In this document: piece after piece, positions 1 through 64,000 of the stretch | How positions within the stretch are numbered: position 1 is the first letter of the stretch | Layout of the letters: each line of letters opens with the position of its first letter | DNA from: Nibricoccus aquaticus | Lineage (GTDB): Bacteria; Verrucomicrobiota; Verrucomicrobiia; Opitutales; Opitutaceae | Length of the DNA: 64,000 nt | Assembly: GCF_002310495.1 (NCBI RefSeq) | Contig: NZ_CP023344.1 | Location: 3,923,501 to 3,987,500, forward strand | Reading direction: 5' to 3' | The notes under the pieces: model-generated | The model's database searches: none | Told to the model about the DNA's origin: nothing | What the model saw: only the letters and a program-made list of their open reading frames with translations | Position numbers and translations under genes: made by a program

Positions 1-50
1 ACGGAGCGGCGGCGTTTTTGCTGCGGCGGAAAGGGTGAGGTCGGATTGGA

Positions 51-76
51 GCGGACGACACGGAGGTCGTTCCTCC
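51..76. repeat. Palindromic dispersed repeat, copy 1
   Basis: The segment begins GCGGACGAC and continues through GGAGGTCGTTCCTCC. A close relative lies at 13450-13476, where the arms GCGGACGA and TCGTCCGC pair perfectly. It sits in the gap beyond the terminator of the first lipoprotein gene. It is probably a small dispersed palindrome. No transposase lies nearby. Confidence 0.4.
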
Positions 77-94
77 AGCGGAATGAGCGGGCAC

Positions 95-125
95 AAAAAA
101 GCCGGTGCGATAATCGCACCGGCTT
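95..125 (-). terminator. Rho-independent terminator of the TIG lipoprotein gene
   Basis: On the minus strand a perfect 12-bp stem (AAGCCGGTGCGA with TCGCACCGGCTT) closes a 3-nt loop and is followed by a run of six T. It lies about 40 bp past the stop codon of the minus-strand lipoprotein gene. Confidence 0.9.
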
Positions 126-163
126 GGGAAAGCAGGAGAGTTTTTAGAGCGCCAGCTGAGCGC

Positions 164-1153
164 TCACTGAACTTTGACGGGAATCACGAGTTCCTTAACG
201 CCGGGGCCTTTGGCGAAGAGGCTGCCGGTGCCGGGGCGGCCGGCTTCGATGCTGATCGTGACGGTGTTGCTGCCAGCGGGGACGATGACCTCCGGCATGA
301 TCACGCTCTCCGGGACATCGGTGGTGATGTCGATGAGCAGGCCGCCTGCGGAGGCGGTGACAGGCGTGGTGAAGGTGAGATTAACCTTTTGGCCCTTCTT
401 GAGGGAAAGGGCGGTCGGATTAACGAGGAGGGTGCCGCCGGTAGCGTTGGTGGCGGCCACGGAGGGAGAGGGGCTGAAGGTGTTGTTCAGGCCTTCGGAG
501 ACGCCGCCAACGCCGTCGACGCGGAAGGTGCCGGCGGGGGACTGGCCGAGATTGCCGCCGATGGAGACCTTGTAGTTGCGGTTCGCATCGACTGAGGGGA
601 CGTAGAAGCTGATGGAATTGGCTGACTCGAAGACGGTGCGCACGGGAGCGTTGTCGAAGTAAACGACATCGGCGGGGGTGAAGCCGCGGCCGAGGATGCT
701 GACCTTGGCGCCGACCGGGCCGCGGTTGACTTCGAGGGAGAGGACGTAGCGGCCGACGATGGTAGCGCGCTGGACCTGGGTGTAATCCTCGCGGGAGCTG
801 AGGGTACCGTTGTTGCTAACCTGATACGTGTACTCGAAGTAGTATGCGAGTTCGGTGCGGCCGGCGGCGAGCTGGTAGTCGAATTCGAAGATGTCTTCGC
901 CGAGGTTGCTCTTTGTCATGCGGTACTTTTGACCGTCGATGACGATGCTGGGGAGCACGGTGCCTTGGACAAAGCTGGCGAGCTTTGGCTTGATGCGCGC
1001 GGAGATCGTATAGATCTGCGAGGGATTGGCGGGCAGCGAACCCGGAGTGAGATTGGTCACTGCGGTGGTTTTGCAGCCGACCAGAGTGAGGCTGGCGATA
1101 ATACCGAGGCCGAGGACGAATCGTCTCGCTTGGGAGAAACGGGTGTTTTGCAT
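164..1153 (-). CDS. Lipoprotein with an IPT/TIG-like domain
   Basis: The protein is about 329 residues long. The N-terminus is a lipoprotein signal with lipobox LTLVGC, so it is probably anchored to a membrane outside the cytoplasm. Around residues 135-215 the segment GAKVSILGRGFTPADVVYF and the following strand resemble an IPT/TIG immunoglobulin-like fold. The C-terminal 90 residues look like another beta-rich domain. The ATG at 1153 was chosen because it opens directly on the signal peptide and has GGA upstream; an ATG at 1192 would add 13 residues. It diverges from hemW and ends in a strong terminator. Its function is unknown; surface structure or adhesion is possible. Confidence 0.75.
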   Translation of the reverse strand: MQNTRFSQARRFVLGLGIIASLTLVGCKTTAVTNLTPGSLPANPSQIYTISARIKPKLASFVQGTVLPSIVIDGQKYRMTKSNLGEDIFEFDYQLAAGRTELAYYFEYTYQVSNNGTLSSREDYTQVQRATIVGRYVLSLEVNRGPVGAKVSILGRGFTPADVVYFDNAPVRTVFESANSISFYVPSVDANRNYKVSIGGNLGQSPAGTFRVDGVGGVSEGLNNTFSPSPSVAATNATGGTLLVNPTALSLKKGQKVNLTFTTPVTASAGGLLIDITTDVPESVIMPEVIVPAGSNTVTISIEAGRPGTGSLFAKGPGVKELVIPVKVQ

Positions 1154-1210
1154 GTAGATTTTTCCGATTAAAAATCGTTTGGAAGGCAACATAATCCTAC
1201 CGTCATTGCA

Positions 1211-2389
1211 ATGAGCGAAATCACATCTGCGCCGCTAAGCGACAGTCCGGCGAATCCGCTGGGGTTGTACGTGCATGTGCCGTTTTGCGCGACGACGTGT
1301 GATTTTTGCGCGTTCTATCAGGAGAAACCGATGGGGGATTCTGTGGACCGGTACATGTCTGGAATCGCGCGGGAGGCGGAGCTGGTGGAGTGGGACCGGC
1401 CTGTATCCACGGTGTTCTGGGGCGGGGGCACGCCAGGGTTGCTGGCGCCGGATGATATGCGGCGGCTCGGTGCGGTGGTGAATGCGCGGACCGGTGGGGC
1501 TCACGAAGAGTGGACGGTGGAGATGGCTCCGGCCTCGGTGACGAAGGCGCGGCTGGAGGCGTTGAAGGAAATCGGGGTGACGCGGATCTCGATGGGCGTG
1601 CAGAGTTTTCAACCGGCGTTGCTCGAAGGGCTCGGGCGGCAGCACACGCGGGAGCAGGTTTATCGTGCGCATGAGTTGATCGCGGCGGCGGAGTTCAAGA
1701 GCGTGAATCTGGATTTGATGTTCGCACTGCCCGGGCAGGACGAGGTGGACTGGCTGGCGGATCTGGCGAAGGCCGTGGCGCTGAAGCCGGATCATATCTC
1801 GACGTACTGCCTGACGTTCGAGGAGGACACGAAGCTGTGGGTGAAGCTTTCGCAGGGGAAGGTGAAGCTGGACACGGAGCGTGAGGCGCGACTGTACGAG
1901 CGGACGTGGGCGGAACTCGATGCGGCAGGCTACGCGCAGTATGAGGTTTCCAACTTCGCGAGGCCGGGACACGCGTGCCGGCACAACGTGAATACCTGGC
2001 GGATGCACTCGTGGGTGGGGCTGGGGCCGTCGGGGGCGTCGCAGTATGCGGGCGGGCGCGGGACGAATATCGCGGATCTGGAGAAGTGGCTGGCGGGGCT
2101 GGAGCGCGGTGAGCGCGCGACGGAGGATCGCACGGTGCTGACGCCGGAGTTGCTGGCGGAGGATGCGTTGATTTTTGGGCTGCGGATGAATGAAGGCGTC
2201 GATCTGGATGTGTGGGGCGGGCGCGTGACGGAGGTGGCGGAGCGGGAGATGCGCGGGCTGGCGCGGCGGCTGGTGGACGAAGGGCTGGCGGAGATGACGG
2301 GGGCGCGGCTGCGGCTGACGTTGCGCGGACGGTTAGTTGCCGACGCGGTTGGCAGCGAAGTGATGGGCGCGCTGTCTGCTGGAGGATGA
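1211..2389 (+). CDS. hemW: Radical SAM protein HemW
   Basis: The protein is 392 residues, the usual HemW length. The radical-SAM cluster motif CATTCDFC lies near residue 26, followed by the GGGTP SAM-binding motif (WGGGTPGLL). MGVQSFQPALLEGLGRQHT and the HNVNTWR segment are typical of HemW and HemN-like proteins. HemW acts as a haem chaperone or insertase in the cytoplasm; older annotations call it oxygen-independent coproporphyrinogen III oxidase. The HemW-type cysteine motif argues against HemN itself. It is first in a likely three-gene operon, and its TGA overlaps an ATG of the next frame. Confidence 0.93.
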   Translation: MSEITSAPLSDSPANPLGLYVHVPFCATTCDFCAFYQEKPMGDSVDRYMSGIAREAELVEWDRPVSTVFWGGGTPGLLAPDDMRRLGAVVNARTGGAHEEWTVEMAPASVTKARLEALKEIGVTRISMGVQSFQPALLEGLGRQHTREQVYRAHELIAAAEFKSVNLDLMFALPGQDEVDWLADLAKAVALKPDHISTYCLTFEEDTKLWVKLSQGKVKLDTEREARLYERTWAELDAAGYAQYEVSNFARPGHACRHNVNTWRMHSWVGLGPSGASQYAGGRGTNIADLEKWLAGLERGERATEDRTVLTPELLAEDALIFGLRMNEGVDLDVWGGRVTEVAEREMRGLARRLVDEGLAEMTGARLRLTLRGRLVADAVGSEVMGALSAGG

Positions 2390-2394
2390 ACGAA

Positions 2395-3303
2395 ATGAAA
2401 TACGTGAAAACGATTTTGATGCTGGTGGCGGTCTGGGCGGCGGGTCTGACGACGGTGCGCGCGGAGACGCGGGCGCTGGTGTTGCAGACGGATTTTGGGA
2501 CGAAGGACGGGGCAGTGGCGGCGATGCGCGGGGTGGCCTTTGGCGTGAGCGCGCGGCTGCCGATCTTCGATCTGAGTCATGAGAATACGCCGTACGATAT
2601 TTGGGAGGCGGCGTACCGGTTGAATCAAACGGCGGCGTTCTGGCCGGGCGGGACGGTGTTCGTTTCGGTCGTCGATCCGGGCGTGGGGACGGAGCGGAAG
2701 TCGGTCGTGTTGAAAACGAAGAGCGGGCATTTTTTCGTAGGGCCGGACAATGGCTCGTGGACACTGGTGGCGGAATCGCTCGGCGTGGAGGCGGTGAGAC
2801 AAATCGATGAGACGAGGCACCGGCGGGCGGGCCCGGAGCGGAGCTACACGTTTCACGGGCGGGACATTTATGCGTTTGTCGGGGCGCGGCTGGCCGCGGG
2901 CGTAGTGACCTTTGAGGAGATCGGGCCGGAGTTGGAAGCGGCAGTGGTGACGCTGCCGTATGAGAAAGCGCGGGTGGAAGGTGGCGTGGCGATCGGGACG
3001 ATTCCGGCGCTGGATTTTCAGTACGGCAATGTGTGGACGAACATCGACGAGGGGACGTTCGCGAAGCTGTCGCCGAAGTTCGGAGACGTTTTCACGGTGA
3101 CGATCGCGAAGGATGGAAAGCGCGTTTTCAGTGGCGAGGTGCCCTATGTGAAGACGTTTGGCGATGTGGCGGAGGAGAAGCCGCTGGTTTATCTGAACAG
3201 TCTCCTGAATGTGGCGTTTGCGCTGAACATGGGCGACTTTGCGAAGACGCACGGAGTCGCGAGTGGCGCGGCCTGGAGCGTGAAAATCAAAAAGAAGAAC
3301 TAA
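2395..3303 (+). CDS. Exported SAM hydroxide adenosyltransferase (DUF62 family)
   Basis: About 302 residues. The core matches the SAM hydrolase/DUF62 family: TDFGTKDG near the start, VVDPGVGTERK, VGPDNGSW and TFHGRDIYAFVGARLA. The Asp, Arg and His of the family's active-site triad appear to be present. Family members hydrolyse S-adenosylmethionine to adenosine and methionine. Unusually, a clear signal peptide precedes the domain (MKYVKTILMLVAVWAAG... cleaved near VRA). ATG 2395 is preferred to ATG 2386 because GGAGG at 2381-2385 is correctly spaced only for 2395. It is coupled to hemW and followed by an M23 peptidase. Confidence 0.85.
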   Translation: MKYVKTILMLVAVWAAGLTTVRAETRALVLQTDFGTKDGAVAAMRGVAFGVSARLPIFDLSHENTPYDIWEAAYRLNQTAAFWPGGTVFVSVVDPGVGTERKSVVLKTKSGHFFVGPDNGSWTLVAESLGVEAVRQIDETRHRRAGPERSYTFHGRDIYAFVGARLAAGVVTFEEIGPELEAAVVTLPYEKARVEGGVAIGTIPALDFQYGNVWTNIDEGTFAKLSPKFGDVFTVTIAKDGKRVFSGEVPYVKTFGDVAEEKPLVYLNSLLNVAFALNMGDFAKTHGVASGAAWSVKIKKKN

Positions 3304-3310
3304 GGATTTT

Positions 3311-4339
3311 ATGATGCGACTGATGATTTCTCTGGCTGGTTTGTGTGTGCTTTCGGTGTCGGTTTTTGCGCAGCGGGTGGAGATCGTGTGGCCGACGCCG
3401 AGCACGGCCTATTTCGAGGGGAAGCCGCTGGAGACGTTCATCCAGCCGACGGCGTCGGGTGTGCTGGAGTCGGGGCTTTTTGGATGCACGCGGAGCGGAG
3501 GGGCGCAGTTTCACGAAGGGATCGACATCAAGCCGGTGAAGCGGAACCGGCAGGGCGAGGCGGTGGATCCGGTCTTCGCGGCGATGAGCGGCGTGGTGAG
3601 GCACATCAGCCGGCAGGCGGGAAACAGCAGTTACGGACGATACATCGTGATCGAGCATCCGGACCAGTTGCCGGGCGTGTTCACGTTGTATGCGCATCTG
3701 GCGAGCATCGCGCCAGGGTTGAGTGTGGGGGCGAAAGTGGAGCGCGGGCAGGAGATCGCGGTGATGGGGCGGAGTGCGAGCGGGTATGCGATTCCCAAGG
3801 ACCGGGCGCATCTGCATTTCGAGATCGGGGTGATGCTGACGCGGGATTTTCAGGGGTGGTATAATTTTAAGAAGTTCGGGAGCCGCAACGAGCACGGGCT
3901 GTGGAATGGGATGAACCTGATCGGGATCGATCCGCTGGATTTTTTCGATCAGCTGAGAGCGCGGCGGGTGGAGACGTTTCAGCAATATTTTGCGCAGTTG
4001 AAACCGGCGGTGAAGGTGCGGGTGGCGACGCGGCGGGTGCCGGATTTTATCGAGCGTTATCCGGCGTTGCTGGCGAAACCGATGCCGACGGACTCGCTGG
4101 TGGCGGGCTGGGAGGTGGCGTTTAACGAGATGGGCGTGCCGTTCGCGTGGACGCCGTTGACGGCGATGGAGCTGATCGGGATGGGAACAAACGAAGTGCG
4201 CGTGGTGGCTAGCGATGAGGGGATCTTGAAGAAAAACCGGTGCCGCTCGCTGGTGTTTATGAAGCGCGGGAAGCCGGCGATCGGGAAGGATTTGGAGACG
4301 GTGTTGCAGCTGGTGTTCGGGCTGCGGGAGGAGCTGTGA
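3311..4339 (+). CDS. Exported M23 (LytM-type) metallopeptidase
   Basis: 342 residues with an N-terminal signal peptide ending near VFAQ. The M23 zinc-site motifs are visible: FHEGIDI (H...D) around residue 73 and HLHFEIG around residue 168, with ASGYAIP between. Such enzymes cut peptidoglycan cross-links or act as degenerate activators. The metal ligands look intact, so activity is plausible. The C-terminal 130 residues are not a recognised domain. It follows the SAM-hydrolase-like gene by 7 bp, so the two are probably co-transcribed. Confidence 0.85.
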   Translation: MMRLMISLAGLCVLSVSVFAQRVEIVWPTPSTAYFEGKPLETFIQPTASGVLESGLFGCTRSGGAQFHEGIDIKPVKRNRQGEAVDPVFAAMSGVVRHISRQAGNSSYGRYIVIEHPDQLPGVFTLYAHLASIAPGLSVGAKVERGQEIAVMGRSASGYAIPKDRAHLHFEIGVMLTRDFQGWYNFKKFGSRNEHGLWNGMNLIGIDPLDFFDQLRARRVETFQQYFAQLKPAVKVRVATRRVPDFIERYPALLAKPMPTDSLVAGWEVAFNEMGVPFAWTPLTAMELIGMGTNEVRVVASDEGILKKNRCRSLVFMKRGKPAIGKDLETVLQLVFGLREEL

Positions 4340-4460
4340 GCGGGGTTGGAGTTTAGTCTACGCGCGCCGACGATGTCATGAAACAGGTCCGCTTAGGCGG
4401 GGCTGCGCGCCAGGGGTGTGGTTCGAAAAACAACTGGAGGCTGGACAATTTCGAGAATAG

Positions 4461-4476
4461 GTGTGCATATGCACAC
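4461..4476. promoter_or_regulatory. Perfect palindromic operator, probably for the MarR regulator
   Basis: GTGTGCATATGCACAC is a perfect 16-bp inverted repeat ending 3 bp before the marR start codon. A second copy (CTGTGTATATGCACAC, 6 of 8 half-site positions symmetric) lies at 4966-4981, at the start of the next gene. Position and symmetry fit autorepression by a MarR dimer. Confidence 0.8.
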
Positions 4477-4479
4477 ATT

Positions 4480-4926
4480 ATGAGCAAAGAACTGAATTTT
4501 TCCCTCCCGGAGAACTGCGTGTGCTTCAACCTGCGCTGGGTGACGCGGGCGATGACGAAGTTCTTTGATGCAGAAATGCGCAGGCACGGAATCCGCCCCA
4601 CGCAGGGTACGCTACTCCTCACGCTGAGGGCCAAGGAGAGCTGGAGCATGGCGGACTTGAGCGACGCGCTTGGAATGGAACGCACCACGCTGGTTCGCAC
4701 GCTCCGGCCGTTGCAGCGGGATGGCCTGGTGATGGCCGAGGGAAGCGGGCGGGGGGGGCGGGTGGAACTGTCGATCACTGCCGAAGGACGTGAGAAGGTT
4801 GCGGCGGCGATGCCGGCCTGGCGCGCGGCGCAACGGGCCGCCGTCAAAACGCTGGGCGAGCAACGCTGGTCCGCGCTCCTGGCCGACCTCGAGACGGCGG
4901 CGCTGGCTCTCGACAAAGCCTCTTAA
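4480..4926 (+). CDS. MarR-family transcriptional regulator
   Basis: 148 residues. The winged-helix core is recognisable: GTLLLTLRAKESWSMADLS, then the recognition helix ERTTLVRTLRPLQRDGLV and a wing containing GRGGRVELS. MarR proteins are dimeric repressors released by ligands and often control efflux pumps. ATG 4480 was chosen because an upstream extension to 4378 would put the palindromic operator inside the coding region. It heads an SDR-efflux operon with a 47-bp gap to the next ATG, so it probably represses itself and the pump. The ligand is unknown. Confidence 0.9.
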   Translation: MSKELNFSLPENCVCFNLRWVTRAMTKFFDAEMRRHGIRPTQGTLLLTLRAKESWSMADLSDALGMERTTLVRTLRPLQRDGLVMAEGSGRGGRVELSITAEGREKVAAAMPAWRAAQRAAVKTLGEQRWSALLADLETAALALDKAS

Positions 4927-4965
4927 AACCCGCCAACGGGCTAAAAAAGAAAACCATTGATTTAA

Positions 4966-4981
4966 CTGTGTATATGCACAC
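4966..4981. promoter_or_regulatory. Second operator copy overlapping the SDR start codon
   Basis: CTGTGTATATGCACAC shares its right half, ATATGCACAC, exactly with the operator at 4461-4476. It includes the ATG (4974-4976) of the SDR gene. A regulator bound here could block transcription entering the SDR and pump genes independently of marR. Confidence 0.7.
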
Positions 4982-5765
4982 CAAGCCAACCAACCAGACC
5001 TGGGTTCTCATCACCGGCGCCTCCAGCGGCCTCGGCGAAGAGTTCGCACGCCAATATGCCCAACAGGGCCATCCCCTCGTGCTCGTCGCGCGTCGGCTCG
5101 ACCGGCTGCAGGCGCTCGCCGAGCGACTGGGGCAGCAGTTCAACGTCGAGGTCATCGTGGAGCAGGTCGATCTGTCGGATATTGCCGCCATCGGCCAACT
5201 GCATGCGCGGCTCCGTGGGCGCGGCGTGGTGATCGACATGCTCATCAACAACGCGGGGCACGGCCTGCAGGGGCCGTTCATCGACAGCCAACTCGATGCG
5301 GCGCTGGCGATGGTGCAGCTCGACATCGCCAGCCTGACCGCGGTCACCCATGTGTTCGCCCGGGACATGCGTGAACGGCGCCGGGGGAAGATTCTGCTCG
5401 TCGCCAGTCTGCTGGCTTACCAAGGGGTGGAGAACTTTGCGGTTTATGCGGCGGCGAAAGCCTACGTGCTGCGGCTGGGGGAAGCGCTGCATCGCGAGCT
5501 CAAGCGCGACGGTATCACGGTGACGACCCTGTGCCCGGGCGTGACGGAAACCGGATTCGCTCAAGCGGCGCAGCAAAAGATCACGCCGATCTTGAAGCGG
5601 CTTATGATGAAGCCGGAGCCCGTTGTTAGAATCGGGATGCGCGCGTTGGAGGCCGGCCGCATGAGCGTCGTTCCGGGTTTGGGCAATAAAGCGGTCGCGG
5701 TTTTCACGTGGGCGACGCCGCGCTGGCTGCACCAGGCAGTGATGTCCCAGACGATGAACGGGTGA
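4974..5765 (+). CDS. Short-chain dehydrogenase/reductase
   Basis: About 263 residues of classical SDR type. The Rossmann motif TGASSGLG is near residue 16, NNAGHG is the structural motif, and the catalytic YAAAK (Tyr and Lys) follows a Ser-containing strand (VASLLAYQG). The substrate cannot be read from sequence. It lies between marR and the efflux genes, so it may modify the compound that induces the pump. ATG 4974 is used; GTG 4968 in the same frame is possible, and both lie in the second operator. Confidence 0.88.
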   Translation: MHTKPTNQTWVLITGASSGLGEEFARQYAQQGHPLVLVARRLDRLQALAERLGQQFNVEVIVEQVDLSDIAAIGQLHARLRGRGVVIDMLINNAGHGLQGPFIDSQLDAALAMVQLDIASLTAVTHVFARDMRERRRGKILLVASLLAYQGVENFAVYAAAKAYVLRLGEALHRELKRDGITVTTLCPGVTETGFAQAAQQKITPILKRLMMKPEPVVRIGMRALEAGRMSVVPGLGNKAVAVFTWATPRWLHQAVMSQTMNG

Positions 5766-5790
5766 CGGCACCGACGCATTGCGCACTTTT

Positions 5791-7281
5791 ATGGATACTC
5801 TTTCACACAATTCTTCGGGCGCGTCTTTGACGGGGCGACCACGCAGGCCGCAGCCCGCGATGTTCGCCGGACTGCTCGCGGTGGCCGCGTTGAGCGGATG
5901 CTCATTGCCGGCGGTCGGTCCTGACTATCGACGCCCGGAAACTCCCACGGCGGGTGGCTACGAAACTATTTCCAGCCAGCGTTCCGCTGATGCTGGCACC
6001 CGCATCGCGAGGGAGTGGTGGCGCGATTTTGGCGATCCGACTCTGGACCGTTACGTCACAGCGGCGCTGACGGAAAATCAGAGTCTCAAGGCGGCGGTGG
6101 CACGCGTCGAACAAGCGCGCGCGCTGACGGGTGAAGCGCGTTCAGCGTATCTTCCGATGGTCGGCGCGACCGGTCTGGCGACGCGGGAACGCACGTCCGA
6201 AACCGTGGATAATCTATTCCCGAATAGTCTCACGACCACTTATCGCCTGCCGCTGACGGTTGCGTGGGAGATCGATCTCTTTGGCCGGGTGCGTCGGCTC
6301 AATGAAACTGCGCGCGCTGGTTTTCTCGCGACGCAGGAACTCGCGGAAGCCACGCGCCTGGCCATCGCGGCGGAAACGGCGTCGGCCTACTTCGCTCTGG
6401 AGGCCACCGATGAGGAAGTGCGGATCGTGGCTGAGACGCTCGCGTTGCAGAAGGAGATGCTGACGCTCGTCGAAGCGCGTCGCGACGCGGGGCGCGCCAC
6501 CGATCTCGCGGTCGAGCAGGCGAAGCTGGCGGTGTCGATATCCGAAGCGGACTGCGCTGCCCTCGCGAATCGCCGCTCTTCGTTGAAGAACGGACTGGCT
6601 GTTTTAGTCGGACAAGCGGCTCCGGGATTTGAAGTGGCTGAGGGCCGGCAGACGGCGCGCGCGCTCCCGGCGATTCCGGTGGGTTTGCCGAGCGAGTTGT
6701 TGATGCGTCGCCCTGATCTGGCGGCGGCGGAAAATAACCTGCGCGCCGCGAATGCGCGGATCGGTGTCGCGAAGTCCGCGTTCTTCCCGGCGATTTCTCT
6801 GACGGGAAGTGCTGGATACGCGAGCGCGGCGATCGATGATCTTTTCCTGAGCGACAGCCGGGCATGGGCGATCAGCCCGAGTGTTTACCTTCCTCTTTTT
6901 CAGGGCGGACGGAATCGGGCGAACTATCAGCGCAGCCAGGCCACCTACGAGGAGACGGTCGCCGGCTATCGGCAAAGCGTCCTGGTCGCATTTCGCGAAG
7001 TGCAGGATGCGCTGACCGCGTCGCAACGACTGTCCGAGCAGGCAGACGCAGTTTCCCGATCCGTGGTGAGCGCGCGCAAAGTCCGCGATCTGGCTGACGA
7101 GCGTTATCTCGCGGGCAGCACGAGTTACCTGGAGGTGATCGATGCGCAGCGCACCGCGTTGTCGGTTGAACGAGGTGCGGCGGCATTGGCCGGGCAGCGC
7201 CTGATCACGCGCGTCGCTCTCATCCGCGCGCTCGGCGGCGGCTGGGAAACTCCTTCCGCAACACTCTCAAAGTCTAACTGA
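5791..7281 (+). CDS. Outer-membrane efflux channel lipoprotein (TolC/OprM family)
   Basis: About 496 residues. It has a lipoprotein signal with LSGC followed by the VGPDYRRPETP N-terminus typical of the NodT/OprM branch. Two OEP repeats follow, with characteristic segments such as WEIDLFGRVRRLNE, SELLMRRPDLAAAE and LPLFQGGRNRANY. It forms the outer-membrane trimeric duct of a tripartite pump. The adaptor and permease follow at once. ATG 5791 is preferred to an in-frame TTG at 5779. Confidence 0.93.
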   Translation: MDTLSHNSSGASLTGRPRRPQPAMFAGLLAVAALSGCSLPAVGPDYRRPETPTAGGYETISSQRSADAGTRIAREWWRDFGDPTLDRYVTAALTENQSLKAAVARVEQARALTGEARSAYLPMVGATGLATRERTSETVDNLFPNSLTTTYRLPLTVAWEIDLFGRVRRLNETARAGFLATQELAEATRLAIAAETASAYFALEATDEEVRIVAETLALQKEMLTLVEARRDAGRATDLAVEQAKLAVSISEADCAALANRRSSLKNGLAVLVGQAAPGFEVAEGRQTARALPAIPVGLPSELLMRRPDLAAAENNLRAANARIGVAKSAFFPAISLTGSAGYASAAIDDLFLSDSRAWAISPSVYLPLFQGGRNRANYQRSQATYEETVAGYRQSVLVAFREVQDALTASQRLSEQADAVSRSVVSARKVRDLADERYLAGSTSYLEVIDAQRTALSVERGAAALAGQRLITRVALIRALGGGWETPSATLSKSN

Positions 7282-7302
7282 AGCCTTTCACCGAATTGAC
7301 CT

Positions 7303-8424
7303 ATGAACTCTCTCCTTAAATCCAACGCGGCCGCGTCTCCGTCTGTCCACACGACGCGGACGCGCCTCATTCCGCTGATCGTTTTAATCTCCGCCGCAGG
7401 CGTCACGCTGCCCGGATGCAGTCGTGACGAAGCCACGGTGAAGGACCGAGCAGCTCACGTGGTCCGGGTTGTGCAGATCGATACGGAGCGGCCCGCTTCG
7501 TCTGGGAACGTCAACTACACGGGCGTCGTCCGGGCGCGCACCGAAAGTCAGCTGGGGTTTCGGGTGGCAGGAAAGATTTCCGAACGCTTGGTGAACGCAG
7601 GCGAGGCCGTGAAGACCGGCCAGCCGTTGCTGAAACTCGACGCGACCGACTACCAGCTCGCGCTGCAAGCCGCGCGCGCGGTCCATAAGCAGGCCAGCCT
7701 CGAACTGGAGCGCGTGCGCGTTCTCGTGGAGAAGCGGGCGGAGTCGCGGGATGTTTTGGAAAAGGCGGTCGCCGCTGCGGAAAGCTCTGCCGCGCTGGCG
7801 GAGCAACTCGCGAATCAGGCCGGCTACACCACGTTGTACGCGGACGCCGATGGTGTCGTGATGACGACGCTGGCCGAGCCCGGACAAGTGGTCGCGGCCG
7901 GACAGCCGGTGCTCGTGCTCGCCAAAGACGGCCCGCGTGAGGCCGCCGTCGATATTCCCGAGCGCTCGCTGGAAAGAATCCGCGGCCAACAGGCTACGGC
8001 TCAACTTTACCTGAACTCCGAGGTGAGAGTGCCCGCGACGTTTCGGGAAATCTCGGGCGTCGCCGATCCGGTGGCGCGCACTTATCAAGCGCGCTATGTG
8101 CTCGAAGGGGACGCGGCCCAATTTCCACTGGGCGCCACGGTCACGGTTCGTGTCACTGCGGCCGGAGACGATGCGGAGAAGATCACGGAAATCCCGCTCG
8201 GCAGTTTGATCGATCGCGGCGATGGCGCCGCGGTGTGGGTGGTCGATGCCACCACTTCGACTCTTCAGAAGCGCGCGGTCTCCATCGCCAAACTCGGAGC
8301 GGAAACCGCGTCGATTCGCGACGGGCTCAAGCATGGTGACGTGGTTGTTGCCCTCGGCGCTCAACTGTTGAACCCGGGTGAGACGGTGCGCGTGGCGAAG
8401 TCTTCTCCGAAGGAGGCGAAATGA
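7303..8424 (+). CDS. RND efflux periplasmic adaptor (membrane fusion protein)
   Basis: 373 residues. A lipoprotein-like signal (VTLPGCSRDE) comes first. The lipoyl/barrel-sandwich segments (TESQLGFRVAGKISERLV and ADGVVMTTLAEPGQVV) flank a short alpha-hairpin, and a beta-barrel and membrane-proximal domain complete the HlyD-like architecture. It links the permease to the OprM-type channel. Its last 4 bp overlap the permease gene (ATGA), indicating translational coupling. Confidence 0.92.
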   Translation: MNSLLKSNAAASPSVHTTRTRLIPLIVLISAAGVTLPGCSRDEATVKDRAAHVVRVVQIDTERPASSGNVNYTGVVRARTESQLGFRVAGKISERLVNAGEAVKTGQPLLKLDATDYQLALQAARAVHKQASLELERVRVLVEKRAESRDVLEKAVAAAESSAALAEQLANQAGYTTLYADADGVVMTTLAEPGQVVAAGQPVLVLAKDGPREAAVDIPERSLERIRGQQATAQLYLNSEVRVPATFREISGVADPVARTYQARYVLEGDAAQFPLGATVTVRVTAAGDDAEKITEIPLGSLIDRGDGAAVWVVDATTSTLQKRAVSIAKLGAETASIRDGLKHGDVVVALGAQLLNPGETVRVAKSSPKEAK

Positions 8425-11400
8425 GCCGTTTCAATTTATCCGCTCTGGCGGTCAAGGAGCGTGCCATCACGTTGTTTTTGCTGATCGCGATTGCGGGCGC
8501 GGGGTTGCTCGCATTCACGAGGCTCGGTCGCGCGGAAGACCCGACATTTGTCGTGAAGATCATGACGGTCACGGCGGTCTGGCCGGGCGCCACGGCGGGG
8601 GAAATGCAGAACCAAGTGGCGGACCGCCTGGAGAAGCGCCTCCAGGAACTCGAGCACTATGACCGTGCGGAGACGACGTCGCGGCCGGGACTGATGACGA
8701 TGAAGGTTTTTCTGAAGGACAACACGCCGCCGGCGGACGTGCCTGACGAGTTTTATCAGGTCCGCAAAAAGCTCTCCGACGAAGCGCGTTTTCTGCCGCG
8801 CGGCGTGCTCGGTCCGATCTTCGACGACGAGTACTCCGACGTGTATTTTTCGCTCTACGCGCTGAAGTCGGCGGATCTTCCGCATCGGGAATTGGTGCAA
8901 GAGGCGGAGCGGCTGCGCCAGCGTTTCACCCGCGTGCCGGGAGTTCAGAAAGTGAAACTGCTCGGCGAACAGGATCAGAAGATTTTCGTGGAAATCTCCT
9001 ATCAACGGCTCGCGACGCTGGGCGTGAGCGCGCAGGCGTTGTTCAGCGCCATCGCGCGGCACAACGACGTGACGCCGTCGGGCTTCGTCGAGGCGGCGGG
9101 CCCGCGGGTTTATCTGCGCGTGGACGGTGCGATCACGGACGTGGAGTCGGTACGCGCGATCCCGCTTCCGGTGCCTGGCGCGACGTTGACCGTCGGCGAC
9201 GTGGCGGAGGTTCGCAAAGGCTACGAAGATCCGCCCAGCAATCTTATCCGCGAAGGCGGCGCGCCCGCGCTGGTTCTTGGTGTGGTCATGCACAAACGCT
9301 ACAACGGCCTCACCCTGGGCAAGGACCTCGCGGCTGAAGTGGAGCGGCTCCAGGCCGAGATGCCGGTAGGCATTTCGCTTGAGAAGATTTCCGACCAATC
9401 CGTGGTCATCAACGCGGCCATCAGCGAATTCATGGTGAAGTTTTTCACCGCGCTGGGGGTGGTGATTTTGGTGAGCCTGCTGGCCCTCGGATTTCGCGTG
9501 GGCATCGTCGTGGCGGCGGCCGTGCCGCTTACGCTCGGCGCGGTTTTCCTCATCATGCTCGTGACCGGGCGGGACTTTGACCGCATCACGTTGGGCGCGC
9601 TGATTCTGTCGCTCGGTCTGCTGGTCGATGACGCGATCATCGCGATCGAGACGATGGTCGTGAAAATGGAGGAAGGCTGGGACCGCATAAAAGCGGCGGG
9701 CTACGCGTGGACGTCCACGGCGGCGCCGATGCTGACCGGAACGCTCGTGACGGTGGTCGGGTTTCTACCGGTCGGCTTCGCGCGCTCAACCGCCGGCGAA
9801 TACGCGGGAAACATTTTCTGGATCGTCGCCTTTTCGCTGCTCGTTTCGTGGTTCGTGGCGGTGATTTTCACGCCGTACATGGGAGTGAAACTGCTGCCGG
9901 ACATTCCGGTGAAAGCGGACGATCACCACTCGATCTACGGAACGAAAAACTACGAGCGATTCCGTCGGCTCATCCGGGCCTGCGTCGATCACAAGTGGCT
10001 GGCGATGGGCGTTACCGTGGCGCTCTTCGTTGCGTCGGTGTTGGGGATGTCGCTTGTGAAGAAACAATTTTTCCCCAACTCAGACCGCACCGAGCTGACG
10101 TTGGAAATTAACCTGCCGGCGGGGTCGGCTTTCGCGACGACGGAGCAAACGGTTCATCGCATCGAGCAAGCACTGGCCGAATTCCCGGAGGCTCAGCATG
10201 TCACCAGCTATGTGGGCCAAGGCGCTCCGCGGTTTTTCATGTCGCTGAATTCGGAGCTGCCGAATCCTTCCTTTGCTCAGATGGTCATCCAGACGGAGAA
10301 TCCCCGGCAGCGGGACATCTTGAAAACCAAGATCCGCGAGCTGGTGGCCGAGGGAAAATTCTCGGAGGCGCGCGTGCGTGTGACGCAGTTCGTATTCGGA
10401 CCGCCAGTGCCTTATCCCGTGCTCTTCCGTGTGACGGGCGGCGATCTGAATGAGCTGCGGAGGATCGCGGAGGAAGTCCGGCAGGTCATGGCGCAGAATC
10501 CGCGGCTTCGCGATGTGCATCTGGATTGGGGCGAGAAAACGCCGGTGCTGCATCTGGCCTTCGACGAAGAGCGGCTGCACTTGCTCGGCCTGAATCCGCA
10601 GGATGTCGCGCTGCAGCTTCAGTCGGTGCTTCAAGGCGTGACCGTTTCCCAAGTGAGAAGCGGAGATCGCATCGTGAATGTCCAAGTGCGGAGCCCGAAG
10701 CTTGAGCGCGATGGACTGGGGGAGATTGGCGACGTCATCGTTCGAAACGAGCAAGGCCGGTCCCTGCCGCTTCGGCAGATCGCCCGACTGGAAACACGCA
10801 TGGAGGATGCCGTGCTGAAACGCTACAACCGCGAGCCCTACATCGCGGTGCAAGGCGACGTGATCGATGGCGTGCAACCTCCTGACGTGACGGCGGAGGT
10901 GTTGCCCCAGCTCGCGGCGATCAAGGCGCGACTGCCCGACGGCCACCGGATCGACACGGGCGGCTCGGTCGAGGAAAGCGCGAAAGCAAACGACGCTCTC
11001 GTGCTGCTGTTTCCCGTGATGATCATCTCGACGCTGGCGTTGATCATGTTTCAGGTGCGTTCGTTCTCCGCCACATTCATGGTTTTCGCCACAGGGCCGC
11101 TGGGGTTGGTCGGTGCAGTTCCGACGTTGATCCTTTTCGGTCAGCCGTTCGGCTTCAACGCGATCCTCGGGCTGATCGGCCTGTCGGGAATTTTGATTCG
11201 AAATACTCTGATCCTCGTCGATCAGATCCAGCACGATAAGGCGGCGGGGATGTCGGATTACGAAGCCATCGTGGAATCCACGGTGCGTCGCGCGCGTCCG
11301 GTCGTGTTGACGGCGGTGGCGGCGATGCTGGCGTTCATTCCGCTGACGCATTCGTCGTTCTGGGGATCGCTCGCCTATGTGCTGATCGGCGGCGTCGGCG

Positions 11401-11504
11401 CGGGGACGGTGCTCACGCTGCTGTTCCTGCCTGCGCTCTATGCGATCTGGTTCAAGGTGAAGCAGCCCAGACGAAGCAACCATCACGCGGTCAGTGCGGT
11501 CTGA
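8421..11504 (+). CDS. RND multidrug efflux permease (AcrB/HAE1 type)
   Basis: 1027 residues, the usual RND length. A first TM helix near the N-terminus is followed by a large periplasmic loop opening with PTFVVKIMTVTAVWPGATA. TM4 carries LGLLVDDAIIAIE with the paired aspartates used in proton relay. A second periplasmic loop and a second TM bundle (near IMFQVRSFSATFMVF) complete the duplicated fold. It is the proton-driven inner-membrane pump. It is the last gene of the marR operon and converges on the allophanate hydrolase gene 28 bp away. Confidence 0.95.
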   Translation: MSRFNLSALAVKERAITLFLLIAIAGAGLLAFTRLGRAEDPTFVVKIMTVTAVWPGATAGEMQNQVADRLEKRLQELEHYDRAETTSRPGLMTMKVFLKDNTPPADVPDEFYQVRKKLSDEARFLPRGVLGPIFDDEYSDVYFSLYALKSADLPHRELVQEAERLRQRFTRVPGVQKVKLLGEQDQKIFVEISYQRLATLGVSAQALFSAIARHNDVTPSGFVEAAGPRVYLRVDGAITDVESVRAIPLPVPGATLTVGDVAEVRKGYEDPPSNLIREGGAPALVLGVVMHKRYNGLTLGKDLAAEVERLQAEMPVGISLEKISDQSVVINAAISEFMVKFFTALGVVILVSLLALGFRVGIVVAAAVPLTLGAVFLIMLVTGRDFDRITLGALILSLGLLVDDAIIAIETMVVKMEEGWDRIKAAGYAWTSTAAPMLTGTLVTVVGFLPVGFARSTAGEYAGNIFWIVAFSLLVSWFVAVIFTPYMGVKLLPDIPVKADDHHSIYGTKNYERFRRLIRACVDHKWLAMGVTVALFVASVLGMSLVKKQFFPNSDRTELTLEINLPAGSAFATTEQTVHRIEQALAEFPEAQHVTSYVGQGAPRFFMSLNSELPNPSFAQMVIQTENPRQRDILKTKIRELVAEGKFSEARVRVTQFVFGPPVPYPVLFRVTGGDLNELRRIAEEVRQVMAQNPRLRDVHLDWGEKTPVLHLAFDEERLHLLGLNPQDVALQLQSVLQGVTVSQVRSGDRIVNVQVRSPKLERDGLGEIGDVIVRNEQGRSLPLRQIARLETRMEDAVLKRYNREPYIAVQGDVIDGVQPPDVTAEVLPQLAAIKARLPDGHRIDTGGSVEESAKANDALVLLFPVMIISTLALIMFQVRSFSATFMVFATGPLGLVGAVPTLILFGQPFGFNAILGLIGLSGILIRNTLILVDQIQHDKAAGMSDYEAIVESTVRRARPVVLTAVAAMLAFIPLTHSSFWGSLAYVLIGGVGAGTVLTLLFLPALYAIWFKVKQPRRSNHHAVSAV

Positions 11505-11532
11505 CTGCGGTGTCGGAGCTGATGCACCTCGA

Positions 11533-13305
11533 TCAAGACGGATTTTTGAGGAAGGCGCGCCAGCCGCCCAAGCTGGTGATGTCGCGGGCGGCGGTGAGGG
11601 CGGCGGCTTCGCAGAGGAAGCTTTGGACGGACTCGCCGTCGGCGAGGGTGATGGTGCCGATGCCGAGCGGTGCCGGGATGGCGGATACGAAGTGGCCGTA
11701 GGCGGAGACGGGGAGTTCCCAGACTTCGACCTCGATGGCGGCGCCGCCGTCGGTGACGCGGATAAGGCCGGGTTTGGGCGGAGTCGTGCCGGGGAGGGCG
11801 AAGAGTTTGTAGGCGGGCGCGGTGGTCGTGGCGCGGACGAGGCGGGCGCCGAGGCGGGCTAGCTGGCCGTTGAGCGGGAGTCCGCTGAGGTGGGCGCCGC
11901 AGACGGCGAGTTTTACGGACGGGCCAGAGGGAGCGACGGAGCGGATGGGCGGTTGTTCGCCGAGGAATTTAGCGCCGAGGCGGAGGAGGCGGTCGTCGTG
12001 GAAGGCGGGAGCGACCAGTGTGACGCCCCACGGCAGGCCGCTCGGGAGGAAACCGGCGGGGACGGCGACGGCGCAGAGGTCGAACAGGTTCATGTAGTTC
12101 GTGTAGTAGCCGAGGTTGCTGTTGAGCTGGATCGGGTCGGCTTCGACTTCGGCGACCTTGTAGATGGTGCCGGCGGTGGGTGTGAGGAGGACGTCGATGT
12201 TGGCCCAGACGGATTCGGCGCGGCGGCGGAGGGCGGCGAGTTTGTAGATGGATTCGAAGGCGCTGACGGCGGTCTGGGTGCGGGCGCCCTCGATGATCTT
12301 GCGCGTGACGGGGTGGAGGGCGTCGGGGGATTTTTCGATGAAGTCGCGGATGGCGGCGAAGCGCTCGGCGACCCACGGGCCTTCGTAGAGGAGCCGGGCG
12401 GCGTCGATGAAGGGCGTGTAGTCGATCTCGACGATGGTCGCGCCGAGGTGACGCCAGCGTTCGATGACGTTGGCGAAGAGTTTCTCGGCGTCGGTGTTGC
12501 CAAAGAATTTGAGCTGATCGGCGCGAGGGACGCCGATGCGGGGCGGCCAGGTTTCGTCGGAGACGGGCGGGGTGGCGGGGCGGCTGTAGGGATCTTCGGG
12601 GTCGAAGGCGGCGGCGACGGAGAGGACTTCGGCGGCGTCGGCGATGGTGCGCGTGAAGATGGAGATGCAGTCGAGCGTGCGGCAGGCGGGGACAAGGCCG
12701 CGGGTGCTGAGGAGGCCGCGAGTGGGCTTGAGGCCGACGAGGTTATTGAAGGAAGCGGGGATGCGGCCGGAGCCGGCGGTGTCGGTGCCCAAAGAAAAAC
12801 TACAGAGTCCGGCGGCGACGGCGGTGGCGGAGCCGGAGCTGGAGCCGCCGGGGAGGTAGGCGGCGTTGAAGGCGTTGCGCGGCGTGCCGTAGGGCGAGCG
12901 GACGCCGACGAGGCCGGTGGCGAATTGATCGAGATTGGTTTTGCCGAGGGGAATGGCTCCGGCTGCGATGAGGCGGTCGACGACGGGGGAAGAGGCGGCG
13001 GGTGTGTAGGCGTAGGCGGGGCAGGCGGAGGTCGTGGGGACGCCGGCGAGGTCTATGTTGTCTTTGATCGCGAAGGGCGCGGCGAAGAGCGGGCGTTGCG
13101 CGGAGGGGCCGGAGGCTTCGAGGGCGGCGGCGGATTGTTGCCAGGCGGATTTGGGGAGGCGGTGAATCCAGAGCGCGGGATCGGCCCAGGCTTGTTCGCG
13201 GTGCCAGATCTCTTCGATGAGCGCGGTGGGGGTGAGGCCCTGGGCGAGGGCTGTGCGGAGGGACGCGAGATCGAGGGCGACGTTGTGCGTGGGCGAGGGT
13301 TTCAC
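11533..13305 (-). CDS. atzF: Allophanate hydrolase
   Basis: 590 residues with the two-domain architecture of allophanate hydrolase. The amidase-signature domain covers about 1-450, with the Lys of FAIKDNID, the Ser-rich GGSSSGSATAV segment and the nucleophile region GTDTAGSGRIP. The C-terminal domain starts around LAVCGAHLSGLPLNGQL. The enzyme converts allophanate to ammonia and CO2, the last step of urea-carboxylase or guanidine-carboxylase pathways. It lies about 3.6 kb downstream of the carboxylase gene on the same strand, separated by carbohydrate-related genes, so it probably has its own promoter. Confidence 0.93.
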   Translation of the reverse strand: MKPSPTHNVALDLASLRTALAQGLTPTALIEEIWHREQAWADPALWIHRLPKSAWQQSAAALEASGPSAQRPLFAAPFAIKDNIDLAGVPTTSACPAYAYTPAASSPVVDRLIAAGAIPLGKTNLDQFATGLVGVRSPYGTPRNAFNAAYLPGGSSSGSATAVAAGLCSFSLGTDTAGSGRIPASFNNLVGLKPTRGLLSTRGLVPACRTLDCISIFTRTIADAAEVLSVAAAFDPEDPYSRPATPPVSDETWPPRIGVPRADQLKFFGNTDAEKLFANVIERWRHLGATIVEIDYTPFIDAARLLYEGPWVAERFAAIRDFIEKSPDALHPVTRKIIEGARTQTAVSAFESIYKLAALRRRAESVWANIDVLLTPTAGTIYKVAEVEADPIQLNSNLGYYTNYMNLFDLCAVAVPAGFLPSGLPWGVTLVAPAFHDDRLLRLGAKFLGEQPPIRSVAPSGPSVKLAVCGAHLSGLPLNGQLARLGARLVRATTTAPAYKLFALPGTTPPKPGLIRVTDGGAAIEVEVWELPVSAYGHFVSAIPAPLGIGTITLADGESVQSFLCEAAALTAARDITSLGGWRAFLKNPS

Positions 13306-13347
13306 ACCGGGAGCTAAGCGTGTTGTGTGCCGGAGGGGAATCGGAGT

Positions 13348-13376
13348 TTGGACAGGATTTACGGGATTAAGAGGAT
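13348..13376. repeat. Dispersed repeat, GACAGGATTTAYGG type, copy 1
   Basis: It runs from TTGGACAGGATTT to ATTAAGAGGAT. A near-identical segment lies at 28003-28031, and the tail GGATTAAGAGGA recurs at 22160-22171. It is noncoding and located between atzF and the beta-propeller gene. Confidence 0.6.
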
Positions 13377-13412
13377 GGGCGGCGGGAGGAGTGGACGAGG
13401 GACGGGACGGGG

Positions 13413-13440
13413 AACGCTCAACGTTTAACGCTTAGTGCTC
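13413..13440. repeat. Heptanucleotide repeat, AACGCTC type (4 units)
   Basis: Four 7-nt units lie in tandem: AACGCTC, AACGTTT, AACGCTT, AGTGCTC. The same unit family forms five copies at 30434-30468. It lies in the gap between atzF and the beta-propeller gene. Confidence 0.65.
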
Positions 13441-13449
13441 AATTCGGAT

Positions 13450-13476
13450 GCGGACGAGACCGAGGTCGTCCGCTCC
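13450..13476. repeat. Palindromic dispersed repeat, copy 2
   Basis: Arms GCGGACGA and TCGTCCGC form an 8-bp stem. The element matches 51-76 in its left arm and in the central GAGGTCGT. It lies just downstream of the beta-propeller gene's stop codon and could form a weak hairpin in that transcript. Confidence 0.45.
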
Positions 13477-13512
13477 AAGGGGAGCGGCGGAGGCGTCGCG
13501 CGAGCGCGAGCC

Positions 13513-14871
13513 CTACGGGGTCCAGGTGAGGACGGAGATTTTTTCGGGCGGGGTTGGGGCGGCGGTGTGGTCGTTGCCGTCGCGTTGCTCGGCGCGTTGG
13601 ACGAGTATGTGGAATTGCTGGAATTTTTCCCACGCGACGGGATCGAAGGAGGGTTCCCATGCGCCGACGGAATCGGGGGTGAGTTCGGTTTCGCGCCAGA
13701 CGGAGTCGGGGATGGATTCGCGGGTGGCGATGATGATGCGGCCGGAGCGGGAGTCGTCGCGGTAGACGAGGTGGAGCGAGGAGGTTTTGGCGGAAGATGA
13801 AAACAGGAGGAGAGCGCGAGAGATGGGCGGGCGTTTGGTGCCGGTGCCGGCGAGGGAGAATTTATCGGTGCGAGCGGGGCCGGGAATTTGCTGCCAGGTT
13901 TTGCCGTCGTGGTGGATGATTTGGAATTGCGGGGCGGCGTCGGGCTTGGGCGACCAGTAGCTGACGATGGCGGGGTTGCTGGCGGAGTCGGTCGTGATGA
14001 ACGGCGGGTTCATGAGGTTGGAGTTTTGCGGGATCAGCGCGGCGTACTCGGCTGAGGCGGCGGTGATGGGCAACGCGTAAGACGTGGAGTCGCTCTTGGT
14101 CCAGGAGAGGCCGCCGTCGGTCGAGCGGGCGTAGGCGAGGTCGTGATTGCTGGCGACGTCGGGGGATTCGCGCCAGTTCCAGGCGAGGTGGAGGGTGCCG
14201 CGCGCATCGACGGTCATGGCCCAATAGGGGCTGCGCTGGCCTTCGCCGCTGATGAGGTCGGGTTGAACGGTGCGCCAGGTCTGGGTAGCGGTGTCGTAGC
14301 GGTTGAGAACGAGAGAGCCCTGGCCGGAGCGGCCGTCGCGGTAGAGGAAGAGGAGATCGCCGGAGGGAAGGGGGAAGAATTGCGGGTAGGTGACGCGGGC
14401 TTCGCGCTGGCCGGTCATCGGGGATTTCGTGGCGAGTTCGAGCGAGCCGGGAGCGACGGATCGGGCGTAGTTGAGCGGGTTGCCATGGTGATCCCAGGAG
14501 ACGTGGAGGAAGCCGGCGCCGTCGATGGCGAGGCTGATGGAGTTGTGGGCGTCGGCGACGTTGCCGCGATGGGATGTGCGGTGAGTTTCCCAGGCGGAGG
14601 GCTGTGTATCTGAATTCAGGGCACGGCGGGCGAGGACCATGAAGCCATCGACGTCATAGAAGGCAGTGAACTGCTGGCCGTTGTGAGAGGCGATGGACTG
14701 GCGGATGTTGGCGACGACGTTGACGGAGCTACCGGCAAAGGCGTTGCCGGCGATGGGGGAGCGCTGGAGTGTTCCAGCGGCTATGGCCGAACCGGGCGCG
14801 AGAGCTATCAGTGGCAGGAGCGAGAGGCCAGCCAGGAGAAGGCCGGTGTGAAAGCGATGCACTGTGCGCAT
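13513..14871 (-). CDS. Exported BNR-4-type beta-propeller protein
   Basis: 452 residues with a signal peptide (hydrophobic core to about residue 31, SAIAAG). The body carries BNR-like repeats, including HVSWDHHGNPLNYARS, HLAWNWRESPDV and LAYARSTDGGLSWTKS, and resembles BNR_4-domain proteins. Several polysaccharide lyases and exported glycan-processing proteins have this fold; a specific activity cannot be assigned. It sits between atzF and a GH43-like gene, suggesting a small carbohydrate-related insertion within the nitrogen cluster. Confidence 0.75.
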   Translation of the reverse strand: MRTVHRFHTGLLLAGLSLLPLIALAPGSAIAAGTLQRSPIAGNAFAGSSVNVVANIRQSIASHNGQQFTAFYDVDGFMVLARRALNSDTQPSAWETHRTSHRGNVADAHNSISLAIDGAGFLHVSWDHHGNPLNYARSVAPGSLELATKSPMTGQREARVTYPQFFPLPSGDLLFLYRDGRSGQGSLVLNRYDTATQTWRTVQPDLISGEGQRSPYWAMTVDARGTLHLAWNWRESPDVASNHDLAYARSTDGGLSWTKSDSTSYALPITAASAEYAALIPQNSNLMNPPFITTDSASNPAIVSYWSPKPDAAPQFQIIHHDGKTWQQIPGPARTDKFSLAGTGTKRPPISRALLLFSSSAKTSSLHLVYRDDSRSGRIIIATRESIPDSVWRETELTPDSVGAWEPSFDPVAWEKFQQFHILVQRAEQRDGNDHTAAPTPPEKISVLTWTP

Positions 14872-15065
14872 GGGGGAGTCACATGTTGTAGTCTTCAGAG
14901 GAATGAGCCGAGGTTGTTTTAGAGAAACTCTGATCGGGACGTCTTCGGAGTCTTTGATGCGTTGAGACTTTTTGTGACACCTCCGTGACAGCCTCCCGAT
15001 GGGGTTTCTGGCAGGATGGAAATGTGAACATCATCTCTCCACTCCCCTCCACCCTGCTTGCGAAT

Positions 15066-15650
15066 ATGTCCTTCGAAACGCCCGCTCTCCTCGCCCGGCT
15101 TTGGTCCCGACTGGTTCTCGCAGCGGTCTTTGTTTTATGCGGCTTGGTCAGTTCGTTCGCCGCTGAGCCCAATCTTCGCTTGGAAGCAAAACTCAAGGAC
15201 TGGACTCAACTAGCGCAAACGTGGGCGTCTTCGCCTGAGGTTTTGACCGCGGTTCGGGCTCAGAACAAAGGGCTGTCTCCATTGCTTCAGGGTCTTTCAC
15301 GTGAGAAGTGGGCCGCTCTTGAGGGCAGTAGTGACGTGTTGCGCACACTCCGGGCAAATGATGCGGCGAAGTTCATGCGAAGGGAGAAAAGTATTTTTAT
15401 CTCTGAAGCATTTGTGAACGACGCCGCTGGCAACAAGGTGGCGATGCTCGAGAAGACGACAAATTGGAACCATCATGGTGCGGCGAAGCACGATGAACCG
15501 ATGGCCGGAAAGATTTACTGCGGTGCCATCGTTTATGACGAGTCGAGTGCCGCCAAAGTGGTCCAGATCGCAGTACCTGTGCTCGATGACGGTGTGCCGA
15601 TCGGTTCGCTCGTGCTGGGGATCAATGTGTACGAGCTGGCGAAACAGTGA
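15066..15650 (+). CDS. Exported protein of unknown function, PDC/Cache-sensor-like
   Basis: About 194 residues from ATG 15066. A strong hydrophobic N-terminal segment (LVLAAVFVLCGLVSS) is a signal peptide or anchor. The rest resembles a single periplasmic Cache/PDC sensor: an N-terminal helix, then IFISEAFVNDAAGNKVAML, TTNWNHHGAAKHDEPM and a closing strand GVPIGSLVLGINVYEL. No signalling domain is attached, so it may be a solo ligand-binding protein. GTG 15024, with AGGA 7 nt upstream, is an alternative start. It is the only plus-strand gene in this stretch and has visibly lower GC than its neighbours. Confidence 0.6.
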   Translation: MSFETPALLARLWSRLVLAAVFVLCGLVSSFAAEPNLRLEAKLKDWTQLAQTWASSPEVLTAVRAQNKGLSPLLQGLSREKWAALEGSSDVLRTLRANDAAKFMRREKSIFISEAFVNDAAGNKVAMLEKTTNWNHHGAAKHDEPMAGKIYCGAIVYDESSAAKVVQIAVPVLDDGVPIGSLVLGINVYELAKQ

Positions 15651-15685
15651 ACTGTGCACTGTGCCCGGAGGTCATCGCAAAGGAT

Positions 15686-16879
15686 TCAGTGCTTTTCTGT
15701 TTTTGCGTCGGTCGCATTTGCTTCGCGCGTACGTAAGTCTTGGGACGCTGCGAGGGCGATGACGCGGCCTTGTTCGCCGACGGCGCAGTAGAAGTGATAG
15801 ACGACGCCGTCGTGTTTCATGATCCAGGGCTTGTGCGCGAAGTCTTTGTCGTAGGGCTCGCTCGGCTCGATGAGGTGCGGGCCTTCCCATTTCGTCCAGT
15901 GGACGAGGTCGTAGGAGACGGCGAAGGTGTCGAAGGCTTTGGGCTTATAGAATGCGCCGAAATAGAACATGACCCAGGCGTCGCCGATCTTGGTGATTTG
16001 TGGATCGCCGCTGATGGCCCACGCGGAGGTGCCGATGTTGGCGACGACGGGACCGTGGCCGAAGCGGCGCCAGTTGCGGAGATCGTCGGAGATGGCGATG
16101 CCGATGGTCTCAATGCCGCGCAGGGGGGACTTGCCGTTGTAGAACATGACGAACGGCGCACCGAGGGTGCGCTGCTCGTCGCGGATGATGGCGCTCTTGT
16201 AGAGTGTGGTGTGTTCGAAGTCGCGTACGTCGGGCTGGTGCGGCGAGAGGACGGGATTTTCCGGGAGGCGTGACCATTCTTTGATCGCGGTCGGGTCGTC
16301 AGTGTTAGCGAGTCCGATGGCGAGCGGGTCGGGTTCGTAGCCTTGTTGAGCGCCGCCGATGTAGGAGAGCCAGTATTTGCCGTCGTGTTTGGCGAGCTCG
16401 TGTGAGCCGTCCCATTTCGTGTCGTAGAGCGCGAGACCGCCGTCGCCCTGCCAGGCGTCCCAGCCCTGTTTGGAGAAGGGCAGGATTTTTCCAAGGCGCG
16501 TCCAATGCAGCAGGTCGTCGCTGACGGCGAGGTGGGTTTCGTAGCCGACTTTATCTTTGTTCGCGACGAACATCATGTACCAGCGGCCGCCGTGGCGGAA
16601 GACGTTGGGGCAATCGATGAGTTCGCCGTCCTCGGGTTTGAGGATCACGCCGTATTTGAACGGAGTTTTCACCTCGTCGTAGATCTGCTGCATGACCGCG
16701 CTTTTCACGAGGCGCGGCTTGGCGGCGGGGAAGGGGATGACGGTGCGGGTGGCGGGGGCGGGTGCTGGCGATTCGGAAGAAGAGGAGGCGGTGGCCGTGG
16801 ATGCGCGGGCGAGCGGAAGAAGTGCGAGCGAGGCGGCGAGCAGAGCCAAGGGGCGGGCGGTGGAAAAACGTGAGCTCAT
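15686..16879 (-). CDS. Exported GH43-like five-bladed beta-propeller glycosidase
   Basis: 397 residues with a signal peptide (LALLAASLALLPLARA). The body contains propeller-type strands with acidic residues: LIDCPNVFRHGGRWYMMFV, DDLLHWTRLGKIL, MFYNGKSPLRGIETIGIA and SGDPQITKIGDAWVMFYFG. This pattern fits the GH43/GH117-like glycosidase superfamily, acting on plant or algal glycans outside the cytoplasm. The substrate is unknown. It lies 77 bp downstream of the carboxylase stop on the same strand, so read-through is possible. Confidence 0.7.
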   Translation of the reverse strand: MSSRFSTARPLALLAASLALLPLARASTATASSSSESPAPAPATRTVIPFPAAKPRLVKSAVMQQIYDEVKTPFKYGVILKPEDGELIDCPNVFRHGGRWYMMFVANKDKVGYETHLAVSDDLLHWTRLGKILPFSKQGWDAWQGDGGLALYDTKWDGSHELAKHDGKYWLSYIGGAQQGYEPDPLAIGLANTDDPTAIKEWSRLPENPVLSPHQPDVRDFEHTTLYKSAIIRDEQRTLGAPFVMFYNGKSPLRGIETIGIAISDDLRNWRRFGHGPVVANIGTSAWAISGDPQITKIGDAWVMFYFGAFYKPKAFDTFAVSYDLVHWTKWEGPHLIEPSEPYDKDFAHKPWIMKHDGVVYHFYCAVGEQGRVIALAASQDLRTREANATDAKTEKH

Positions 16880-16956
16880 GACGGGCGAAGTGTGCCCGGG
16901 ATTTCGTTACGCTCCGATGATGAGGGCGAGGGAAAAGGTGGCGACGGTTTGTCCGA

Positions 16957-19900
16957 TCACGGGCGGATGATGGCGATGATGTCGCCGGCGTTGACGGGTT
17001 TTCCTTCGGTGCAGCGGATTTCGACGATCTCGCCGGGCTCAGTGCTAAGGACCGAGATTTCCATTTTCATGGATTCGAGAATCGCGAGTGGTTGGTCGCG
17101 GGTGATTTTATCGCCGACAGCAGAGGTAATTTTCCAGACGTTGCCGGGGACTTGGGCGGTGATTGCGTTGCAACCGGCGGGGATAGCAACGGCGTCGGTC
17201 GCGCTGGAGGCGGCGGATTCGTTTTCGGCGGAGAAGTTGAGCTGGCCAGAGAGTTCCCAGCGGTGACGTTCGGCGTCGAAGGAGGCCTGTTGTTTGGTTT
17301 TGAACGCGGTGATCGACGACGCGTTGTCGGTGAGGAATTTTTGGTAGTCGCGCAGGCGGAAGGTTTGTTCTTCGACGCGGAGTTTGTGGCGGCCGAGCGG
17401 GAAATCTTCGCGAAATTTGAGGAGCTCTTTCGGACTGCACTCGTAGAAACGAACCTGGTCGAAGAAGCGGAGGAGCCAGGGCTTGCCGTCTTTGAAGTCG
17501 GCGGTTTGGCGCCAGCGGTTCCACATCTGGACGGTGCGGCCGATGAATTGGTAGCCGCCGGGGCCTTCCATGCCGTAGACGCACATGTAGGCGCCGCCGA
17601 TGCCGACGGCGTTTTCGGGCGTCCAAGTGCGGGCGGGGTTGTACTTGGTAGTGACGAGGCGGTGACGCGGATCGACGGGCGTAGCGACGGGAGCGCCGAG
17701 GTAGACGTCGCCGAGGCCGAGGACGAGGTAGGAGGCGTCGAAGCAGATGCGTTTAACGTCGTCGATCGAGTCGAGGCCGTTGATGCGGCGGATGAACTCG
17801 ATGTTGCTCGGGCACCACGGGGCGTCCTTGCGGACGGTCTGCATGTATTTGCGGATGGCCAGGAGCGTTGACTCGTCTTCCCACGAGAGTGGCAGGTGGA
17901 CGATGCGCGTGGGGACTTCCATGTCGTCGATGGACGGCAAGTGGCGCTCGGCGGAGATAAGAGTTTCGAGGAGGCGCTCGATGGGGAGGACGCGGCTCTC
18001 GTAGTGAATCTGGAGCGAGCGGATGCCGGGCGTGAGATCGAGCAGGCCGGGCGTGTGGTTGCCGGCGAGCCACTGCATGAGAGCGTGGACGCGGAAGCGG
18101 AGGTTGAGATCGAGGACGAGCGGGCCGTATTCGACGAGCAGGTACTTGTCGCCGGAGCGGCGGTAGGCGACGGCGGGCGTGCCGGGTTTTTCCTCGATGC
18201 GGTGGAGGACAGGGGCCTCGCGAAGGAGCGAGGGTTGCGAAGGGGAGACTGTCTTAAGAGCGGGAAATGAAAGTGATATGGCTTGGAGCGTTTCGATGGA
18301 CGCTTCCTGAGCGGCTTCACGGATGCGGGCCTCAGCGGCGGTGACGACTTGGAAGCGGATTTTGTCGCCGGGTTTGAGCTGGCCGATTTTCCAGAGGTCG
18401 GCGGCGATGATGGTAGCGGGACAAACGAAGCCGCCGAGGCTCGGGCCGTCGGGGCCTAGGATGATCGGCATGTCGCCGGTGAAATCGATGGTGCCGATGG
18501 CGTAGGCGTTGTCGTGGATGTTGGACGGATGCAGGCCGGCCTCGCCGCCGTCTTTGCGCGCCCAGCGGGGTTTCGGACCAATGAGGCGGACGCCGGTACG
18601 GGCGGAGTTGAAGTGGACCTCGTAGGTGGAGTCGAAGAGATCGACGATGTCTTCGGGTTGGAAGAAGTCTGGTGCGCCGTGCGGGCCGTAGAGAACCGAG
18701 ATGTCCCATTCGCGGGTGTGCGCGGGGATTAGTTCGGCGGGAAGCGCGGGGAGTTCAGGCGTAGTTGAATTGGACTCACCGAAAACGGGACGGGTGTTGA
18801 CGCGAAGTACGTCGCCCGCGCGGAGGGCGCGGCCGGCGTGGCCGCCGAACTGGCCGAGGGTGAAGGTGGCTTTGCTGCCGAGGTAGTCGGGGATGTCGAA
18901 GCCGTGGCGGACGGAGAGGTAGGCTCTCATGCCTGCGCCGGAGATCGTGCCGGTGCGGAGGGTTTGTCCGCGGCGGACGGTCTGCGTTTGCCAGAAGGCG
19001 AGCGGCTGGTCGTCGAGGGTGGCGTTGGTGGTCGCGCCGGTGAGGGCGATGATGGCGTCGGTGTTGAAGATGAGCGACGGGCCGGTGAGTGTGATTTCGA
19101 GACCGGCGGCGGAAGGCGGATTGCCGACGAGACGGTTGCCGAGGCGGAAGGCGAGGGCGTCCATCGGGCCAGAGGGCGGGACGCCGACGTCCCAGTGGCC
19201 GAGACGACCGGGATAATCTTGGACGGTCGTCTGGGTGCCGCCGTCGAGGACGGAGATCGTGGGCGCGGTGTAGGGGAGTTTTTCGAGGAAGCGCGTGGTG
19301 ACGCGACCGGCGCGGAAACCGTCGGAGGCGGCGATCTGGCGGAGGTAGAGGAGGTTGGTTTCGAGGCCGGAGACGTGGGTGTCGGCGAGGGCTTGTTCGA
19401 GGCGGGCGAGGGCTTCGGTGCGGTCAGCGCCGCGCACGATGATCTTGGCGATCATCGGATCGTAGAACGGGCTGACTTCGCTGCCGCGGGCGATCCAGGT
19501 CTCTATGCGCGCGCCACGCGGGAAGGTCATCTCGGTGAGCGTGCCGGTGGCGGGCTGGAAATTTTTACCCGGATCTTCGGAGTAGAGACGGACTTGAATC
19601 GAAGCGCCGGAGGAGGCGCGTTTGAAGGAGGAGAGATCGAGTTCGCCGGCGGCTTGTTTGATCATCCACTCGACGAGATCGATGCCGGTGACTTCTTCGG
19701 TGACGCCGTGCTCGACCTGGAGGCGGGTGTTTACCTCGAGGAAATAGAATTCGTTGGTGGCGTCGTCGTAGACGAACTCGACGGTGCCGGCGGATTCGTA
19801 GCCGACGGCGCGGCCGAGTTTTTCGGCGCAGTCGAGGAGGCGTGTGCGCGTTTCTTCGGGCAGGCAGGGCGCGGGGGTTTCTTCGATGATCTTTTGATTG

Positions 19901-20598
19901 CGGCGCTGGATGGAGCATTCGCGTTCGCCGAGAGCGACGACGTGGCCTTTGCCGTCACCGAAGATCTGGACCTCGATGTGGCGGGCGCGCTCGACGTATT
20001 TTTCGAGGTAGATGCCGGAGTCTTTGAAATTGCTGCGGCTGAGCCGGTCGACGGTGGCGAAGGCTGCTGCGAGGTCTTCGGGTTTCCAGATGAGGGACAT
20101 GCCGATGCCGCCGCCGCCGGCGGTGCTTTTGAGCATCACCGGAAAGCCGATACGCGTGGCTTCGCGGAGTGCTTCGTCGGCGGAGGAGAGCAGGCCGGTG
20201 CCGGGGAGGAGCGGGACGTTTTGCTGCTGGGCTACTTCGCGGGCGGTGTGCTTGAGGCCGAAGCGGCGCATCTGGTCGGGCTTGGGGCCGATGAAGACGA
20301 TGCCGGCGGCGGCGCAGGCTTCGGCGAAGGCGGCGTTTTCGGAGAGGAAACCGTAGCCCGGGTGGATGGCTTGAGCGCCGGTTTCGCGGGCGACGGCGAG
20401 GATTTTTTCGGCGACGAGGTAGCTTTGCGCGGCGGGCGGTGGGCCGATGAGGACGGCTTCGTCGGCCTGGTCGACGTGGAGCGAACCGGTGTCGGCCTCG
20501 GAGTAAACGGCGACGGACTTGATGTTCATGCGCCGCAGCGTGCGCTCGATGCGGCAGGCGATGGTGGCGCGGTTGGCGATGAGGACTTTGGTGAACAT
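16957..20598 (-). CDS. Urea/guanidine-type biotin-dependent carboxylase
   Basis: 1213 residues, the full length of the urea carboxylase family. Biotin carboxylase spans about 1-450, with the Gly-rich ATP loop KSTAGGGGIGMSL and EVNTRLQVEHGVTEEVTG. A KipA/AHS2-like carboxyltransferase half starts near LDGGTQTTVQDYPGRLGHW. A KipI/AHS1-like half follows. A biotinyl domain with the modification site LESMKMEIS lies near residue 1180. The family makes allophanate from urea or carboxyguanidine from guanidine. Neighbouring DUF1989 genes favour guanidine, but the specificity residues cannot be judged by eye. Confidence 0.92.
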   Translation of the reverse strand: MFTKVLIANRATIACRIERTLRRMNIKSVAVYSEADTGSLHVDQADEAVLIGPPPAAQSYLVAEKILAVARETGAQAIHPGYGFLSENAAFAEACAAAGIVFIGPKPDQMRRFGLKHTAREVAQQQNVPLLPGTGLLSSADEALREATRIGFPVMLKSTAGGGGIGMSLIWKPEDLAAAFATVDRLSRSNFKDSGIYLEKYVERARHIEVQIFGDGKGHVVALGERECSIQRRNQKIIEETPAPCLPEETRTRLLDCAEKLGRAVGYESAGTVEFVYDDATNEFYFLEVNTRLQVEHGVTEEVTGIDLVEWMIKQAAGELDLSSFKRASSGASIQVRLYSEDPGKNFQPATGTLTEMTFPRGARIETWIARGSEVSPFYDPMIAKIIVRGADRTEALARLEQALADTHVSGLETNLLYLRQIAASDGFRAGRVTTRFLEKLPYTAPTISVLDGGTQTTVQDYPGRLGHWDVGVPPSGPMDALAFRLGNRLVGNPPSAAGLEITLTGPSLIFNTDAIIALTGATTNATLDDQPLAFWQTQTVRRGQTLRTGTISGAGMRAYLSVRHGFDIPDYLGSKATFTLGQFGGHAGRALRAGDVLRVNTRPVFGESNSTTPELPALPAELIPAHTREWDISVLYGPHGAPDFFQPEDIVDLFDSTYEVHFNSARTGVRLIGPKPRWARKDGGEAGLHPSNIHDNAYAIGTIDFTGDMPIILGPDGPSLGGFVCPATIIAADLWKIGQLKPGDKIRFQVVTAAEARIREAAQEASIETLQAISLSFPALKTVSPSQPSLLREAPVLHRIEEKPGTPAVAYRRSGDKYLLVEYGPLVLDLNLRFRVHALMQWLAGNHTPGLLDLTPGIRSLQIHYESRVLPIERLLETLISAERHLPSIDDMEVPTRIVHLPLSWEDESTLLAIRKYMQTVRKDAPWCPSNIEFIRRINGLDSIDDVKRICFDASYLVLGLGDVYLGAPVATPVDPRHRLVTTKYNPARTWTPENAVGIGGAYMCVYGMEGPGGYQFIGRTVQMWNRWRQTADFKDGKPWLLRFFDQVRFYECSPKELLKFREDFPLGRHKLRVEEQTFRLRDYQKFLTDNASSITAFKTKQQASFDAERHRWELSGQLNFSAENESAASSATDAVAIPAGCNAITAQVPGNVWKITSAVGDKITRDQPLAILESMKMEISVLSTEPGEIVEIRCTEGKPVNAGDIIAIIRP

Positions 20599-20623
20599 GA
20601 CGGACGAAAGGCGGATGATTTAG

Positions 20624-20712
20624 TCTGGAACTCTGGAAGGCTGGAACGGAGAGCGGAACTGTGTGCGATGCCGAAGGGCTGTGTGCTTTTTCCAGAGTTC
20701 CTGAGTTCCAGA
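20624..20712. repeat. Inverted repeat inside the DUF1989-carboxylase operon
   Basis: TCTGGAACTCTGGAA (20624-20638) is repeated in inverted form at 20690-20712; the 11-bp core GAACTCTGGAA pairs exactly with 20690-20700. A long hairpin can therefore form in the mRNA gap between the DUF1989 gene and the carboxylase gene. Direct relatives of the arm (CTGGAA...GGAAGGCTGGAA) occur at 22107-22139 and 22851-22886. Confidence 0.65.
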
Positions 20713-20722
20713 TTTGAATTCT

Positions 20723-21358
20723 TCAGGAGTTCCAGATCAGGACTTCGATGGGGGTGGGGTTGTAGGCGTTGCAGGGGTTGTTGAGCTGGGGGCAGTTGGA
20801 GATGATGCAGATGACGTCGCGCTCGGCGCGGAGCTCGACGTATTTGCCCGGGGCGGAGAGACCGTCGGCGAAGGTGAGTTGTCCGTCGGGGGTGACGGGG
20901 ACGTTCATGAAGAAGTTGATGTTGCAGGTGATGTCGCGCTTCCCGAGTTCGCAGCCGCACTCCTGTGCGCCGCGGATGAAGCTGTCTCGGCAGGCGTGCA
21001 TGAACTCTTTTTCGTGGGCGTAGCGCATGGTGTTGCTCTCGCGGGAGCAGGCGCCGCCGAGGGTGTCGTGGCGGCCGCAGGTGTCGGCGGTGATGGTGAG
21101 CAGGATGTCGCCTTCGGTGGACATGAGCTGCGTACCGGTCGTGAGGTAGAGCGCGCCTTGGTGGCGGATGGTGTCGGACGCGCTGTAGCGGTTTTCCGGA
21201 TTCGCGGCGTCGAGGAAGAGGGTGTCGGCAGCCTGGTTTCCCTCGAGATCGACGATGCGGAAGGTCTGGCCGCGGCGGATGGTGTGGGCCCAGTAGTCGC
21301 CGGCGAGGACGGTGGTGCGGTAAGCGGCGTTGGCAGGAGAAAGGGAACTAGAGGTCAT
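20723..21358 (-). CDS. DUF1989 protein, urea carboxylase-associated / carboxyguanidine deiminase subunit type (211 aa)
   Basis: 211 residues. It matches the urea-carboxylase-associated DUF1989 family: [48 protein letters not shown] and the cysteine-containing [11 protein letters not shown]. Paired members of this family have been described as subunits of carboxyguanidine deiminase, which makes allophanate. The frame continues open upstream, but ATG 21358 overlaps the stop of the preceding DUF1989 gene by 4 bp, the normal coupled arrangement. By length it resembles the shorter partner (UAAP1-like). Confidence 0.88.
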
Positions 21359-22086
21359 GACCGGAGGGCGTGGTAGAGCTCGGTGGTTTCGAAGGCTCGG
21401 ACGTTTTCGGGGCGGGAGTTGCGGCAGGGGTCGTCGAGCGCGGGTGGTGGCGAGGCGAATACTTCGAGTTGGACGTTGCGCGGGTGGTAAACCGGGTCGG
21501 GGTCGAAGGGGTGCTGGCAGGTGTTGAGGACGACGAGGGTGTTCATCTCGAAGCGGAGTTCGATGAGGTCGCCGGGCTTGGAGTTGTTGGGGACGAAGGT
21601 GAGGCGGCCGGTGTCGTCGGAGACGAGTTTGCTGAAGAGGTTCAGGTTTGGAACGAGGTCGCGTTTGCCGAGGTCCCATTTGGCGAGCTCGATGAGGAAG
21701 CTTTCGTGGGCGTTGCGGTGATAGTCGTTGCGGGCGGCCTGGTAGGTTTTTTCGCCGTACCTGGCGGTGACGGATCTTTTGTCGGAGCAGCCGCTGACGG
21801 TGTCGTGCCAGCCGACGGTGTCCTTGGTGATCGAGGCAAGGATGCGGCCCATGTCGGAGTGGAGGCAGTAGGGTGCGCGGAGGTAGAAGATGTGCTGGCC
21901 CTTGAGGGTGTCGGGGAGGTTGTAGCGCTCGCTGGGGAGGTCGGCGTTGTAGAGGAGAAGGCCGACGTTGGCGCCGCCTTCGAGGTCGGTGAGGCGAAGG
22001 GTTTTTCCACGTCCGATCACGCCGGACCACAGGCCAGAATGGGTGAGGGTTTTTGAGAGAATGAGGGGCGGTGTGGCGGCGGACAT
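21355..22086 (-). CDS. DUF1989 protein, urea carboxylase-associated / carboxyguanidine deiminase subunit type (243 aa)
   Basis: 243 residues, the longer DUF1989 partner. It shares the pattern of the downstream gene: [39 protein letters not shown] with the conserved HDT...C motif, and [16 protein letters not shown]. The two genes overlap by 4 bp, fitting a heteromeric complex. The upstream gap (22087-22304) holds a shared 28-bp motif at 22180-22207, which may be its operator. It acts in the cytoplasm between the carboxylase and allophanate hydrolase in the guanidine pathway model. Confidence 0.88.
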
Positions 22087-22106
22087 GGCGGCGGAGGAGA
22101 TTTTTT

Positions 22107-22139
22107 AATCTGGAACTCAGGAAGGCTGGAAAAAGGCGG
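22107..22139. repeat. Dispersed repeat, GGAAGGCTGGAAAAAGGCGG type
   Basis: It runs from AATCTGGAACTCAGG to GGCTGGAAAAAGGCGG. A second copy is at 22851-22886 (AATGTGGAAATCGGGAAGG then CTGGAAAAAGGCGG), and the inverted pair at 20624-20712 uses the same core. All copies lie in gaps of the nitrogen cluster. Confidence 0.6.
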
Positions 22140-22179
22140 GAGGATGCGGAGTTGGTACTGGATTAAGAGGAATGATAAA

Positions 22180-22207
22180 GTGTTACAAAATGATCGAAAA
22201 GTATTAT
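22180..22207 (-). promoter_or_regulatory. Candidate cluster operator, copy 2 (upstream of DUF1989 genes)
   Basis: Read on the plus strand it is GTGTTAC, 4 nt, TGATC, 5 nt, GTATTAT; the outer heptamers start 21 bp apart. The site at 26181-26208 has GTGTTAC, 4 nt, TGATC and a second GTGTTAC at the same 21-bp offset. Both sites precede minus-strand transcription units of the same pathway. The 28-bp span equals the E. coli NikR operator span (6+16+6), so the NikR-like protein is the natural candidate. Confidence 0.55.
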
Positions 22208-22304
22208 TGCTGAGGCAAGGCAGTAGGGGGGCGAAGGAATGAAATTTTTGGATCGTGAAGTCCGGCTATCAGTAGCCGGTGCTCTAGAGCTAGTGCGCTC
22301 TGCC

Positions 22305-22745
22305 TCAGAGTAGAGGCGGCATGGCTGAGGCGGTGAGGTTCAGCTTGCCGTTTTTGACGCCGCGGGCGGTGACGAGTTCGTCGGCGAGCTTTTGGAGTTC
22401 GCGGGCCGGGCCCTGCACGAGGAGGACTTCCATGTAATTATGGTTCTCCAGGTGGACGTGCATGCTGGTGACGACCATGAGGAAGTACTTGTGCTGGATG
22501 GCGGCGAGGCGTTGCTGGAGGCCGCGCTGGGTGTGGTCGTAAACGAGGCTGATCGTGCCGGCGACGGATTCGGTGCCGAGCTGGCTGGCGTATTCAACAA
22601 GTCCGTCGCGGGCGAGAGCGGCGACGGCCTGGGAGCGGCTGGCGTAGCCGCGGCGGGCGACCATGGTGTCCAACTCGTCGAGGAGGCTTTCAGGGAGGGA
22701 GACGCTGAAGCGGGTGATCTTGTCGGACTTTTTTTTCTTGGTCAT
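22305..22745 (-). CDS. NikR-like ribbon-helix-helix regulator with altered metal site
   Basis: 146 residues from ATG 22745; an in-frame ATG at 22817 would add 24 low-complexity residues. The N-terminal RHH domain is ITRFSVSLPESLLDELD followed by GYASRSQAVAALARD. The C-terminal ACT-like NikR domain contains QHKYF and MHVHLENHNYMEVLLVQG. Aligned with E. coli NikR, the ligands His76, His87 and His89 are kept, but Cys95 is replaced by Tyr. Nickel sensing may therefore be weakened or changed. It lies between the ABC transporter and the DUF1989/carboxylase genes and probably regulates them; it may respond to another metal or to nitrogen status. Confidence 0.85.
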   Translation of the reverse strand: MTKKKKSDKITRFSVSLPESLLDELDTMVARRGYASRSQAVAALARDGLVEYASQLGTESVAGTISLVYDHTQRGLQQRLAAIQHKYFLMVVTSMHVHLENHNYMEVLLVQGPARELQKLADELVTARGVKNGKLNLTASAMPPLL

Positions 22746-22850
22746 GGGCGCGGCGGCAGTTGGGGAAGGAATGCGGCGGGCGGTAGCGGAGGGCGAGTCT
22801 GTTGAGGGGGAAAACATTTGGCGTGAGGCGGGGACGGCGGGGAAATTTTC

Positions 22851-22886
22851 AATGTGGAAATCGGGAAGGCTGGAAAAAGGCGGATG
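22851..22886. repeat. Dispersed repeat, GGAAGGCTGGAAAAAGGCGG type, second copy
   Basis: AATGTGGAAATCGGGAAGG followed by CTGGAAAAAGGCGGATGA matches 22107-22139 in its right half. It is noncoding, in the gap upstream of the NikR-like gene. Confidence 0.55.
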
Positions 22887-22936
22887 ATTTATGGGGAGGG
22901 TACGAAGACGGATAGGTGGCGGTGGGGCGGATTTTT

Positions 22937-22966
22937 AACCACAGATGTCATGGATGGGAACGGATG
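22937..22966. repeat. Dispersed repeat, AACCACAGAT type, copy 1
   Basis: AACCACAGAT is followed by TGGATGGGAACGGATG. The related copy at 52842-52870 reads AACCACAGATAGCACAGAT then GGGAATGGAT. Both stand just before a REP-like palindrome (26 and 63 bp away). Confidence 0.6.
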
Positions 22967-22991
22967 CGGAATGGACGTCGATGTCTGGGAC

Positions 22992-23018
22992 GGGATCGCG
23001 GTGTGAAGCCGCTTCTAC
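22992..23018. repeat. REP-like palindrome, copy 1
   Basis: A 27-nt element; on the minus strand it starts GTAGAAGCGG, passes through CTTCAC and ends CGCGATCCC. The arms CGCGG and CCGC(T) can pair around GTGAAG. Copies 2 and 3 are at 28118-28144 and 52933-52959. It lies 18 bp beyond the ABC ATPase stop codon. The GTAGGAGCGG...CGCGATC pattern resembles REP elements known in gammaproteobacteria. Confidence 0.7.
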
Positions 23019-23035
23019 AATTTGGAAGCGCGTGA

Positions 23036-23974
23036 TCATTCGACGTCGTCGCCTGCTTGGGTGAGGCGGATGATGGGGAGGTTTTCGGTGGAGGTGGGTT
23101 CGGTGGCGGAGGTGGCGGGTGGGTGGATGAGGGCGTCGAGGCGGGCGCGGGTGGCGAGGAATTCGGGAGAGGTGAATTGCGAGGGATCGCGAGGGCGGGG
23201 GACGGGGACCTCGATGAGTTCGTTGATGCGGCCAGGGTTGGCTTTGAGGACGAGGATGCGGTCGGCGAGGTAGATGGCTTCGTCGAGGTCGTGGGTGATG
23301 AAGAGGATGGTGACGTCGACGTTCTTCCAGATTTGCAGGAGGTGTTTCTGCATCTGGGCGCGGGTCTGGGCGTCGAGCGCGCCGAACGGTTCGTCCATGA
23401 GGAGAATGCGCGGGTTGTTGGCGAGGGCGCGGGCGATGGCGACGCGCTGCTTCATGCCGCCGGAGAGTTGGTTGGGGTAGGCGTCGGCGAATTTGGAGAG
23501 GCCGACGAGGCCGAGCCATTGCAGGGCGTCGCGGCGGGCTTCGGCGTAATCGGTGCCGCGCATGAGGGGGCCGAACATCACGTTTTGCATGACGGTTTTC
23601 CACGGGAAGAGCGTGTAGCCTTGGAAGACCATGCCGCGGTCGGGGCCGGGGCCGTGGACTTCTTTGCCGTCGAGGAGGAGTCGTCCGGAGGTGGGTGTAT
23701 CGAGTCCGGCGAGGAGGCGGATGAGCGTGGATTTGCCGCAGCCGGAGGGGCCGAGGATGCAAACGAACTCGCGGCGGTGGGTGACGAAGTTGAGATTCTC
23801 GATTGCGGTGGTTTCGGTGCCGTCGGGTTTGGAAAAGCGGCGCGTGAGGTTTTCGACGGTGAGGACGACCGGGCGCTCTTTGAGTTTGGCGAAGCGGACG
23901 GCGACGGAGGGGGATTGGGCGCGGTAGTCGGGAAGCGGTGACGTGGACGGAGAGGTGGAGTGGGAGGTGCTCAT
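23036..23974 (-). CDS. NitT/TauT-type ABC transporter ATP-binding protein
   Basis: 312 residues. The nucleotide-binding domain shows Walker [10 protein letters not shown], signature LSGGMKQR, Walker [13 protein letters not shown] and switch His in [10 protein letters not shown]. It is closest in style to the nitrate/sulfonate/taurine importers often linked to urea or guanidine carboxylases. A roughly 40-residue N-terminal extension precedes [11 protein letters not shown]. Its start overlaps the permease stop by 4 bp, so the two are coupled. Confidence 0.92.
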
Positions 23975-25038
23975 GAGCGGGCCTCCGTGGATGCGGGCGA
24001 GATGGCGGGGGATTTCGGAGACGCGGTGAGCGGTGTCTGGCGGCTGGAGAAGAGGCGGACGATGAAGGCGCGGAGGCGGCTGGGGCGCTGGGTTTCCCAG
24101 GGGAAGAGGCGCTTGCCGATGAAGGCGAGGATCTGGTCGGTCGCGAGGCCGAGGAGGCCGATCATGATGATGGCGGCGTAGACGTTTTCGAAGTTCCGGT
24201 ACTTGGCCTGTTGATTGATGAAGAAGGTGATTCCCGAACTGACGCCGACGACTTCGGCTACGATGAGGTAAGTCCAGGCCCAGCCGAGGAGGATGCGGGT
24301 GTCGGTGTAGAGCTCGGCGAGTTTCGAGGGGACGATGACGTGGAGGACGAGTCGGAAGCCGCGGCAGCCGAGGGTTTGCGCGGCTTCGAGGAGCGAGGGA
24401 TCGGTGCGGCGTATCGTGTTGGCCACGACGAGGACTTGCTGGAAGAAGGTGCCGACGAAAATGATGGCGATCTTCGGGGCGTCGTTAATGCCGAGGACAG
24501 CGACGGCGAGGGCACCGAAGGCGGGCGCGGGCATGTAGCGGATGAAGTCGATGACGGGCTCGCTGATGCGCGACCAAAGGGCATAGGCGCCGCATAGAAT
24601 GCCGAGCGGGATGCCGATGGCGGAGGAGATCAGGAAACCCCACGCGATGGTCTGGATGGAGCGCCAGAGACTTTCGTGGAGCCAGACGTCGCCGCGGAGT
24701 TTGGGCTCGGTGGTGAAGGCGGTGTAGAAGGCCTGGGCGACTTTGTGGGGCTCGGGGAGGAAGACGGGATTGGCGCGGGTGCCGGTGGCAGCGGGTTGGT
24801 TAGCGGCGAGGGCTTTGGCGTTTTCAGTGGCGAAGACGGCGCGTTCGACGAGGAGGCCGGGGCGGAACCAGGAGACGCCGCCGGGGGACTCGACGCGGAT
24901 CATCGGGTGCCAGATGAATGGGGTGTAGCTGACGGCGCACCAGAGGATCAGGGGGAGCGTGAAGGAGAAGAGGCCGAGGAGAAAGCGGCGGCGAGAAGTG
25001 AGCGGGTGCTGGATCGCGAACCAGGGGGAATTCGACAT
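23971..25038 (-). CDS. NitT/TauT-type ABC transporter permease
   Basis: About 355 residues from ATG 25038; an upstream start at 25098 would add repeat-derived residues. After a first TM segment ([18 protein letters not shown]) and a periplasmic loop come the BPD_transp_1 helices, with the EAA-like loop [21 protein letters not shown]. It partners the ATPase that overlaps it and the binding protein upstream. A hairpin at 25134-25165 separates it from the binding-protein gene and may lower its expression relative to that gene. Confidence 0.9.
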
Positions 25039-25085
25039 CGGTTGTCGGGGCGGAGGTGGAACGCGGGCGAGACTTTTGGTTGAAG

Positions 25086-25109
25086 CGCGAAGACGCAAAG
25101 ACGCTAAGG
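25086..25109. repeat. Octanucleotide repeat, CGCAAAGA type (3 units), copy 1
   Basis: Three 8-nt units: CGCGAAGA, CGCAAAGA, CGCTAAGG, preceded by TTGGTTGAAG. The same triplet arrangement occurs at 30312-30335 and 61726-61749, with a partial copy at 26428-26443. Confidence 0.7.
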
Positions 25110-25133
25110 TCGGAGCGAAGAGTCAAAAGCGAA

Positions 25134-25165
25134 TCGGACGCTCCCGGGGTGATGAGAGCGTCCGA
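25134..25165 (-). terminator. Hairpin downstream of the binding-protein gene
   Basis: TCGGACGCTC (25134-25143) pairs perfectly with GAGCGTCCGA (25156-25165). On the minus strand the stem is followed by a short T-rich stretch (TTCGCTTTTG). It may be a partial terminator or an mRNA-stabilising hairpin, giving more binding protein than permease. Confidence 0.6.
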
Positions 25166-25179
25166 TGGAAGACTGAGAA

Positions 25180-26175
25180 TTATTTCTTGAGGGCGTCGGT
25201 GGTGAGCGTCGCGTCGATGTAGGTGGCGACGGGTTGGGATTCTTTGTAGACGCCGTTCTTCACGTTGAACTCGTCGGCGATTTTGGAGGAGCCGGCGATA
25301 GAGCCGAAGGTGTCGGTTTGGCCGGAGATGATCTTAGTGCTCTGCGCGAGCGTCAGGAGCTTGGTGCCGGACATGAAGGCGGCGTATTCTTTCGCATCAA
25401 CGCCGGCGCGGGCGGCCATGATTTTGATGCCGTCGTCGCGGGTGGTTTCGTCGTTCAAGTAGGCGACGATTTTGTCCCAGACGGCGACGAACTTGACCCA
25501 GTCGGCGCGGTTTTGGGCGAGGCTTTGAGGGCTGACGGCGACGGTGTCGTAGATGAGACCGGGTTCGTCGGCGGAGGTGTAGACGGCGGTGGAGCCGGCG
25601 ACGGCTTTGAGGGCCTGGCCGGAGTTGGGCTGCCAGGCGGCGATGGCGGCGACCTGGCCGGAGGCGAGGACTTGAGGGGTCTGATTGGTCGGTGTGGGGA
25701 CGAGTTCGACGTCGGCCTCGGTCATGCCGGCTTTTTTGAGGCCGTTGAGGAGAAGGAGGTGGTCAACGAAGCCGACTTCGACGGCAACTTTTTTGCCTTT
25801 GAGATCTTTGAGGGAAGAGATGCCGGGTTGGGCGACGATCATGTCGTTACCGTTGGAATAATCGGTGACGAGGATCATGACGTTTTTCGCTCCATTGGCA
25901 CCGGTGACGAGGGCGTCGCCATTGGTGACCATGACGGCGTCCACTTTGCCAGCGGTGAAAGCCTCTATCGACGGGCCGTACTCGAACCAGAGGAGTTCGA
26001 CCTCGAGGCCGGCTTGTTTGAACCAGCCTTTTTCCGAAGCGATGGCGAAGGCGGTCCAGCCGGGCCAGTCGGAGTAGGCGACTTTGAGAGGGGCGGCGGT
26101 GGCGCGGGAGAGGAGGAGGGCGGCGAGGGTAAGGCCGAGGGTGAGGCGGCGGAGTGAACGCGGGACGGTAATCAT
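25180..26175 (-). CDS. ABC transporter substrate-binding protein (NMT1/SsuA-like)
   Basis: 331 residues with a Sec signal ([18 protein letters not shown]). The mature protein fits the NitT/TauT binding family: [36 protein letters not shown] and [21 protein letters not shown]. It resembles the urea-carboxylase-region binding proteins; guanidine, urea or a related amide is likely but not proven. It is first in the minus-strand cluster. A candidate operator (26181-26208) lies 6 bp upstream of the start codon and a sigma-54-like element at 26220-26235. Confidence 0.88.
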
Positions 26176-26180
26176 GGGTT

Positions 26181-26208
26181 GTGTTACTTTTTGATCAGAT
26201 CGTGTTAC
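26181..26208 (-). promoter_or_regulatory. Candidate cluster operator, copy 1 (upstream of the binding-protein gene)
   Basis: GTGTTAC is repeated directly at 26181-26187 and 26202-26208, 21 bp start to start, with TGATCA between. The same layout recurs at 22180-22207. The site spans 28 bp and ends next to the predicted transcription start of a sigma-54-like promoter, a repressor-type position. Confidence 0.6.
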
Positions 26209-26219
26209 GCGGGCGATTT

Positions 26220-26235
26220 AGCAGGGGATATGCCA
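26220..26235 (-). promoter_or_regulatory. Sigma-54-like -24/-12 promoter element
   Basis: On the minus strand TGGCATATCCCCTGCT has GG and GC exactly 10 nt apart. It agrees with the consensus TGGCAC-N5-TTGCA at TGGCA and TGCW. Predicted transcription would start near 26209 and read into the binding-protein gene. The element is short and was matched by eye only. Confidence 0.4.
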
Positions 26236-26260
26236 CGGGGGTGGGGTGAGCGAAAGTGAG

Positions 26261-26285
26261 CAGCTGCGCGCAGAGCGCGCAGCTG
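26261..26285. repeat. Perfect 11-bp inverted repeat
   Basis: CAGCTGCGCGC pairs with GCGCGCAGCTG around the 3-nt loop AGA. It abuts the heptanucleotide array at 26287-26384 and lies about 50-75 bp upstream of the predicted start of the ABC transporter transcript. It has no T-run and so is not a typical terminator. Confidence 0.75.
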
Positions 26286-26286
26286 C

Positions 26287-26384
26287 AATGACCAATGACC
26301 AATGACCAATGACCAATGACCAATGACCAATGACCAATGACCAATGACCAATGACCAATGACCAATGACCAATGACCAATGACT
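26287..26384. repeat. Heptanucleotide tandem array, (AATGACC) x 14
   Basis: Thirteen perfect AATGACC units and a final AATGACT make 98 bp of uninterrupted 7-nt repeat. A degenerate four-unit relative is at 30361-30388. It occupies the divergent gap (26176-26632) between the ABC binding-protein gene and a DAO-type oxidoreductase gene. The rest of that 457-bp gap holds the operator, the promoter-like element, the palindrome and a partial octamer repeat, and no gene. Confidence 0.95.
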
Positions 26385-26427
26385 AGAGACGTTAGCGGTC
26401 GGAGAGCGGGCGGCGGTTTGGTTGAAA

Positions 26428-26443
26428 TGCAAAGACGCGAAGG
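26428..26443. repeat. Octanucleotide repeat, partial copy
   Basis: TGCAAAGA and CGCGAAGG follow TTGGTTGAAA, the same flank as the copy at 25086-25109. It is a two-unit degenerate copy in the divergent gap upstream of the DAO-type oxidoreductase gene. Confidence 0.5.
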
Positions 26444-26632
26444 TGGCGCGAAGAGCGCCTAGTGGGATGGGTGGGTTGGAGGATTTGAGAAAGGACGGAA
26501 TAGGTCTTATATGTCTCATGGGACGAATAGGACTTATAGGGTTGGGTCGGGAAAATACCGGGGGAAATGTCAGGGTGTTTTAGGCAGATGGGACCGGCAC
26601 TGAGGGGGAGGGGTGAGGTCGGTCGGAGAATT

Positions 26633-27883
26633 ATGGATCTCATTTCCGGCTGTCCGTTTTGGATTATTAAGAATGGGATTTTGGGCGTTTACCCGACGTT
26701 GCGGGAGAATGTGGAGTGCGAGGTGGCGATCATCGGTGGAGGCGTGAGCGGGGCGTTGATCGGGTATCGGCTGGCGGAGGCGGGCATCGATGCGGTGATG
26801 CTGGACAAGCGCGATATCGGGACGGGGAGCACGGCGGCGAGTACGTCGTTGTTACAGTATGAGACGGATCTGACGTTGACGGAATTGAGCGGGCGGATGG
26901 GAGAGGAGAATGCGGTGCGGGTTTATCGGGCGTGCCGGGCGGCGGTGAAAAGCATCGGGGCGCTGGCGAGGCGGGTGAAGGGCGGGGATTTCACGGGGAG
27001 GGACAGTCTTTATCTGGCGAATACGCGGCGGGAGGTGGCGGGGTTGAAGCGGGAGTTTGAGTTGAGGAGGAAGCACGGTTTCGACGTGAGCTGGTGGACG
27101 CGCAAGCGGATCGCGGGGGAGAGTTCGCTGCCGCATCACGCGGCGATCGAGAGTCACGATGCGGCGGAGATCGATGCGTTTGAGTTTACGCACGCGGTGG
27201 TGAGGGCGGCGGCGGAGATGCGGAAAGGGTTACGTGTATTTGACCGGACGGCGGTGACGTCGTGGAAGCGGGTGGATGCTCGTGGCGCAGTTGGGAAAGG
27301 ACGGAGTGCGGGAGGCGGAGGAGGGGGATTTGTGCTGACGACTGCGGATGGGTTTCGCGTGAAAGCGCGGCGGCTGGTCGTGGCGGCGGGGTATGAGTCG
27401 TTGAACTTTTTCCGGAAGAAACCGGCGAAGTGTCACAGCACGTATGCGCTGGTGACGGAGCCATTGGAGACGCGGGCGGGCTGGCCGGGGGAGCGGCTGA
27501 TCTGGGAGACGGCGCGTCCGTATATTTATGCGCGGACGACGGCGGACGGGCGGGCGATCATCGGCGGGTATGACGAGGAATTTCGCGATCCGCAGAGGCG
27601 CGATGCGTTGCTGGTGGCGAAGACGGGGGCGTTGCAGCGGAGGTTTGGGCAGTTGTTTCCGGAGATCCGGTGCGATGTGGCGTTTTCGTGGACGGGGACG
27701 TTTGCGGAAACGAAGGATTCGCTGCCGTACATCGGCGAGGCGCCGGGACGGCCGGGGATTTATTTCGCGCTGGGGTACGGCGGGAATGGCGTGATTTTTA
27801 GCGCGCTGGCGGCGGAGATTATTCGCGCTGCGATCGTGGGGGAGCGGAATGCGTTGGCGGAGTTGTTTCGGTTTGGGCGGTGA
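26633..27883 (+). CDS. DAO-family FAD-dependent oxidoreductase
   Basis: About 416 residues from ATG 26633, preceded by GGAG with 4-nt spacing. An N-terminal FAD-binding dinucleotide fold shows VAIIGGGVSGALIGYRLAEAG and the acidic cap LDKRDIGTGSTAAS. C-terminal GEAPGRPGIYFALGYGGNGVIFS closes the FAD site. It is a D-amino-acid-oxidase/glycine-oxidase-like enzyme without a fused Rieske domain; the substrate is unknown. It diverges from the ABC transporter operon. Confidence 0.85.
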   Translation: MDLISGCPFWIIKNGILGVYPTLRENVECEVAIIGGGVSGALIGYRLAEAGIDAVMLDKRDIGTGSTAASTSLLQYETDLTLTELSGRMGEENAVRVYRACRAAVKSIGALARRVKGGDFTGRDSLYLANTRREVAGLKREFELRRKHGFDVSWWTRKRIAGESSLPHHAAIESHDAAEIDAFEFTHAVVRAAAEMRKGLRVFDRTAVTSWKRVDARGAVGKGRSAGGGGGGFVLTTADGFRVKARRLVVAAGYESLNFFRKKPAKCHSTYALVTEPLETRAGWPGERLIWETARPYIYARTTADGRAIIGGYDEEFRDPQRRDALLVAKTGALQRRFGQLFPEIRCDVAFSWTGTFAETKDSLPYIGEAPGRPGIYFALGYGGNGVIFSALAAEIIRAAIVGERNALAELFRFGR

Positions 27884-27931
27884 GGGGATGCGGCGATAAA
27901 GTCGAAAGCGGGCAGGGATTTTTTTTGGAAT

Positions 27932-27972
27932 GGAGCACAGAGGGCACGGAGCGCGGACAAGGAGGGCACAGA
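27932..27972. repeat. Dispersed repeat, CACGGAG/CACAGAG type, copy 1
   Basis: It contains GAGCACAGAGGGCACGGAGC, then GCGGACAAGGAGGGCACAGAG. Related copies are at 49941-49980 and 52761-52791. The 269-bp gap 27884-28152 also holds the GACAGGATTT repeat and a REP-like palindrome, and no gene was seen in it. Confidence 0.6.
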
Positions 27973-28002
27973 GATCGGAAGAGAGGGCGGAGAAGGAATC
28001 TT

Positions 28003-28031
28003 TTGGACAGGATTTATGGTATTAAGAGGAT
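28003..28031. repeat. Dispersed repeat, GACAGGATTTAYGG type, copy 2
   Basis: TTGGACAGGATTTATGG then TATTAAGAGGAT differs from 13348-13376 at only three positions. Confidence 0.65.
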
Positions 28032-28117
28032 TTCGGAGGAGGGAAGGGGTTGATCGCGGAAGCGAGGAGGGGCGGAGGCGCTGAATCGGAATACCGACGG
28101 GGATGTTGGCGCTCCCG

Positions 28118-28144
28118 GAGATCGCGGCGTAAAACCGCTCCTAC
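28118..28144. repeat. REP-like palindrome, copy 2
   Basis: The minus strand reads GTAGGAGCGGTTTTACGCCG then CGATCTC, 27 nt long. GCGG and CCGC arms pair. It ends 8 bp from the dtd stop codon, the same downstream position as copies 1 and 3. Confidence 0.7.
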
Positions 28145-28152
28145 CGTCGGAG

Positions 28153-28605
28153 TTAATCGCGCTGGCGGGAGTCGAGGACGAGGGTGACGGGACCGTCGTT
28201 GATGAGGGCGACTTTCATGTCGGCACCGAATTCGCCGCGGGCGACGGGGCGGCCGAGGGCGATCTCGATTTGCGCGAGGAAATTTTCGTAGAGGGGGCGC
28301 GCGAGGTCGGGTTTGGCGGCGTCGTTGAACGAGGGGCGGGTGCCTTTGCGCGTGCTGGCGATGAGCGTGAACTGGCTGATGACGAGGATGCCGCCGGCGA
28401 TGTCGCGGACGGAGCGGTTCATGAGTCCGGCGTCGTCGGGGAAGATGCGGAGCGCGGCGGCTTTTTCGGCGAGCCAGCGGGCGTCGTTTTCGGTGTCACC
28501 GGCGGCGACGCCGAGGAGAATCAAGAGGCCGCGGTCGATGGCGCCGCGCACGATGTTGTCGATGGTGACGCTGGCGGAGGAGACGCGTTGGACGACGAGG
28601 CGCAT
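28153..28605 (-). CDS. dtd: D-aminoacyl-tRNA deacylase
   Basis: 150 residues, the normal Dtd length, from ATG 28605. It starts with the family N-terminus MRLVVQRVSSASV. The two signature motifs are present: SQFTLIAST (SQFTL) and the C-terminal NDGPVTLVLDS. The enzyme removes D-amino acids from mischarged tRNA in the cytoplasm. It follows a small membrane-protein gene by 16 bp. An in-frame extension to 28722 runs into that gene and is not a plausible start. Confidence 0.93.
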   Translation of the reverse strand: MRLVVQRVSSASVTIDNIVRGAIDRGLLILLGVAAGDTENDARWLAEKAAALRIFPDDAGLMNRSVRDIAGGILVISQFTLIASTRKGTRPSFNDAAKPDLARPLYENFLAQIEIALGRPVARGEFGADMKVALINDGPVTLVLDSRQRD

Positions 28606-28621
28606 TAAGCCAGGGACGATT

Positions 28622-29026
28622 CTACCCTGATTGGTAGTAACCAGTTTTTTCTGCCAACCACATCGAAAGATGCCAACCACTGTGGTAGAGCCCGATAGAA
28701 AGTGCGAAAATCGGAGCACCAAAGCCTATCTTTAGTGCGCCTTTCCATCCTCGTGATTTCACCAAATAAACTGGGACTGCGACAGCGGCGAAAAGCCAGA
28801 TCCACACTTTTAGTCGCGTGGACAGTAACTCCCCTCTGATCAGCGCATCATTCCGGCACCACGTGTATATCAATGCGACTCCGATGATGGTATCGAGTAT
28901 CCAACTTATTTCTGACCATACGGAGTTGTAGTAAAAAAATATGTCAGCAGCTCCAAACGCTGCTGACGTTATGAGAAACAAGGAAAGCGCTACATTTTTC
29001 GCTGTCCGCAGTTTCCTTGTCTCCAT
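28622..29026 (-). CDS. Small multi-span membrane protein of unknown function
   Basis: 134 residues with about four predicted membrane segments (ALSLFLITSAAFGAADIFF, ISWILDTIIGVALIYTW, VWIWLFAAVAVPVYLV and the FGAPIFALSIGLYH region). No family is recognised. Base composition is clearly more AT-rich than the flanking dtd and fabV, suggesting recent acquisition. It lies 24 bp downstream of fabV on the same strand. Confidence 0.65.
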   Translation of the reverse strand: METRKLRTAKNVALSLFLITSAAFGAADIFFYYNSVWSEISWILDTIIGVALIYTWCRNDALIRGELLSTRLKVWIWLFAAVAVPVYLVKSRGWKGALKIGFGAPIFALSIGLYHSGWHLSMWLAEKTGYYQSG

Positions 29027-29050
29027 GGTACAAGTTTGGAGTTCGCTTTA

Positions 29051-30238
29051 TCAAACCATCGGGACGTGAGGTTCGATGTCGGCTTCGTAGTCGATTCCTG
29101 GGAGGCCGAAGCCGAACATTTTTAGGAATTCGGTGCGGTAGCCGGCGATGTCGGTCAGCGACGGCAAGTTCTCCGTCGTGATCTGGGGCCAGATTTTTTT
29201 GACCTCTTCCTGGACGTCGGGGCGCATCTCCAGGTCGTCGATACGGACGCGGCGGGCGTCGTCGAAGTTTAATGCCGAACCGTTATACATTTCGGTCGCG
29301 AAGAGGCGCTGGATTTGCTGGATGCAGCCTTCGTGCGTGCCGCGCGCCTTCATGAGTTTGTAGAGGATGGAAATGTAGAGCGGGACGACGGGGATCGCGG
29401 AGCTGGCCTGGGTGACGAGCGCTTTGTTGACGGAGATGAAGGCGCGGCCGTAGCCGTGGGCTTTGAGTTTGGCGTCGAGGCTTTTGGCGGCGCGTTCGAG
29501 GTCGTTTTTGGCGAGGCCAATGGTGCCGTTTTTGTAGATGGCCCAGGTGACTTCGGGTCCGATGTAGGAGTACGAAACGGTGGTGGCGCCGGGGGCGAGC
29601 ACGTTGGCTTCGAGAAGGGCGTCGATCCACATTTCCCAGTCTTCGCCGCCCATGACGGCGGTGGTGTCGGCGATCTCGGCTTCGTTGGCGGGCTCGATGG
29701 TGATTTCGCTGACGACGCCTTTGTCGGTGTCGACGGTCTTGTTGGTGTAGGTCTGGCCGACGGGCTTGAGGCAGGACTTGTGAACGACGCCGGTTTTCGG
29801 ATGCGTGCGGCGGGGCGAGGCGAGGGAGTAGACGACGAGGTCGACCTGGCCGAGGTCGGCTTTGATGGCTTCAATGGCCTGCTTCTTGATGTCGTCGGAG
29901 AAAGCGTCGCCGTTGATGTTTTTGGCGTAGCGGCCAGCGGCGCGGGCGGCGTTGGTGAAAGCGATGGTGTTGTACCAGCCGGGGGTGGCGGGGCGGCCTT
30001 CTTCAGAGGGGCGTTCGAAGAAGATGCCTAGGGTGTCGGCCTGGCAGCCGAAGGTGGCGGTGATGCGCGAGGAGAGGCCGAAGCCGGTGGAGGCGCCGAT
30101 CACGAGGACCTTCTTGGGGCCGTTCTTGAGGAGGCCTTTGGATTTCACGTAGTCGATCTGCTCCTGGATGTGAGCAGCGCAACCGGCGGGATGGGCAGTG
30201 ACACAGACGAAGCCGCGGACTTTGGGTTTGATGACCAT
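29051..30238 (-). CDS. fabV: Trans-2-enoyl-ACP/CoA reductase FabV
   Basis: 395 residues, typical of FabV. The N-terminal FabV segment (MVIKPKVRGFVCVTAHPAGC) and NAD-binding VLVIGASTGFGLSSRITATF are present. The catalytic Y-X8-K motif is YKNGTIGLAK. FabV reduces enoyl-ACP with NADH in the last step of fatty-acid elongation and is naturally triclosan-tolerant in known members. Its upstream gap (30239-30530) contains only repeats. Confidence 0.95.
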   Translation of the reverse strand: MVIKPKVRGFVCVTAHPAGCAAHIQEQIDYVKSKGLLKNGPKKVLVIGASTGFGLSSRITATFGCQADTLGIFFERPSEEGRPATPGWYNTIAFTNAARAAGRYAKNINGDAFSDDIKKQAIEAIKADLGQVDLVVYSLASPRRTHPKTGVVHKSCLKPVGQTYTNKTVDTDKGVVSEITIEPANEAEIADTTAVMGGEDWEMWIDALLEANVLAPGATTVSYSYIGPEVTWAIYKNGTIGLAKNDLERAAKSLDAKLKAHGYGRAFISVNKALVTQASSAIPVVPLYISILYKLMKARGTHEGCIQQIQRLFATEMYNGSALNFDDARRVRIDDLEMRPDVQEEVKKIWPQITTENLPSLTDIAGYRTEFLKMFGFGLPGIDYEADIEPHVPMV

Positions 30239-30311
30239 GGGACAGTTAGGAAGGGGGAAAGCGGGAGGCGGGGAAAGGGGAAATTTAACGGCGAATGGAG
30301 GTTAGTTGAAT

Positions 30312-30335
30312 CGCAAAGACGCGAAGACGCAAAGG
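30312..30335. repeat. Octanucleotide repeat, CGCAAAGA type (3 units), copy 2
   Basis: Units CGCAAAGA, CGCGAAGA, CGCAAAGG follow AGTTGAAT. It lies in the gap 30239-30530 between fabV and glnS, which also holds two heptamer arrays and no gene. Confidence 0.7.
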
Positions 30336-30360
30336 ACTGGGCGAAGGGGCGGAGATGGAA

Positions 30361-30388
30361 TGACCAATGACCAGTGATCAGTGACCAA
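30361..30388. repeat. Heptanucleotide repeat, TGACCAA type (4 units)
   Basis: Units TGACCAA, TGACCAG, TGATCAG, TGACCAA are a degenerate copy of the long array at 26287-26384. Confidence 0.75.
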
Positions 30389-30433
30389 TGGGCGTAGGAC
30401 GGAGAGCCGACGTCGGCGGTATGGCGGACGCGG

Positions 30434-30468
30434 AACATTCAACGCTCAACGCTTAACTTTTAACGCTC
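30434..30468. repeat. Heptanucleotide repeat, AACGCTC type (5 units)
   Basis: Units AACATTC, AACGCTC, AACGCTT, AACTTTT, AACGCTC form the same family as 13413-13440. Confidence 0.7.
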
Positions 30469-30530
30469 AAGGACGGGGAGCGCAGGCGCAGGCATTGCGG
30501 ATGGAAATGCGCGGAGGCGTAGCGCGGGAG

Positions 30531-32372
<1,842 letters not shown>

Positions 32373-32492
32373 GGAGAGCGTCAGCTAAGGGCACGCGTGC
32401 GGTGCTAGGCAATGCAGCTTTTGCGGGACGGCCATTGCGCCCGGTGCGGATAAGGCCGCGATGGCTGGGCAGGACGCGCGAAGAGACGTGGC

Positions 32493-34262
32493 TCAGAGTT
32501 TCGCACTTTCGATGGCGGCGGGCGGGATTTCGAAAGGGGCGTGGGATACGCGGCGCGGGTGCGGCGTGATGCCGTCGGCCTGGAGTTCTTTGAGCAGCGA
32601 GGTGATGTACGGGATGAGCTGCTTCTTGCGACTGACGATGCCGGGGAGGTCGAAGATTTCGTCTTTCTCGACGTGCGGGTAGGAAATGCGGGCGATGAAG
32701 TCGGGGTCACCTTTAACCAGCATCAGGGAGTTCTGTGTGTTGATGTCGGTGACGAGCAGACAGGCGAAGGCGAGTTCCTCGGTGTCGCAGAGTTTTTGGA
32801 GGGCGGCGCAGAGTTGTTTCGAGTGCTGCCAGAAATTGCCGAAGCCAAGTTCTTCGACTTGGGAGACGGCGAAGCGGACGGTGTCTTCCTCGTAGATCTT
32901 GAAGTCGGTGCGGATGACTTTGTCGGGCGAGTTGCCGAGGATGACGGAGCCGGAGCTGAAGATGGTGTCTGCGAGCGCCTTGGAGTTAACGCCGGCGATG
33001 CCGGAGAGCCAGGCGAGGAGGGTTCCGTCTTTTTCCGTAGTCGTGGGGCTGTTGAGGTGGAGCGTGTCGGAGATGATGCCGCTCATCATGATGCCGGCGA
33101 TCTCGGGGGAGGGCTTGAGGCCTTCGCGCCGGAAGAGATCGGCGACGATGGTGCAGGTGGAGCCGACGGGCTCGTTGATGAAGAGGATGGGCTGCTGAGT
33201 ATTCAGCGAGCCGAGACGGTGGTGGTCGATGACCTCGGCGATGGTGACTTCGGCGGCGCCGGTGACGGCCTGGGTCATTTCGTTGTGATCGACGAGGACG
33301 AGGCGGGTTTTGACCGGCTTGAGCATATCGGTCTTGGTGAGGATGCCCTGGAGTTTGCCGGTGTCGTCGAGCACCATGAAAGCGGGCGCGGTGGAGGTGG
33401 CGGCTTTTTTGCGGAGGTCGGCTAGGCGAACGTCGGCGGTGACGGAGGCGAATTTGCGGTCGATGAGGCTGTCGATCGTGGAGGCGGTGCGGACGAGCCA
33501 GGCGGTGGTGGCGGAGTCGAACGGGCTGACGATGAGGCTGACGCCGGCGGTTTTGGCGTGCTGGACGACTTCATCATCGACAGGGAGGTTGCCGGTGACG
33601 ACGAGGGCGCGGACGCCGATCTGGATGGAGCGTTGCTGGATGTCCCAGCGGTCGCCGACGATGATGACGGTGCGGTTGGCGGGGATGCCGTCGCCTTCGG
33701 AGACTTTGCCGAAGGAGCGGACGTCCATGGCGCCGATGCGGACGTAGAGGTCCTGGCATTCGTCGGCGTTGGTGATGTGGACGACGCGGCCTTTGAGGGC
33801 GCGGGTGATGTGGGAGAGCGAGGTGGTGACTTTGCGCATTTCGCGCGGCTCGCGGAGGCGGGGGATAAAGTGGCCGCCGAGTTGGAAGACGGATACGGAG
33901 CCGACAACACGGTGGTCGTCGGTGGTGACGGGGAGGATGCGGACGTCGTGCTCGTCGATGCGTTCAAGGGCCTCGGCGCAGGTGGCGTTCTGGCCGACGG
34001 AGACGACGTTGGTGACCATGACGTCGCGTACGCGCGGGGTGACGTCGCTTAGGTAGACGGGGAGGGGCTGGCGGAACTTTTGGAGAATGGTATCGATGCG
34101 GGCGTTGGAGTTGCCGCAGCGGGCGGCGATGTAACCGCGTTCGCCGCGGGCTTCCTTAAAGGCGGCGTAGGCGATGGCCGAGCAGATGGCGTCCGCGTCG
34201 GGATTTTTATGTCCGACGACGTAGGTGAGGTTTTGGGCGGGCGCGATAGGAGCGGCGGTCAT
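32493..34262 (-). CDS. Family II (DHH) inorganic pyrophosphatase with CBS and DRTGG regulatory insert
   Basis: 589 residues. The DHH catalytic domain starts with GHKNPDADAICSAI; two CBS segments (VMVTNVVSVGQNATCAEALE and GKLQGILTKTDM) flank a DRTGG-like region. The DHH motif DHHRLG and the DHHA2 domain (SRKKQLIPY) follow. Members hydrolyse pyrophosphate with Mn or Co and are regulated by adenine nucleotides or diadenosine polyphosphates through the CBS/DRTGG insert. It lies 120 bp upstream of glnS on the same strand. Confidence 0.88.
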   Translation of the reverse strand: MTAAPIAPAQNLTYVVGHKNPDADAICSAIAYAAFKEARGERGYIAARCGNSNARIDTILQKFRQPLPVYLSDVTPRVRDVMVTNVVSVGQNATCAEALERIDEHDVRILPVTTDDHRVVGSVSVFQLGGHFIPRLREPREMRKVTTSLSHITRALKGRVVHITNADECQDLYVRIGAMDVRSFGKVSEGDGIPANRTVIIVGDRWDIQQRSIQIGVRALVVTGNLPVDDEVVQHAKTAGVSLIVSPFDSATTAWLVRTASTIDSLIDRKFASVTADVRLADLRKKAATSTAPAFMVLDDTGKLQGILTKTDMLKPVKTRLVLVDHNEMTQAVTGAAEVTIAEVIDHHRLGSLNTQQPILFINEPVGSTCTIVADLFRREGLKPSPEIAGIMMSGIISDTLHLNSPTTTEKDGTLLAWLSGIAGVNSKALADTIFSSGSVILGNSPDKVIRTDFKIYEEDTVRFAVSQVEELGFGNFWQHSKQLCAALQKLCDTEELAFACLLVTDINTQNSLMLVKGDPDFIARISYPHVEKDEIFDLPGIVSRKKQLIPYITSLLKELQADGITPHPRRVSHAPFEIPPAAIESAKL

Positions 34263-34356
34263 GCGATGGGCAGGTTGCGGGAGAGTGGGCTGGCGCGTTA
34301 GGAAAGCAATCTAGGGAAGAGGTTCACCGTAAAGGTTGGCGGGACGGTAAGATTAG

Positions 34357-34524
34357 TTAAGGAAGCGCGGCGGGCTGTTTCGGGGCGTTTTGAGCGGCGG
34401 GAGCTTCGTGGGCGGGAGTTTTTCGGAGCCTGGGGATGATCACGATCGCGATGATGACGCCGAACAGCAGGAACGTGAGGAGCTCGATGCGGGCGAGGGC
34501 GGGGCGTTTTTCGGGCGTGATCAT
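34357..34524 (-). CDS. Small single-span membrane protein
   Basis: 55 residues from ATG 34524 with one hydrophobic helix (LLTFLLFGVIIAIVIIP), then a basic turn and a Pro/Ala-rich tail. No family or Shine-Dalgarno sequence is recognised, so it may be a chance frame. It is placed between the pyrophosphatase and ilvE genes. The TM pattern and the lack of any competing gene favour it moderately. Confidence 0.4.
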   Translation of the reverse strand: MITPEKRPALARIELLTFLLFGVIIAIVIIPRLRKTPAHEAPAAQNAPKQPAALP

Positions 34525-34636
34525 GCAGGCGGGGAGGGAAAGCGGCGGCACAGTGGCTGGCAAGTTTGGGCACGACACCGCACAGTGGGCGCACGGAGGC
34601 TGGACAAGCTCGGCGGGCGCTTCCTAGCGTTGTGCG

Positions 34637-35503
34637 ATGAAGATTTATCTCGATGGGAAACTCGTCGATCGCGCCGACGCCACTATCTCCGTGTTCGATC
34701 ACGGACTGCTCTATGGCGACGGTATTTTCGAGGGTATCCGCATCTATGGGGGGAACATTTTTCGCCTCGATGAGCATCTGGAGCGGTTGGAGTACTCGGC
34801 GAAAGCGCTGCTCTTGAAAATGCCGTGGTCGCGCAAGGAGATCGCCGATGCGACGATCGAGACCTGCCGCGCCAACAATCTCCAAGATGGCTATATCCGG
34901 CTCGTGGTGACGCGTGGCGTGGGTGACTTGGGGCTTTCCCCGTGGCTGTGCCCGAAGCCGTCGATTTTCATCATCGCGGACAAGATCGCGCTCTACCCGG
35001 CCGAGCATTACACGAAGGGTTTGGAGATCGTCACGGTTGCAACCCGCCGCATGAATCCGGCCGCGCTGCCGCCAGCGGTGAAATCGCTCAATTATCTGAA
35101 CAACATCCTCGCCAAGATCGAGGCGCGCCAGGCCGGGGCGCTTGAGGCGATCATGCTCAACGACCAAGGCTACGTCGCCGAGTGTACGGGCGATAATATC
35201 TTCATCGTCCACAAGGGCGAAATCATCACCCCGGCCGCCTCCCAAGGCGCGCTCAAGGGCATCACGCGCGATGCGATCTTCGACATCGCCAAAGAGATCG
35301 GCGTGCCGATCCGCGAGGCAAACATGACGCGCTACGATGTCTGGTGCGCGGACGAAGTTTTCCTCACGGGAACAGGCGCGGAGGTTATCCCGGTGGTGAA
35401 GCTCGATGGTCGCGAGATCGGCGACGGCAAGCCCGGCGCGGTCTTCGCGAAGGTGCGCGAGTCGTTCCGCCGCCGCGTGCTGACCGAGGGCACACGGATT
35501 TAA
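34637..35503 (+). CDS. ilvE: Branched-chain amino acid aminotransferase (fold-type IV)
   Basis: 288 residues. Fold IV signatures: DHGLLYGDGIFEGIRIYGG near the N-terminus, PLP lysine in PPAVKSLNYLNN, and EAIMLNDQGYVAECTGDNIF with the conserved E...N pattern, then TGTGAEVIPV. It transfers the amino group to branched 2-oxoacids using glutamate and PLP. D-amino-acid aminotransferase is a related alternative, but the motif set fits IlvE. It is a single gene closed by a strong terminator. Confidence 0.92.
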   Translation: MKIYLDGKLVDRADATISVFDHGLLYGDGIFEGIRIYGGNIFRLDEHLERLEYSAKALLLKMPWSRKEIADATIETCRANNLQDGYIRLVVTRGVGDLGLSPWLCPKPSIFIIADKIALYPAEHYTKGLEIVTVATRRMNPAALPPAVKSLNYLNNILAKIEARQAGALEAIMLNDQGYVAECTGDNIFIVHKGEIITPAASQGALKGITRDAIFDIAKEIGVPIREANMTRYDVWCADEVFLTGTGAEVIPVVKLDGREIGDGKPGAVFAKVRESFRRRVLTEGTRI

Positions 35504-35528
35504 CGGCTGGCGATTCTCTGTTTTTTTC

Positions 35529-35561
35529 GGCGCGAGAACGGCCCCGTTCTCGCGCCTTTTG
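35529..35561 (+). terminator. Rho-independent terminator after ilvE
   Basis: GGCGCGAGAACG pairs with CGTTCTCGCGCC around GCCC and is followed by TTTTG. It lies 26 bp past the ilvE stop. Confidence 0.9.
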
Positions 35562-35801
35562 TTTCTTAGATCCTGTGGCGCGACGTGCGCCATATCCGTG
35601 CCAAAGGCGTGTCTCATGGCGCGGCCGCGTCGCTCTTTCTGTCCGGGGAATTTTCCTCTCAGGAAGCGCTGTCGAGGTCTTGCCAGCAGAAGCGCTCATG
35701 GCATGGTTGGTGCAGACAGATGCATCCATCAATGTCCCACGCTCGTCATAGTTTTCAGTTCGCTGTGTCGATACTGAGAACGGACGCGCATTATTTTTCC
35801 C
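35562..35801 (+). other. Intergenic region upstream of mcsA
   Basis: 240 bp between the ilvE terminator and mcsA. No gene, CIRCE-like inverted repeat or clear heat-shock promoter was recognised. It should contain the promoter of the mcsA-mcsB-clpC operon. Confidence 0.4.
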
Positions 35802-36308
35802 ATGGCCAGCCCTCTTAAATGTGATCTTTGCCCGAAAACCGCGACGGTACATCTCACGCAGATCGTTAATAACAAGATTCATAAGGTAGATCTCTGCGAG
35901 GCGTGCGCCCAAGCCAAAGGCGTGACCGATCCCAGCGGTTTTTCACTGTCGGACCTGCTCCTCAAAGCCTCGCTCAATCCTGAGGCGGCGACCGATGCGA
36001 TGCGCTGCGAGCACTGCGGGTTTACCCAGAACGATTTCAAGAAGCACGGCCGCTTCGGCTGCCCGCACTGCTACGAGACGTTCAACAGCATGGTCGAGCC
36101 GATGCTCGACAACATGCACAAGGGAACCAACCACACCGGGAAGGTGCCACAGAAGGCGCTCGACCGTAAATCTCTCCACGACCGTCTCAGCGCGCTCGAA
36201 GGTAATCTCGATCAGGCAATCAAAGCCGAGCGTTACGAAGACGCCGCCCGTTTCCGCGATGAAATCAACCAAGTCAAACAAGCCGTCGGACAAAAGCTCA
36301 CGCGTTAA
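35802..36308 (+). CDS. mcsA: McsA-like protein-arginine kinase activator (UVR domain)
   Basis: 168 residues. Two zinc-binding units: CDLC...CEAC (residues 7-35) and CEHC...CPHC (about 68-90). A C-terminal UVR motif, AIKAERYEDAARFRDEINQ, follows. In Firmicutes McsA binds and activates the arginine kinase McsB. Here it stands 4 bp upstream of mcsB and is the first gene of the mcsA-mcsB-clpC operon. Confidence 0.9.
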   Translation: MASPLKCDLCPKTATVHLTQIVNNKIHKVDLCEACAQAKGVTDPSGFSLSDLLLKASLNPEAATDAMRCEHCGFTQNDFKKHGRFGCPHCYETFNSMVEPMLDNMHKGTNHTGKVPQKALDRKSLHDRLSALEGNLDQAIKAERYEDAARFRDEINQVKQAVGQKLTR

Positions 36309-36312
36309 GCCC

Positions 36313-37398
36313 ATGACGATCGCGTCGCTCATCGCTTCACCGTCCGAGCTGACCGACACCGCGAGTAGCAAGTGCGCCATCGTCTTGATGACGCGCATCC
36401 GCCTCGCGCGGAATCTCGCGGGCAATCCGTTCCCGGGCTGGGCGCGCGAAGCGCAGCGCGAGACGGTTTTCGAGGCTTGCCGCGACGCGCTCGGTGCATC
36501 GGCGCAGATGAAGAAGGGACTCAACGTCGCCGTCAGCGAACTCAGCGATTTGGAGAAACAGATTCTCGTCGAGCGCCACTTGATCAGCCGCGAACTCAGC
36601 GGCGCTAAAGCAGGCGCGGGCGTGTTCATCAGCAAGGACCAGACGCTCTCCGTGATGATCAACGAAGAGGATCATCTGCGCATCCAGGTGCTCCGCGCCG
36701 GTTTCCAGCTGAAGAAGACGTGGAACGCCATCAACGAGCTCGATAGCGCGCTCGAAGAGGCGCTCGACTATGCGTTTTCGCCGACACTCGGTTATCTGAC
36801 CGCGTGCCCGACCAACCTCGGTACCGGTATGCGCGCCTCCGCGATGATGCATCTGCCTGCGCTCGTGATTTCCAATCAGATGGAGAAAGTCGTCCGCGCG
36901 GTGAACCAGCTCGGCATGGTTGTCCGCGGCTTGTTCGGCGAAGGCTCCGATGCGAGCGGCAGCATTTTCCAGATCTCGAATCAGACCACGCTCGGCGAAT
37001 CTGAGGAAGAGATCATCAAGCGCCTCGGCAGCGTTCTGAACTCCATCGTCGAGCACGAGCAGAACGCCCGCGCGAAACTCATGGAAAGCGATGCAGCCAA
37101 GATCTTCGACAAGATCGGCCGCGCGTATGGGATTCTCCAGCACAGCCACATGCTCAGCTCGGGCGAGGCGATGAATCTGCTCTCGCTGCTCCGGCTCGGC
37201 ATCGATCTTGGTTTATTCCCGGACGACAGTCGTTCCGTGATCGACCGCCTCTTCATCGAGGCGCAGCCCGGCCACGTTCAGCAAACATCGAAGACCGATC
37301 TCGAATCCAACCAGCGCGACAGCCTGCGCGCCGAGCGTTTGCGTGCAGAGTTTGCCGCTTTCGCGAAACCGAATTTCACTATCAACAGCCACAATTAA
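36313..37398 (+). CDS. mcsB: Protein-arginine kinase McsB
   Basis: 361 residues from ATG 36313; the frame is open upstream but overlaps mcsA. Phosphagen-kinase features: VLMTRIRLARN, SVMINEEDHLRIQ (acidic catalytic loop) and ACPTNLGTGMRASAMMHLP with the conserved Cys. McsB phosphorylates arginines on damaged proteins, marking them for ClpC-ClpP. The gene follows mcsA by 4 bp and precedes clpC by 75 bp. Confidence 0.95.
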   Translation: MTIASLIASPSELTDTASSKCAIVLMTRIRLARNLAGNPFPGWAREAQRETVFEACRDALGASAQMKKGLNVAVSELSDLEKQILVERHLISRELSGAKAGAGVFISKDQTLSVMINEEDHLRIQVLRAGFQLKKTWNAINELDSALEEALDYAFSPTLGYLTACPTNLGTGMRASAMMHLPALVISNQMEKVVRAVNQLGMVVRGLFGEGSDASGSIFQISNQTTLGESEEEIIKRLGSVLNSIVEHEQNARAKLMESDAAKIFDKIGRAYGILQHSHMLSSGEAMNLLSLLRLGIDLGLFPDDSRSVIDRLFIEAQPGHVQQTSKTDLESNQRDSLRAERLRAEFAAFAKPNFTINSHN

Positions 37399-37473
37399 CC
37401 CTGCGCCCGCGTCGCAGGCAGCCGATTTAACTAAACAGATAACAACACATACGCCCGCCTACCTACCACTCAC

Positions 37474-40029
37474 ATGGAACCGATGAACAACTTCACCCCG
37501 AGAGCGCAGCAAGTGCTGGCCCTCGCGCGCAAAGAGGCCGACCGTTTTCACCACAATTACGTCGGTACCGAACACATTCTTTTGGGCCTCATCAAACTGG
37601 GCCAAGGTGTGGCTGTGAGCGTGCTCCAAAAGATGGGCCTCGATCTTGAGACCGTTCGGGGTGCGGTGGAGAAGCAAGTGGGCACCGGCCAAGAAACCAA
37701 GACGACGGGCAGCATTCCTTATACGCCGCGCGTGAAGAAGGTGCTCGCGCTCGCCGGTAAGGAAGCGAAGGCGCTCAATCATTCTTACGTCGGCACCGAG
37801 CATATCCTCCTCGGTCTCCTCCGCGAAGGCGAAGGCGTGGCTGCTCGCGTGCTCAAGTCGCTCGACATCGACATCGAACGCACCCGCAACGAAATCCTCC
37901 GCGAGCTCGATCCGCAGTTCTCCGGCGGCGAGGGCAATCCTCCCGGCGGAGGCGACGAAGCCTCGGCTGGCGGCGCTTCCCAACGCGGTGGTGCTGGCGG
38001 CGGTGGCGGTACGACCGACGACGGCAAAAAAGAGGTCAAGACTCCGGCCCTCAAAGCCTTTGGTCGCGATCTCACCGAACTCGCCCGCAAGGGTGAACTT
38101 GATCCCGTTGTAGGCCGCAAAAACGAGATCCGCCGCGTCATCCAGATTCTCTGCCGTCGCACGAAAAATAATCCCGTGCTCATCGGCGAAGCGGGCGTTG
38201 GCAAAACCGCTATCGTCGAAGGTCTCGCGCAGGAAATCACCGGCGGTCTCGTTCCCGAGATCCTCGCCGACAAGAAAGTCATCACGCTCGATCTCGCGCT
38301 CATGGTCGCCGGTACGAAATACCGCGGTCAGTTTGAAGAGCGCATCAAAGCCGTGATGGACGAGATCAAGCGCGCCAAGAACATCATCCTCTTCATCGAC
38401 GAGATGCACACGATCGTCGGCGCCGGTGCGGCCGAAGGCGCGATGGATGCTTCCAATATCTTCAAACCCGCGCTCTCGCGTGGCGAACTCCAGTGCATTG
38501 GCGCGACAACCCTTAACGAGTACCGCAAGTACATCGAGAAGGACAGCGCCCTCGACCGCCGCTTCCAAGCGGTGAAGGTGGAGCCGCCATCGGTTGATGA
38601 CACGATCATCATCCTCAAGGGTATCCGCGGTAAGTACGAGGATCACCACAAGGCGACCTTCAGCGACAAGTCGCTGGAATCCGCCGCGAAGTTGTCCGAC
38701 CGCTACATCACCGGCCGTTTCCTGCCTGACAAAGCCATCGATGTGATGGACGAAGCGGGGTCACGCGCCCGCATCGCTTCGCTTGTCCGCCCGACCGACA
38801 TCGAAGATCTCACCAAGGAGATCGAGACGGTCTGCGCGCAGAAGGAAGAGGCGATTGCCAAGCAGCACTTCGAGGAAGCCGCGAAATATCGCGACAACGA
38901 GAAGCAGCTCCGCGCCCGCCAGGAAGCCGCCACGGAAACGTGGAAGAAGGCCCGCGAAGAGAAGCGTGTCGCCATTGACGAAGACCTCATGATGCAGGTT
39001 GTCGCCGACTGGACCGGCATTCCGCTCTCCCGCATGGAGAAGAAGGAAAGCGAACGCCTCCTCGGCATCGAAAAAGAAATTCAAAAGGTCGTCATCGGTC
39101 AGGAAGTCGCCGCGACCGCCATTGCCCGTGCGCTCCGTCGCTCGCGCGCCGATCTCAAAGATCCGCGCCGTCCGATCGGTTCATTCATGTTCGTCGGCCC
39201 GACCGGTGTCGGCAAAACCGAGACCGCGAAGCAGCTCGCCGCGCAGATGTTCGGCAATCAGGACGCGCTCATCCAAATCGACATGTCTGAGTACATGGAG
39301 AAGTTCGCCGTCTCGCGCCTGGTCGGTTCGCCTCCCGGTTATGTCGGTTACGAAGAGGGCGGCCAGCTCTCTGAGGCTGTGCGGCGCAAGCCGTACTCGG
39401 TGATCCTCTTCGACGAAGTCGAGAAGGCGCATCCGGACGTGCTGCAAATCCTGCTTCAGATCCTTGAGGATGGACGGCTCACCGACTCGCTCGGTCGTGT
39501 CGTCGATTTCCGAAACACGATCATCATCATGACTTCGAACGTCGGTGCGCACTTGTTGCAGCGCCAGACCTCGATGGGCTTTGCGTCCGTCGGCGGTTCG
39601 TTTGGCGATCAGGAAAAGATGCGTGAGAAGGTGCTCGAAGAAGCGAAACGCATCTTCAAGCCCGAGTTCTTGAATCGTATCTCGGACATCATCTTCTTCC
39701 GTCCGCTCAACAAGGACGACCTGGTGAAGATCGTGGAGATCGAGCTCGTGAAATTCGCGAAGCGTCTCGTCGAACGCAAAATCGAGATGGAGTTCTCGCC
39801 CGAGGCGAAGTCGCTGCTCATCGAGAAAGGCTACGACGAAAAGATGGGCGCCCGTCCGCTCCGTCGAGCCGTCGAGCACTACCTCGAAGACCCGCTCGCC
39901 GAGGCGATCCTCCGCGGCGACATCAAGGACGGCGAACCCGTGCTGGTGGTCCGCAACGGTGAAGTGCTCGAGTTCAAACAGAACGAGCCCACCAAACCCG
40001 CTGACTCCAGCTCGAGCGCGCAGATCTAA
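37474..40029 (+). CDS. clpC: AAA+ protease unfoldase ClpC
   Basis: 851 residues. Clp N-domain repeats lie at about 4-145 ([16 protein letters not shown] and [12 protein letters not shown] twice). A Gly-rich linker follows (about 150-180). D1 Walker A GEAGVGKT is near 238, a UVR-type middle segment ([19 protein letters not shown]) near 455, and D2 Walker A GPTGVGKT near 575. It unfolds substrates for ClpP. The operon with mcsA and mcsB indicates arginine-phosphate-dependent degradation. ATG 37483 is an alternative start. Confidence 0.96.
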
Positions 40030-40065
40030 CACGCCGCTCGCAAAGCGACGTTCAGTTTTAAGACA

Positions 40066-40095
40066 AAGGCCGCTCTTTCGAGAGCGGCCTTTTTT
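40066..40095 (+). terminator. Rho-independent terminator after clpC
   Basis: AAGGCCGCTCT pairs perfectly with AGAGCGGCCTT around a UUCG tetraloop, followed by a T-run. It lies 37 bp past the clpC stop. Confidence 0.95.
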
Positions 40096-40132
40096 CTTGC
40101 CAGGTGCGGAAGCCTCTAATGTGGAGAGAATC

Positions 40133-40519
40133 TTATCGTTTTCTCTTCGATTGAGCGGCGATCCGTTCTTCTACGAATGCATCAAAGTCGGGATCCGGGG
40201 CTGGGCGATCTTTGTGTCGAAGTGATACGCGCCAACTTGAGTACTCGTTCCACACTTCTTTGCGTAGCGGCATATCTTGTGGAATCGGGTGGTCGAAAAG
40301 AAAGACGCGTAGATCACCACTTCGAAATCGATGCGAAGCAGTGATAAGTCTTTGAGCGTTCGCCCACTCGTTTGTGCTGACGGTGAACGCGTACCCAATT
40401 CCGCTGTTTCCATCCTCTGGGTGAAGATTGATTTCCGCAGCACGACAAACGGCGACGACGCGGTGCAAATCATCCGTTGTCTCAGCGATACCGAGACGTG
40501 AGTTGGTCTGCGGGATCAT
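40133..40519 (-). CDS. Protein of unknown function
   Basis: 128 residues from ATG 40519, a soluble protein without signal or TM segments. Segments such as GIAETTDDLHRVVAVCRAAE, YAFTVSTNEWANAQRLIT and a charged C-terminus (VEERIAAQSKRKR) match no family I know. GC content is clearly lower than in clpC or the kinases, suggesting acquired DNA. It lies 38 bp downstream of a sensor-kinase gene on the same strand; a longer reading from 40642 would overlap that gene. Confidence 0.6.
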   Translation of the reverse strand: MIPQTNSRLGIAETTDDLHRVVAVCRAAEINLHPEDGNSGIGYAFTVSTNEWANAQRLITASHRFRSGDLRVFLFDHPIPQDMPLRKEVWNEYSSWRVSLRHKDRPAPDPDFDAFVEERIAAQSKRKR

Positions 40520-40557
40520 TTGGTCAAAGTTGCTAGTGAGTGGTGTAGATCCGACGT

Positions 40558-41925
40558 TCACACCGAGCGCGCTGCCGAGATCGGGGCGAAGGCTTGTTCG
40601 GCGGATTTGACGGCGAGGCTGTTGCTTTCGCCTTCCTTCCACGCGGGGAGTTCGAGGACGAAGGTGGCGCCTTTGCCGGGGCCTTGGCTGAAGGCGCTGA
40701 GGGAGCCGCCCATTTGTTTGGCGGCGTTGGCGCTCGAGTGGAGGCCGAAGCCGTGGCCGTCTTTGCGCGTGGTGAAGCCGTGGGAGAAGATCTTCGTGAG
40801 GTTGTCCGGCGGGATGCCGACGCCGTTGTCGATGACTTTGATCTGAACGGTGTTTTGCGGCGTGTTTTCGATGCGCAGGATCATGCGGCGCTGGGAGGGT
40901 TCTTTCACGTCCATCGCCTTCTTGGCGTTGCTGATGAGGTTCACGAGGATTTGGAGAACCTTGTGGCGCTCGGCGCGGGCGGGCGGGGTGATGGCGAATT
41001 CGCGAGTGACGTGGACGTTGTGGCGGAGGAGCGCGTTGTTGCTGAGCTTGATCGCGTCCTCGATGGCTTCGTTGAGCGCGAGCGGTTCGACGACACCGGC
41101 AACGGAGGCGTAGCTCTGCTGCATCCAGATGATGTCTTTCACGTGATCGATGCTCTTCAGAAGCGTGCCGAGGTCGGACATCGTTTCGGTGCGCTCTTGA
41201 TCGAGAGCGTTGGCGAGATTTTCGAGATAGCCGGGGAGTTTCGCGCCGCGCGGATCTTTGGCGAAGAAGCCGGGGAGATCGGCGGATTGATCGCGGAGGA
41301 GGGCGCAGACTTTGAAGATGCTCGTGACCTTCGAATCGCGGAAGCGGTCGGAGAGGAGATTGGCGGTGACGTTGATGCTCGTGAGGACGTTGCCGACGTT
41401 GTGGAGGACGCCGGTGGCGACCTCGGCCATGCCGGCCTGGCGGGTGGCCTCCATGAGCTGGAGATTGGCCTCTTCGAGGGCTTTCTGGGTCTCGACGGAT
41501 TTGGTGACGTCTTTGCTGATGCCGAAGGTGCCGATGACTTTGCCGAGGTCGTCGCGGAGCGGGAGTTTGCTGGTGAGCACCCAGGTGACGCGGCCGTCGG
41601 GCCAGGTTTCTTTTTCCAGTTTATCGAGCATCGGCTGGCCGGTGCGGATGATGGCCTGCTCGTCGTCGTAGGCTTTGCGGGCGTGGGCCTCGGCGAAGAA
41701 GTCGAAGTCGGTTTTCCCGATGAGCTGGGCGGGCGTGAGGTTATCGCGAGTGGCCTTGGCCTGGCTGACGGCGAGGAATCGCGACTGGAGGTCTTTGAAA
41801 TAAATGTGGTCGGGGATGCTGGCCAGAAACGCCTGAAGGAGGAGGCTTTCGATCTGGGGAATGGGGGAGCCGGAGCCGGTCATGGCGGCGGGAACGGCGG
41901 GCGGGGCGTCGGGGTGCTGGCTCAT
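40558..41925 (-). CDS. PAS-domain sensor histidine kinase
   Basis: 455 residues. A PAS domain covers about 25-150 ([26 protein letters not shown]). The dimerisation region carries [13 protein letters not shown] with the phosphoacceptor His. An HATPase_c domain follows: [22 protein letters not shown] and [18 protein letters not shown]. It has no TM segments, so it is cytoplasmic. Its start overlaps the hybrid kinase stop by 4 bp; the pair probably forms one phosphorelay. Confidence 0.9.
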
Positions 41926-44165
41926 GGGAAAGGGGTGCGGGTGGCTTTGCGGCTGGCCTGGAGGCTGTCTATGTTGCGCAGGAGGACTTCGCGGATCGCG
42001 GCGGTGATGACGGGCTTGGAGAGGTAGTCATCCATGCCGGCTTCGAGGAGGCGTTCGCGCTCGGCGGGGAGGACGTTGGCGGTGAGGGCGATGATGCGGA
42101 GGTGGCGCGGGATGCGGGGATCGCGGGAGATCTGGGCGGCGCGGATGAGTTTGGTCGCTTCGATGCCGTCCATGACGGGCATCTGTTCGTCCATGAAAAT
42201 GATGTCGTAGGGCTGGCGGTGGAGCGCCTCGATGGCGTCGCGACCGTGGTTGGCGAAGTCGGCGCGGTAGCCGAGGCGGAGTAGTTGATGGCCGGTGACG
42301 GTCTGGTTGATGGCGTTGTCGTCCACGACGAGGATGCGGACGGCTTCCTGAAGCTCGGGGGATTCCTCGTAATGAGCGATGGAGTCCGCAGCGGTGTGGC
42401 CGCTATCCATCGCGGAGCGGATGGCGTCGAAGAGCGGGTTGGGTTTGATGGGTTTGAGCAGGCACGACGTGATGCGGTGCGACTCGAGTTGCGCGGGGCT
42501 GAGTTTGTCGCCGAGGGAGGTGATGAGGATTTTGACCGGCTGCGGGAGATCGGTGAGGGCGTTGATGGCGTTGGCGAGTTCGAGGCCGTCCATCTCGGGC
42601 ATGTGGTAATCGAGAAGGACGAGATCGAAGGGCGCGCCCTCGAGAAAGGCGTGGCGGAGGGCGGCGAGGGCGGCGGGGCCGCTGGGGGCTTCGTCGTGGG
42701 GGATACGCCGATACGTGAGCTGGTGGCGGAGAACTTTGCGGTTGGTCTCGTTGTCGTCCACGATGAGAGCGCGGCGGACGGGGATGTTGAACGGGGCGGC
42801 GCTGAGGGCCATGCCGACGGGGCGCGTGAAATGGGCGGTGAACCAGAAGGTGCTGCCCTTGCCCGCTTCGCTGCGGATGCCGACCTGGCCGCCCATCATC
42901 TCGACGATGCGTTTGCAGATCGCGAGGCCGAGGCCGGTGCCGCCGTATTTGCGGCTGGTGGAGCTGTCGGCCTGGGTGAAGGGCTGGAAAAGAGTTTTCT
43001 GAATCTCGGGGGAAATACCGATGCCGGTGTCGGTGACTTCGAAGCGGAGCGTGCAGTCGCGTTCGGATTTCTGATCGCAGGTGACGTGGAGGAAGACTTC
43101 GCCGTGTTCGGTAAACTTGATGGCGTTGCCGATGAGATTAAAGAGCACCTGGCGGAGGCGCGCGGTGTCGCCGTGGAGGCGCGTGGGGACGTCGGATTCG
43201 ACGAGGAAGGCGAGTTCGAGTTTTTTGCTGGCGGCGGGCTGGGCCTGGAGATCGAGGGCGGCGTGGACGGCTTCGCTGAGGAGAAAGTCGGCGCGTTCGA
43301 GGACGATCTTGCCGGCTTCGATTTTGGAGAAGTCGAGGATCTCGTTAACGACGGAGAGGAGTGCCTCGCCGCTGCGGCTGAGCGTCTGGACGAAGTCGCG
43401 CTGGAGATGGGTGAGCTCGGTCTGGAGGAGAAGATCGGACATGCCGATGATGCCGTTGAGAGGCGTGCGGACCTCGTGGGACATGTTCGCGAGGAACATG
43501 CTCTTGGCCTCGTTGGCAGCTTCGGCGGCGGTCTTGGCCTTGTAGAGTTCGGACTCGATGTTGGCGCGCTCGACGATCTCGGAGGTGAGCTTGCGGTTGG
43601 CGTCCATCATCTCGGCGGTGCGCTCGGCGACGGCTTGTTCGAGGGTGGAGAGGCGCTCGTGGTGATCGCGCTGGAGCGACCATTTCTCGGTGAGCGTGCC
43701 GGCCATCTGACGGACCTCGATGTTGTCGAAAGGTTTTTTGAGGATGAGGAGACGGTCGTTGCGGCCGAGGCGGCCGAGGAGTTCGTCCCAGGAGTAGTCG
43801 GAGTAGGCGGTGCAGATGACGGCCTGGATGTCGGGATCGAGCTGCCAGAGACGTTCGAGTGTCTCGAGGCCGTCGATACCGGGAGGCATCCGCATATCAA
43901 CGAAGGCGAGGGCGAAGGGGCGGCCGGCGTTGAGCGCGTCGCGGACCTTGGCGACGCCTTCTTCTCCCTGGAACGCAGAGGAGAGGTCGAAGTTTACTGC
44001 GCCGCTTTGGGGCTTGGCGCTGCCGAAGAGCTCGGCCTCGAGGTCATCGAGTTTGTTCTGCTGCTGGTCCTTGCCGCGTAGGATGCGTGCGAAGTCCTCA
44101 TGGATGGCGTGGTTGTCATCGATGATGATTATCCGGCGATTTTTTTCGCTCTGTGCGGGTGGCAT
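41922..44165 (-). CDS. Hybrid sensor kinase, REC-HisKA-HATPase-REC-REC
   Basis: 747 residues. The first receiver (about 8-165) has [13 protein letters not shown], the phosphoacceptor in [12 protein letters not shown] and an insertion of about 40 residues after its first helix. A coiled-coil leads to [14 protein letters not shown] (HisKA) and the ATPase domain ([18 protein letters not shown]). Two receivers follow ([12 protein letters not shown] with [11 protein letters not shown], and [12 protein letters not shown] with [11 protein letters not shown]). It is cytoplasmic and likely accepts phosphate from the overlapping PAS kinase. No DNA-binding domain is present. Confidence 0.92.
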
Positions 44166-44346
44166 GAGAGGACGTGGCGGGCGGACATTAAAAGTCGCAT
44201 GGCCACGCTACGAGGGGCGGAGCGCGGTCATGCGGTGAGGGAGGGGGGATTGGGAAAGTGACTTAATGCTCAATCGGCTAAGTCACGCGTGGCTTGAGTG
44301 TTTCGTGGGTTGGGCGGGCGGAGGCAAGCGGGGGAGTGGCGGGGAA

Positions 44347-44382
44347 ATAAAAAGGGCGCGCCGGCCAGAAGCCAACGCGCCC
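44347..44382 (-). terminator. Rho-independent terminator of the 2-hydroxyacid dehydrogenase operon
   Basis: On the minus strand GGGCGCG, a 15-nt loop region and CGCGCCC are followed by TTTTTATTT. It lies 38 bp past the Ldh-family gene. Confidence 0.85.
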
Positions 44383-44419
44383 GATGGTAAGGGAGCTGTG
44401 AAAAAATACCTAGAACCCG

Positions 44420-45520
44420 TTAGACCGTATGGGTTTTGAAGGATTCGAGCTTCCAGAGCGGCTGCTTGGACTCGGTGGCGATCTCGTTGAAGGCCTCGAC
44501 TTCGGCCTTGGTGAAGAGGAGTCCACCGGCTGCGGCGGTGTGTTTGGCGAAGGCGGCTTCGAGCTGGCCGGGGAGCATGCACTTCTCGTTGCCGTGACCG
44601 AGGACGTCGTCGATGACGGCCTTCACGTTTTGCGCCTGGTTGCGGCCCTTGGCGAAAGCGCCGGAGCTGATCGCGTCGGGGTGGATGACCTGGAAGAAGA
44701 ACACGCAGGTGCCCTTGTCGCCCGTGGGGACGTTTTCCCAGCGGTTGCGGATGGTGGGGAGCGAACCGCCGATGAAGCCGCCGACGATCTCGTTGATGAG
44801 CGAGAGGCCGTAGCCCTTGTGTGCGCCGAACGGCATGAGGAACTTGGCTTTGTTCGGGTCGGTGGTGACGACGCCGTTTTCATCGACAGCGGCGTCGGGC
44901 GGGAGGTTTTTGCCTTCGCGCTTGAGCTGCTGGACGCGGCCCATGGCGACGACGGACGTGGCCCAGTCGATCACGATTGGGTAGCCAACGGCGTCGGTCG
45001 TGGGGAAGCCCCATGAATGCGGGTTGGTGCCGAGGGTGGGGAACTTGCCACCAAACGGAACGACCTCGGCGAGGGCCGCGGTGCAGTTCGTGTAGGCAAT
45101 GTAGCCTTTGCGCGCGGCGTCCATGACGTAGCCGCCGCCCCAGAGATAGTGGAAGGCGTTGTCCACGGAGACGGTGCCGACGCCGTATTTGTCGGCGAGG
45201 CGGATGGCTTCGTCCATGGCGCGGTAGGCCGTGGACTGGCCGAGCTTCTTGTTGGCGTTCCAGATCTTGGCGGCCTCGAACTTCGAGGGCTTCACGTCGA
45301 TCTGCGCGCCGGGGACGCAGCCCTTCGAGCCGGAGCCGAAGAGGTGGTCGAGGTGGAGGGCCTTGATGCCGTTGTGGGTGCGGATGCCGTGGCGGGAAGC
45401 CTCGGCGCAGAAACGCGCGCCTTCGGCCGATTCGTCGGCGAGGAATCCGCGGTGTTGATACGCCGCTTGGACGAGGGCGTTGTGCTGCTGTTCAGGGACG
45501 ACGTAGTAGGTTTCGGGCAT
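44420..45520 (-). CDS. Malate/L-lactate/sulfolactate-type dehydrogenase (Ldh_2 family)
   Basis: 366 residues of the NAD(P)-dependent Ldh_2 family, unrelated to classical LDH. Segments: RHGIRTHNGIKALHLDHL, VSVDNAFHYLWGGGYV, LGTNPHSWGFPTTD, VIDWATSVVAMGRV and PFGAHKGYGLSLINEIVGG. Members oxidise S- or R-2-hydroxyacids such as malate, ureidoglycolate or sulfolactate; specificity cannot be told. It lies 14 bp downstream of a D-2-hydroxyacid dehydrogenase gene, so the two are co-transcribed. Confidence 0.88.
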   Translation of the reverse strand: MPETYYVVPEQQHNALVQAAYQHRGFLADESAEGARFCAEASRHGIRTHNGIKALHLDHLFGSGSKGCVPGAQIDVKPSKFEAAKIWNANKKLGQSTAYRAMDEAIRLADKYGVGTVSVDNAFHYLWGGGYVMDAARKGYIAYTNCTAALAEVVPFGGKFPTLGTNPHSWGFPTTDAVGYPIVIDWATSVVAMGRVQQLKREGKNLPPDAAVDENGVVTTDPNKAKFLMPFGAHKGYGLSLINEIVGGFIGGSLPTIRNRWENVPTGDKGTCVFFFQVIHPDAISSGAFAKGRNQAQNVKAVIDDVLGHGNEKCMLPGQLEAAFAKHTAAAGGLLFTKAEVEAFNEIATESKQPLWKLESFKTHTV

Positions 45521-45534
45521 GGCGGGTAAATAGG

Positions 45535-46503
45535 TTATTTGGCGGAAACTTCGGGATTGGCCTGGGCGATGGGTTGTTTGCCGGCGAGGAAGCGCGTGAG
45601 GTTTTCGACGGCGCAGGAGGCCTGGCGTTGGACGCTCTCGTGGGTGCGGCTGCCGATGTGCGGCGTGAGCACGGTGCCGGGGAGGCCGAGGAGCGGGTGG
45701 TCGGCGGGCGGTGGCTCCTGGTCGAGGACGTCGGCGCCGTAGCGGATCTTGCCGGCCTTGATGGCTTCGACGAGCGGGGCGAGTTCGAGGAGTTCGCCGC
45801 GGCCGGTGTTCACGATGACAGTGCCGGGCTTGAGGAGGGCGAGGCGGCGGGCGTTGATGAGGCCCTTGGTTTTTTCGGTGAGCTTGGTGTGGAGGGAAAC
45901 GAAGTCGGCCTGCTTGAGACCTTCGTCGAGATCTTCGACGCGTTGGAGGTCGTACCAGCGGGCGAAGTCTTCCTCCCAGTAGTTGGCGAAGATGATGACT
46001 TTGAGGCCGAAGGCGCGGGCGCGGATGGCGACTTCCTTCGAGATGCGGCCGAGGCCGACGAGGAGAAGGGTTTTGCCGCAGAGTTCGTTGCCGGTGATGC
46101 GGGTCCAGCGACCGGCGGCGACGTGGTTGGCCTCGACGACGAGGTTGCGGACGACGGCGAGGAGGAGGGCGAAGGTGTGCTCGGCGACGGTGGTGTGGTT
46201 GACGCCGGGGGTGAAGAGGACGGGGACCTTGAGGTCGGTGGCGGCTTTGACGTCGATCTTGTCGAGGCCGATGCCGTATTTGGAAATCACCTTCAGGCGG
46301 GGGAGGGATTTTTGGATGACCTGGCGGGTGAGGGCGTCGTCGCCGCAGAGATAGGCGTCGAACTGGCCGGCGAGTTCCAACATGCGGGACTCGGGGAGGG
46401 GACCGCGTTCGCGGACGATTTCAAAGCCGGCGGCCGCGAGCATGTCGTGGTGGATGCCAGGCGTATCTTGGAACGAAGTGGTCGTCAGGAGGACACGTGT
46501 CAT
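45535..46503 (-). CDS. D-isomer-specific 2-hydroxyacid dehydrogenase
   Basis: 322 residues. NAD-binding motif LVGLGRISKEVAIRARAFGLKV; catalytic Arg in VNTGRGELLEL, Glu in LDQEPPPADHPLL and His in TPHIGSRTHES are all present. It is similar to phosphoglycerate dehydrogenase, but without an ACT domain. Together with the Ldh_2 gene downstream and the FAD oxidase gene diverging upstream, it suggests metabolism of one 2-hydroxyacid through different stereoisomers. Confidence 0.9.
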   Translation of the reverse strand: MTRVLLTTTSFQDTPGIHHDMLAAAGFEIVRERGPLPESRMLELAGQFDAYLCGDDALTRQVIQKSLPRLKVISKYGIGLDKIDVKAATDLKVPVLFTPGVNHTTVAEHTFALLLAVVRNLVVEANHVAAGRWTRITGNELCGKTLLLVGLGRISKEVAIRARAFGLKVIIFANYWEEDFARWYDLQRVEDLDEGLKQADFVSLHTKLTEKTKGLINARRLALLKPGTVIVNTGRGELLELAPLVEAIKAGKIRYGADVLDQEPPPADHPLLGLPGTVLTPHIGSRTHESVQRQASCAVENLTRFLAGKQPIAQANPEVSAK

Positions 46504-46634
46504 AGAGGGACGTGGACTTCACACAAAGGGGGCGGCTTAGAAAAGACAAAAGCTGATGACCCCGGACAAACAAACTTCCCGAATTGGGCTTCCGCTTGAG
46601 CGGACGGAGGTTTTGTGTGGCGAGGCGTTTTGTC

Positions 46635-48077
46635 ATGAAAGTCTCGAAAAAAATCGCCACGGCCACCATTCAACTTCGTCGCCAACTCGGGGCGCGCGTC
46701 GCGACATCGGAGGATGCGCGATTCGCGGCGTCGTTTGATGGGAGCAAGCTGTCGTTTTTGCCGGCGGCGGTGGTTTTCCCGAAGAAGGAGGCGGACATCG
46801 GCGTGGTGCTGGCGCTCGCTAACAAGCATGGCGTGCCGGTGACGGTGCGCGGTGGAGGGACATCGCTGACGGGATCGGGCTCGCCGCTGCGGGGTGGGTG
46901 GGTGGTGGATGTTTCGAAGTGGGACAAAGTGACGATCGATGCGGAGGCGGGGATGGCGACGGTGCAGCCGGGCGCGAAAGTCGCGGCGATCCATGCGGCG
47001 GCGGAAGCGGCGGGGTGGTTTTATCCGCCTGATCCGGCGTCGAAGCAGTATTCGACCATCGGTGGAAATATCGCGTGCAATGCCGGTGGCATGCACGGCG
47101 GGCGCTACGGCGTGACGCGGGATTTTGTTTTGGCGCTGAGGGGATTTTTGCCGACGGGCGAGGCAGTGAAGTGGGGGGCGCCGACGAAGAAATTTTCGGC
47201 CGGGTTTAATCTGCGCGATTTGTGGATCGGCAGCGAAGGCATGCTCGGTGTGATTACGGAGGCGACGTTGAAACTGATTCCGTTGCCGGCGGCGCGATGG
47301 ACGTTGCTGGCGTCGTTTGCGGATGAGATCGATGCGTTTCGGGCGGTGAAGGTTTTGTTCGGGCTACGCGTGCAACCGGCGATCTGCGAGTTTCTGGATC
47401 GTTACAGCGTGCAGTGCGCGGAGGCGAAGACGGGGAAGACGGTTTTTGAGGGGCAGGCGGGGAAGCCGGTGATGTTGATCGAACTGGCCGGGACGCCGAG
47501 CGAGGTGGCCGATCAGAAGGCGGTAGTCGTTGCGTGGGCACAGGCGAACACTGCGGCGTTTCGCGAGGCGCGGGATCGCGCGGAAGCGGATGAACTCTGG
47601 AGCGTGCGGCGGAAGTGCTCAGGCGCGATGTTCGCGCTCGGCGATGCAAAGCTCAACGAGGACATTGTGGTGCCGCTCAGGAGTTATGAGAAGTTCGCGG
47701 TGTTTCTAGATAAGCTGCGGAAGAAGTCGCGGCTGCCGATCCCGACATTTGGGCATCTCGGCGATGGGAATCTGCACGTGAACATCATGTACCATCGCGA
47801 GAATCACGCGGAGTATCTGCGCGCGGAGAAGGCGGTGGAGGAGTTGATGAAGGGCGTCGTGGCGCTGGGCGGGGCGATCTCGGGCGAGCACGGGATAGGG
47901 CTGGCGAAGTCGCCGTTTTTGCGGATGCAGCATTCGGCGGCGGAGATCAAAGCGATGAAGGCGGTGAAGGACGCGCTCGATCCGAAAGGGATTTTGAATC
48001 CGGGGAAAATGTTCGAGGTGTTCAAGGTGTGGGAGCATCCGCGGCTGAAGATCGAGCTGCCGTGGGATCATAAGTAA
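46635..48077 (+). CDS. FAD-binding 2-hydroxyacid oxidase (GlcD/D-lactate dehydrogenase type)
   Basis: 480 residues from ATG 46635 (GAGG 9 nt upstream). The VAO-type FAD domain shows VTVRGGGTSLTGSGSPLRGG, YSTIGGNIACNAGGMHGGR and GSEGMLGVITEATL. The C-terminal cap contains FGHLGDGNLHVNI and SGEHGIGLAKSP. Such enzymes oxidise glycolate or D-lactate, passing electrons to quinone or a partner Fe-S subunit, which is not encoded nearby. It diverges from the D-2-hydroxyacid dehydrogenase gene. Confidence 0.9.
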   Translation: MKVSKKIATATIQLRRQLGARVATSEDARFAASFDGSKLSFLPAAVVFPKKEADIGVVLALANKHGVPVTVRGGGTSLTGSGSPLRGGWVVDVSKWDKVTIDAEAGMATVQPGAKVAAIHAAAEAAGWFYPPDPASKQYSTIGGNIACNAGGMHGGRYGVTRDFVLALRGFLPTGEAVKWGAPTKKFSAGFNLRDLWIGSEGMLGVITEATLKLIPLPAARWTLLASFADEIDAFRAVKVLFGLRVQPAICEFLDRYSVQCAEAKTGKTVFEGQAGKPVMLIELAGTPSEVADQKAVVVAWAQANTAAFREARDRAEADELWSVRRKCSGAMFALGDAKLNEDIVVPLRSYEKFAVFLDKLRKKSRLPIPTFGHLGDGNLHVNIMYHRENHAEYLRAEKAVEELMKGVVALGGAISGEHGIGLAKSPFLRMQHSAAEIKAMKAVKDALDPKGILNPGKMFEVFKVWEHPRLKIELPWDHK

Positions 48078-49196
<1,119 letters not shown>

Positions 49197-49215
49197 GCGG
49201 ACTGCTGGAGACTCT

Positions 49216-49905
49216 TTATTCGACGAGCCGATAGCCGATGCCAGACTCGGTTTTAAGGTGCTGCGGAGAGTTGGGCGTGGCTTCCAGTTTTTGACGGAGA
49301 TGAGTCATCACGACGCGGAGGTAGTGCGTGTTTTCCTCGGCGTTGGGGCCCCAGACTTCGCGGAGGATCTGGCGGTGGGTGACGACTTTTCCGCGGTGCT
49401 GCACGAGGAGGGCGAAGAGGGCGTACTCTTTGGCGGTGAGATGGATTTCGGCGTTAGCGCGGCGGATGGTGCGAGCGGCGCGGTCGATCTCGATGTCGCC
49501 GATGCGGGCTATCGCGGGCTCGTTGGTGAGCTGGGTGCGGCGAAGGATGGCGCGGACGCGGGCGAGGAGTTCGCGTCCGTTGAAAGGTTTGGTGAGGTAG
49601 TCGTCGGCTCCCGCATCGAGCGCGGCGATTTTATCGTCTTCGCCTTCGCGGACGGAGAGGACGAGGACGGGGACGCGGGACCAGTCGCGGAGGCGGCGGA
49701 TGACTTCGGTGCCGTCGAGATCGGGAAGGCCGAGATCGAGGATGACGCCGTCGGGGGTCTGGTGGGCGATTTCCTGGAGGCCGAGGGTGGCGGTATCGGT
49801 TTCGCGGACACGGTAGCCGCCGCCTTCGAGCGTGACGCGGAGGAGACGGCGGATTTGGGGTTCGTCGTCGATGATCAGGAGCGTGCTGGTGGGTGGAGCG
49901 GACAT
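49216..49905 (-). CDS. kdpE: Response regulator KdpE
   Basis: 229 residues, OmpR/PhoB type. The receiver has LLIIDDEPQIRR, the phosphoacceptor Asp in VILDLGLPDLDG, and Lys in YLTKPFNGREL. The C-terminal winged helix has EIHLTAKEYALFALLVQH and VWGPNAEENTHYLRVVMTHLRQKLE, characteristic of KdpE. It is last in the kdp operon, separated from kdpD by 184 bp of repeat-containing DNA. A likely target is the direct repeat upstream of kdpA (57645-57661). Confidence 0.94.
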   Translation of the reverse strand: MSAPPTSTLLIIDDEPQIRRLLRVTLEGGGYRVRETDTATLGLQEIAHQTPDGVILDLGLPDLDGTEVIRRLRDWSRVPVLVLSVREGEDDKIAALDAGADDYLTKPFNGRELLARVRAILRRTQLTNEPAIARIGDIEIDRAARTIRRANAEIHLTAKEYALFALLVQHRGKVVTHRQILREVWGPNAEENTHYLRVVMTHLRQKLEATPNSPQHLKTESGIGYRLVE

Positions 49906-49940
49906 CGGAGAGTCGGAGATCGGAGTGGGAATCGGAGGAT

Positions 49941-49980
49941 TACACAGAGGGCACGAGAGGTGGCACGGAGGTCACGGAGG
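49941..49980. repeat. Dispersed repeat, CACGGAG/CACAGAG type, copy 2
   Basis: It contains TACACAGAGGGCACGAGAGG then TGGCACGGAGGTCACGGAGG. It lies in the kdpD-kdpE gap. Confidence 0.6.
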
Positions 49981-50089
49981 AAAGACGAGGCTGGAGAAGA
50001 CGATAGAGGGTAAAGAGGGCGGAGGAGGTCGGAATTTTTACAGAAGGTAACGAAGGGAACGAAGAGCGGGAGGTTTTCCTGGTCAGGTA

Positions 50090-52765
50090 TTACAGAGGAG
50101 GCGGAGTTTGGTGGTGTGGAAATGTAATGACGAAGCGGGTGCCCCCGGTGGTGTTTTCGGTGGCGGTGATTTCGGCGCCTTGGGCGGTGAGGAAACCGCG
50201 GACGATCGAGAGGCCGAGTCCGAGGCCGCCGGTGCGGGTAGGATTAGCGCGGGCGAATTTTTGGAAGAGTTTTTCGCGGAGTTCGGGGGAGATGCCGGGG
50301 CCGTGATCGGCGACGGTTATCCATGCGCGGGAAGAAGTGGCATCGAGGCCGGCGCTGAGGGTGATGGGAGTTGCGGGAGGGGTGTGGATGGCGGCGTTGA
50401 GGAGGAGGTTGGCGAGGGCTTGTTCGGTGAGGGCGAAGTCGGCGCGGAGGGGCGGGAGGTCGTCGGGGATTTCGATGGTGAAAGGGTGACTGGCGAGCGC
50501 GTCGCCGACGGAATCGCGGGCGGCGTTGGCGAGGTCGCGGGCGTCGCACCAGTCGAGGCGGGGTTTGAGCGCGCCGCTTTCGAGGCGGGTCTGGTCGAGG
50601 AGATTGCCGACGAGGCGGTTGAGGCGGTGGGCGGCGGAACGGCTTTCGCCGATGAGCGCGGCGCGGAGTTTTTCGTCGGTGGTGTCGGCGAGGTTTTCGA
50701 GGGAGCCGGTGATGACGGCAAGGGGGGTGCGGAGTTCGTGGGAGACGCTGTCGAGCAGGGTGCGGTGGAGTTTGTCGGAGGCGGCGAGGAGTTTTTCGCG
50801 TTCGCTGGCAGCGCGGAGGTGGTCGCGTTCGACGATGAGGGAGAGCTGGCGGGCGAAGGCGTCGAGGAGGTCGCGCTGGGCGAGGGTGAGTAGTTGATTT
50901 TCGGGCACGGCGACTACGAGAACGCCGACGGCGCGGTCTTCGCGGATGAGCGGGAGGTGAAACGCGGCGCTGCCGGGGAGGGTGTCGGTGAAGCGACCGG
51001 CGGGGCGGCGGTGGCGGAAGGCCCAGTCGGCGACGCCGCGTTCTTTTTCGTCGAGCGCGAGGGAGGCTGCGAAGTGGGGCGTGAGCGTGTCGCCGGTTTC
51101 ACCGGCGAGAAGGAGGGCGGTTTTGGCGGAGAAGAGTTCGTCGGTCTGGCGGAGGGCGGTGAAGACGGCGTCGTCGAGCGTGGAGGCGGAGGCGAGGACG
51201 CGGGTGAGCTGGAAGAGGGCGGTGGCGCGTTCTTCGCGGAGGCGCTCGTTGCGGGCCTGGGCGCGGATGCGGGCGGTGAGCTGGCCCGCGATGATGGCGA
51301 CGGCGAAGTAGGTGACGAAGAGCGCGGCGTCTTCGATTTTGTTTATCGCGAAGGTGAAGCGCGGCGGGATGAAGAGGAAATTCCAGGTGAGCGCGCTGAG
51401 GACGCCCGCGAGGAGGACGGGCCAGCGGCCGACGCGGAGGCTGAGGGCGATGACGGCGAGTAGGTAAACGAGGCCGGCGGCGAGGTAGGTGTCGGCCGGG
51501 AGCAACTGGCCGAGGAGCGTGAGGGCGGCGATGGTGCCGGCGGCGATGGCGTATTCGCGCGGTGGGCTGTGGAGCGCGGGCTCGAAGGCGCGCCAGTCGT
51601 GGCGGAGGCGGGCCTCGGGATCGGCGGGGACGACGTAGATGTCGATGTTGCCGCCGTGGCGGAGGAGTTTGTCCACGAGGGTGCCGCCGCGGAGCGTATC
51701 CAGGAAGCGGTTGCCACGGGGTTTGCCGACGACGATCTGGGTGGCGTTATGCTGGAGGGCGGTGCGGACGAGGGCGGCGGGGACGTTTTCGTCGTGCGTG
51801 AGGACGACCTCGGCGCCAAGTTCGCGGGCGAGGGCGAGGTTTTTGTCGAGGAGTTGTTGAGCGGCGGGGCTGAGCGGATCGGAGGGCTCGACGTACACGG
51901 CGAGCCAAGGTGCGCCCTGGGCGGCGGCGAGGCGGCGGGTCCAGCGGACGAGTTGCGTGGAGAAAGGGCTGGGGCCGACGGCGACGAGGAGGCGTTCGCC
52001 GCTGCGCCAGACGGTTTGTTTGGGGAGACCGGCGCGGAGTTGGCGGAGCTGGCGGTCGACGCGCTCGGCGGTGAAGCGGAGGGCGAGTTCGCGGAGGGCG
52101 GTGAGGTGGGTCTCGCGGAAGAAGTTGTCGCGGGCGGCGTCGGCGCGCGCGGAGCCGAGGTAAACTTTGCCGTCGCTCAGGCGCTCGCGGAGGGCTTCGG
52201 GGGTGAGGTCGATGAGCTCTACTTCGTCGGCGAGATCGAGGAGCGTGTCGGGGACGGTTTCGAGCTGCGGGGCGCCGGTGATCTGGCGGACGGCGTCGGC
52301 GCGGGACTCGACGTGCTGGATGTTGAGCGTCGTGAAGACGTTGATACCGGCTTCGAGGAGTTCGAGGACGTCCTGCCAGCGTTTGGTGTGGCGGGAGCCG
52401 GGGGCGTTAGTGTGGGCGAGTTCGTCGATGACGGCGAGGGCGGGACGGCGGGCGAGGAGGGCTTCGAGATCGAGTTCGGTGAGCGTGGCGCCGCGGTGGT
52501 GGATGGCTTTGCGAGGAAGAAGGACGAGGCCGGAGAGGAGGGCTTCGGTTTCGGCGCGGCCGTGGGTTTCGACGATGCCGACGAGGACGTCGATTTTATC
52601 GGCGCGGGCTTCCTGCGCGGCGCGGAGCATGGCGTAGGTTTTGCCCACGCCGGGGGACATGCCGAGGAAGACCTTGAGGTGGCCGCGACGGGAGCGGGCT
52701 TCGTCGCGGGTGAGCGCGGCGAGGAGGGCGTCGGGATCGGCGCGGTGGTTATCAGGAGAGGACAC
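50090..52765 (-). CDS. kdpD: Sensor histidine kinase KdpD
   Basis: 891 residues. The KdpD N-domain (about 25-235) has Walker-A-like GMSPGVGKT, VGIVETHGR and AVIDELAHTNAPGS. A universal-stress domain (about 255-375) is next. Four clustered TM helices lie around 400-495, then a GAF-like domain, HisKA SVSHELRTPLAVITGS near 675, and HATPase (GGLGLGLSIVRGF). It senses K+ limitation or turgor and phosphorylates KdpE. The start is a GTG inside a dispersed CACGGAG repeat; no better start is visible before the Walker motif. Confidence 0.95.
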   Translation of the reverse strand: MSSPDNHRADPDALLAALTRDEARSRRGHLKVFLGMSPGVGKTYAMLRAAQEARADKIDVLVGIVETHGRAETEALLSGLVLLPRKAIHHRGATLTELDLEALLARRPALAVIDELAHTNAPGSRHTKRWQDVLELLEAGINVFTTLNIQHVESRADAVRQITGAPQLETVPDTLLDLADEVELIDLTPEALRERLSDGKVYLGSARADAARDNFFRETHLTALRELALRFTAERVDRQLRQLRAGLPKQTVWRSGERLLVAVGPSPFSTQLVRWTRRLAAAQGAPWLAVYVEPSDPLSPAAQQLLDKNLALARELGAEVVLTHDENVPAALVRTALQHNATQIVVGKPRGNRFLDTLRGGTLVDKLLRHGGNIDIYVVPADPEARLRHDWRAFEPALHSPPREYAIAAGTIAALTLLGQLLPADTYLAAGLVYLLAVIALSLRVGRWPVLLAGVLSALTWNFLFIPPRFTFAINKIEDAALFVTYFAVAIIAGQLTARIRAQARNERLREERATALFQLTRVLASASTLDDAVFTALRQTDELFSAKTALLLAGETGDTLTPHFAASLALDEKERGVADWAFRHRRPAGRFTDTLPGSAAFHLPLIREDRAVGVLVVAVPENQLLTLAQRDLLDAFARQLSLIVERDHLRAASEREKLLAASDKLHRTLLDSVSHELRTPLAVITGSLENLADTTDEKLRAALIGESRSAAHRLNRLVGNLLDQTRLESGALKPRLDWCDARDLANAARDSVGDALASHPFTIEIPDDLPPLRADFALTEQALANLLLNAAIHTPPATPITLSAGLDATSSRAWITVADHGPGISPELREKLFQKFARANPTRTGGLGLGLSIVRGFLTAQGAEITATENTTGGTRFVITFPHHQTPPPL

Positions 52766-52791
52766 GGAGCGCGGACACAGAGGGAACGGAG
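52761..52791. repeat. Dispersed repeat, CACGGAG/CACAGAG type, copy 3, at the kdpD start
   Basis: GACACGGAGCGCGGACACAG then AGGGAACGGAG. Its first bases form the kdpD GTG start codon (CAC at 52763-52765 on the plus strand). Confidence 0.6.
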
Positions 52792-52841
52792 ATTGAGAAG
52801 TGAGGAGCTGGAAGATCGGACGGAGGCGGGAGTCGGAAGGT

Positions 52842-52870
52842 AACCACAGATAGCACAGATGGGAATGGAT
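52842..52870. repeat. Dispersed repeat, AACCACAGAT type, copy 2
   Basis: AACCACAGATAGCACAGAT then GGGAATGGAT; related to 22937-22966. It is located in the kdpC-kdpD gap. Confidence 0.6.
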
Positions 52871-52932
52871 TCGAAAGGGAGGATGTTTACCGCTTGTGAA
52901 CGCTGAAAGGCGCTAGTGTCGGAAGCGAACCC

Positions 52933-52959
52933 GGGATCGCGGCGTGAAGTCGCTCCTAC
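52933..52959. repeat. REP-like palindrome, copy 3
   Basis: The minus strand starts GTAGGAGCGACTTCACGCC and ends GCGATCCC (27 nt). It differs from copy 1 at three positions. It lies 3 bp beyond the kdpC stop codon, inside the kdp operon. Confidence 0.75.
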
Positions 52960-52962
52960 AGA

Positions 52963-53526
52963 TCAGAGGGTTTTGTCGAGGGCGAGGTTTAGGCGGAGGA
53001 CGTTAACGCGGGCGGGGGTGAGGTGGCCGCCTTCGGTATGGCGGGCGAGGAGGGTGTCGAGCGTGGTGAGTTGTTGTGTAGTTAGGTTTCGGGCACGGGC
53101 GACGCGGGAGAGCTGGAGACGGGCGTTGGCGAGGGAGATGTGCGGATCGAGGCCGCTGCCGCTGGAGGTGATGGCGTCGGAAGGGAGTGGAGCGGTGGGG
53201 GCGAGTTGGTTGAAGGTGCGGTAGTCGGTGGACGCGGTGATGACGGAGGCGGCGAGTTTCGCGCTGGTCCAAGGCTGGTTGCTGGCGCCGGAGGGGACGG
53301 TGGCGTAGTCGCCAGCGGAGGGGCGTGGCTGGAAGTAACGCGGGTCGGGATTTTTTTGCGCGAGGAGGGCGGAGCCGATGATGCGGTTGTTGTGCGTGAG
53401 GAGGGAGCCCTCGGCGGCGTTGCGGAAGAAGGCGTGGCCGGTGGCCCAGATGGCGAGTGGGTAGAGGGCGCCGGTGAGGAGCGTGAGGAGGGCGAAGAGG
53501 CGGAGAGATTGGAGAAAAGTTTTCAT
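52963..53526 (-). CDS. kdpC: K+-transporting ATPase subunit KdpC
   Basis: 187 residues. One N-terminal TM helix (LFALLTLLTGALYPLAIW) is followed by the KdpC periplasmic domain: NRIIGSALLAQ, YFQPRPSAGDYATVPSGASN, SGSGLDPHISLANARLQLSRVA. KdpC stabilises the KdpA-KdpB complex. The gene is 40 bp downstream of a small membrane-protein gene and 197 bp upstream of kdpD. Confidence 0.95.
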   Translation of the reverse strand: MKTFLQSLRLFALLTLLTGALYPLAIWATGHAFFRNAAEGSLLTHNNRIIGSALLAQKNPDPRYFQPRPSAGDYATVPSGASNQPWTSAKLAASVITASTDYRTFNQLAPTAPLPSDAITSSGSGLDPHISLANARLQLSRVARARNLTTQQLTTLDTLLARHTEGGHLTPARVNVLRLNLALDKTL

Positions 53527-53566
53527 GGATGATGTGATTATCGCGGGCAGTGACTGCCGCGTGTAG

Positions 53567-53701
53567 TTAGCGGGCGTTGGTGGAGGGCCAGTCGACGCGG
53601 GAGTCGGGTTCTTTGTGGTTGGACGGGTCGAGCAACCAGAAGAGGACGGCGATGCCGGCGAGGAGGAGGAAGACGATCAGGAATGCGCGCTGGTCGCGCA
53701 T
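53567..53701 (-). CDS. 44-residue single-span membrane protein in the kdp operon
   Basis: Between kdpB and kdpC an ATG (53701) preceded by GAGG with 6-nt spacing opens a 44-codon frame ending in TAA. The peptide begins MRDQRAFLIVFLLLAGIAVL, continues FWLLDPSNHKEPD and ends VDWPSTNAR. It is one TM helix with a short polar tail. KdpF, the known small Kdp subunit, is normally encoded before kdpA and has little tail, so this is either a relocated KdpF-like subunit or a different accessory peptide. Spacing to kdpB is 35 bp and to kdpC 40 bp. Confidence 0.7.
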   Translation of the reverse strand: MRDQRAFLIVFLLLAGIAVLFWLLDPSNHKEPDSRVDWPSTNAR

Positions 53702-53736
53702 CGGTTTCCTCGCCGAGGGAGGATGGGCGGAGGGTT

Positions 53737-55851
53737 TCATGCGAGGTGGAGCGCCACGAGGGCGACGTCGATGAGTTTGATGCCGATGAACGGGGCGATG
53801 AGGCCGCCGAGGCCGTAGACGAGGAGATTGCGGCGGAGGAGGGCGGCGGCGGGTTGCGCGCGGTAGGCAACGCCGCGGAGGGCGAGCGGGACGAGGGCGA
53901 TGATGATGAGGGCGTTGAAGATCACGGCGCTGAGGATCGCGCTTTGCGGGGAGTGCAGGGCCATGACGTTGAGCGCGGCGAGCGGGCCGGTGGTCGTGCC
54001 GGCGAGCGCGTAGAGAGCGGCGAAGATCGCGGGGATGATGGCGAAGTATTTGGCGACGTCGTTGGCGATGGAGAAGGTCGTGAGCGAGCCGCGCGTCATG
54101 AGGAGTTGTTTCCCGATCTCGACGATCTCGATGAGCTTGGTCGGGTTGCTGTCGAGATCGACCATGTTGCCGGCTTCGCGGGCGGCTTGCGTGCCGGTGT
54201 TCATGGCGACGCCGACGTCGGCTTGCGCGAGCGCGGGGGCGTCGTTGGTGCCGTCGCCGGTCATGGCGACGAGGTGGCCGCGGGCCTGTTCATCGCGGAT
54301 GCGCTGGAGTTTCATCTCGGGCGTGGCCTGGGCGAGGAAGTCATCAACACCTGCTTCGGCGGCGATGGCGGCAGCGGTGAGCGGGTTGTCGCCCGTGATC
54401 ATGACGGTGCGGATACCCATGCGGCGGAGTTCGCCGAAGCGTTCTTTGATGCCGCCTTTGACGACGTCTTTGAGGTAGATGACGCCGAGGATGGCGGGGC
54501 CGTCGGCGACGACGAGGGGAGTGCCGCCGGCTTTGGACACGCGTTCGACGGCGGCGGAGATTTCGGCGGGGAAGCGGCCGCCTTGGGATTCGACCCAAGC
54601 ACGGATGTTGTCGGCGGCGCCTTTGCGGATGGAGCGGGTGGGAGTGCGGGGTGGGGGCACCCCGCCTACATCGGAGGTGAGATCGACGCCGCTCATGCGG
54701 GTTTGCGCGGTGAAGGGGACGAAGGTGGCGTGAGGCTCGGCGACGTCGCGCTGGCGGAGGTTGAATTTTTCCTTGGCGAGGACGGCGATGCTGCGGCCTT
54801 CGGGGGTTTCGTCGGCGAGGGAGGCGAGTTGGGCGGCGTCGGCGAGTTTTTCGGCGGATACGCCGGGGGCGGGGATGAACTCGGAGGCCTGGCGGTTACC
54901 GAGGGTGATGGTGCCGGTTTTGTCGAGGAGGAGGACGTCGATGTCGCCTGCGGCTTCGACGGCGCGGCCGGAGGTGGCAATGACGTTGCGGCGGATGAGG
55001 CGGTCGATGCCGCTGATGCCGATGGCGCTGAGGAGTCCGCCGATGGTGGTCGGGATGAGACAGACGAAGAGCGAAACGAGGACGGGGACGGACGTGTCGA
55101 TGGAGTTGGGTTGTCCGGCGAGGCGTTCAGAGAATCCGGCGAAGAAAGGGAGCGTGCCGACGACGGCGAGGAAGATGAGCGTCATGGCGACGAGGAGGAT
55201 GCCGAGGGCGATCTCGTTGGGCGTGCGCTGACGGGCGGCGCCTTCGACGAGGCTGATCATGCGGTCGAGAAAGCCGCCGCCGGGCTCGACGGTGACTCGG
55301 ATGACGACGCGGTCGCTGAGCACGCGGGTGCCACCGGTGACCGCGCTGCGGTCGCCGCCGCTCTCGCGTATCACAGGCGCGGATTCGCCAGTGATGGCGG
55401 ACTCGTCCACGCTGGCGATGCCCTCGATGACTTCGCCGTCGGCGGGGATGACATCGCCGGTTTCGCAGACGACGGTGTCGCCTTTGCGGAGATCGGGGGC
55501 GGCGACACGTTCCTCGGTGCCGGACTTGGCGAGGCGGCGGGCGAAGGTTTGGGATCGGGCGCGGCGGAGGGAGTCGGCCTGGGCTTTGCCGCGGCCTTCG
55601 GCGAGGGCTTCGGCGAAGTTGGCGAAGAGAACGGTGAACCAGAGCCAGGCGGTGATCTGGACGGTGAAGAAGGAGAGCGAGCCGGAGGCGGCGTCGCGGA
55701 GGGCGACGAGGGTGACGGCGACCGCGCCGAGAGCGGTGGCGAAGATGACGGGGTTTCGCCAGAGGGCGAGCGGGTCGAGTTTGCGGAAGGCGTCGAGGGT
55801 GGCGCGGCGGAGGAGCGGGAGGTTCCAGGAGGAGTTGGCGGGAGATTTCAT
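53737..55851 (-). CDS. kdpB: K+-transporting P-type ATPase KdpB
   Basis: 704 residues from ATG 55851, about 20 longer than E. coli KdpB. The phosphorylation motif DKTGTIT is at about 310; ITGESAPV and [18 protein letters not shown] are the A- and P-domain motifs. In the nucleotide-binding domain, after TRMSGVDL, an extra stretch [13 protein letters not shown] appears before [10 protein letters not shown] (about residues 391-404). Its DNA is a palindrome (54641-54669), so it looks like an in-frame insertion. ATP hydrolysis here drives K+ uptake through KdpA. Confidence 0.95.
54641..54669. repeat. REP-like palindrome inserted in frame in kdpB
   Basis: The minus strand begins GTAGGCGGGGTG and continues CCCCCACCCCGCAC. 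GCGGGGTG and CACCCCGC form an 8-bp stem. The GTAGG head and following GC-rich stem resemble the intergenic REP-like elements (GTAGGAGCGG). It encodes the extra [10 protein letters not shown] residues of KdpB. Confidence 0.65.
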
Positions 55852-55900
55852 GAGAGGATGATTCACCGCGGAGGACGCGGAGTCGGATGATGATTCCGTT

Positions 55901-57586
55901 TTAGAATGTGCGGCCGGTGGTGAGGAGGAGGTGTTCGAGGATTGGGCCGAGGGTGAGCGCCGGGAAGTAGGTGAGGGCAACGACCACGATGATCACACCA
56001 CTGAGGAGGACGGCGAAGAGGGGGCCGTCGGTCGGGAAGGTGCCGCTGGAGGGCGGGGTGATTTTTTTCACGGCCATGCGTCCGGCGAAGGCGAGGACGG
56101 GGATGATCACGCCGAAACGGCCAATGAGCATCGCGAGCGCGCCGCCCCACGTGTAGAGATCGCCGGTGGCGGTGAGGCTGCCGAAGGCGGAGCCGTTGTT
56201 GTTGGCCATGCTGCCCCAGGCGTAGAGAATCTCGGTGAGGGCGTGAGGACCGGCGCTGCCGACGGCGGAGCGGCCGGTCTCGGTGGCGAAAGAAAGGGCG
56301 CAGCCGAGCAGGACGGCGGCGCAGGGAAGCAGGGCGGCGAGCGCGGCCATGCGGATTTCAAAGGCTTCGATTTTTTTACCGAGGTATTCGGGGGTGCGGC
56401 CGACCATGAGACCGGCGAGGAAGACGGTGAGGACGATCATCATGACCATGCCGTAGAGACCGGCGCCGACGCCGCCGAAGATGATTTCGCCGAGGAGCAT
56501 GTTGAGCAGCGCGATGCCGCCGGAGAGCGGGGAGAGCGAAGCGTGCATGGCGTTGACCGCACCGCAGGAGACGACGGTGGTGATATTGGCGAAGAGCATC
56601 GTCGGGACGATGCCGATACGCGTTTCCTTGCCCTCCATCGCGAGCGTGGCGGCCTGGGGTGAGGAGAGTTCGCTCCAGAGAGAGAGGCCGATCGCGGTGA
56701 CGAGGAAGAACGTCATCACGCCGTAGATGACCCAGGCGTGGCGGCGTGCGCCGGTGAGCAGGCCCCACGCATATACGCACGCGGCGGGGATGAGGATGAT
56801 CGTGAAAGTTTCCAGGAAGTTGGAGAAGGGCGTGGGGTTTTCGAACGGGTGGGCGGAGTTGATGCCGAAGAAGCCGCCGCCGTTGGTGCCGAGTTGTTTG
56901 ATGGCGATCTGCGACGCGGCGGGGCCGAGCGGGATGACTTGTTCGGTGCCGGCGAGCGTGGTGGCAGTGGCGTAAGGCGCGAAGGACATGACGACGCCCT
57001 GGGTGACGAGGACGACAGCGAGGACGAACGAGAGCGGGAGCAGCACGTAGAGCGTGGTGCGGACGAGGTCGGCCCAGAAATTGCCGAGGCCGCGGGCGGA
57101 GTGTCGGGAGAAACCGCGGGCGAGCGCGGCGAGGACGGCGAGGCCGGTGGCGGCGCTGAGAAAATTTTGGACGCCGAGGCCGGCCATTTGCGTGAAGTAG
57201 CTGAGCGAGGCTTCGCCGGAATAGGCCTGCCAGTTGGTGTTGGTCATGAACGACACGGCGGTGTTCACGGCGACGCCTAGCGGGACGGCGGGAAAGTTTT
57301 GCGGATTGAGCGGCAGGTGAGCTTGCAGGAGTTGAAGCGTGAGTACGGCGAGCGCTCCGAGGAGGTTGAAGAGAACGAGCGCAAGCGCGTAGCTGCGCCA
57401 GGTCATGTCTTCGTCGGGTCGGACGCCGGCGATGCGGTAGAGAATTTTTTCGACGGGACGCAGCCAGCCGAGCCAGCGGGGCGGTTCGCCTTGGAAAGTG
57501 TTGGCGAGCCAACGGCCGAGGAGTGGCGTGCTGGCAGCGAGGAGGAGAAAGAAGAGCGCGAGATAGGCGATGTCGGCGGCGTTCAT
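55901..57586 (-). CDS. kdpA: K+-transporting ATPase subunit KdpA
   Basis: 561 residues with about ten TM segments. KdpA signatures: [40 protein letters not shown] (selectivity-filter region), [19 protein letters not shown] and [17 protein letters not shown]. It is the K+ channel-like subunit that hands ions to KdpB. It is first in the operon. A direct repeat and a -10-like hexamer lie upstream. Confidence 0.96.
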
Positions 57587-57623
57587 GCAGGCACAGCGTA
57601 CCCGCAGATGTTATTGCCGGATA

Positions 57624-57661
57624 ATTAAGAGAAGGGCGCGGGGCATTAAGAAAACGTTAAG
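57624..57661 (-). promoter_or_regulatory. Candidate KdpE box and -10 region upstream of kdpA
   Basis: On the minus strand CTTAAC and CTTAAT stand 11 bp apart (57661-57645), the one-turn direct-repeat spacing used by OmpR/PhoB-type regulators. About 28 bp further downstream lies TAATTA, a -10-like hexamer, placing the repeat over the -35 position. The kdpA start is about 36 bp beyond. Confidence 0.55.
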
Positions 57662-57760
57662 GGCGGTACACGAGCGGACTCGGTTGAGAGGTGTTAGCCG
57701 AATGGCCCAGAGGGCGTGTTTCGATTTGCGGGTGAACGCGTGGGCGTGAATGTCGCGCTT

Positions 57761-58420
57761 ATGAGCACAAACGATTCTGCACGGCGGCCGATCAAAGCGC
57801 GCGAGACGAAATGGGCGGCGTCAGCCGCGGCGGCGCTCGCGAGAAGTGGCGTGAAGCCGAATGTGATTTCGGTATTCAGCGCGGTGTTTGCGGGCGGAGC
57901 GGGCGTGGCGCTGGCGATGACGCCGAGGATGTCGACGGTGGGCGCGGCGGTGTTATTTGTGGTGGCGGCGCTGGGGATACAGCTGCGTTTGTTGTGCAAT
58001 CTTTTCGACGGGATGGTGGCGGTTGAAGGCGGATTTAAGACGAAGTCGGGAGAGATTTTTAATGAGCTGCCGGACCGATTCGCGGATGCGTTCATCCTCG
58101 TGGGCGCGGGTTTCGCGGCGGGCGGTTATGAGTATGGGCTGACGCTGGGCTGGGTGGCGGCGCTGCTGGCGGTCGGCACGGCGTATGTGCGGGCGTTGGG
58201 TGCGGCGGCGGGGGCGGGGCAGTGTTTTCTCGGGCCGATGGCGAAGCAGCATCGGATGGCGGCGATGACGGTCGCATGCGTGGGAGCTGTCGTGGCTGGG
58301 TTTTTCGGATATGGGGCGTGCGTGATTTTTGTGGCGCTGGCGGTCGTCGTCGTAGGCACGGCGATCACGGTGGGGCGGCGGACGCTTTGGGTGGTGAGGA
58401 CTCTGGAAGCGAAGCCCTGA
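57761..58420 (+). CDS. CDP-alcohol phosphatidyltransferase family protein (variant motif)
   Basis: 219 residues from ATG 57761, with several TM segments. The CDP-alcohol motif region reads LFDGMVAVEGGFKTKSGEIF then NELPDRFADA. The usual DG-x2-AR-x8-G-x3-D-x3-D pattern is altered: Arg is Val and the third Asp is Asn. It therefore belongs to a side branch rather than PgsA or PssA. With the PlsC-like and CdsA-like genes downstream it may make an unusual phospholipid head group, comparable to E. coli ynbA. Confidence 0.8.
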   Translation: MSTNDSARRPIKARETKWAASAAAALARSGVKPNVISVFSAVFAGGAGVALAMTPRMSTVGAAVLFVVAALGIQLRLLCNLFDGMVAVEGGFKTKSGEIFNELPDRFADAFILVGAGFAAGGYEYGLTLGWVAALLAVGTAYVRALGAAAGAGQCFLGPMAKQHRMAAMTVACVGAVVAGFFGYGACVIFVALAVVVVGTAITVGRRTLWVVRTLEAKP

Positions 58421-58445
58421 GGATATGAGCAGACGATGCGGTTGG

Positions 58446-59921
58446 TTAATCGACCGCTTCTTCGGTGACGGTGGTGGCGGCGCGGACGGGGGCGTGGGCG
58501 TGTTTGCTGATGGCGACGCCGTCTTCGGGGCGGAGGCCGCGGAAGACGAGTGAGGAGATGATCGTGAGACTGCCGAGGACGAGAAAGGCGTGGTGGAGTC
58601 CGGCGACGAAGCGGAGGGTGTCGGTTTTGTCCACGTGGCCGAGGAACCAGGCGGCGACGAGTGAAGCGGTGGCGACGCCGAAGCTGAGGGACATTTGTTG
58701 CGCGGTGCTGGCGATGCTGCCGGCTTTGCTGGTGTCGCGGTCGTCGATGTCGGCGTAGACGAGGGAGTTCATGCTCGTGAATTGGAGGGAGGCAAAGAAG
58801 CCCTGCATGAAACTAAGTAAGAGGATGAGGACGACGGGCGTATCGGCGGTGATGAAAGAGAAGACCATCATGTTGAGGCCGAGGAGAATCGTGTTGGCGG
58901 CGAGCACGGTGCGGTAGCCGAAGCGCGCGAGCACGCGGCGGCTGGCGAGTTTCATGACGATGGCGGCGGCGGCGGACGGCATCGTGAGGAGGCCGGCTTG
59001 CCACGGTGCGTAGCCGAGACCGATTTGATAGAGCAGCGGGAGGAGAAACGGCATGCCGCCGATGCCGAGGCGCGTGACGAAGCCGCCGACGACGGAGATG
59101 CGGAAGGTGCGGGTTTTGAAGAGGCGGAGTTGAAGGACCGGCGCGGGATCGCGGCGGGCGTGCCAGCCGTAAGCGGTGAGCAGGGCGACGGAGAGAAGTG
59201 CGAGCAGCGAAAGCGGAGTGACGGGCCAGGTGTGTTCGCCGAAGATTTCGAGGACGTAGGAGAGGAGTGCGATGCCAGTGCCGAAGAGGATGAAGCCGGT
59301 GCGGTCGAGCGGCGCGACGTGTTCGTCGCGGAAGTCGGGCATGTGCTTTCGCGTGAGCCAGAGTCCGAGCAGGCCGAAGGGAATGTTGACGAAAAAGATG
59401 ACGCGCCACGAGACGACGTGGACGATGAGTCCGCCGACGAAGGGGCCGAGCAGCGGGCCGATTAGCGCAGGGATGACGACGTAGTTCATCGCGGTGAGCA
59501 TCTCGGAGCGCGGGAAACTGCGGAGAAGTGCGAGGCGGCCGACGGGTGTCATCATGGCGCCGCCGATGCCTTGAAGCACGCGGGCGGCGACGAGCATGTG
59601 GATGTTGACCGAGAGTCCGCAGAGGAGGGAGCCGAGCGTGAAGAGCGCGACGGCGATCATGAAGATGCGCTTGGTGCCGAAGCGGTCGGCGAGCCAGCCG
59701 CTGATGGGAATGAAGACGGCGAGGCTGAGCGTGTAGCTGGTGAGAACGGCTTTAAGGCTGAGCGGCTCGACACCGAGGCTCGCGGACATCGTGGGGACCG
59801 CGGTGTTAATGATCGTGGCGTCGAGATTCTCCATGAAGAGCGCGACGGCGACGAGCCACGGGAGAACGAGCTTGTTGGAAAAAGCGCGGAAGGGCGGGAC
59901 GTTGGCGGCGGTTGCGGACAT
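58446..59921 (-). CDS. MFS drug exporter, DHA2 (EmrB/QacA) family
   Basis: About 491 residues from ATG 59921, with about 14 TM segments. Motif A is GWLADRFGTKRIF; the first helix carries MENLDATIINTAVPTM and motif C-like GGAMMTPVGRLALL follows, all typical of DHA2 proton antiporters. A longer frame from 60185 adds a non-membrane leader overlapping the divergent acyltransferase gene and is unlikely. It stands on the opposite strand between the phosphatidyltransferase and acyltransferase genes. Confidence 0.9.
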   Translation of the reverse strand: MSATAANVPPFRAFSNKLVLPWLVAVALFMENLDATIINTAVPTMSASLGVEPLSLKAVLTSYTLSLAVFIPISGWLADRFGTKRIFMIAVALFTLGSLLCGLSVNIHMLVAARVLQGIGGAMMTPVGRLALLRSFPRSEMLTAMNYVVIPALIGPLLGPFVGGLIVHVVSWRVIFFVNIPFGLLGLWLTRKHMPDFRDEHVAPLDRTGFILFGTGIALLSYVLEIFGEHTWPVTPLSLLALLSVALLTAYGWHARRDPAPVLQLRLFKTRTFRISVVGGFVTRLGIGGMPFLLPLLYQIGLGYAPWQAGLLTMPSAAAAIVMKLASRRVLARFGYRTVLAANTILLGLNMMVFSFITADTPVVLILLLSFMQGFFASLQFTSMNSLVYADIDDRDTSKAGSIASTAQQMSLSFGVATASLVAAWFLGHVDKTDTLRFVAGLHHAFLVLGSLTIISSLVFRGLRPEDGVAISKHAHAPVRAATTVTEEAVD

Positions 59922-60114
59922 GGAGACGAGTGCGGGCAGTGTGTGGAGTCGGGGGCGGGGCGCAAATGCGGGCATGCATGCGGGTGTGTCGCGAAATTCT
60001 GGATAGGCGCATGGGTCAAAAGGCGTAGACCGAGAGATGAGTTTGGATTTGCGCGTGGTCGTGGTGCGGGGAAGCTGGCCGGGCTTTCGCGGTCGTGGAC
60101 CGTCGCATTCACAC

Positions 60115-60726
60115 ATGCTCTCAAAATTTTTGATGATCGGACTGGTTCGCACGCTCACGGGAGTTCGTGCGCGTTGGGTGGGCACGGAGCCTTCGACGAA
60201 GCAGCGGATTTATTTCGCGAATCACACGAGCAATCTCGACGCGGTGGTGATCTGGGCGTCGCTACCGACGGTGCTGCGCGAGAAGACGCGGCCGGTGGCG
60301 GCGCATGATTATTGGACGAAGGGGGCGGTGCGGCCGTATCTGGCGAAGCACGTTTTTAATGTGGTGCTCATCGAGCGCAAAAACGTGACGGTGAAAAACA
60401 ATCCGCTGACGCCGATGCTGGCGGCTCTCGATGCGGGGAGTTCACTGATCATTTTCCCCGAAGGCGGGCGGATGGCGGGCGGCGGGTTGGGGGAATTTAA
60501 GAGTGGAATTCATCACCTCGCGAGCAAGCGGCCCGAGGTGGAGCTCGTTCCCGTGTGGATCGACAACGTGAATCGCGTTTTACCGAAAGGGGAATTTCTC
60601 CCGGTGCCGATGCTCGGCAGCGTGACAGTCGGTGTGCCGATGAAACTAGCGGAGGATGAGGCGAAGGACGTTTTCTTGAGCCGTGCGCGAACGTCGCTGG
60701 CTGAATTGGGAGGAGTAAAACTATGA
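60115..60726 (+). CDS. PlsC-type 1-acylglycerol-3-phosphate acyltransferase family protein
   Basis: 203 residues from ATG 60115 (an ATG at 60037 would add 26). The acyltransferase motifs are FANHTSNLDA (NHX4D) and IIFPEGGRMAGG (FPEG). The enzyme acylates a lysophospholipid or similar acceptor at the inner membrane. Its last 4 bp overlap the CdsA-like gene, so the two products probably act in the same pathway. Confidence 0.85.
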   Translation: MLSKFLMIGLVRTLTGVRARWVGTEPSTKQRIYFANHTSNLDAVVIWASLPTVLREKTRPVAAHDYWTKGAVRPYLAKHVFNVVLIERKNVTVKNNPLTPMLAALDAGSSLIIFPEGGRMAGGGLGEFKSGIHHLASKRPEVELVPVWIDNVNRVLPKGEFLPVPMLGSVTVGVPMKLAEDEAKDVFLSRARTSLAELGGVKL

Positions 60727-61694
60727 GCGCAGACGGTGGATTTATTTCGATGAAGGATGACCCGCATTTTCTCTGGCTCGGGGCGGGCGTCGGCGGCGTG
60801 CTCGTGGTGGCGTCGATCATCGGTGCGATTCTCGCGAAGACGGCGAAGACCGAGAAGGCACAGGCGACGATCGCGAACATGAATGATCGCACGCGGGCGT
60901 GGTGGATCATGGTGCTGGTTTTTGGCGGCGCGCTGGCGTGCGGGCGAATGGGCGTAGTGGTGTTATTCGGGCTCTTGTCGTGGCTGGCGCTACGCGAGTT
61001 TTTGACGCTCACGCCGACGCGCCGTGGCGATCATCGGGCGTTGTTCTGGGCGTTTTTTGTGATCACGCCGGTGCAGTATTTGTGGGTCGGCAAAGAGTGG
61101 TACGGGATGTTTTCGATCTTCGTGCCGGTGTGGGCGTTTTTGTTTTTAGCCGTGCGGGCGGCGATGGCGGGAGAGTGCGATCACTATCTCGAGCGTATCG
61201 CGAAGACGCAGTGGGGGTTAATGACGTGCGTGTATTGTCTGAGTCACGCGCCGGCGCTGCTGAGTCTGCAGATTGCGGGTTTCGAAGGGCAGAACGCGAA
61301 GCTGTTGGTTTTCCTCGTGGCAATCACGCAGATGAGCGACGTGTTGCAGTACGTCTGGGGAAAGCTTTTCGGGAAGCACAAGGTCGCGCCAAATGTGAGT
61401 CCGAGCAAAACGTGGGAGGGGCTCGTTGGCGGTGTGCTGACGGCGAGTGCGCTGGGCGCGGGGCTTTGGTGGGCGACGCCGTTTAATCCGTGGCAGGCGG
61501 GACTGGTGGCGCTGGCGATCACGATAGCGGGGTTCTTTGGCGGCTTGGTGATGTCGGCGATCAAGCGGGACCGTGGGGTGAAGGACTATGGCGTGCTGAT
61601 CGAAGGGCACGGTGGCGTGATGGACCGGATGGATTCACTGTGTTTCGCGGCGCCGGTTTTCTTTCACATTCTGCGGTTTTGGTGGACGAGCTGA
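60723..61694 (+). CDS. Phosphatidate cytidylyltransferase (CdsA family)
   Basis: 323 residues with about eight TM segments. CDS motifs: NVSPSKTWEGLVGGV and the signature SAIKRDRGVKDYG then VLIEGHGGVMDRMDS. The usual IPGHGG is IEGHGG, a deviation that fits the YnbB-like branch. It should convert phosphatidate and CTP to CDP-diacylglycerol, the substrate of the phosphatidyltransferase encoded at 57761. It overlaps the acyltransferase gene by 4 bp. Confidence 0.88.
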   Translation: MSADGGFISMKDDPHFLWLGAGVGGVLVVASIIGAILAKTAKTEKAQATIANMNDRTRAWWIMVLVFGGALACGRMGVVVLFGLLSWLALREFLTLTPTRRGDHRALFWAFFVITPVQYLWVGKEWYGMFSIFVPVWAFLFLAVRAAMAGECDHYLERIAKTQWGLMTCVYCLSHAPALLSLQIAGFEGQNAKLLVFLVAITQMSDVLQYVWGKLFGKHKVAPNVSPSKTWEGLVGGVLTASALGAGLWWATPFNPWQAGLVALAITIAGFFGGLVMSAIKRDRGVKDYGVLIEGHGGVMDRMDSLCFAAPVFFHILRFWWTS

Positions 61695-61725
61695 GTAGTG
61701 GATAGCGGGCGACGGTTGATTGAAT

Positions 61726-61749
61726 CGCGAAGACGCAAAGACGCTAAGG
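61726..61749. repeat. Octanucleotide repeat, CGCAAAGA type (3 units), copy 3
   Basis: CGCGAAGA, CGCAAAGA, CGCTAAGG follow TTGATTGAAT. All 24 bases of the three units are identical to 25086-25109. It lies in the 236-bp gap before smc, in which nothing else was recognised. Confidence 0.7.
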
Positions 61750-61930
61750 GCGATCCGCGAAGAGGTTCACGGCGACTTGACGCTCTTTGCTCCGAACTTG
61801 GCGGCTTCGCATCTTTGCGATTTATGAAGAGGTGGAGAACGGCGGCGACGGAGTTGGGAATAGGGTGTGAACAACTCTGAATAGTTTCCGTTTGCGGCAT
61901 CCGGGGACGCTGGCTCAATCGCCCCTCCTC

Positions 61931-64000
61931 ATGCATCTCAAGGCCCTCAAGCTGCACGGTTTCAAATCCTTTGCCGACCCCTCCACCCTCCGTTTCGAAC
62001 CTGGCGTCACCGCTGTGGTCGGGCCCAACGGTTGCGGTAAATCCAATATCGCGGACGCGATCCGCTGGGTGCTCGGTGAGCAGAGCGCGAAGGCGTTGCG
62101 CGGCGGTAAGATGCAGGACGTTATTTTCGAGGGCGCGGACACGCGCAAGCCGTCTCAGATGTGCGAAGTTTCTCTGCTACTGACGGACTGCGAGAAGCAG
62201 CTGGGCAGCGAGTTTCACGAGATTGAGATCATGCGCCGCGTGTATCGCGATGGGCAGAGCGAGTATTTCTTCAACGGACAGCCGTGCCGGTTGAAGGATA
62301 TCCACAAGCTTTTCATGGACACCGGCATCGGCCGGACGAGTTATTCGATCATGGCGCAGGGGCAGATCGACCAGATCTTGTCGTCGAAGCCGGAAGAACG
62401 CCGGGCGGTGTTCGAAGAAGCGGCGGGTATCACGAAGTACAAGTCGCAGCGTCGTGAGGCGCTGCAGAAGCTGGCGTTGACCGATACGAATCTAGCGCGT
62501 GTGGCGGATGTGATTGGTGAAGTGGGCCGGCAGATCGGTTCGCTACGGAGGCAGGCGTCGAAGGCGCTTCGTTACAAGAAACTCAGCTACCGGCTGCGGC
62601 ATCTGGCGCTGGCGTATAGCGGTTATCACTATTCGCAGATCAGCACGCAGCTCGCGACGCTGGAGGAGCAGGTGATCAAGCTGCGGGCGGCGGCGGAGAC
62701 GCGGCGGATTCATTTTGGTCAGAGGCAGACGGAGCTCGAAGAGAAGAAGGCGCTGCGCTCGCGGCTGAATCAGCGCGTGCAGGATGCGCAGCAGGCGGTG
62801 TTCGATCTGCGGTCGGAAAAGGAGCAGATGGAAAACGCGGCGAACCTCGCGCAGATCAAGCGCACGGGGTTGAGCGACCGGTTGGAGTCGTCGCGCGATA
62901 ATCTCGGCGAGACGGAGATGCAGCTGCGCGAGTTGAGCGAGCAGGTGGACAGCGGCGCGCAGGACAAGCAGCAGCAGCTAAACTTGCTGGGCGGGTCGGA
63001 CGCGATTTTCCAGAATCGAAATCGCGAGCTGGCGGTGGTCGAAGGCGAACTGAGCAAGCTCGAACAGGATCTTCAGCAGGGGAAATTCCAGCTGCTGACG
63101 TTGGAGAGTTCGGTGGCGCGGCTGCGCACGGACAGCTCGGGCTACGAGGTCGATCAGAAGACCAGCGCGCACAGGCACGACTCGCTTTTGCAGGAAGTCG
63201 AAGGCGTGCGGCAGCAGCAGTCGTCGGTCGCGCAGCAGCTCTCGGAGTTCGAGGCGCGCGTGGAAGAGGCGATGATGGCGAAGGCGCGGGCGCACCAGGA
63301 ATCCACGGAGGCTCAGCAGGCGATTACTGATCTCACGCGTGAGTTTCGCGATGCGCAGAAGAAGCTTCAAGACATCGACCGCCAGCTCGCGCAGCGCACG
63401 GCGCGGTTGAAACTGCTCCAGCAGTTGCACGAGAAATGGGAAGGCTTTGGCGAGGGCGCGAAGGCGATTCTCCAAGGACGTTTCGACGCGACGCTCGGTG
63501 GCGAACGTCCGGCGCCGATCACCAAAGGACTCGAAGTGAAGCCGGAGTTTGGCAAGGCGCTCGAGGCGTTGCTGGGCTCGGCAGTCGAGGCGATCACGGT
63601 GGCGGATTTGCCGACGGCGCAGAAGATTCTTGGGCAGCTGGAAAGCGAGCAAGTTGGCAGCGTTTGCTTGCAGATCGCGGAGCTCGGCGCGGGTAACGCG
63701 AATGGTGGCGAGTTGCCGGCGGGATTGATGCCGGCGGGCGCGATCGTGAATGCGTTTGAGGCGGGCGCGCATCCGGCGGCGAGTTTGTTGTCGGCGTGTT
63801 ATATCGCGGACGACCTGAACGCGTTTCTGGAGTTCTGGAAGGCGAACCCGGCGTTTTCGTTCCTCGCTGTCGCCACGCGCAAAGGCGAGATCGTGGACCG
63901 GCGTGGGCTGGTGTTTGGCGGGTTCTCGAAGAAGCCGGCGAACAGCATCGTGCAGCGCGAAATCGATCTGCGGGAGACGGGTAAGGCGCTCGTCGACGAC
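61931..64000 (+). CDS. smc: Chromosome segregation protein SMC (5' part)
   Basis: The first 690 codons are present; the gene runs off the window end. The ATPase head has MHLKALKLHGFKSFADP and Walker A VGPNGCGKSNIADAI near residue 38. SIMAQGQIDQILSSKPEERR and FEEAAGITKYKS complete the N-lobe. A long coiled-coil rich in Gln and Glu (about 170-500) follows, then the hinge (GLEVKPEFGKALEALLGSAV onward, about 520-660). SMC dimers condense and segregate chromosomes in the cytoplasm. Confidence 0.95.
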   Translation, partial: MHLKALKLHGFKSFADPSTLRFEPGVTAVVGPNGCGKSNIADAIRWVLGEQSAKALRGGKMQDVIFEGADTRKPSQMCEVSLLLTDCEKQLGSEFHEIEIMRRVYRDGQSEYFFNGQPCRLKDIHKLFMDTGIGRTSYSIMAQGQIDQILSSKPEERRAVFEEAAGITKYKSQRREALQKLALTDTNLARVADVIGEVGRQIGSLRRQASKALRYKKLSYRLRHLALAYSGYHYSQISTQLATLEEQVIKLRAAAETRRIHFGQRQTELEEKKALRSRLNQRVQDAQQAVFDLRSEKEQMENAANLAQIKRTGLSDRLESSRDNLGETEMQLRELSEQVDSGAQDKQQQLNLLGGSDAIFQNRNRELAVVEGELSKLEQDLQQGKFQLLTLESSVARLRTDSSGYEVDQKTSAHRHDSLLQEVEGVRQQQSSVAQQLSEFEARVEEAMMAKARAHQESTEAQQAITDLTREFRDAQKKLQDIDRQLAQRTARLKLLQQLHEKWEGFGEGAKAILQGRFDATLGGERPAPITKGLEVKPEFGKALEALLGSAVEAITVADLPTAQKILGQLESEQVGSVCLQIAELGAGNANGGELPAGLMPAGAIVNAFEAGAHPAASLLSACYIADDLNAFLEFWKANPAFSFLAVATRKGEIVDRRGLVFGGFSKKPANSIVQREIDLRETGKALVDD

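Follow-up and report, generated by a model that had tools for sequence, protein, structure and literature searches.

Kdp is the textbook K+ pump and is described as KdpFABC. SafA and MgrB act on PhoQ, and a gene named kdpG reportedly lies between kdpB and kdpC in Anabaena (kdpABGCD). According to the excerpted text of one report, KdpF stabilizes KdpABC in vitro, and KdpF of M. bovis BCG binds KdpD in a two-hybrid assay, with no major effect on kdp regulation (PMC3618439). MgtS, MgtR and MgtU are described, in an excerpt of a review article, as small membrane proteins that control the turnover of the P-type ATPases MgtA/MgtB (PMC10710835).

The kdp locus analyzed here lies in a 64-kb stretch of DNA ("the window"), taken from the genome of an Opitutaceae-like member of the Verrucomicrobiota, represented by a 4.73-Mb single contig. 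The gene order is kdpA-kdpB-ORF-kdpC-kdpD-kdpE, all on the minus strand, with kdpA at 55901..57586 (PF03814; no kdpF upstream), kdpB at 53737..55851 (TIGR01497), kdpC at 52963..53526 (PF02669), kdpD at 50090..52765 (PF02702; GTG start) and a kdpE-type response regulator at 49216..49905 (profile scan). The unnamed ORF is almost certainly a real gene. Judged by sequence comparison, the family that it represents (S1) is previously unrecognized and lineage-restricted.

The locus displays two further features. Intergenic repeats of the CACAGAGG-type occur in the window near 49940 and 52770, and repeats of this type occupy the kdpB-kdpC gaps of L036, L038 and L041, relatives that lack the peptide. 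A 735-aa antisense ORF (53683-55890, plus strand) lies opposite kdpB and is probably an effect of GC-rich codon use.

The open reading frame and its predicted product

The gap between kdpB and kdpC measures 210 bp and is filled by the ORF on the minus strand. The sequence-only reading had assigned to it a 44-residue membrane peptide, starting at an ATG behind a Shine-Dalgarno sequence; the corresponding segment, 53567..53701 (-), indeed translates to the 44-aa MRDQRAFLIVFLLLAGIAVLFWLLDPSNHKEPDSRVDWPSTNAR, and a Shine-Dalgarno-like GAGGA, read from the sequence, is located at 53707..53711 (-), five bases ahead of the ATG at 53701. There is, however, an upstream in-frame ATG at 53740, which overlaps the kdpB stop codon as ATGA and gives a 57-aa form (53567..53740, minus strand). 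The residues that precede the internal Met are alike in homologs (SARKPM-RDQ in the window, KARRPMPRDQ in L051, PPRQMPRNQ in L164), and inspection by eye of nine homologs revealed a GAGGA-like stretch at matching spacing before the start in none of them. For these reasons we prefer the longer form, coupled to kdpB: the ORF proposed earlier stands, while the likely product is 57 aa long and the 44-aa form represents an internal start.

As the sequence-only reading had proposed, the product is predicted to comprise a single hydrophobic helix with a tail. AlphaFold predicts one helix (residues 15-37) flanked by tails of lower confidence, and the predicted transmembrane helix spans residues 19-37 (53630..53686). 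Four basic residues are found ahead of the helix, and the 20-residue tail, which contains 2 K/R and 4 D/E in its first 15 positions, carries the SR[VI]xWP motif (SRVDWP in the window, residues 47-52, 53585..53602). The basic residues before the helix and the charges of the tail make an N-in/C-out topology likely under the positive-inside rule, hence the 57-aa product would cross the inner membrane once, with its basic N-terminus inside and the SR[VI]xWP tail outside. KdpC has the same orientation.

Profile and PDB searches identified no Pfam, NCBIfam or PDB family that covers S1. The profile scans reported a resemblance to FixQ and SecE (E-values 0.06 and 0.058), which we judged to be hydrophobic-segment noise, and the 13 PDB matches (best E-value 0.66) were rejected as relatives. 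Among the literature matches listed, the titles and the beginnings of abstracts contained no account of such a kdp-linked peptide.

Conservation and distribution of the S1 family

The survey covered 74 loci from the family, the order and the phylum (L035-L108), 55 named loci (examined by ORF listing; several of their contigs recur among the family loci) and another 33 loci of the family. Many family loci contain single-helix ORFs of ~47-72 aa, either between kdpB and kdpC or after kdpC. S1 members occupy the same kdpB-kdpC site in three other genomes (L040, L164 and L109/L173, the last two labels denoting one genome), and homologs were found just after kdpC in several further genomes. In the alignment of ten S1 sequences, L27, S47, R48, W51 and P52 are invariant and the helix is followed by SR[VI]xWP in every row, while the weaker members G016 and G024 exhibit altered tails. 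The pairwise scores of the window peptide against L109, L164, L040 and L051 were each reached by none of 5000 shuffles that preserved the composition of the N-terminus, the helix and the tail.

The dN/dS test suggested in the sequence-only reading came out in favor of the frame. In the codon model, omega was 0.242 on both 6 and 10 S1 sequences and omega=1 was worse by 2dlnL of 30.1 and 58.8, respectively, with the reservation that the alignments were protein-guided and the sequences diverged, which can bias omega downward. Third codon positions were the most variable (0.496 versus 0.411 and 0.276, five sequences). On this sequence evidence, the S1 frame is under purifying selection. A frame broken in close relatives had been named as the finding that would count against the peptide; among the genomes compared, none of which is of the same genus, all 10 aligned homologs have an uninterrupted frame, but the gene is absent from L036, L037 and L038, which are the nearest relatives with regard to the pump.

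KdpC was found in 58 of the 252 family genomes, and the loci of all 58 were collected. Together, the profiles of S1 and of two similar peptide groups, S2 and S3 (see below), match (E<=0.05) in 26 of these 58 genomes, and the S1 profile alone in 13, the profiles having been built from the very loci later scanned. The three profiles also match in G688 and G774, where the contig carries kdpD only, and in none of 42 out-of-family kdp loci (43 were collected; L066 was left out). When the S1 profile was run over the 252 whole genomes, 18 of the 19 matches with E<=1e-4 fell in kdp loci (8 of 9 if the profile's own 10 rows are subtracted); another 19 matches were weaker (E from 1.3e-4 to 0.01), and three of these fall within ~3 kb of kdpC (G120, G773 and G098). 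In 387 genomes of the phylum, two weak matches were obtained outside the family (E-values 2e-5 and 3e-5), one of them with stops. The lone strong match away from kdp, G083:C1:443326, immediately precedes a Gcw_chp-family gene.

The S1 gene is accessory and patchily kept. Eleven loci share the window's pump type (KdpA >=73%), of which four possess S1 (L035, L040, L164 and L173), L039 possesses a membrane ORF of no significant similarity, and six have none. Presence and absence require 14 changes on the KdpD tree as well as on the KdpB tree, the mean for shuffled labels being 14.5; these trees comprise 47 labeled loci, where "no" denotes no profile match, with L176, L067 and L194 dropped for short sequences and loci with two pump sets excluded. 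As regards the gene and its linkage to kdp, the proposal of a putative new Kdp accessory subunit is supported by the conserved tail, the low omega and the concentration of the strong matches in kdp loci. The 55-aa membrane ORF that L039 carries in the same gap was left uncounted, as 477 of 5000 shuffles scored as well and it was absent from the matches of the family search; in a phmmer comparison among the 25 collected peptides, it pairs with L063 (E-value 1.5e-6) and L051 (7e-5).

Two other explanations concern the nature of the ORF. One is that it arose by chance, or is a translated spacer with no function beyond coupling translation of kdpC to that of kdpB; this would agree with the ATGA overlap and with the lack of a recognizable homolog in the nearest pump relatives. 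Length by itself is unremarkable, since 573 of 5000 dinucleotide shuffles of the gap produced a closed ORF, in the sense direction, of 44 aa or more, but none of the 5000 gave such an ORF with hydropathy >=2.0, which makes the membrane segment remarkable. With the conserved protein tail, an omega of 0.24 and homologs at a different site added to these shuffle tests, we rejected the chance ORF and regard this explanation as very improbable; moreover, the 40 bases between the ORF stop and kdpC would make the ORF a poor coupler. The other explanation, a relocated KdpF with an added tail, had been offered in the sequence-only reading. KdpF is likewise a single-pass membrane peptide of the kdp operon, and the window genome has no other match to KdpF (PF09604). 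Yet KdpF is 27-30 aa long, encoded upstream of kdpA and has a PEKF-like end, whereas the window peptide is 57 aa long, encoded beside kdpC and has the SR[VI]xWP tail, with no match to PF09604 or TIGR02115 at E<=10. A KdpF profile made from the collected loci matched all 8 loci of the second pump type (type 2) submitted to it. It matched nothing in the 64-kb window and no member of a set of 13 distinct loci whose pump is of the window's type or close to it (L041 and L172 are cut off upstream of kdpA); several of these 13 lack the S1 peptide too. In L042, L043, L049, L051, L053 and L063, S1 members reside in type-2 operons alongside an ordinary 27-aa KdpF, so that S1 is distinct from KdpF. Given the absence of a profile match, this coexistence and the position between kdpB and kdpC, we discarded the relocated KdpF, to which we assign hardly any credence.

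Similar peptides and neighboring genes

The S2 group exhibits GxxLGxLG followed by HPRxLYP, and the S3 group exhibits LALxDPSC. Like S1, both consist of kdpC-adjacent, single-helix peptides with partly similar tails, but the combination of DPSH and SRxxWP is absent from them. The hhalign probability is 95.7% for S1-S2 and 83.1% for S1-S3, while pairwise comparisons with the window peptide are weak (shuffles scoring as well: 452 of 5000 for L045, 51 for L067 and 9 for L117), and S2 and S3 are joined to S1 by profile comparison only. For S2, omega was 0.39-0.43 (2dlnL 8.7 and 16.3). L180, a distant S2 relative, matches in two frames. The S2 peptide of L150 (PMEV01000018.1), titled Bryobacterales, is identical to that of the Opitutia contig L151, and the former is probably a misbinned contig. 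A third type of kdp operon (L056, 14394-17106; L184, 687-3388) has an S2 peptide downstream, in the order response-regulator-like ORF, further ORF, protein-kinase-like ORF (assigned by eye), S2 peptide. After kdpC in L068, L168 and L169 we observed single-helix ORFs of ~51-64 aa with a PPPRLDTKLPSAS-like tail, unmatched by the S1-S3 profiles, which possibly constitute a fourth peptide group.

Several neighboring genes deserve mention. The copy in G083 (443326-443457 of contig C1; L227) is a second S1 copy, and the first residues of the adjacent Gcw_chp-family protein (a family that we take to be porin-like), MKVLFQTLRSL, resemble the N-terminus of KdpC. Downstream of the S1 copy in L047/L229 (G023:C106:51894-57124) come a gene for a 712-aa protein of the amino-acid permease family, an ORF judged by eye to be phosphatase-like, and kdpD. 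In L043, L044, L052, L053, L063 and L228, the interval between kdpC and kdpD encodes a protein of ~123-134 aa that has a membrane segment in its C-terminal part and an RDTFSxxRKxCFxxELAAEGFI-like sequence; neither of the two that were scanned matched Pfam significantly. Finally, the type-2 operons L042, L043, L045, L049, L051, L053 and L063 encode, before kdpF and upstream of kdpA, a second membrane peptide of ~28-30 aa (AFFxxxxAYAxFCEKVR-like), similar to ones in other phyla; a scan of one example against Pfam found no match, and one against NCBIfam none of relevance.

Pump or sensor as the partner

For the analysis of genomic neighborhood, 32 of the 36 profile rows were taken (L228, L229, L230 and the second frame of L180 were omitted). 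According to a script, kdpC is a neighboring Kdp gene for 30 of these 32 members, and the other two, L048 and L170, were found by inspection between kdpC and kdpD; three of the 32 (L047, L056 and L184) are separated from kdpC by other genes and lie 2.5-4.4 kb downstream of it. In G062, three peptides accompany two pump operons on one contig, and both kdpD genes are on other contigs. The kdpC neighborhood and the arrangement in G062 lead us to favor a role with the pump, and the sequence data suggest that the peptide probably helps or tunes potassium uptake. About half of our confidence goes to the reading that it modulates the Kdp pump as a non-essential, single-pass membrane protein, its gene being translated with the pump genes. 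By analogy with what is reported of KdpF and of MgtS, MgtR and MgtU for their P-type ATPases, the peptide would most likely pack beside the pump (KdpB/KdpC) and modulate its stability or activity, and it would be dispensable for pumping. The presence of S1 in four of the 11 loci of the window's pump type and the strong match in G083 away from kdp speak against this reading. In ten S1 loci, moreover, the divergence of S1 is uncorrelated with that of KdpA, KdpB and KdpC (r 0.02, 0.12 and -0.11) and correlated with that of KdpD (Mantel r 0.48, 24 of 5000 permutations, four genes tried; partial r 0.52-0.61 when controlling for KdpA, KdpB or KdpC), a pattern that a closely fitted pump subunit would not be expected to show.

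The same correlation, which follows KdpD and not the pump, recommends a possible, although clearly less probable, alternative, namely that the peptide acts on the sensor kinase KdpD, in the way that SafA and MgrB act on PhoQ, and adjusts the induction of kdp, not the pump. KdpD is 72-78% identical among the window, L173 (where it is cut by the contig end), L164, L051 and L063, that is, across loci of two pump types between which KdpA is 50-53% identical; L051 and L063 have a type-2 pump, yet both their KdpD and their peptide are similar to the ones in L164, L173 and the window. A comparison of L035, L164 and L173 with L051 and L063 gave identities of 73-78% for KdpD and 50-53% for KdpA. The simplest reading of these sequences would be that the pump was exchanged over a conserved sensor and peptide, which would be compatible with a role with KdpD. 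In addition, several members are situated within 100 bases before kdpD, and the mycobacterial KdpF-KdpD two-hybrid interaction, as given in the excerpted report, offers a precedent (PMC3618439). On the other hand, KdpD may merely mirror host ancestry, the correlation is probably driven by the split of the ten loci into two KdpD groups, the label counts on the KdpD and KdpB trees (8 and 9 changes) do not discriminate, and the peptides of G062 sit with the pumps and with neither KdpD; in the excerpted report, overexpression of KdpF in BCG was without major effect on kdp regulation (PMC3618439). A peptide that is Kdp-linked without being Kdp-specific, namely an envelope peptide with fast turnover that these loci carry along, would account for the patchy presence, with as many changes on either tree as expected from shuffled labels, for the copy beside the Gcw_chp gene and for the copy before the amino-acid permease in G023. 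We find this unlikely, because kdp loci account for nearly all strong whole-genome matches, and even the G023 copy is situated between kdpC and kdpD. We also speculate, as a rather improbable option, that the periplasmic SR[VI]xWP tail links pump and sensor, the peptide being an adaptor that lets one sensor serve different Kdp pumps; this would agree with a peptide that follows the KdpD lineage of its host even as the pump is replaced by one of a type with only ~50% identity.

If the reading as a pump modulator, or the one as a partner of the sensor, is true, the peptide would represent a second small-protein family, an independent one located beside kdpC and marked by a conserved motif that faces outward, and a new handle on the tuning of the Kdp pump or sensor in these bacteria. 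Even a well-studied operon such as kdp can hold overlooked genes. As to the described systems, the cyanobacterial kdpG resembles the window ORF in its position, as it reportedly lies between kdpB and kdpC. MgtS, MgtR and MgtU concern a different pump and share with the modulator proposed here a working principle, control of a P-type ATPase by a small membrane protein.
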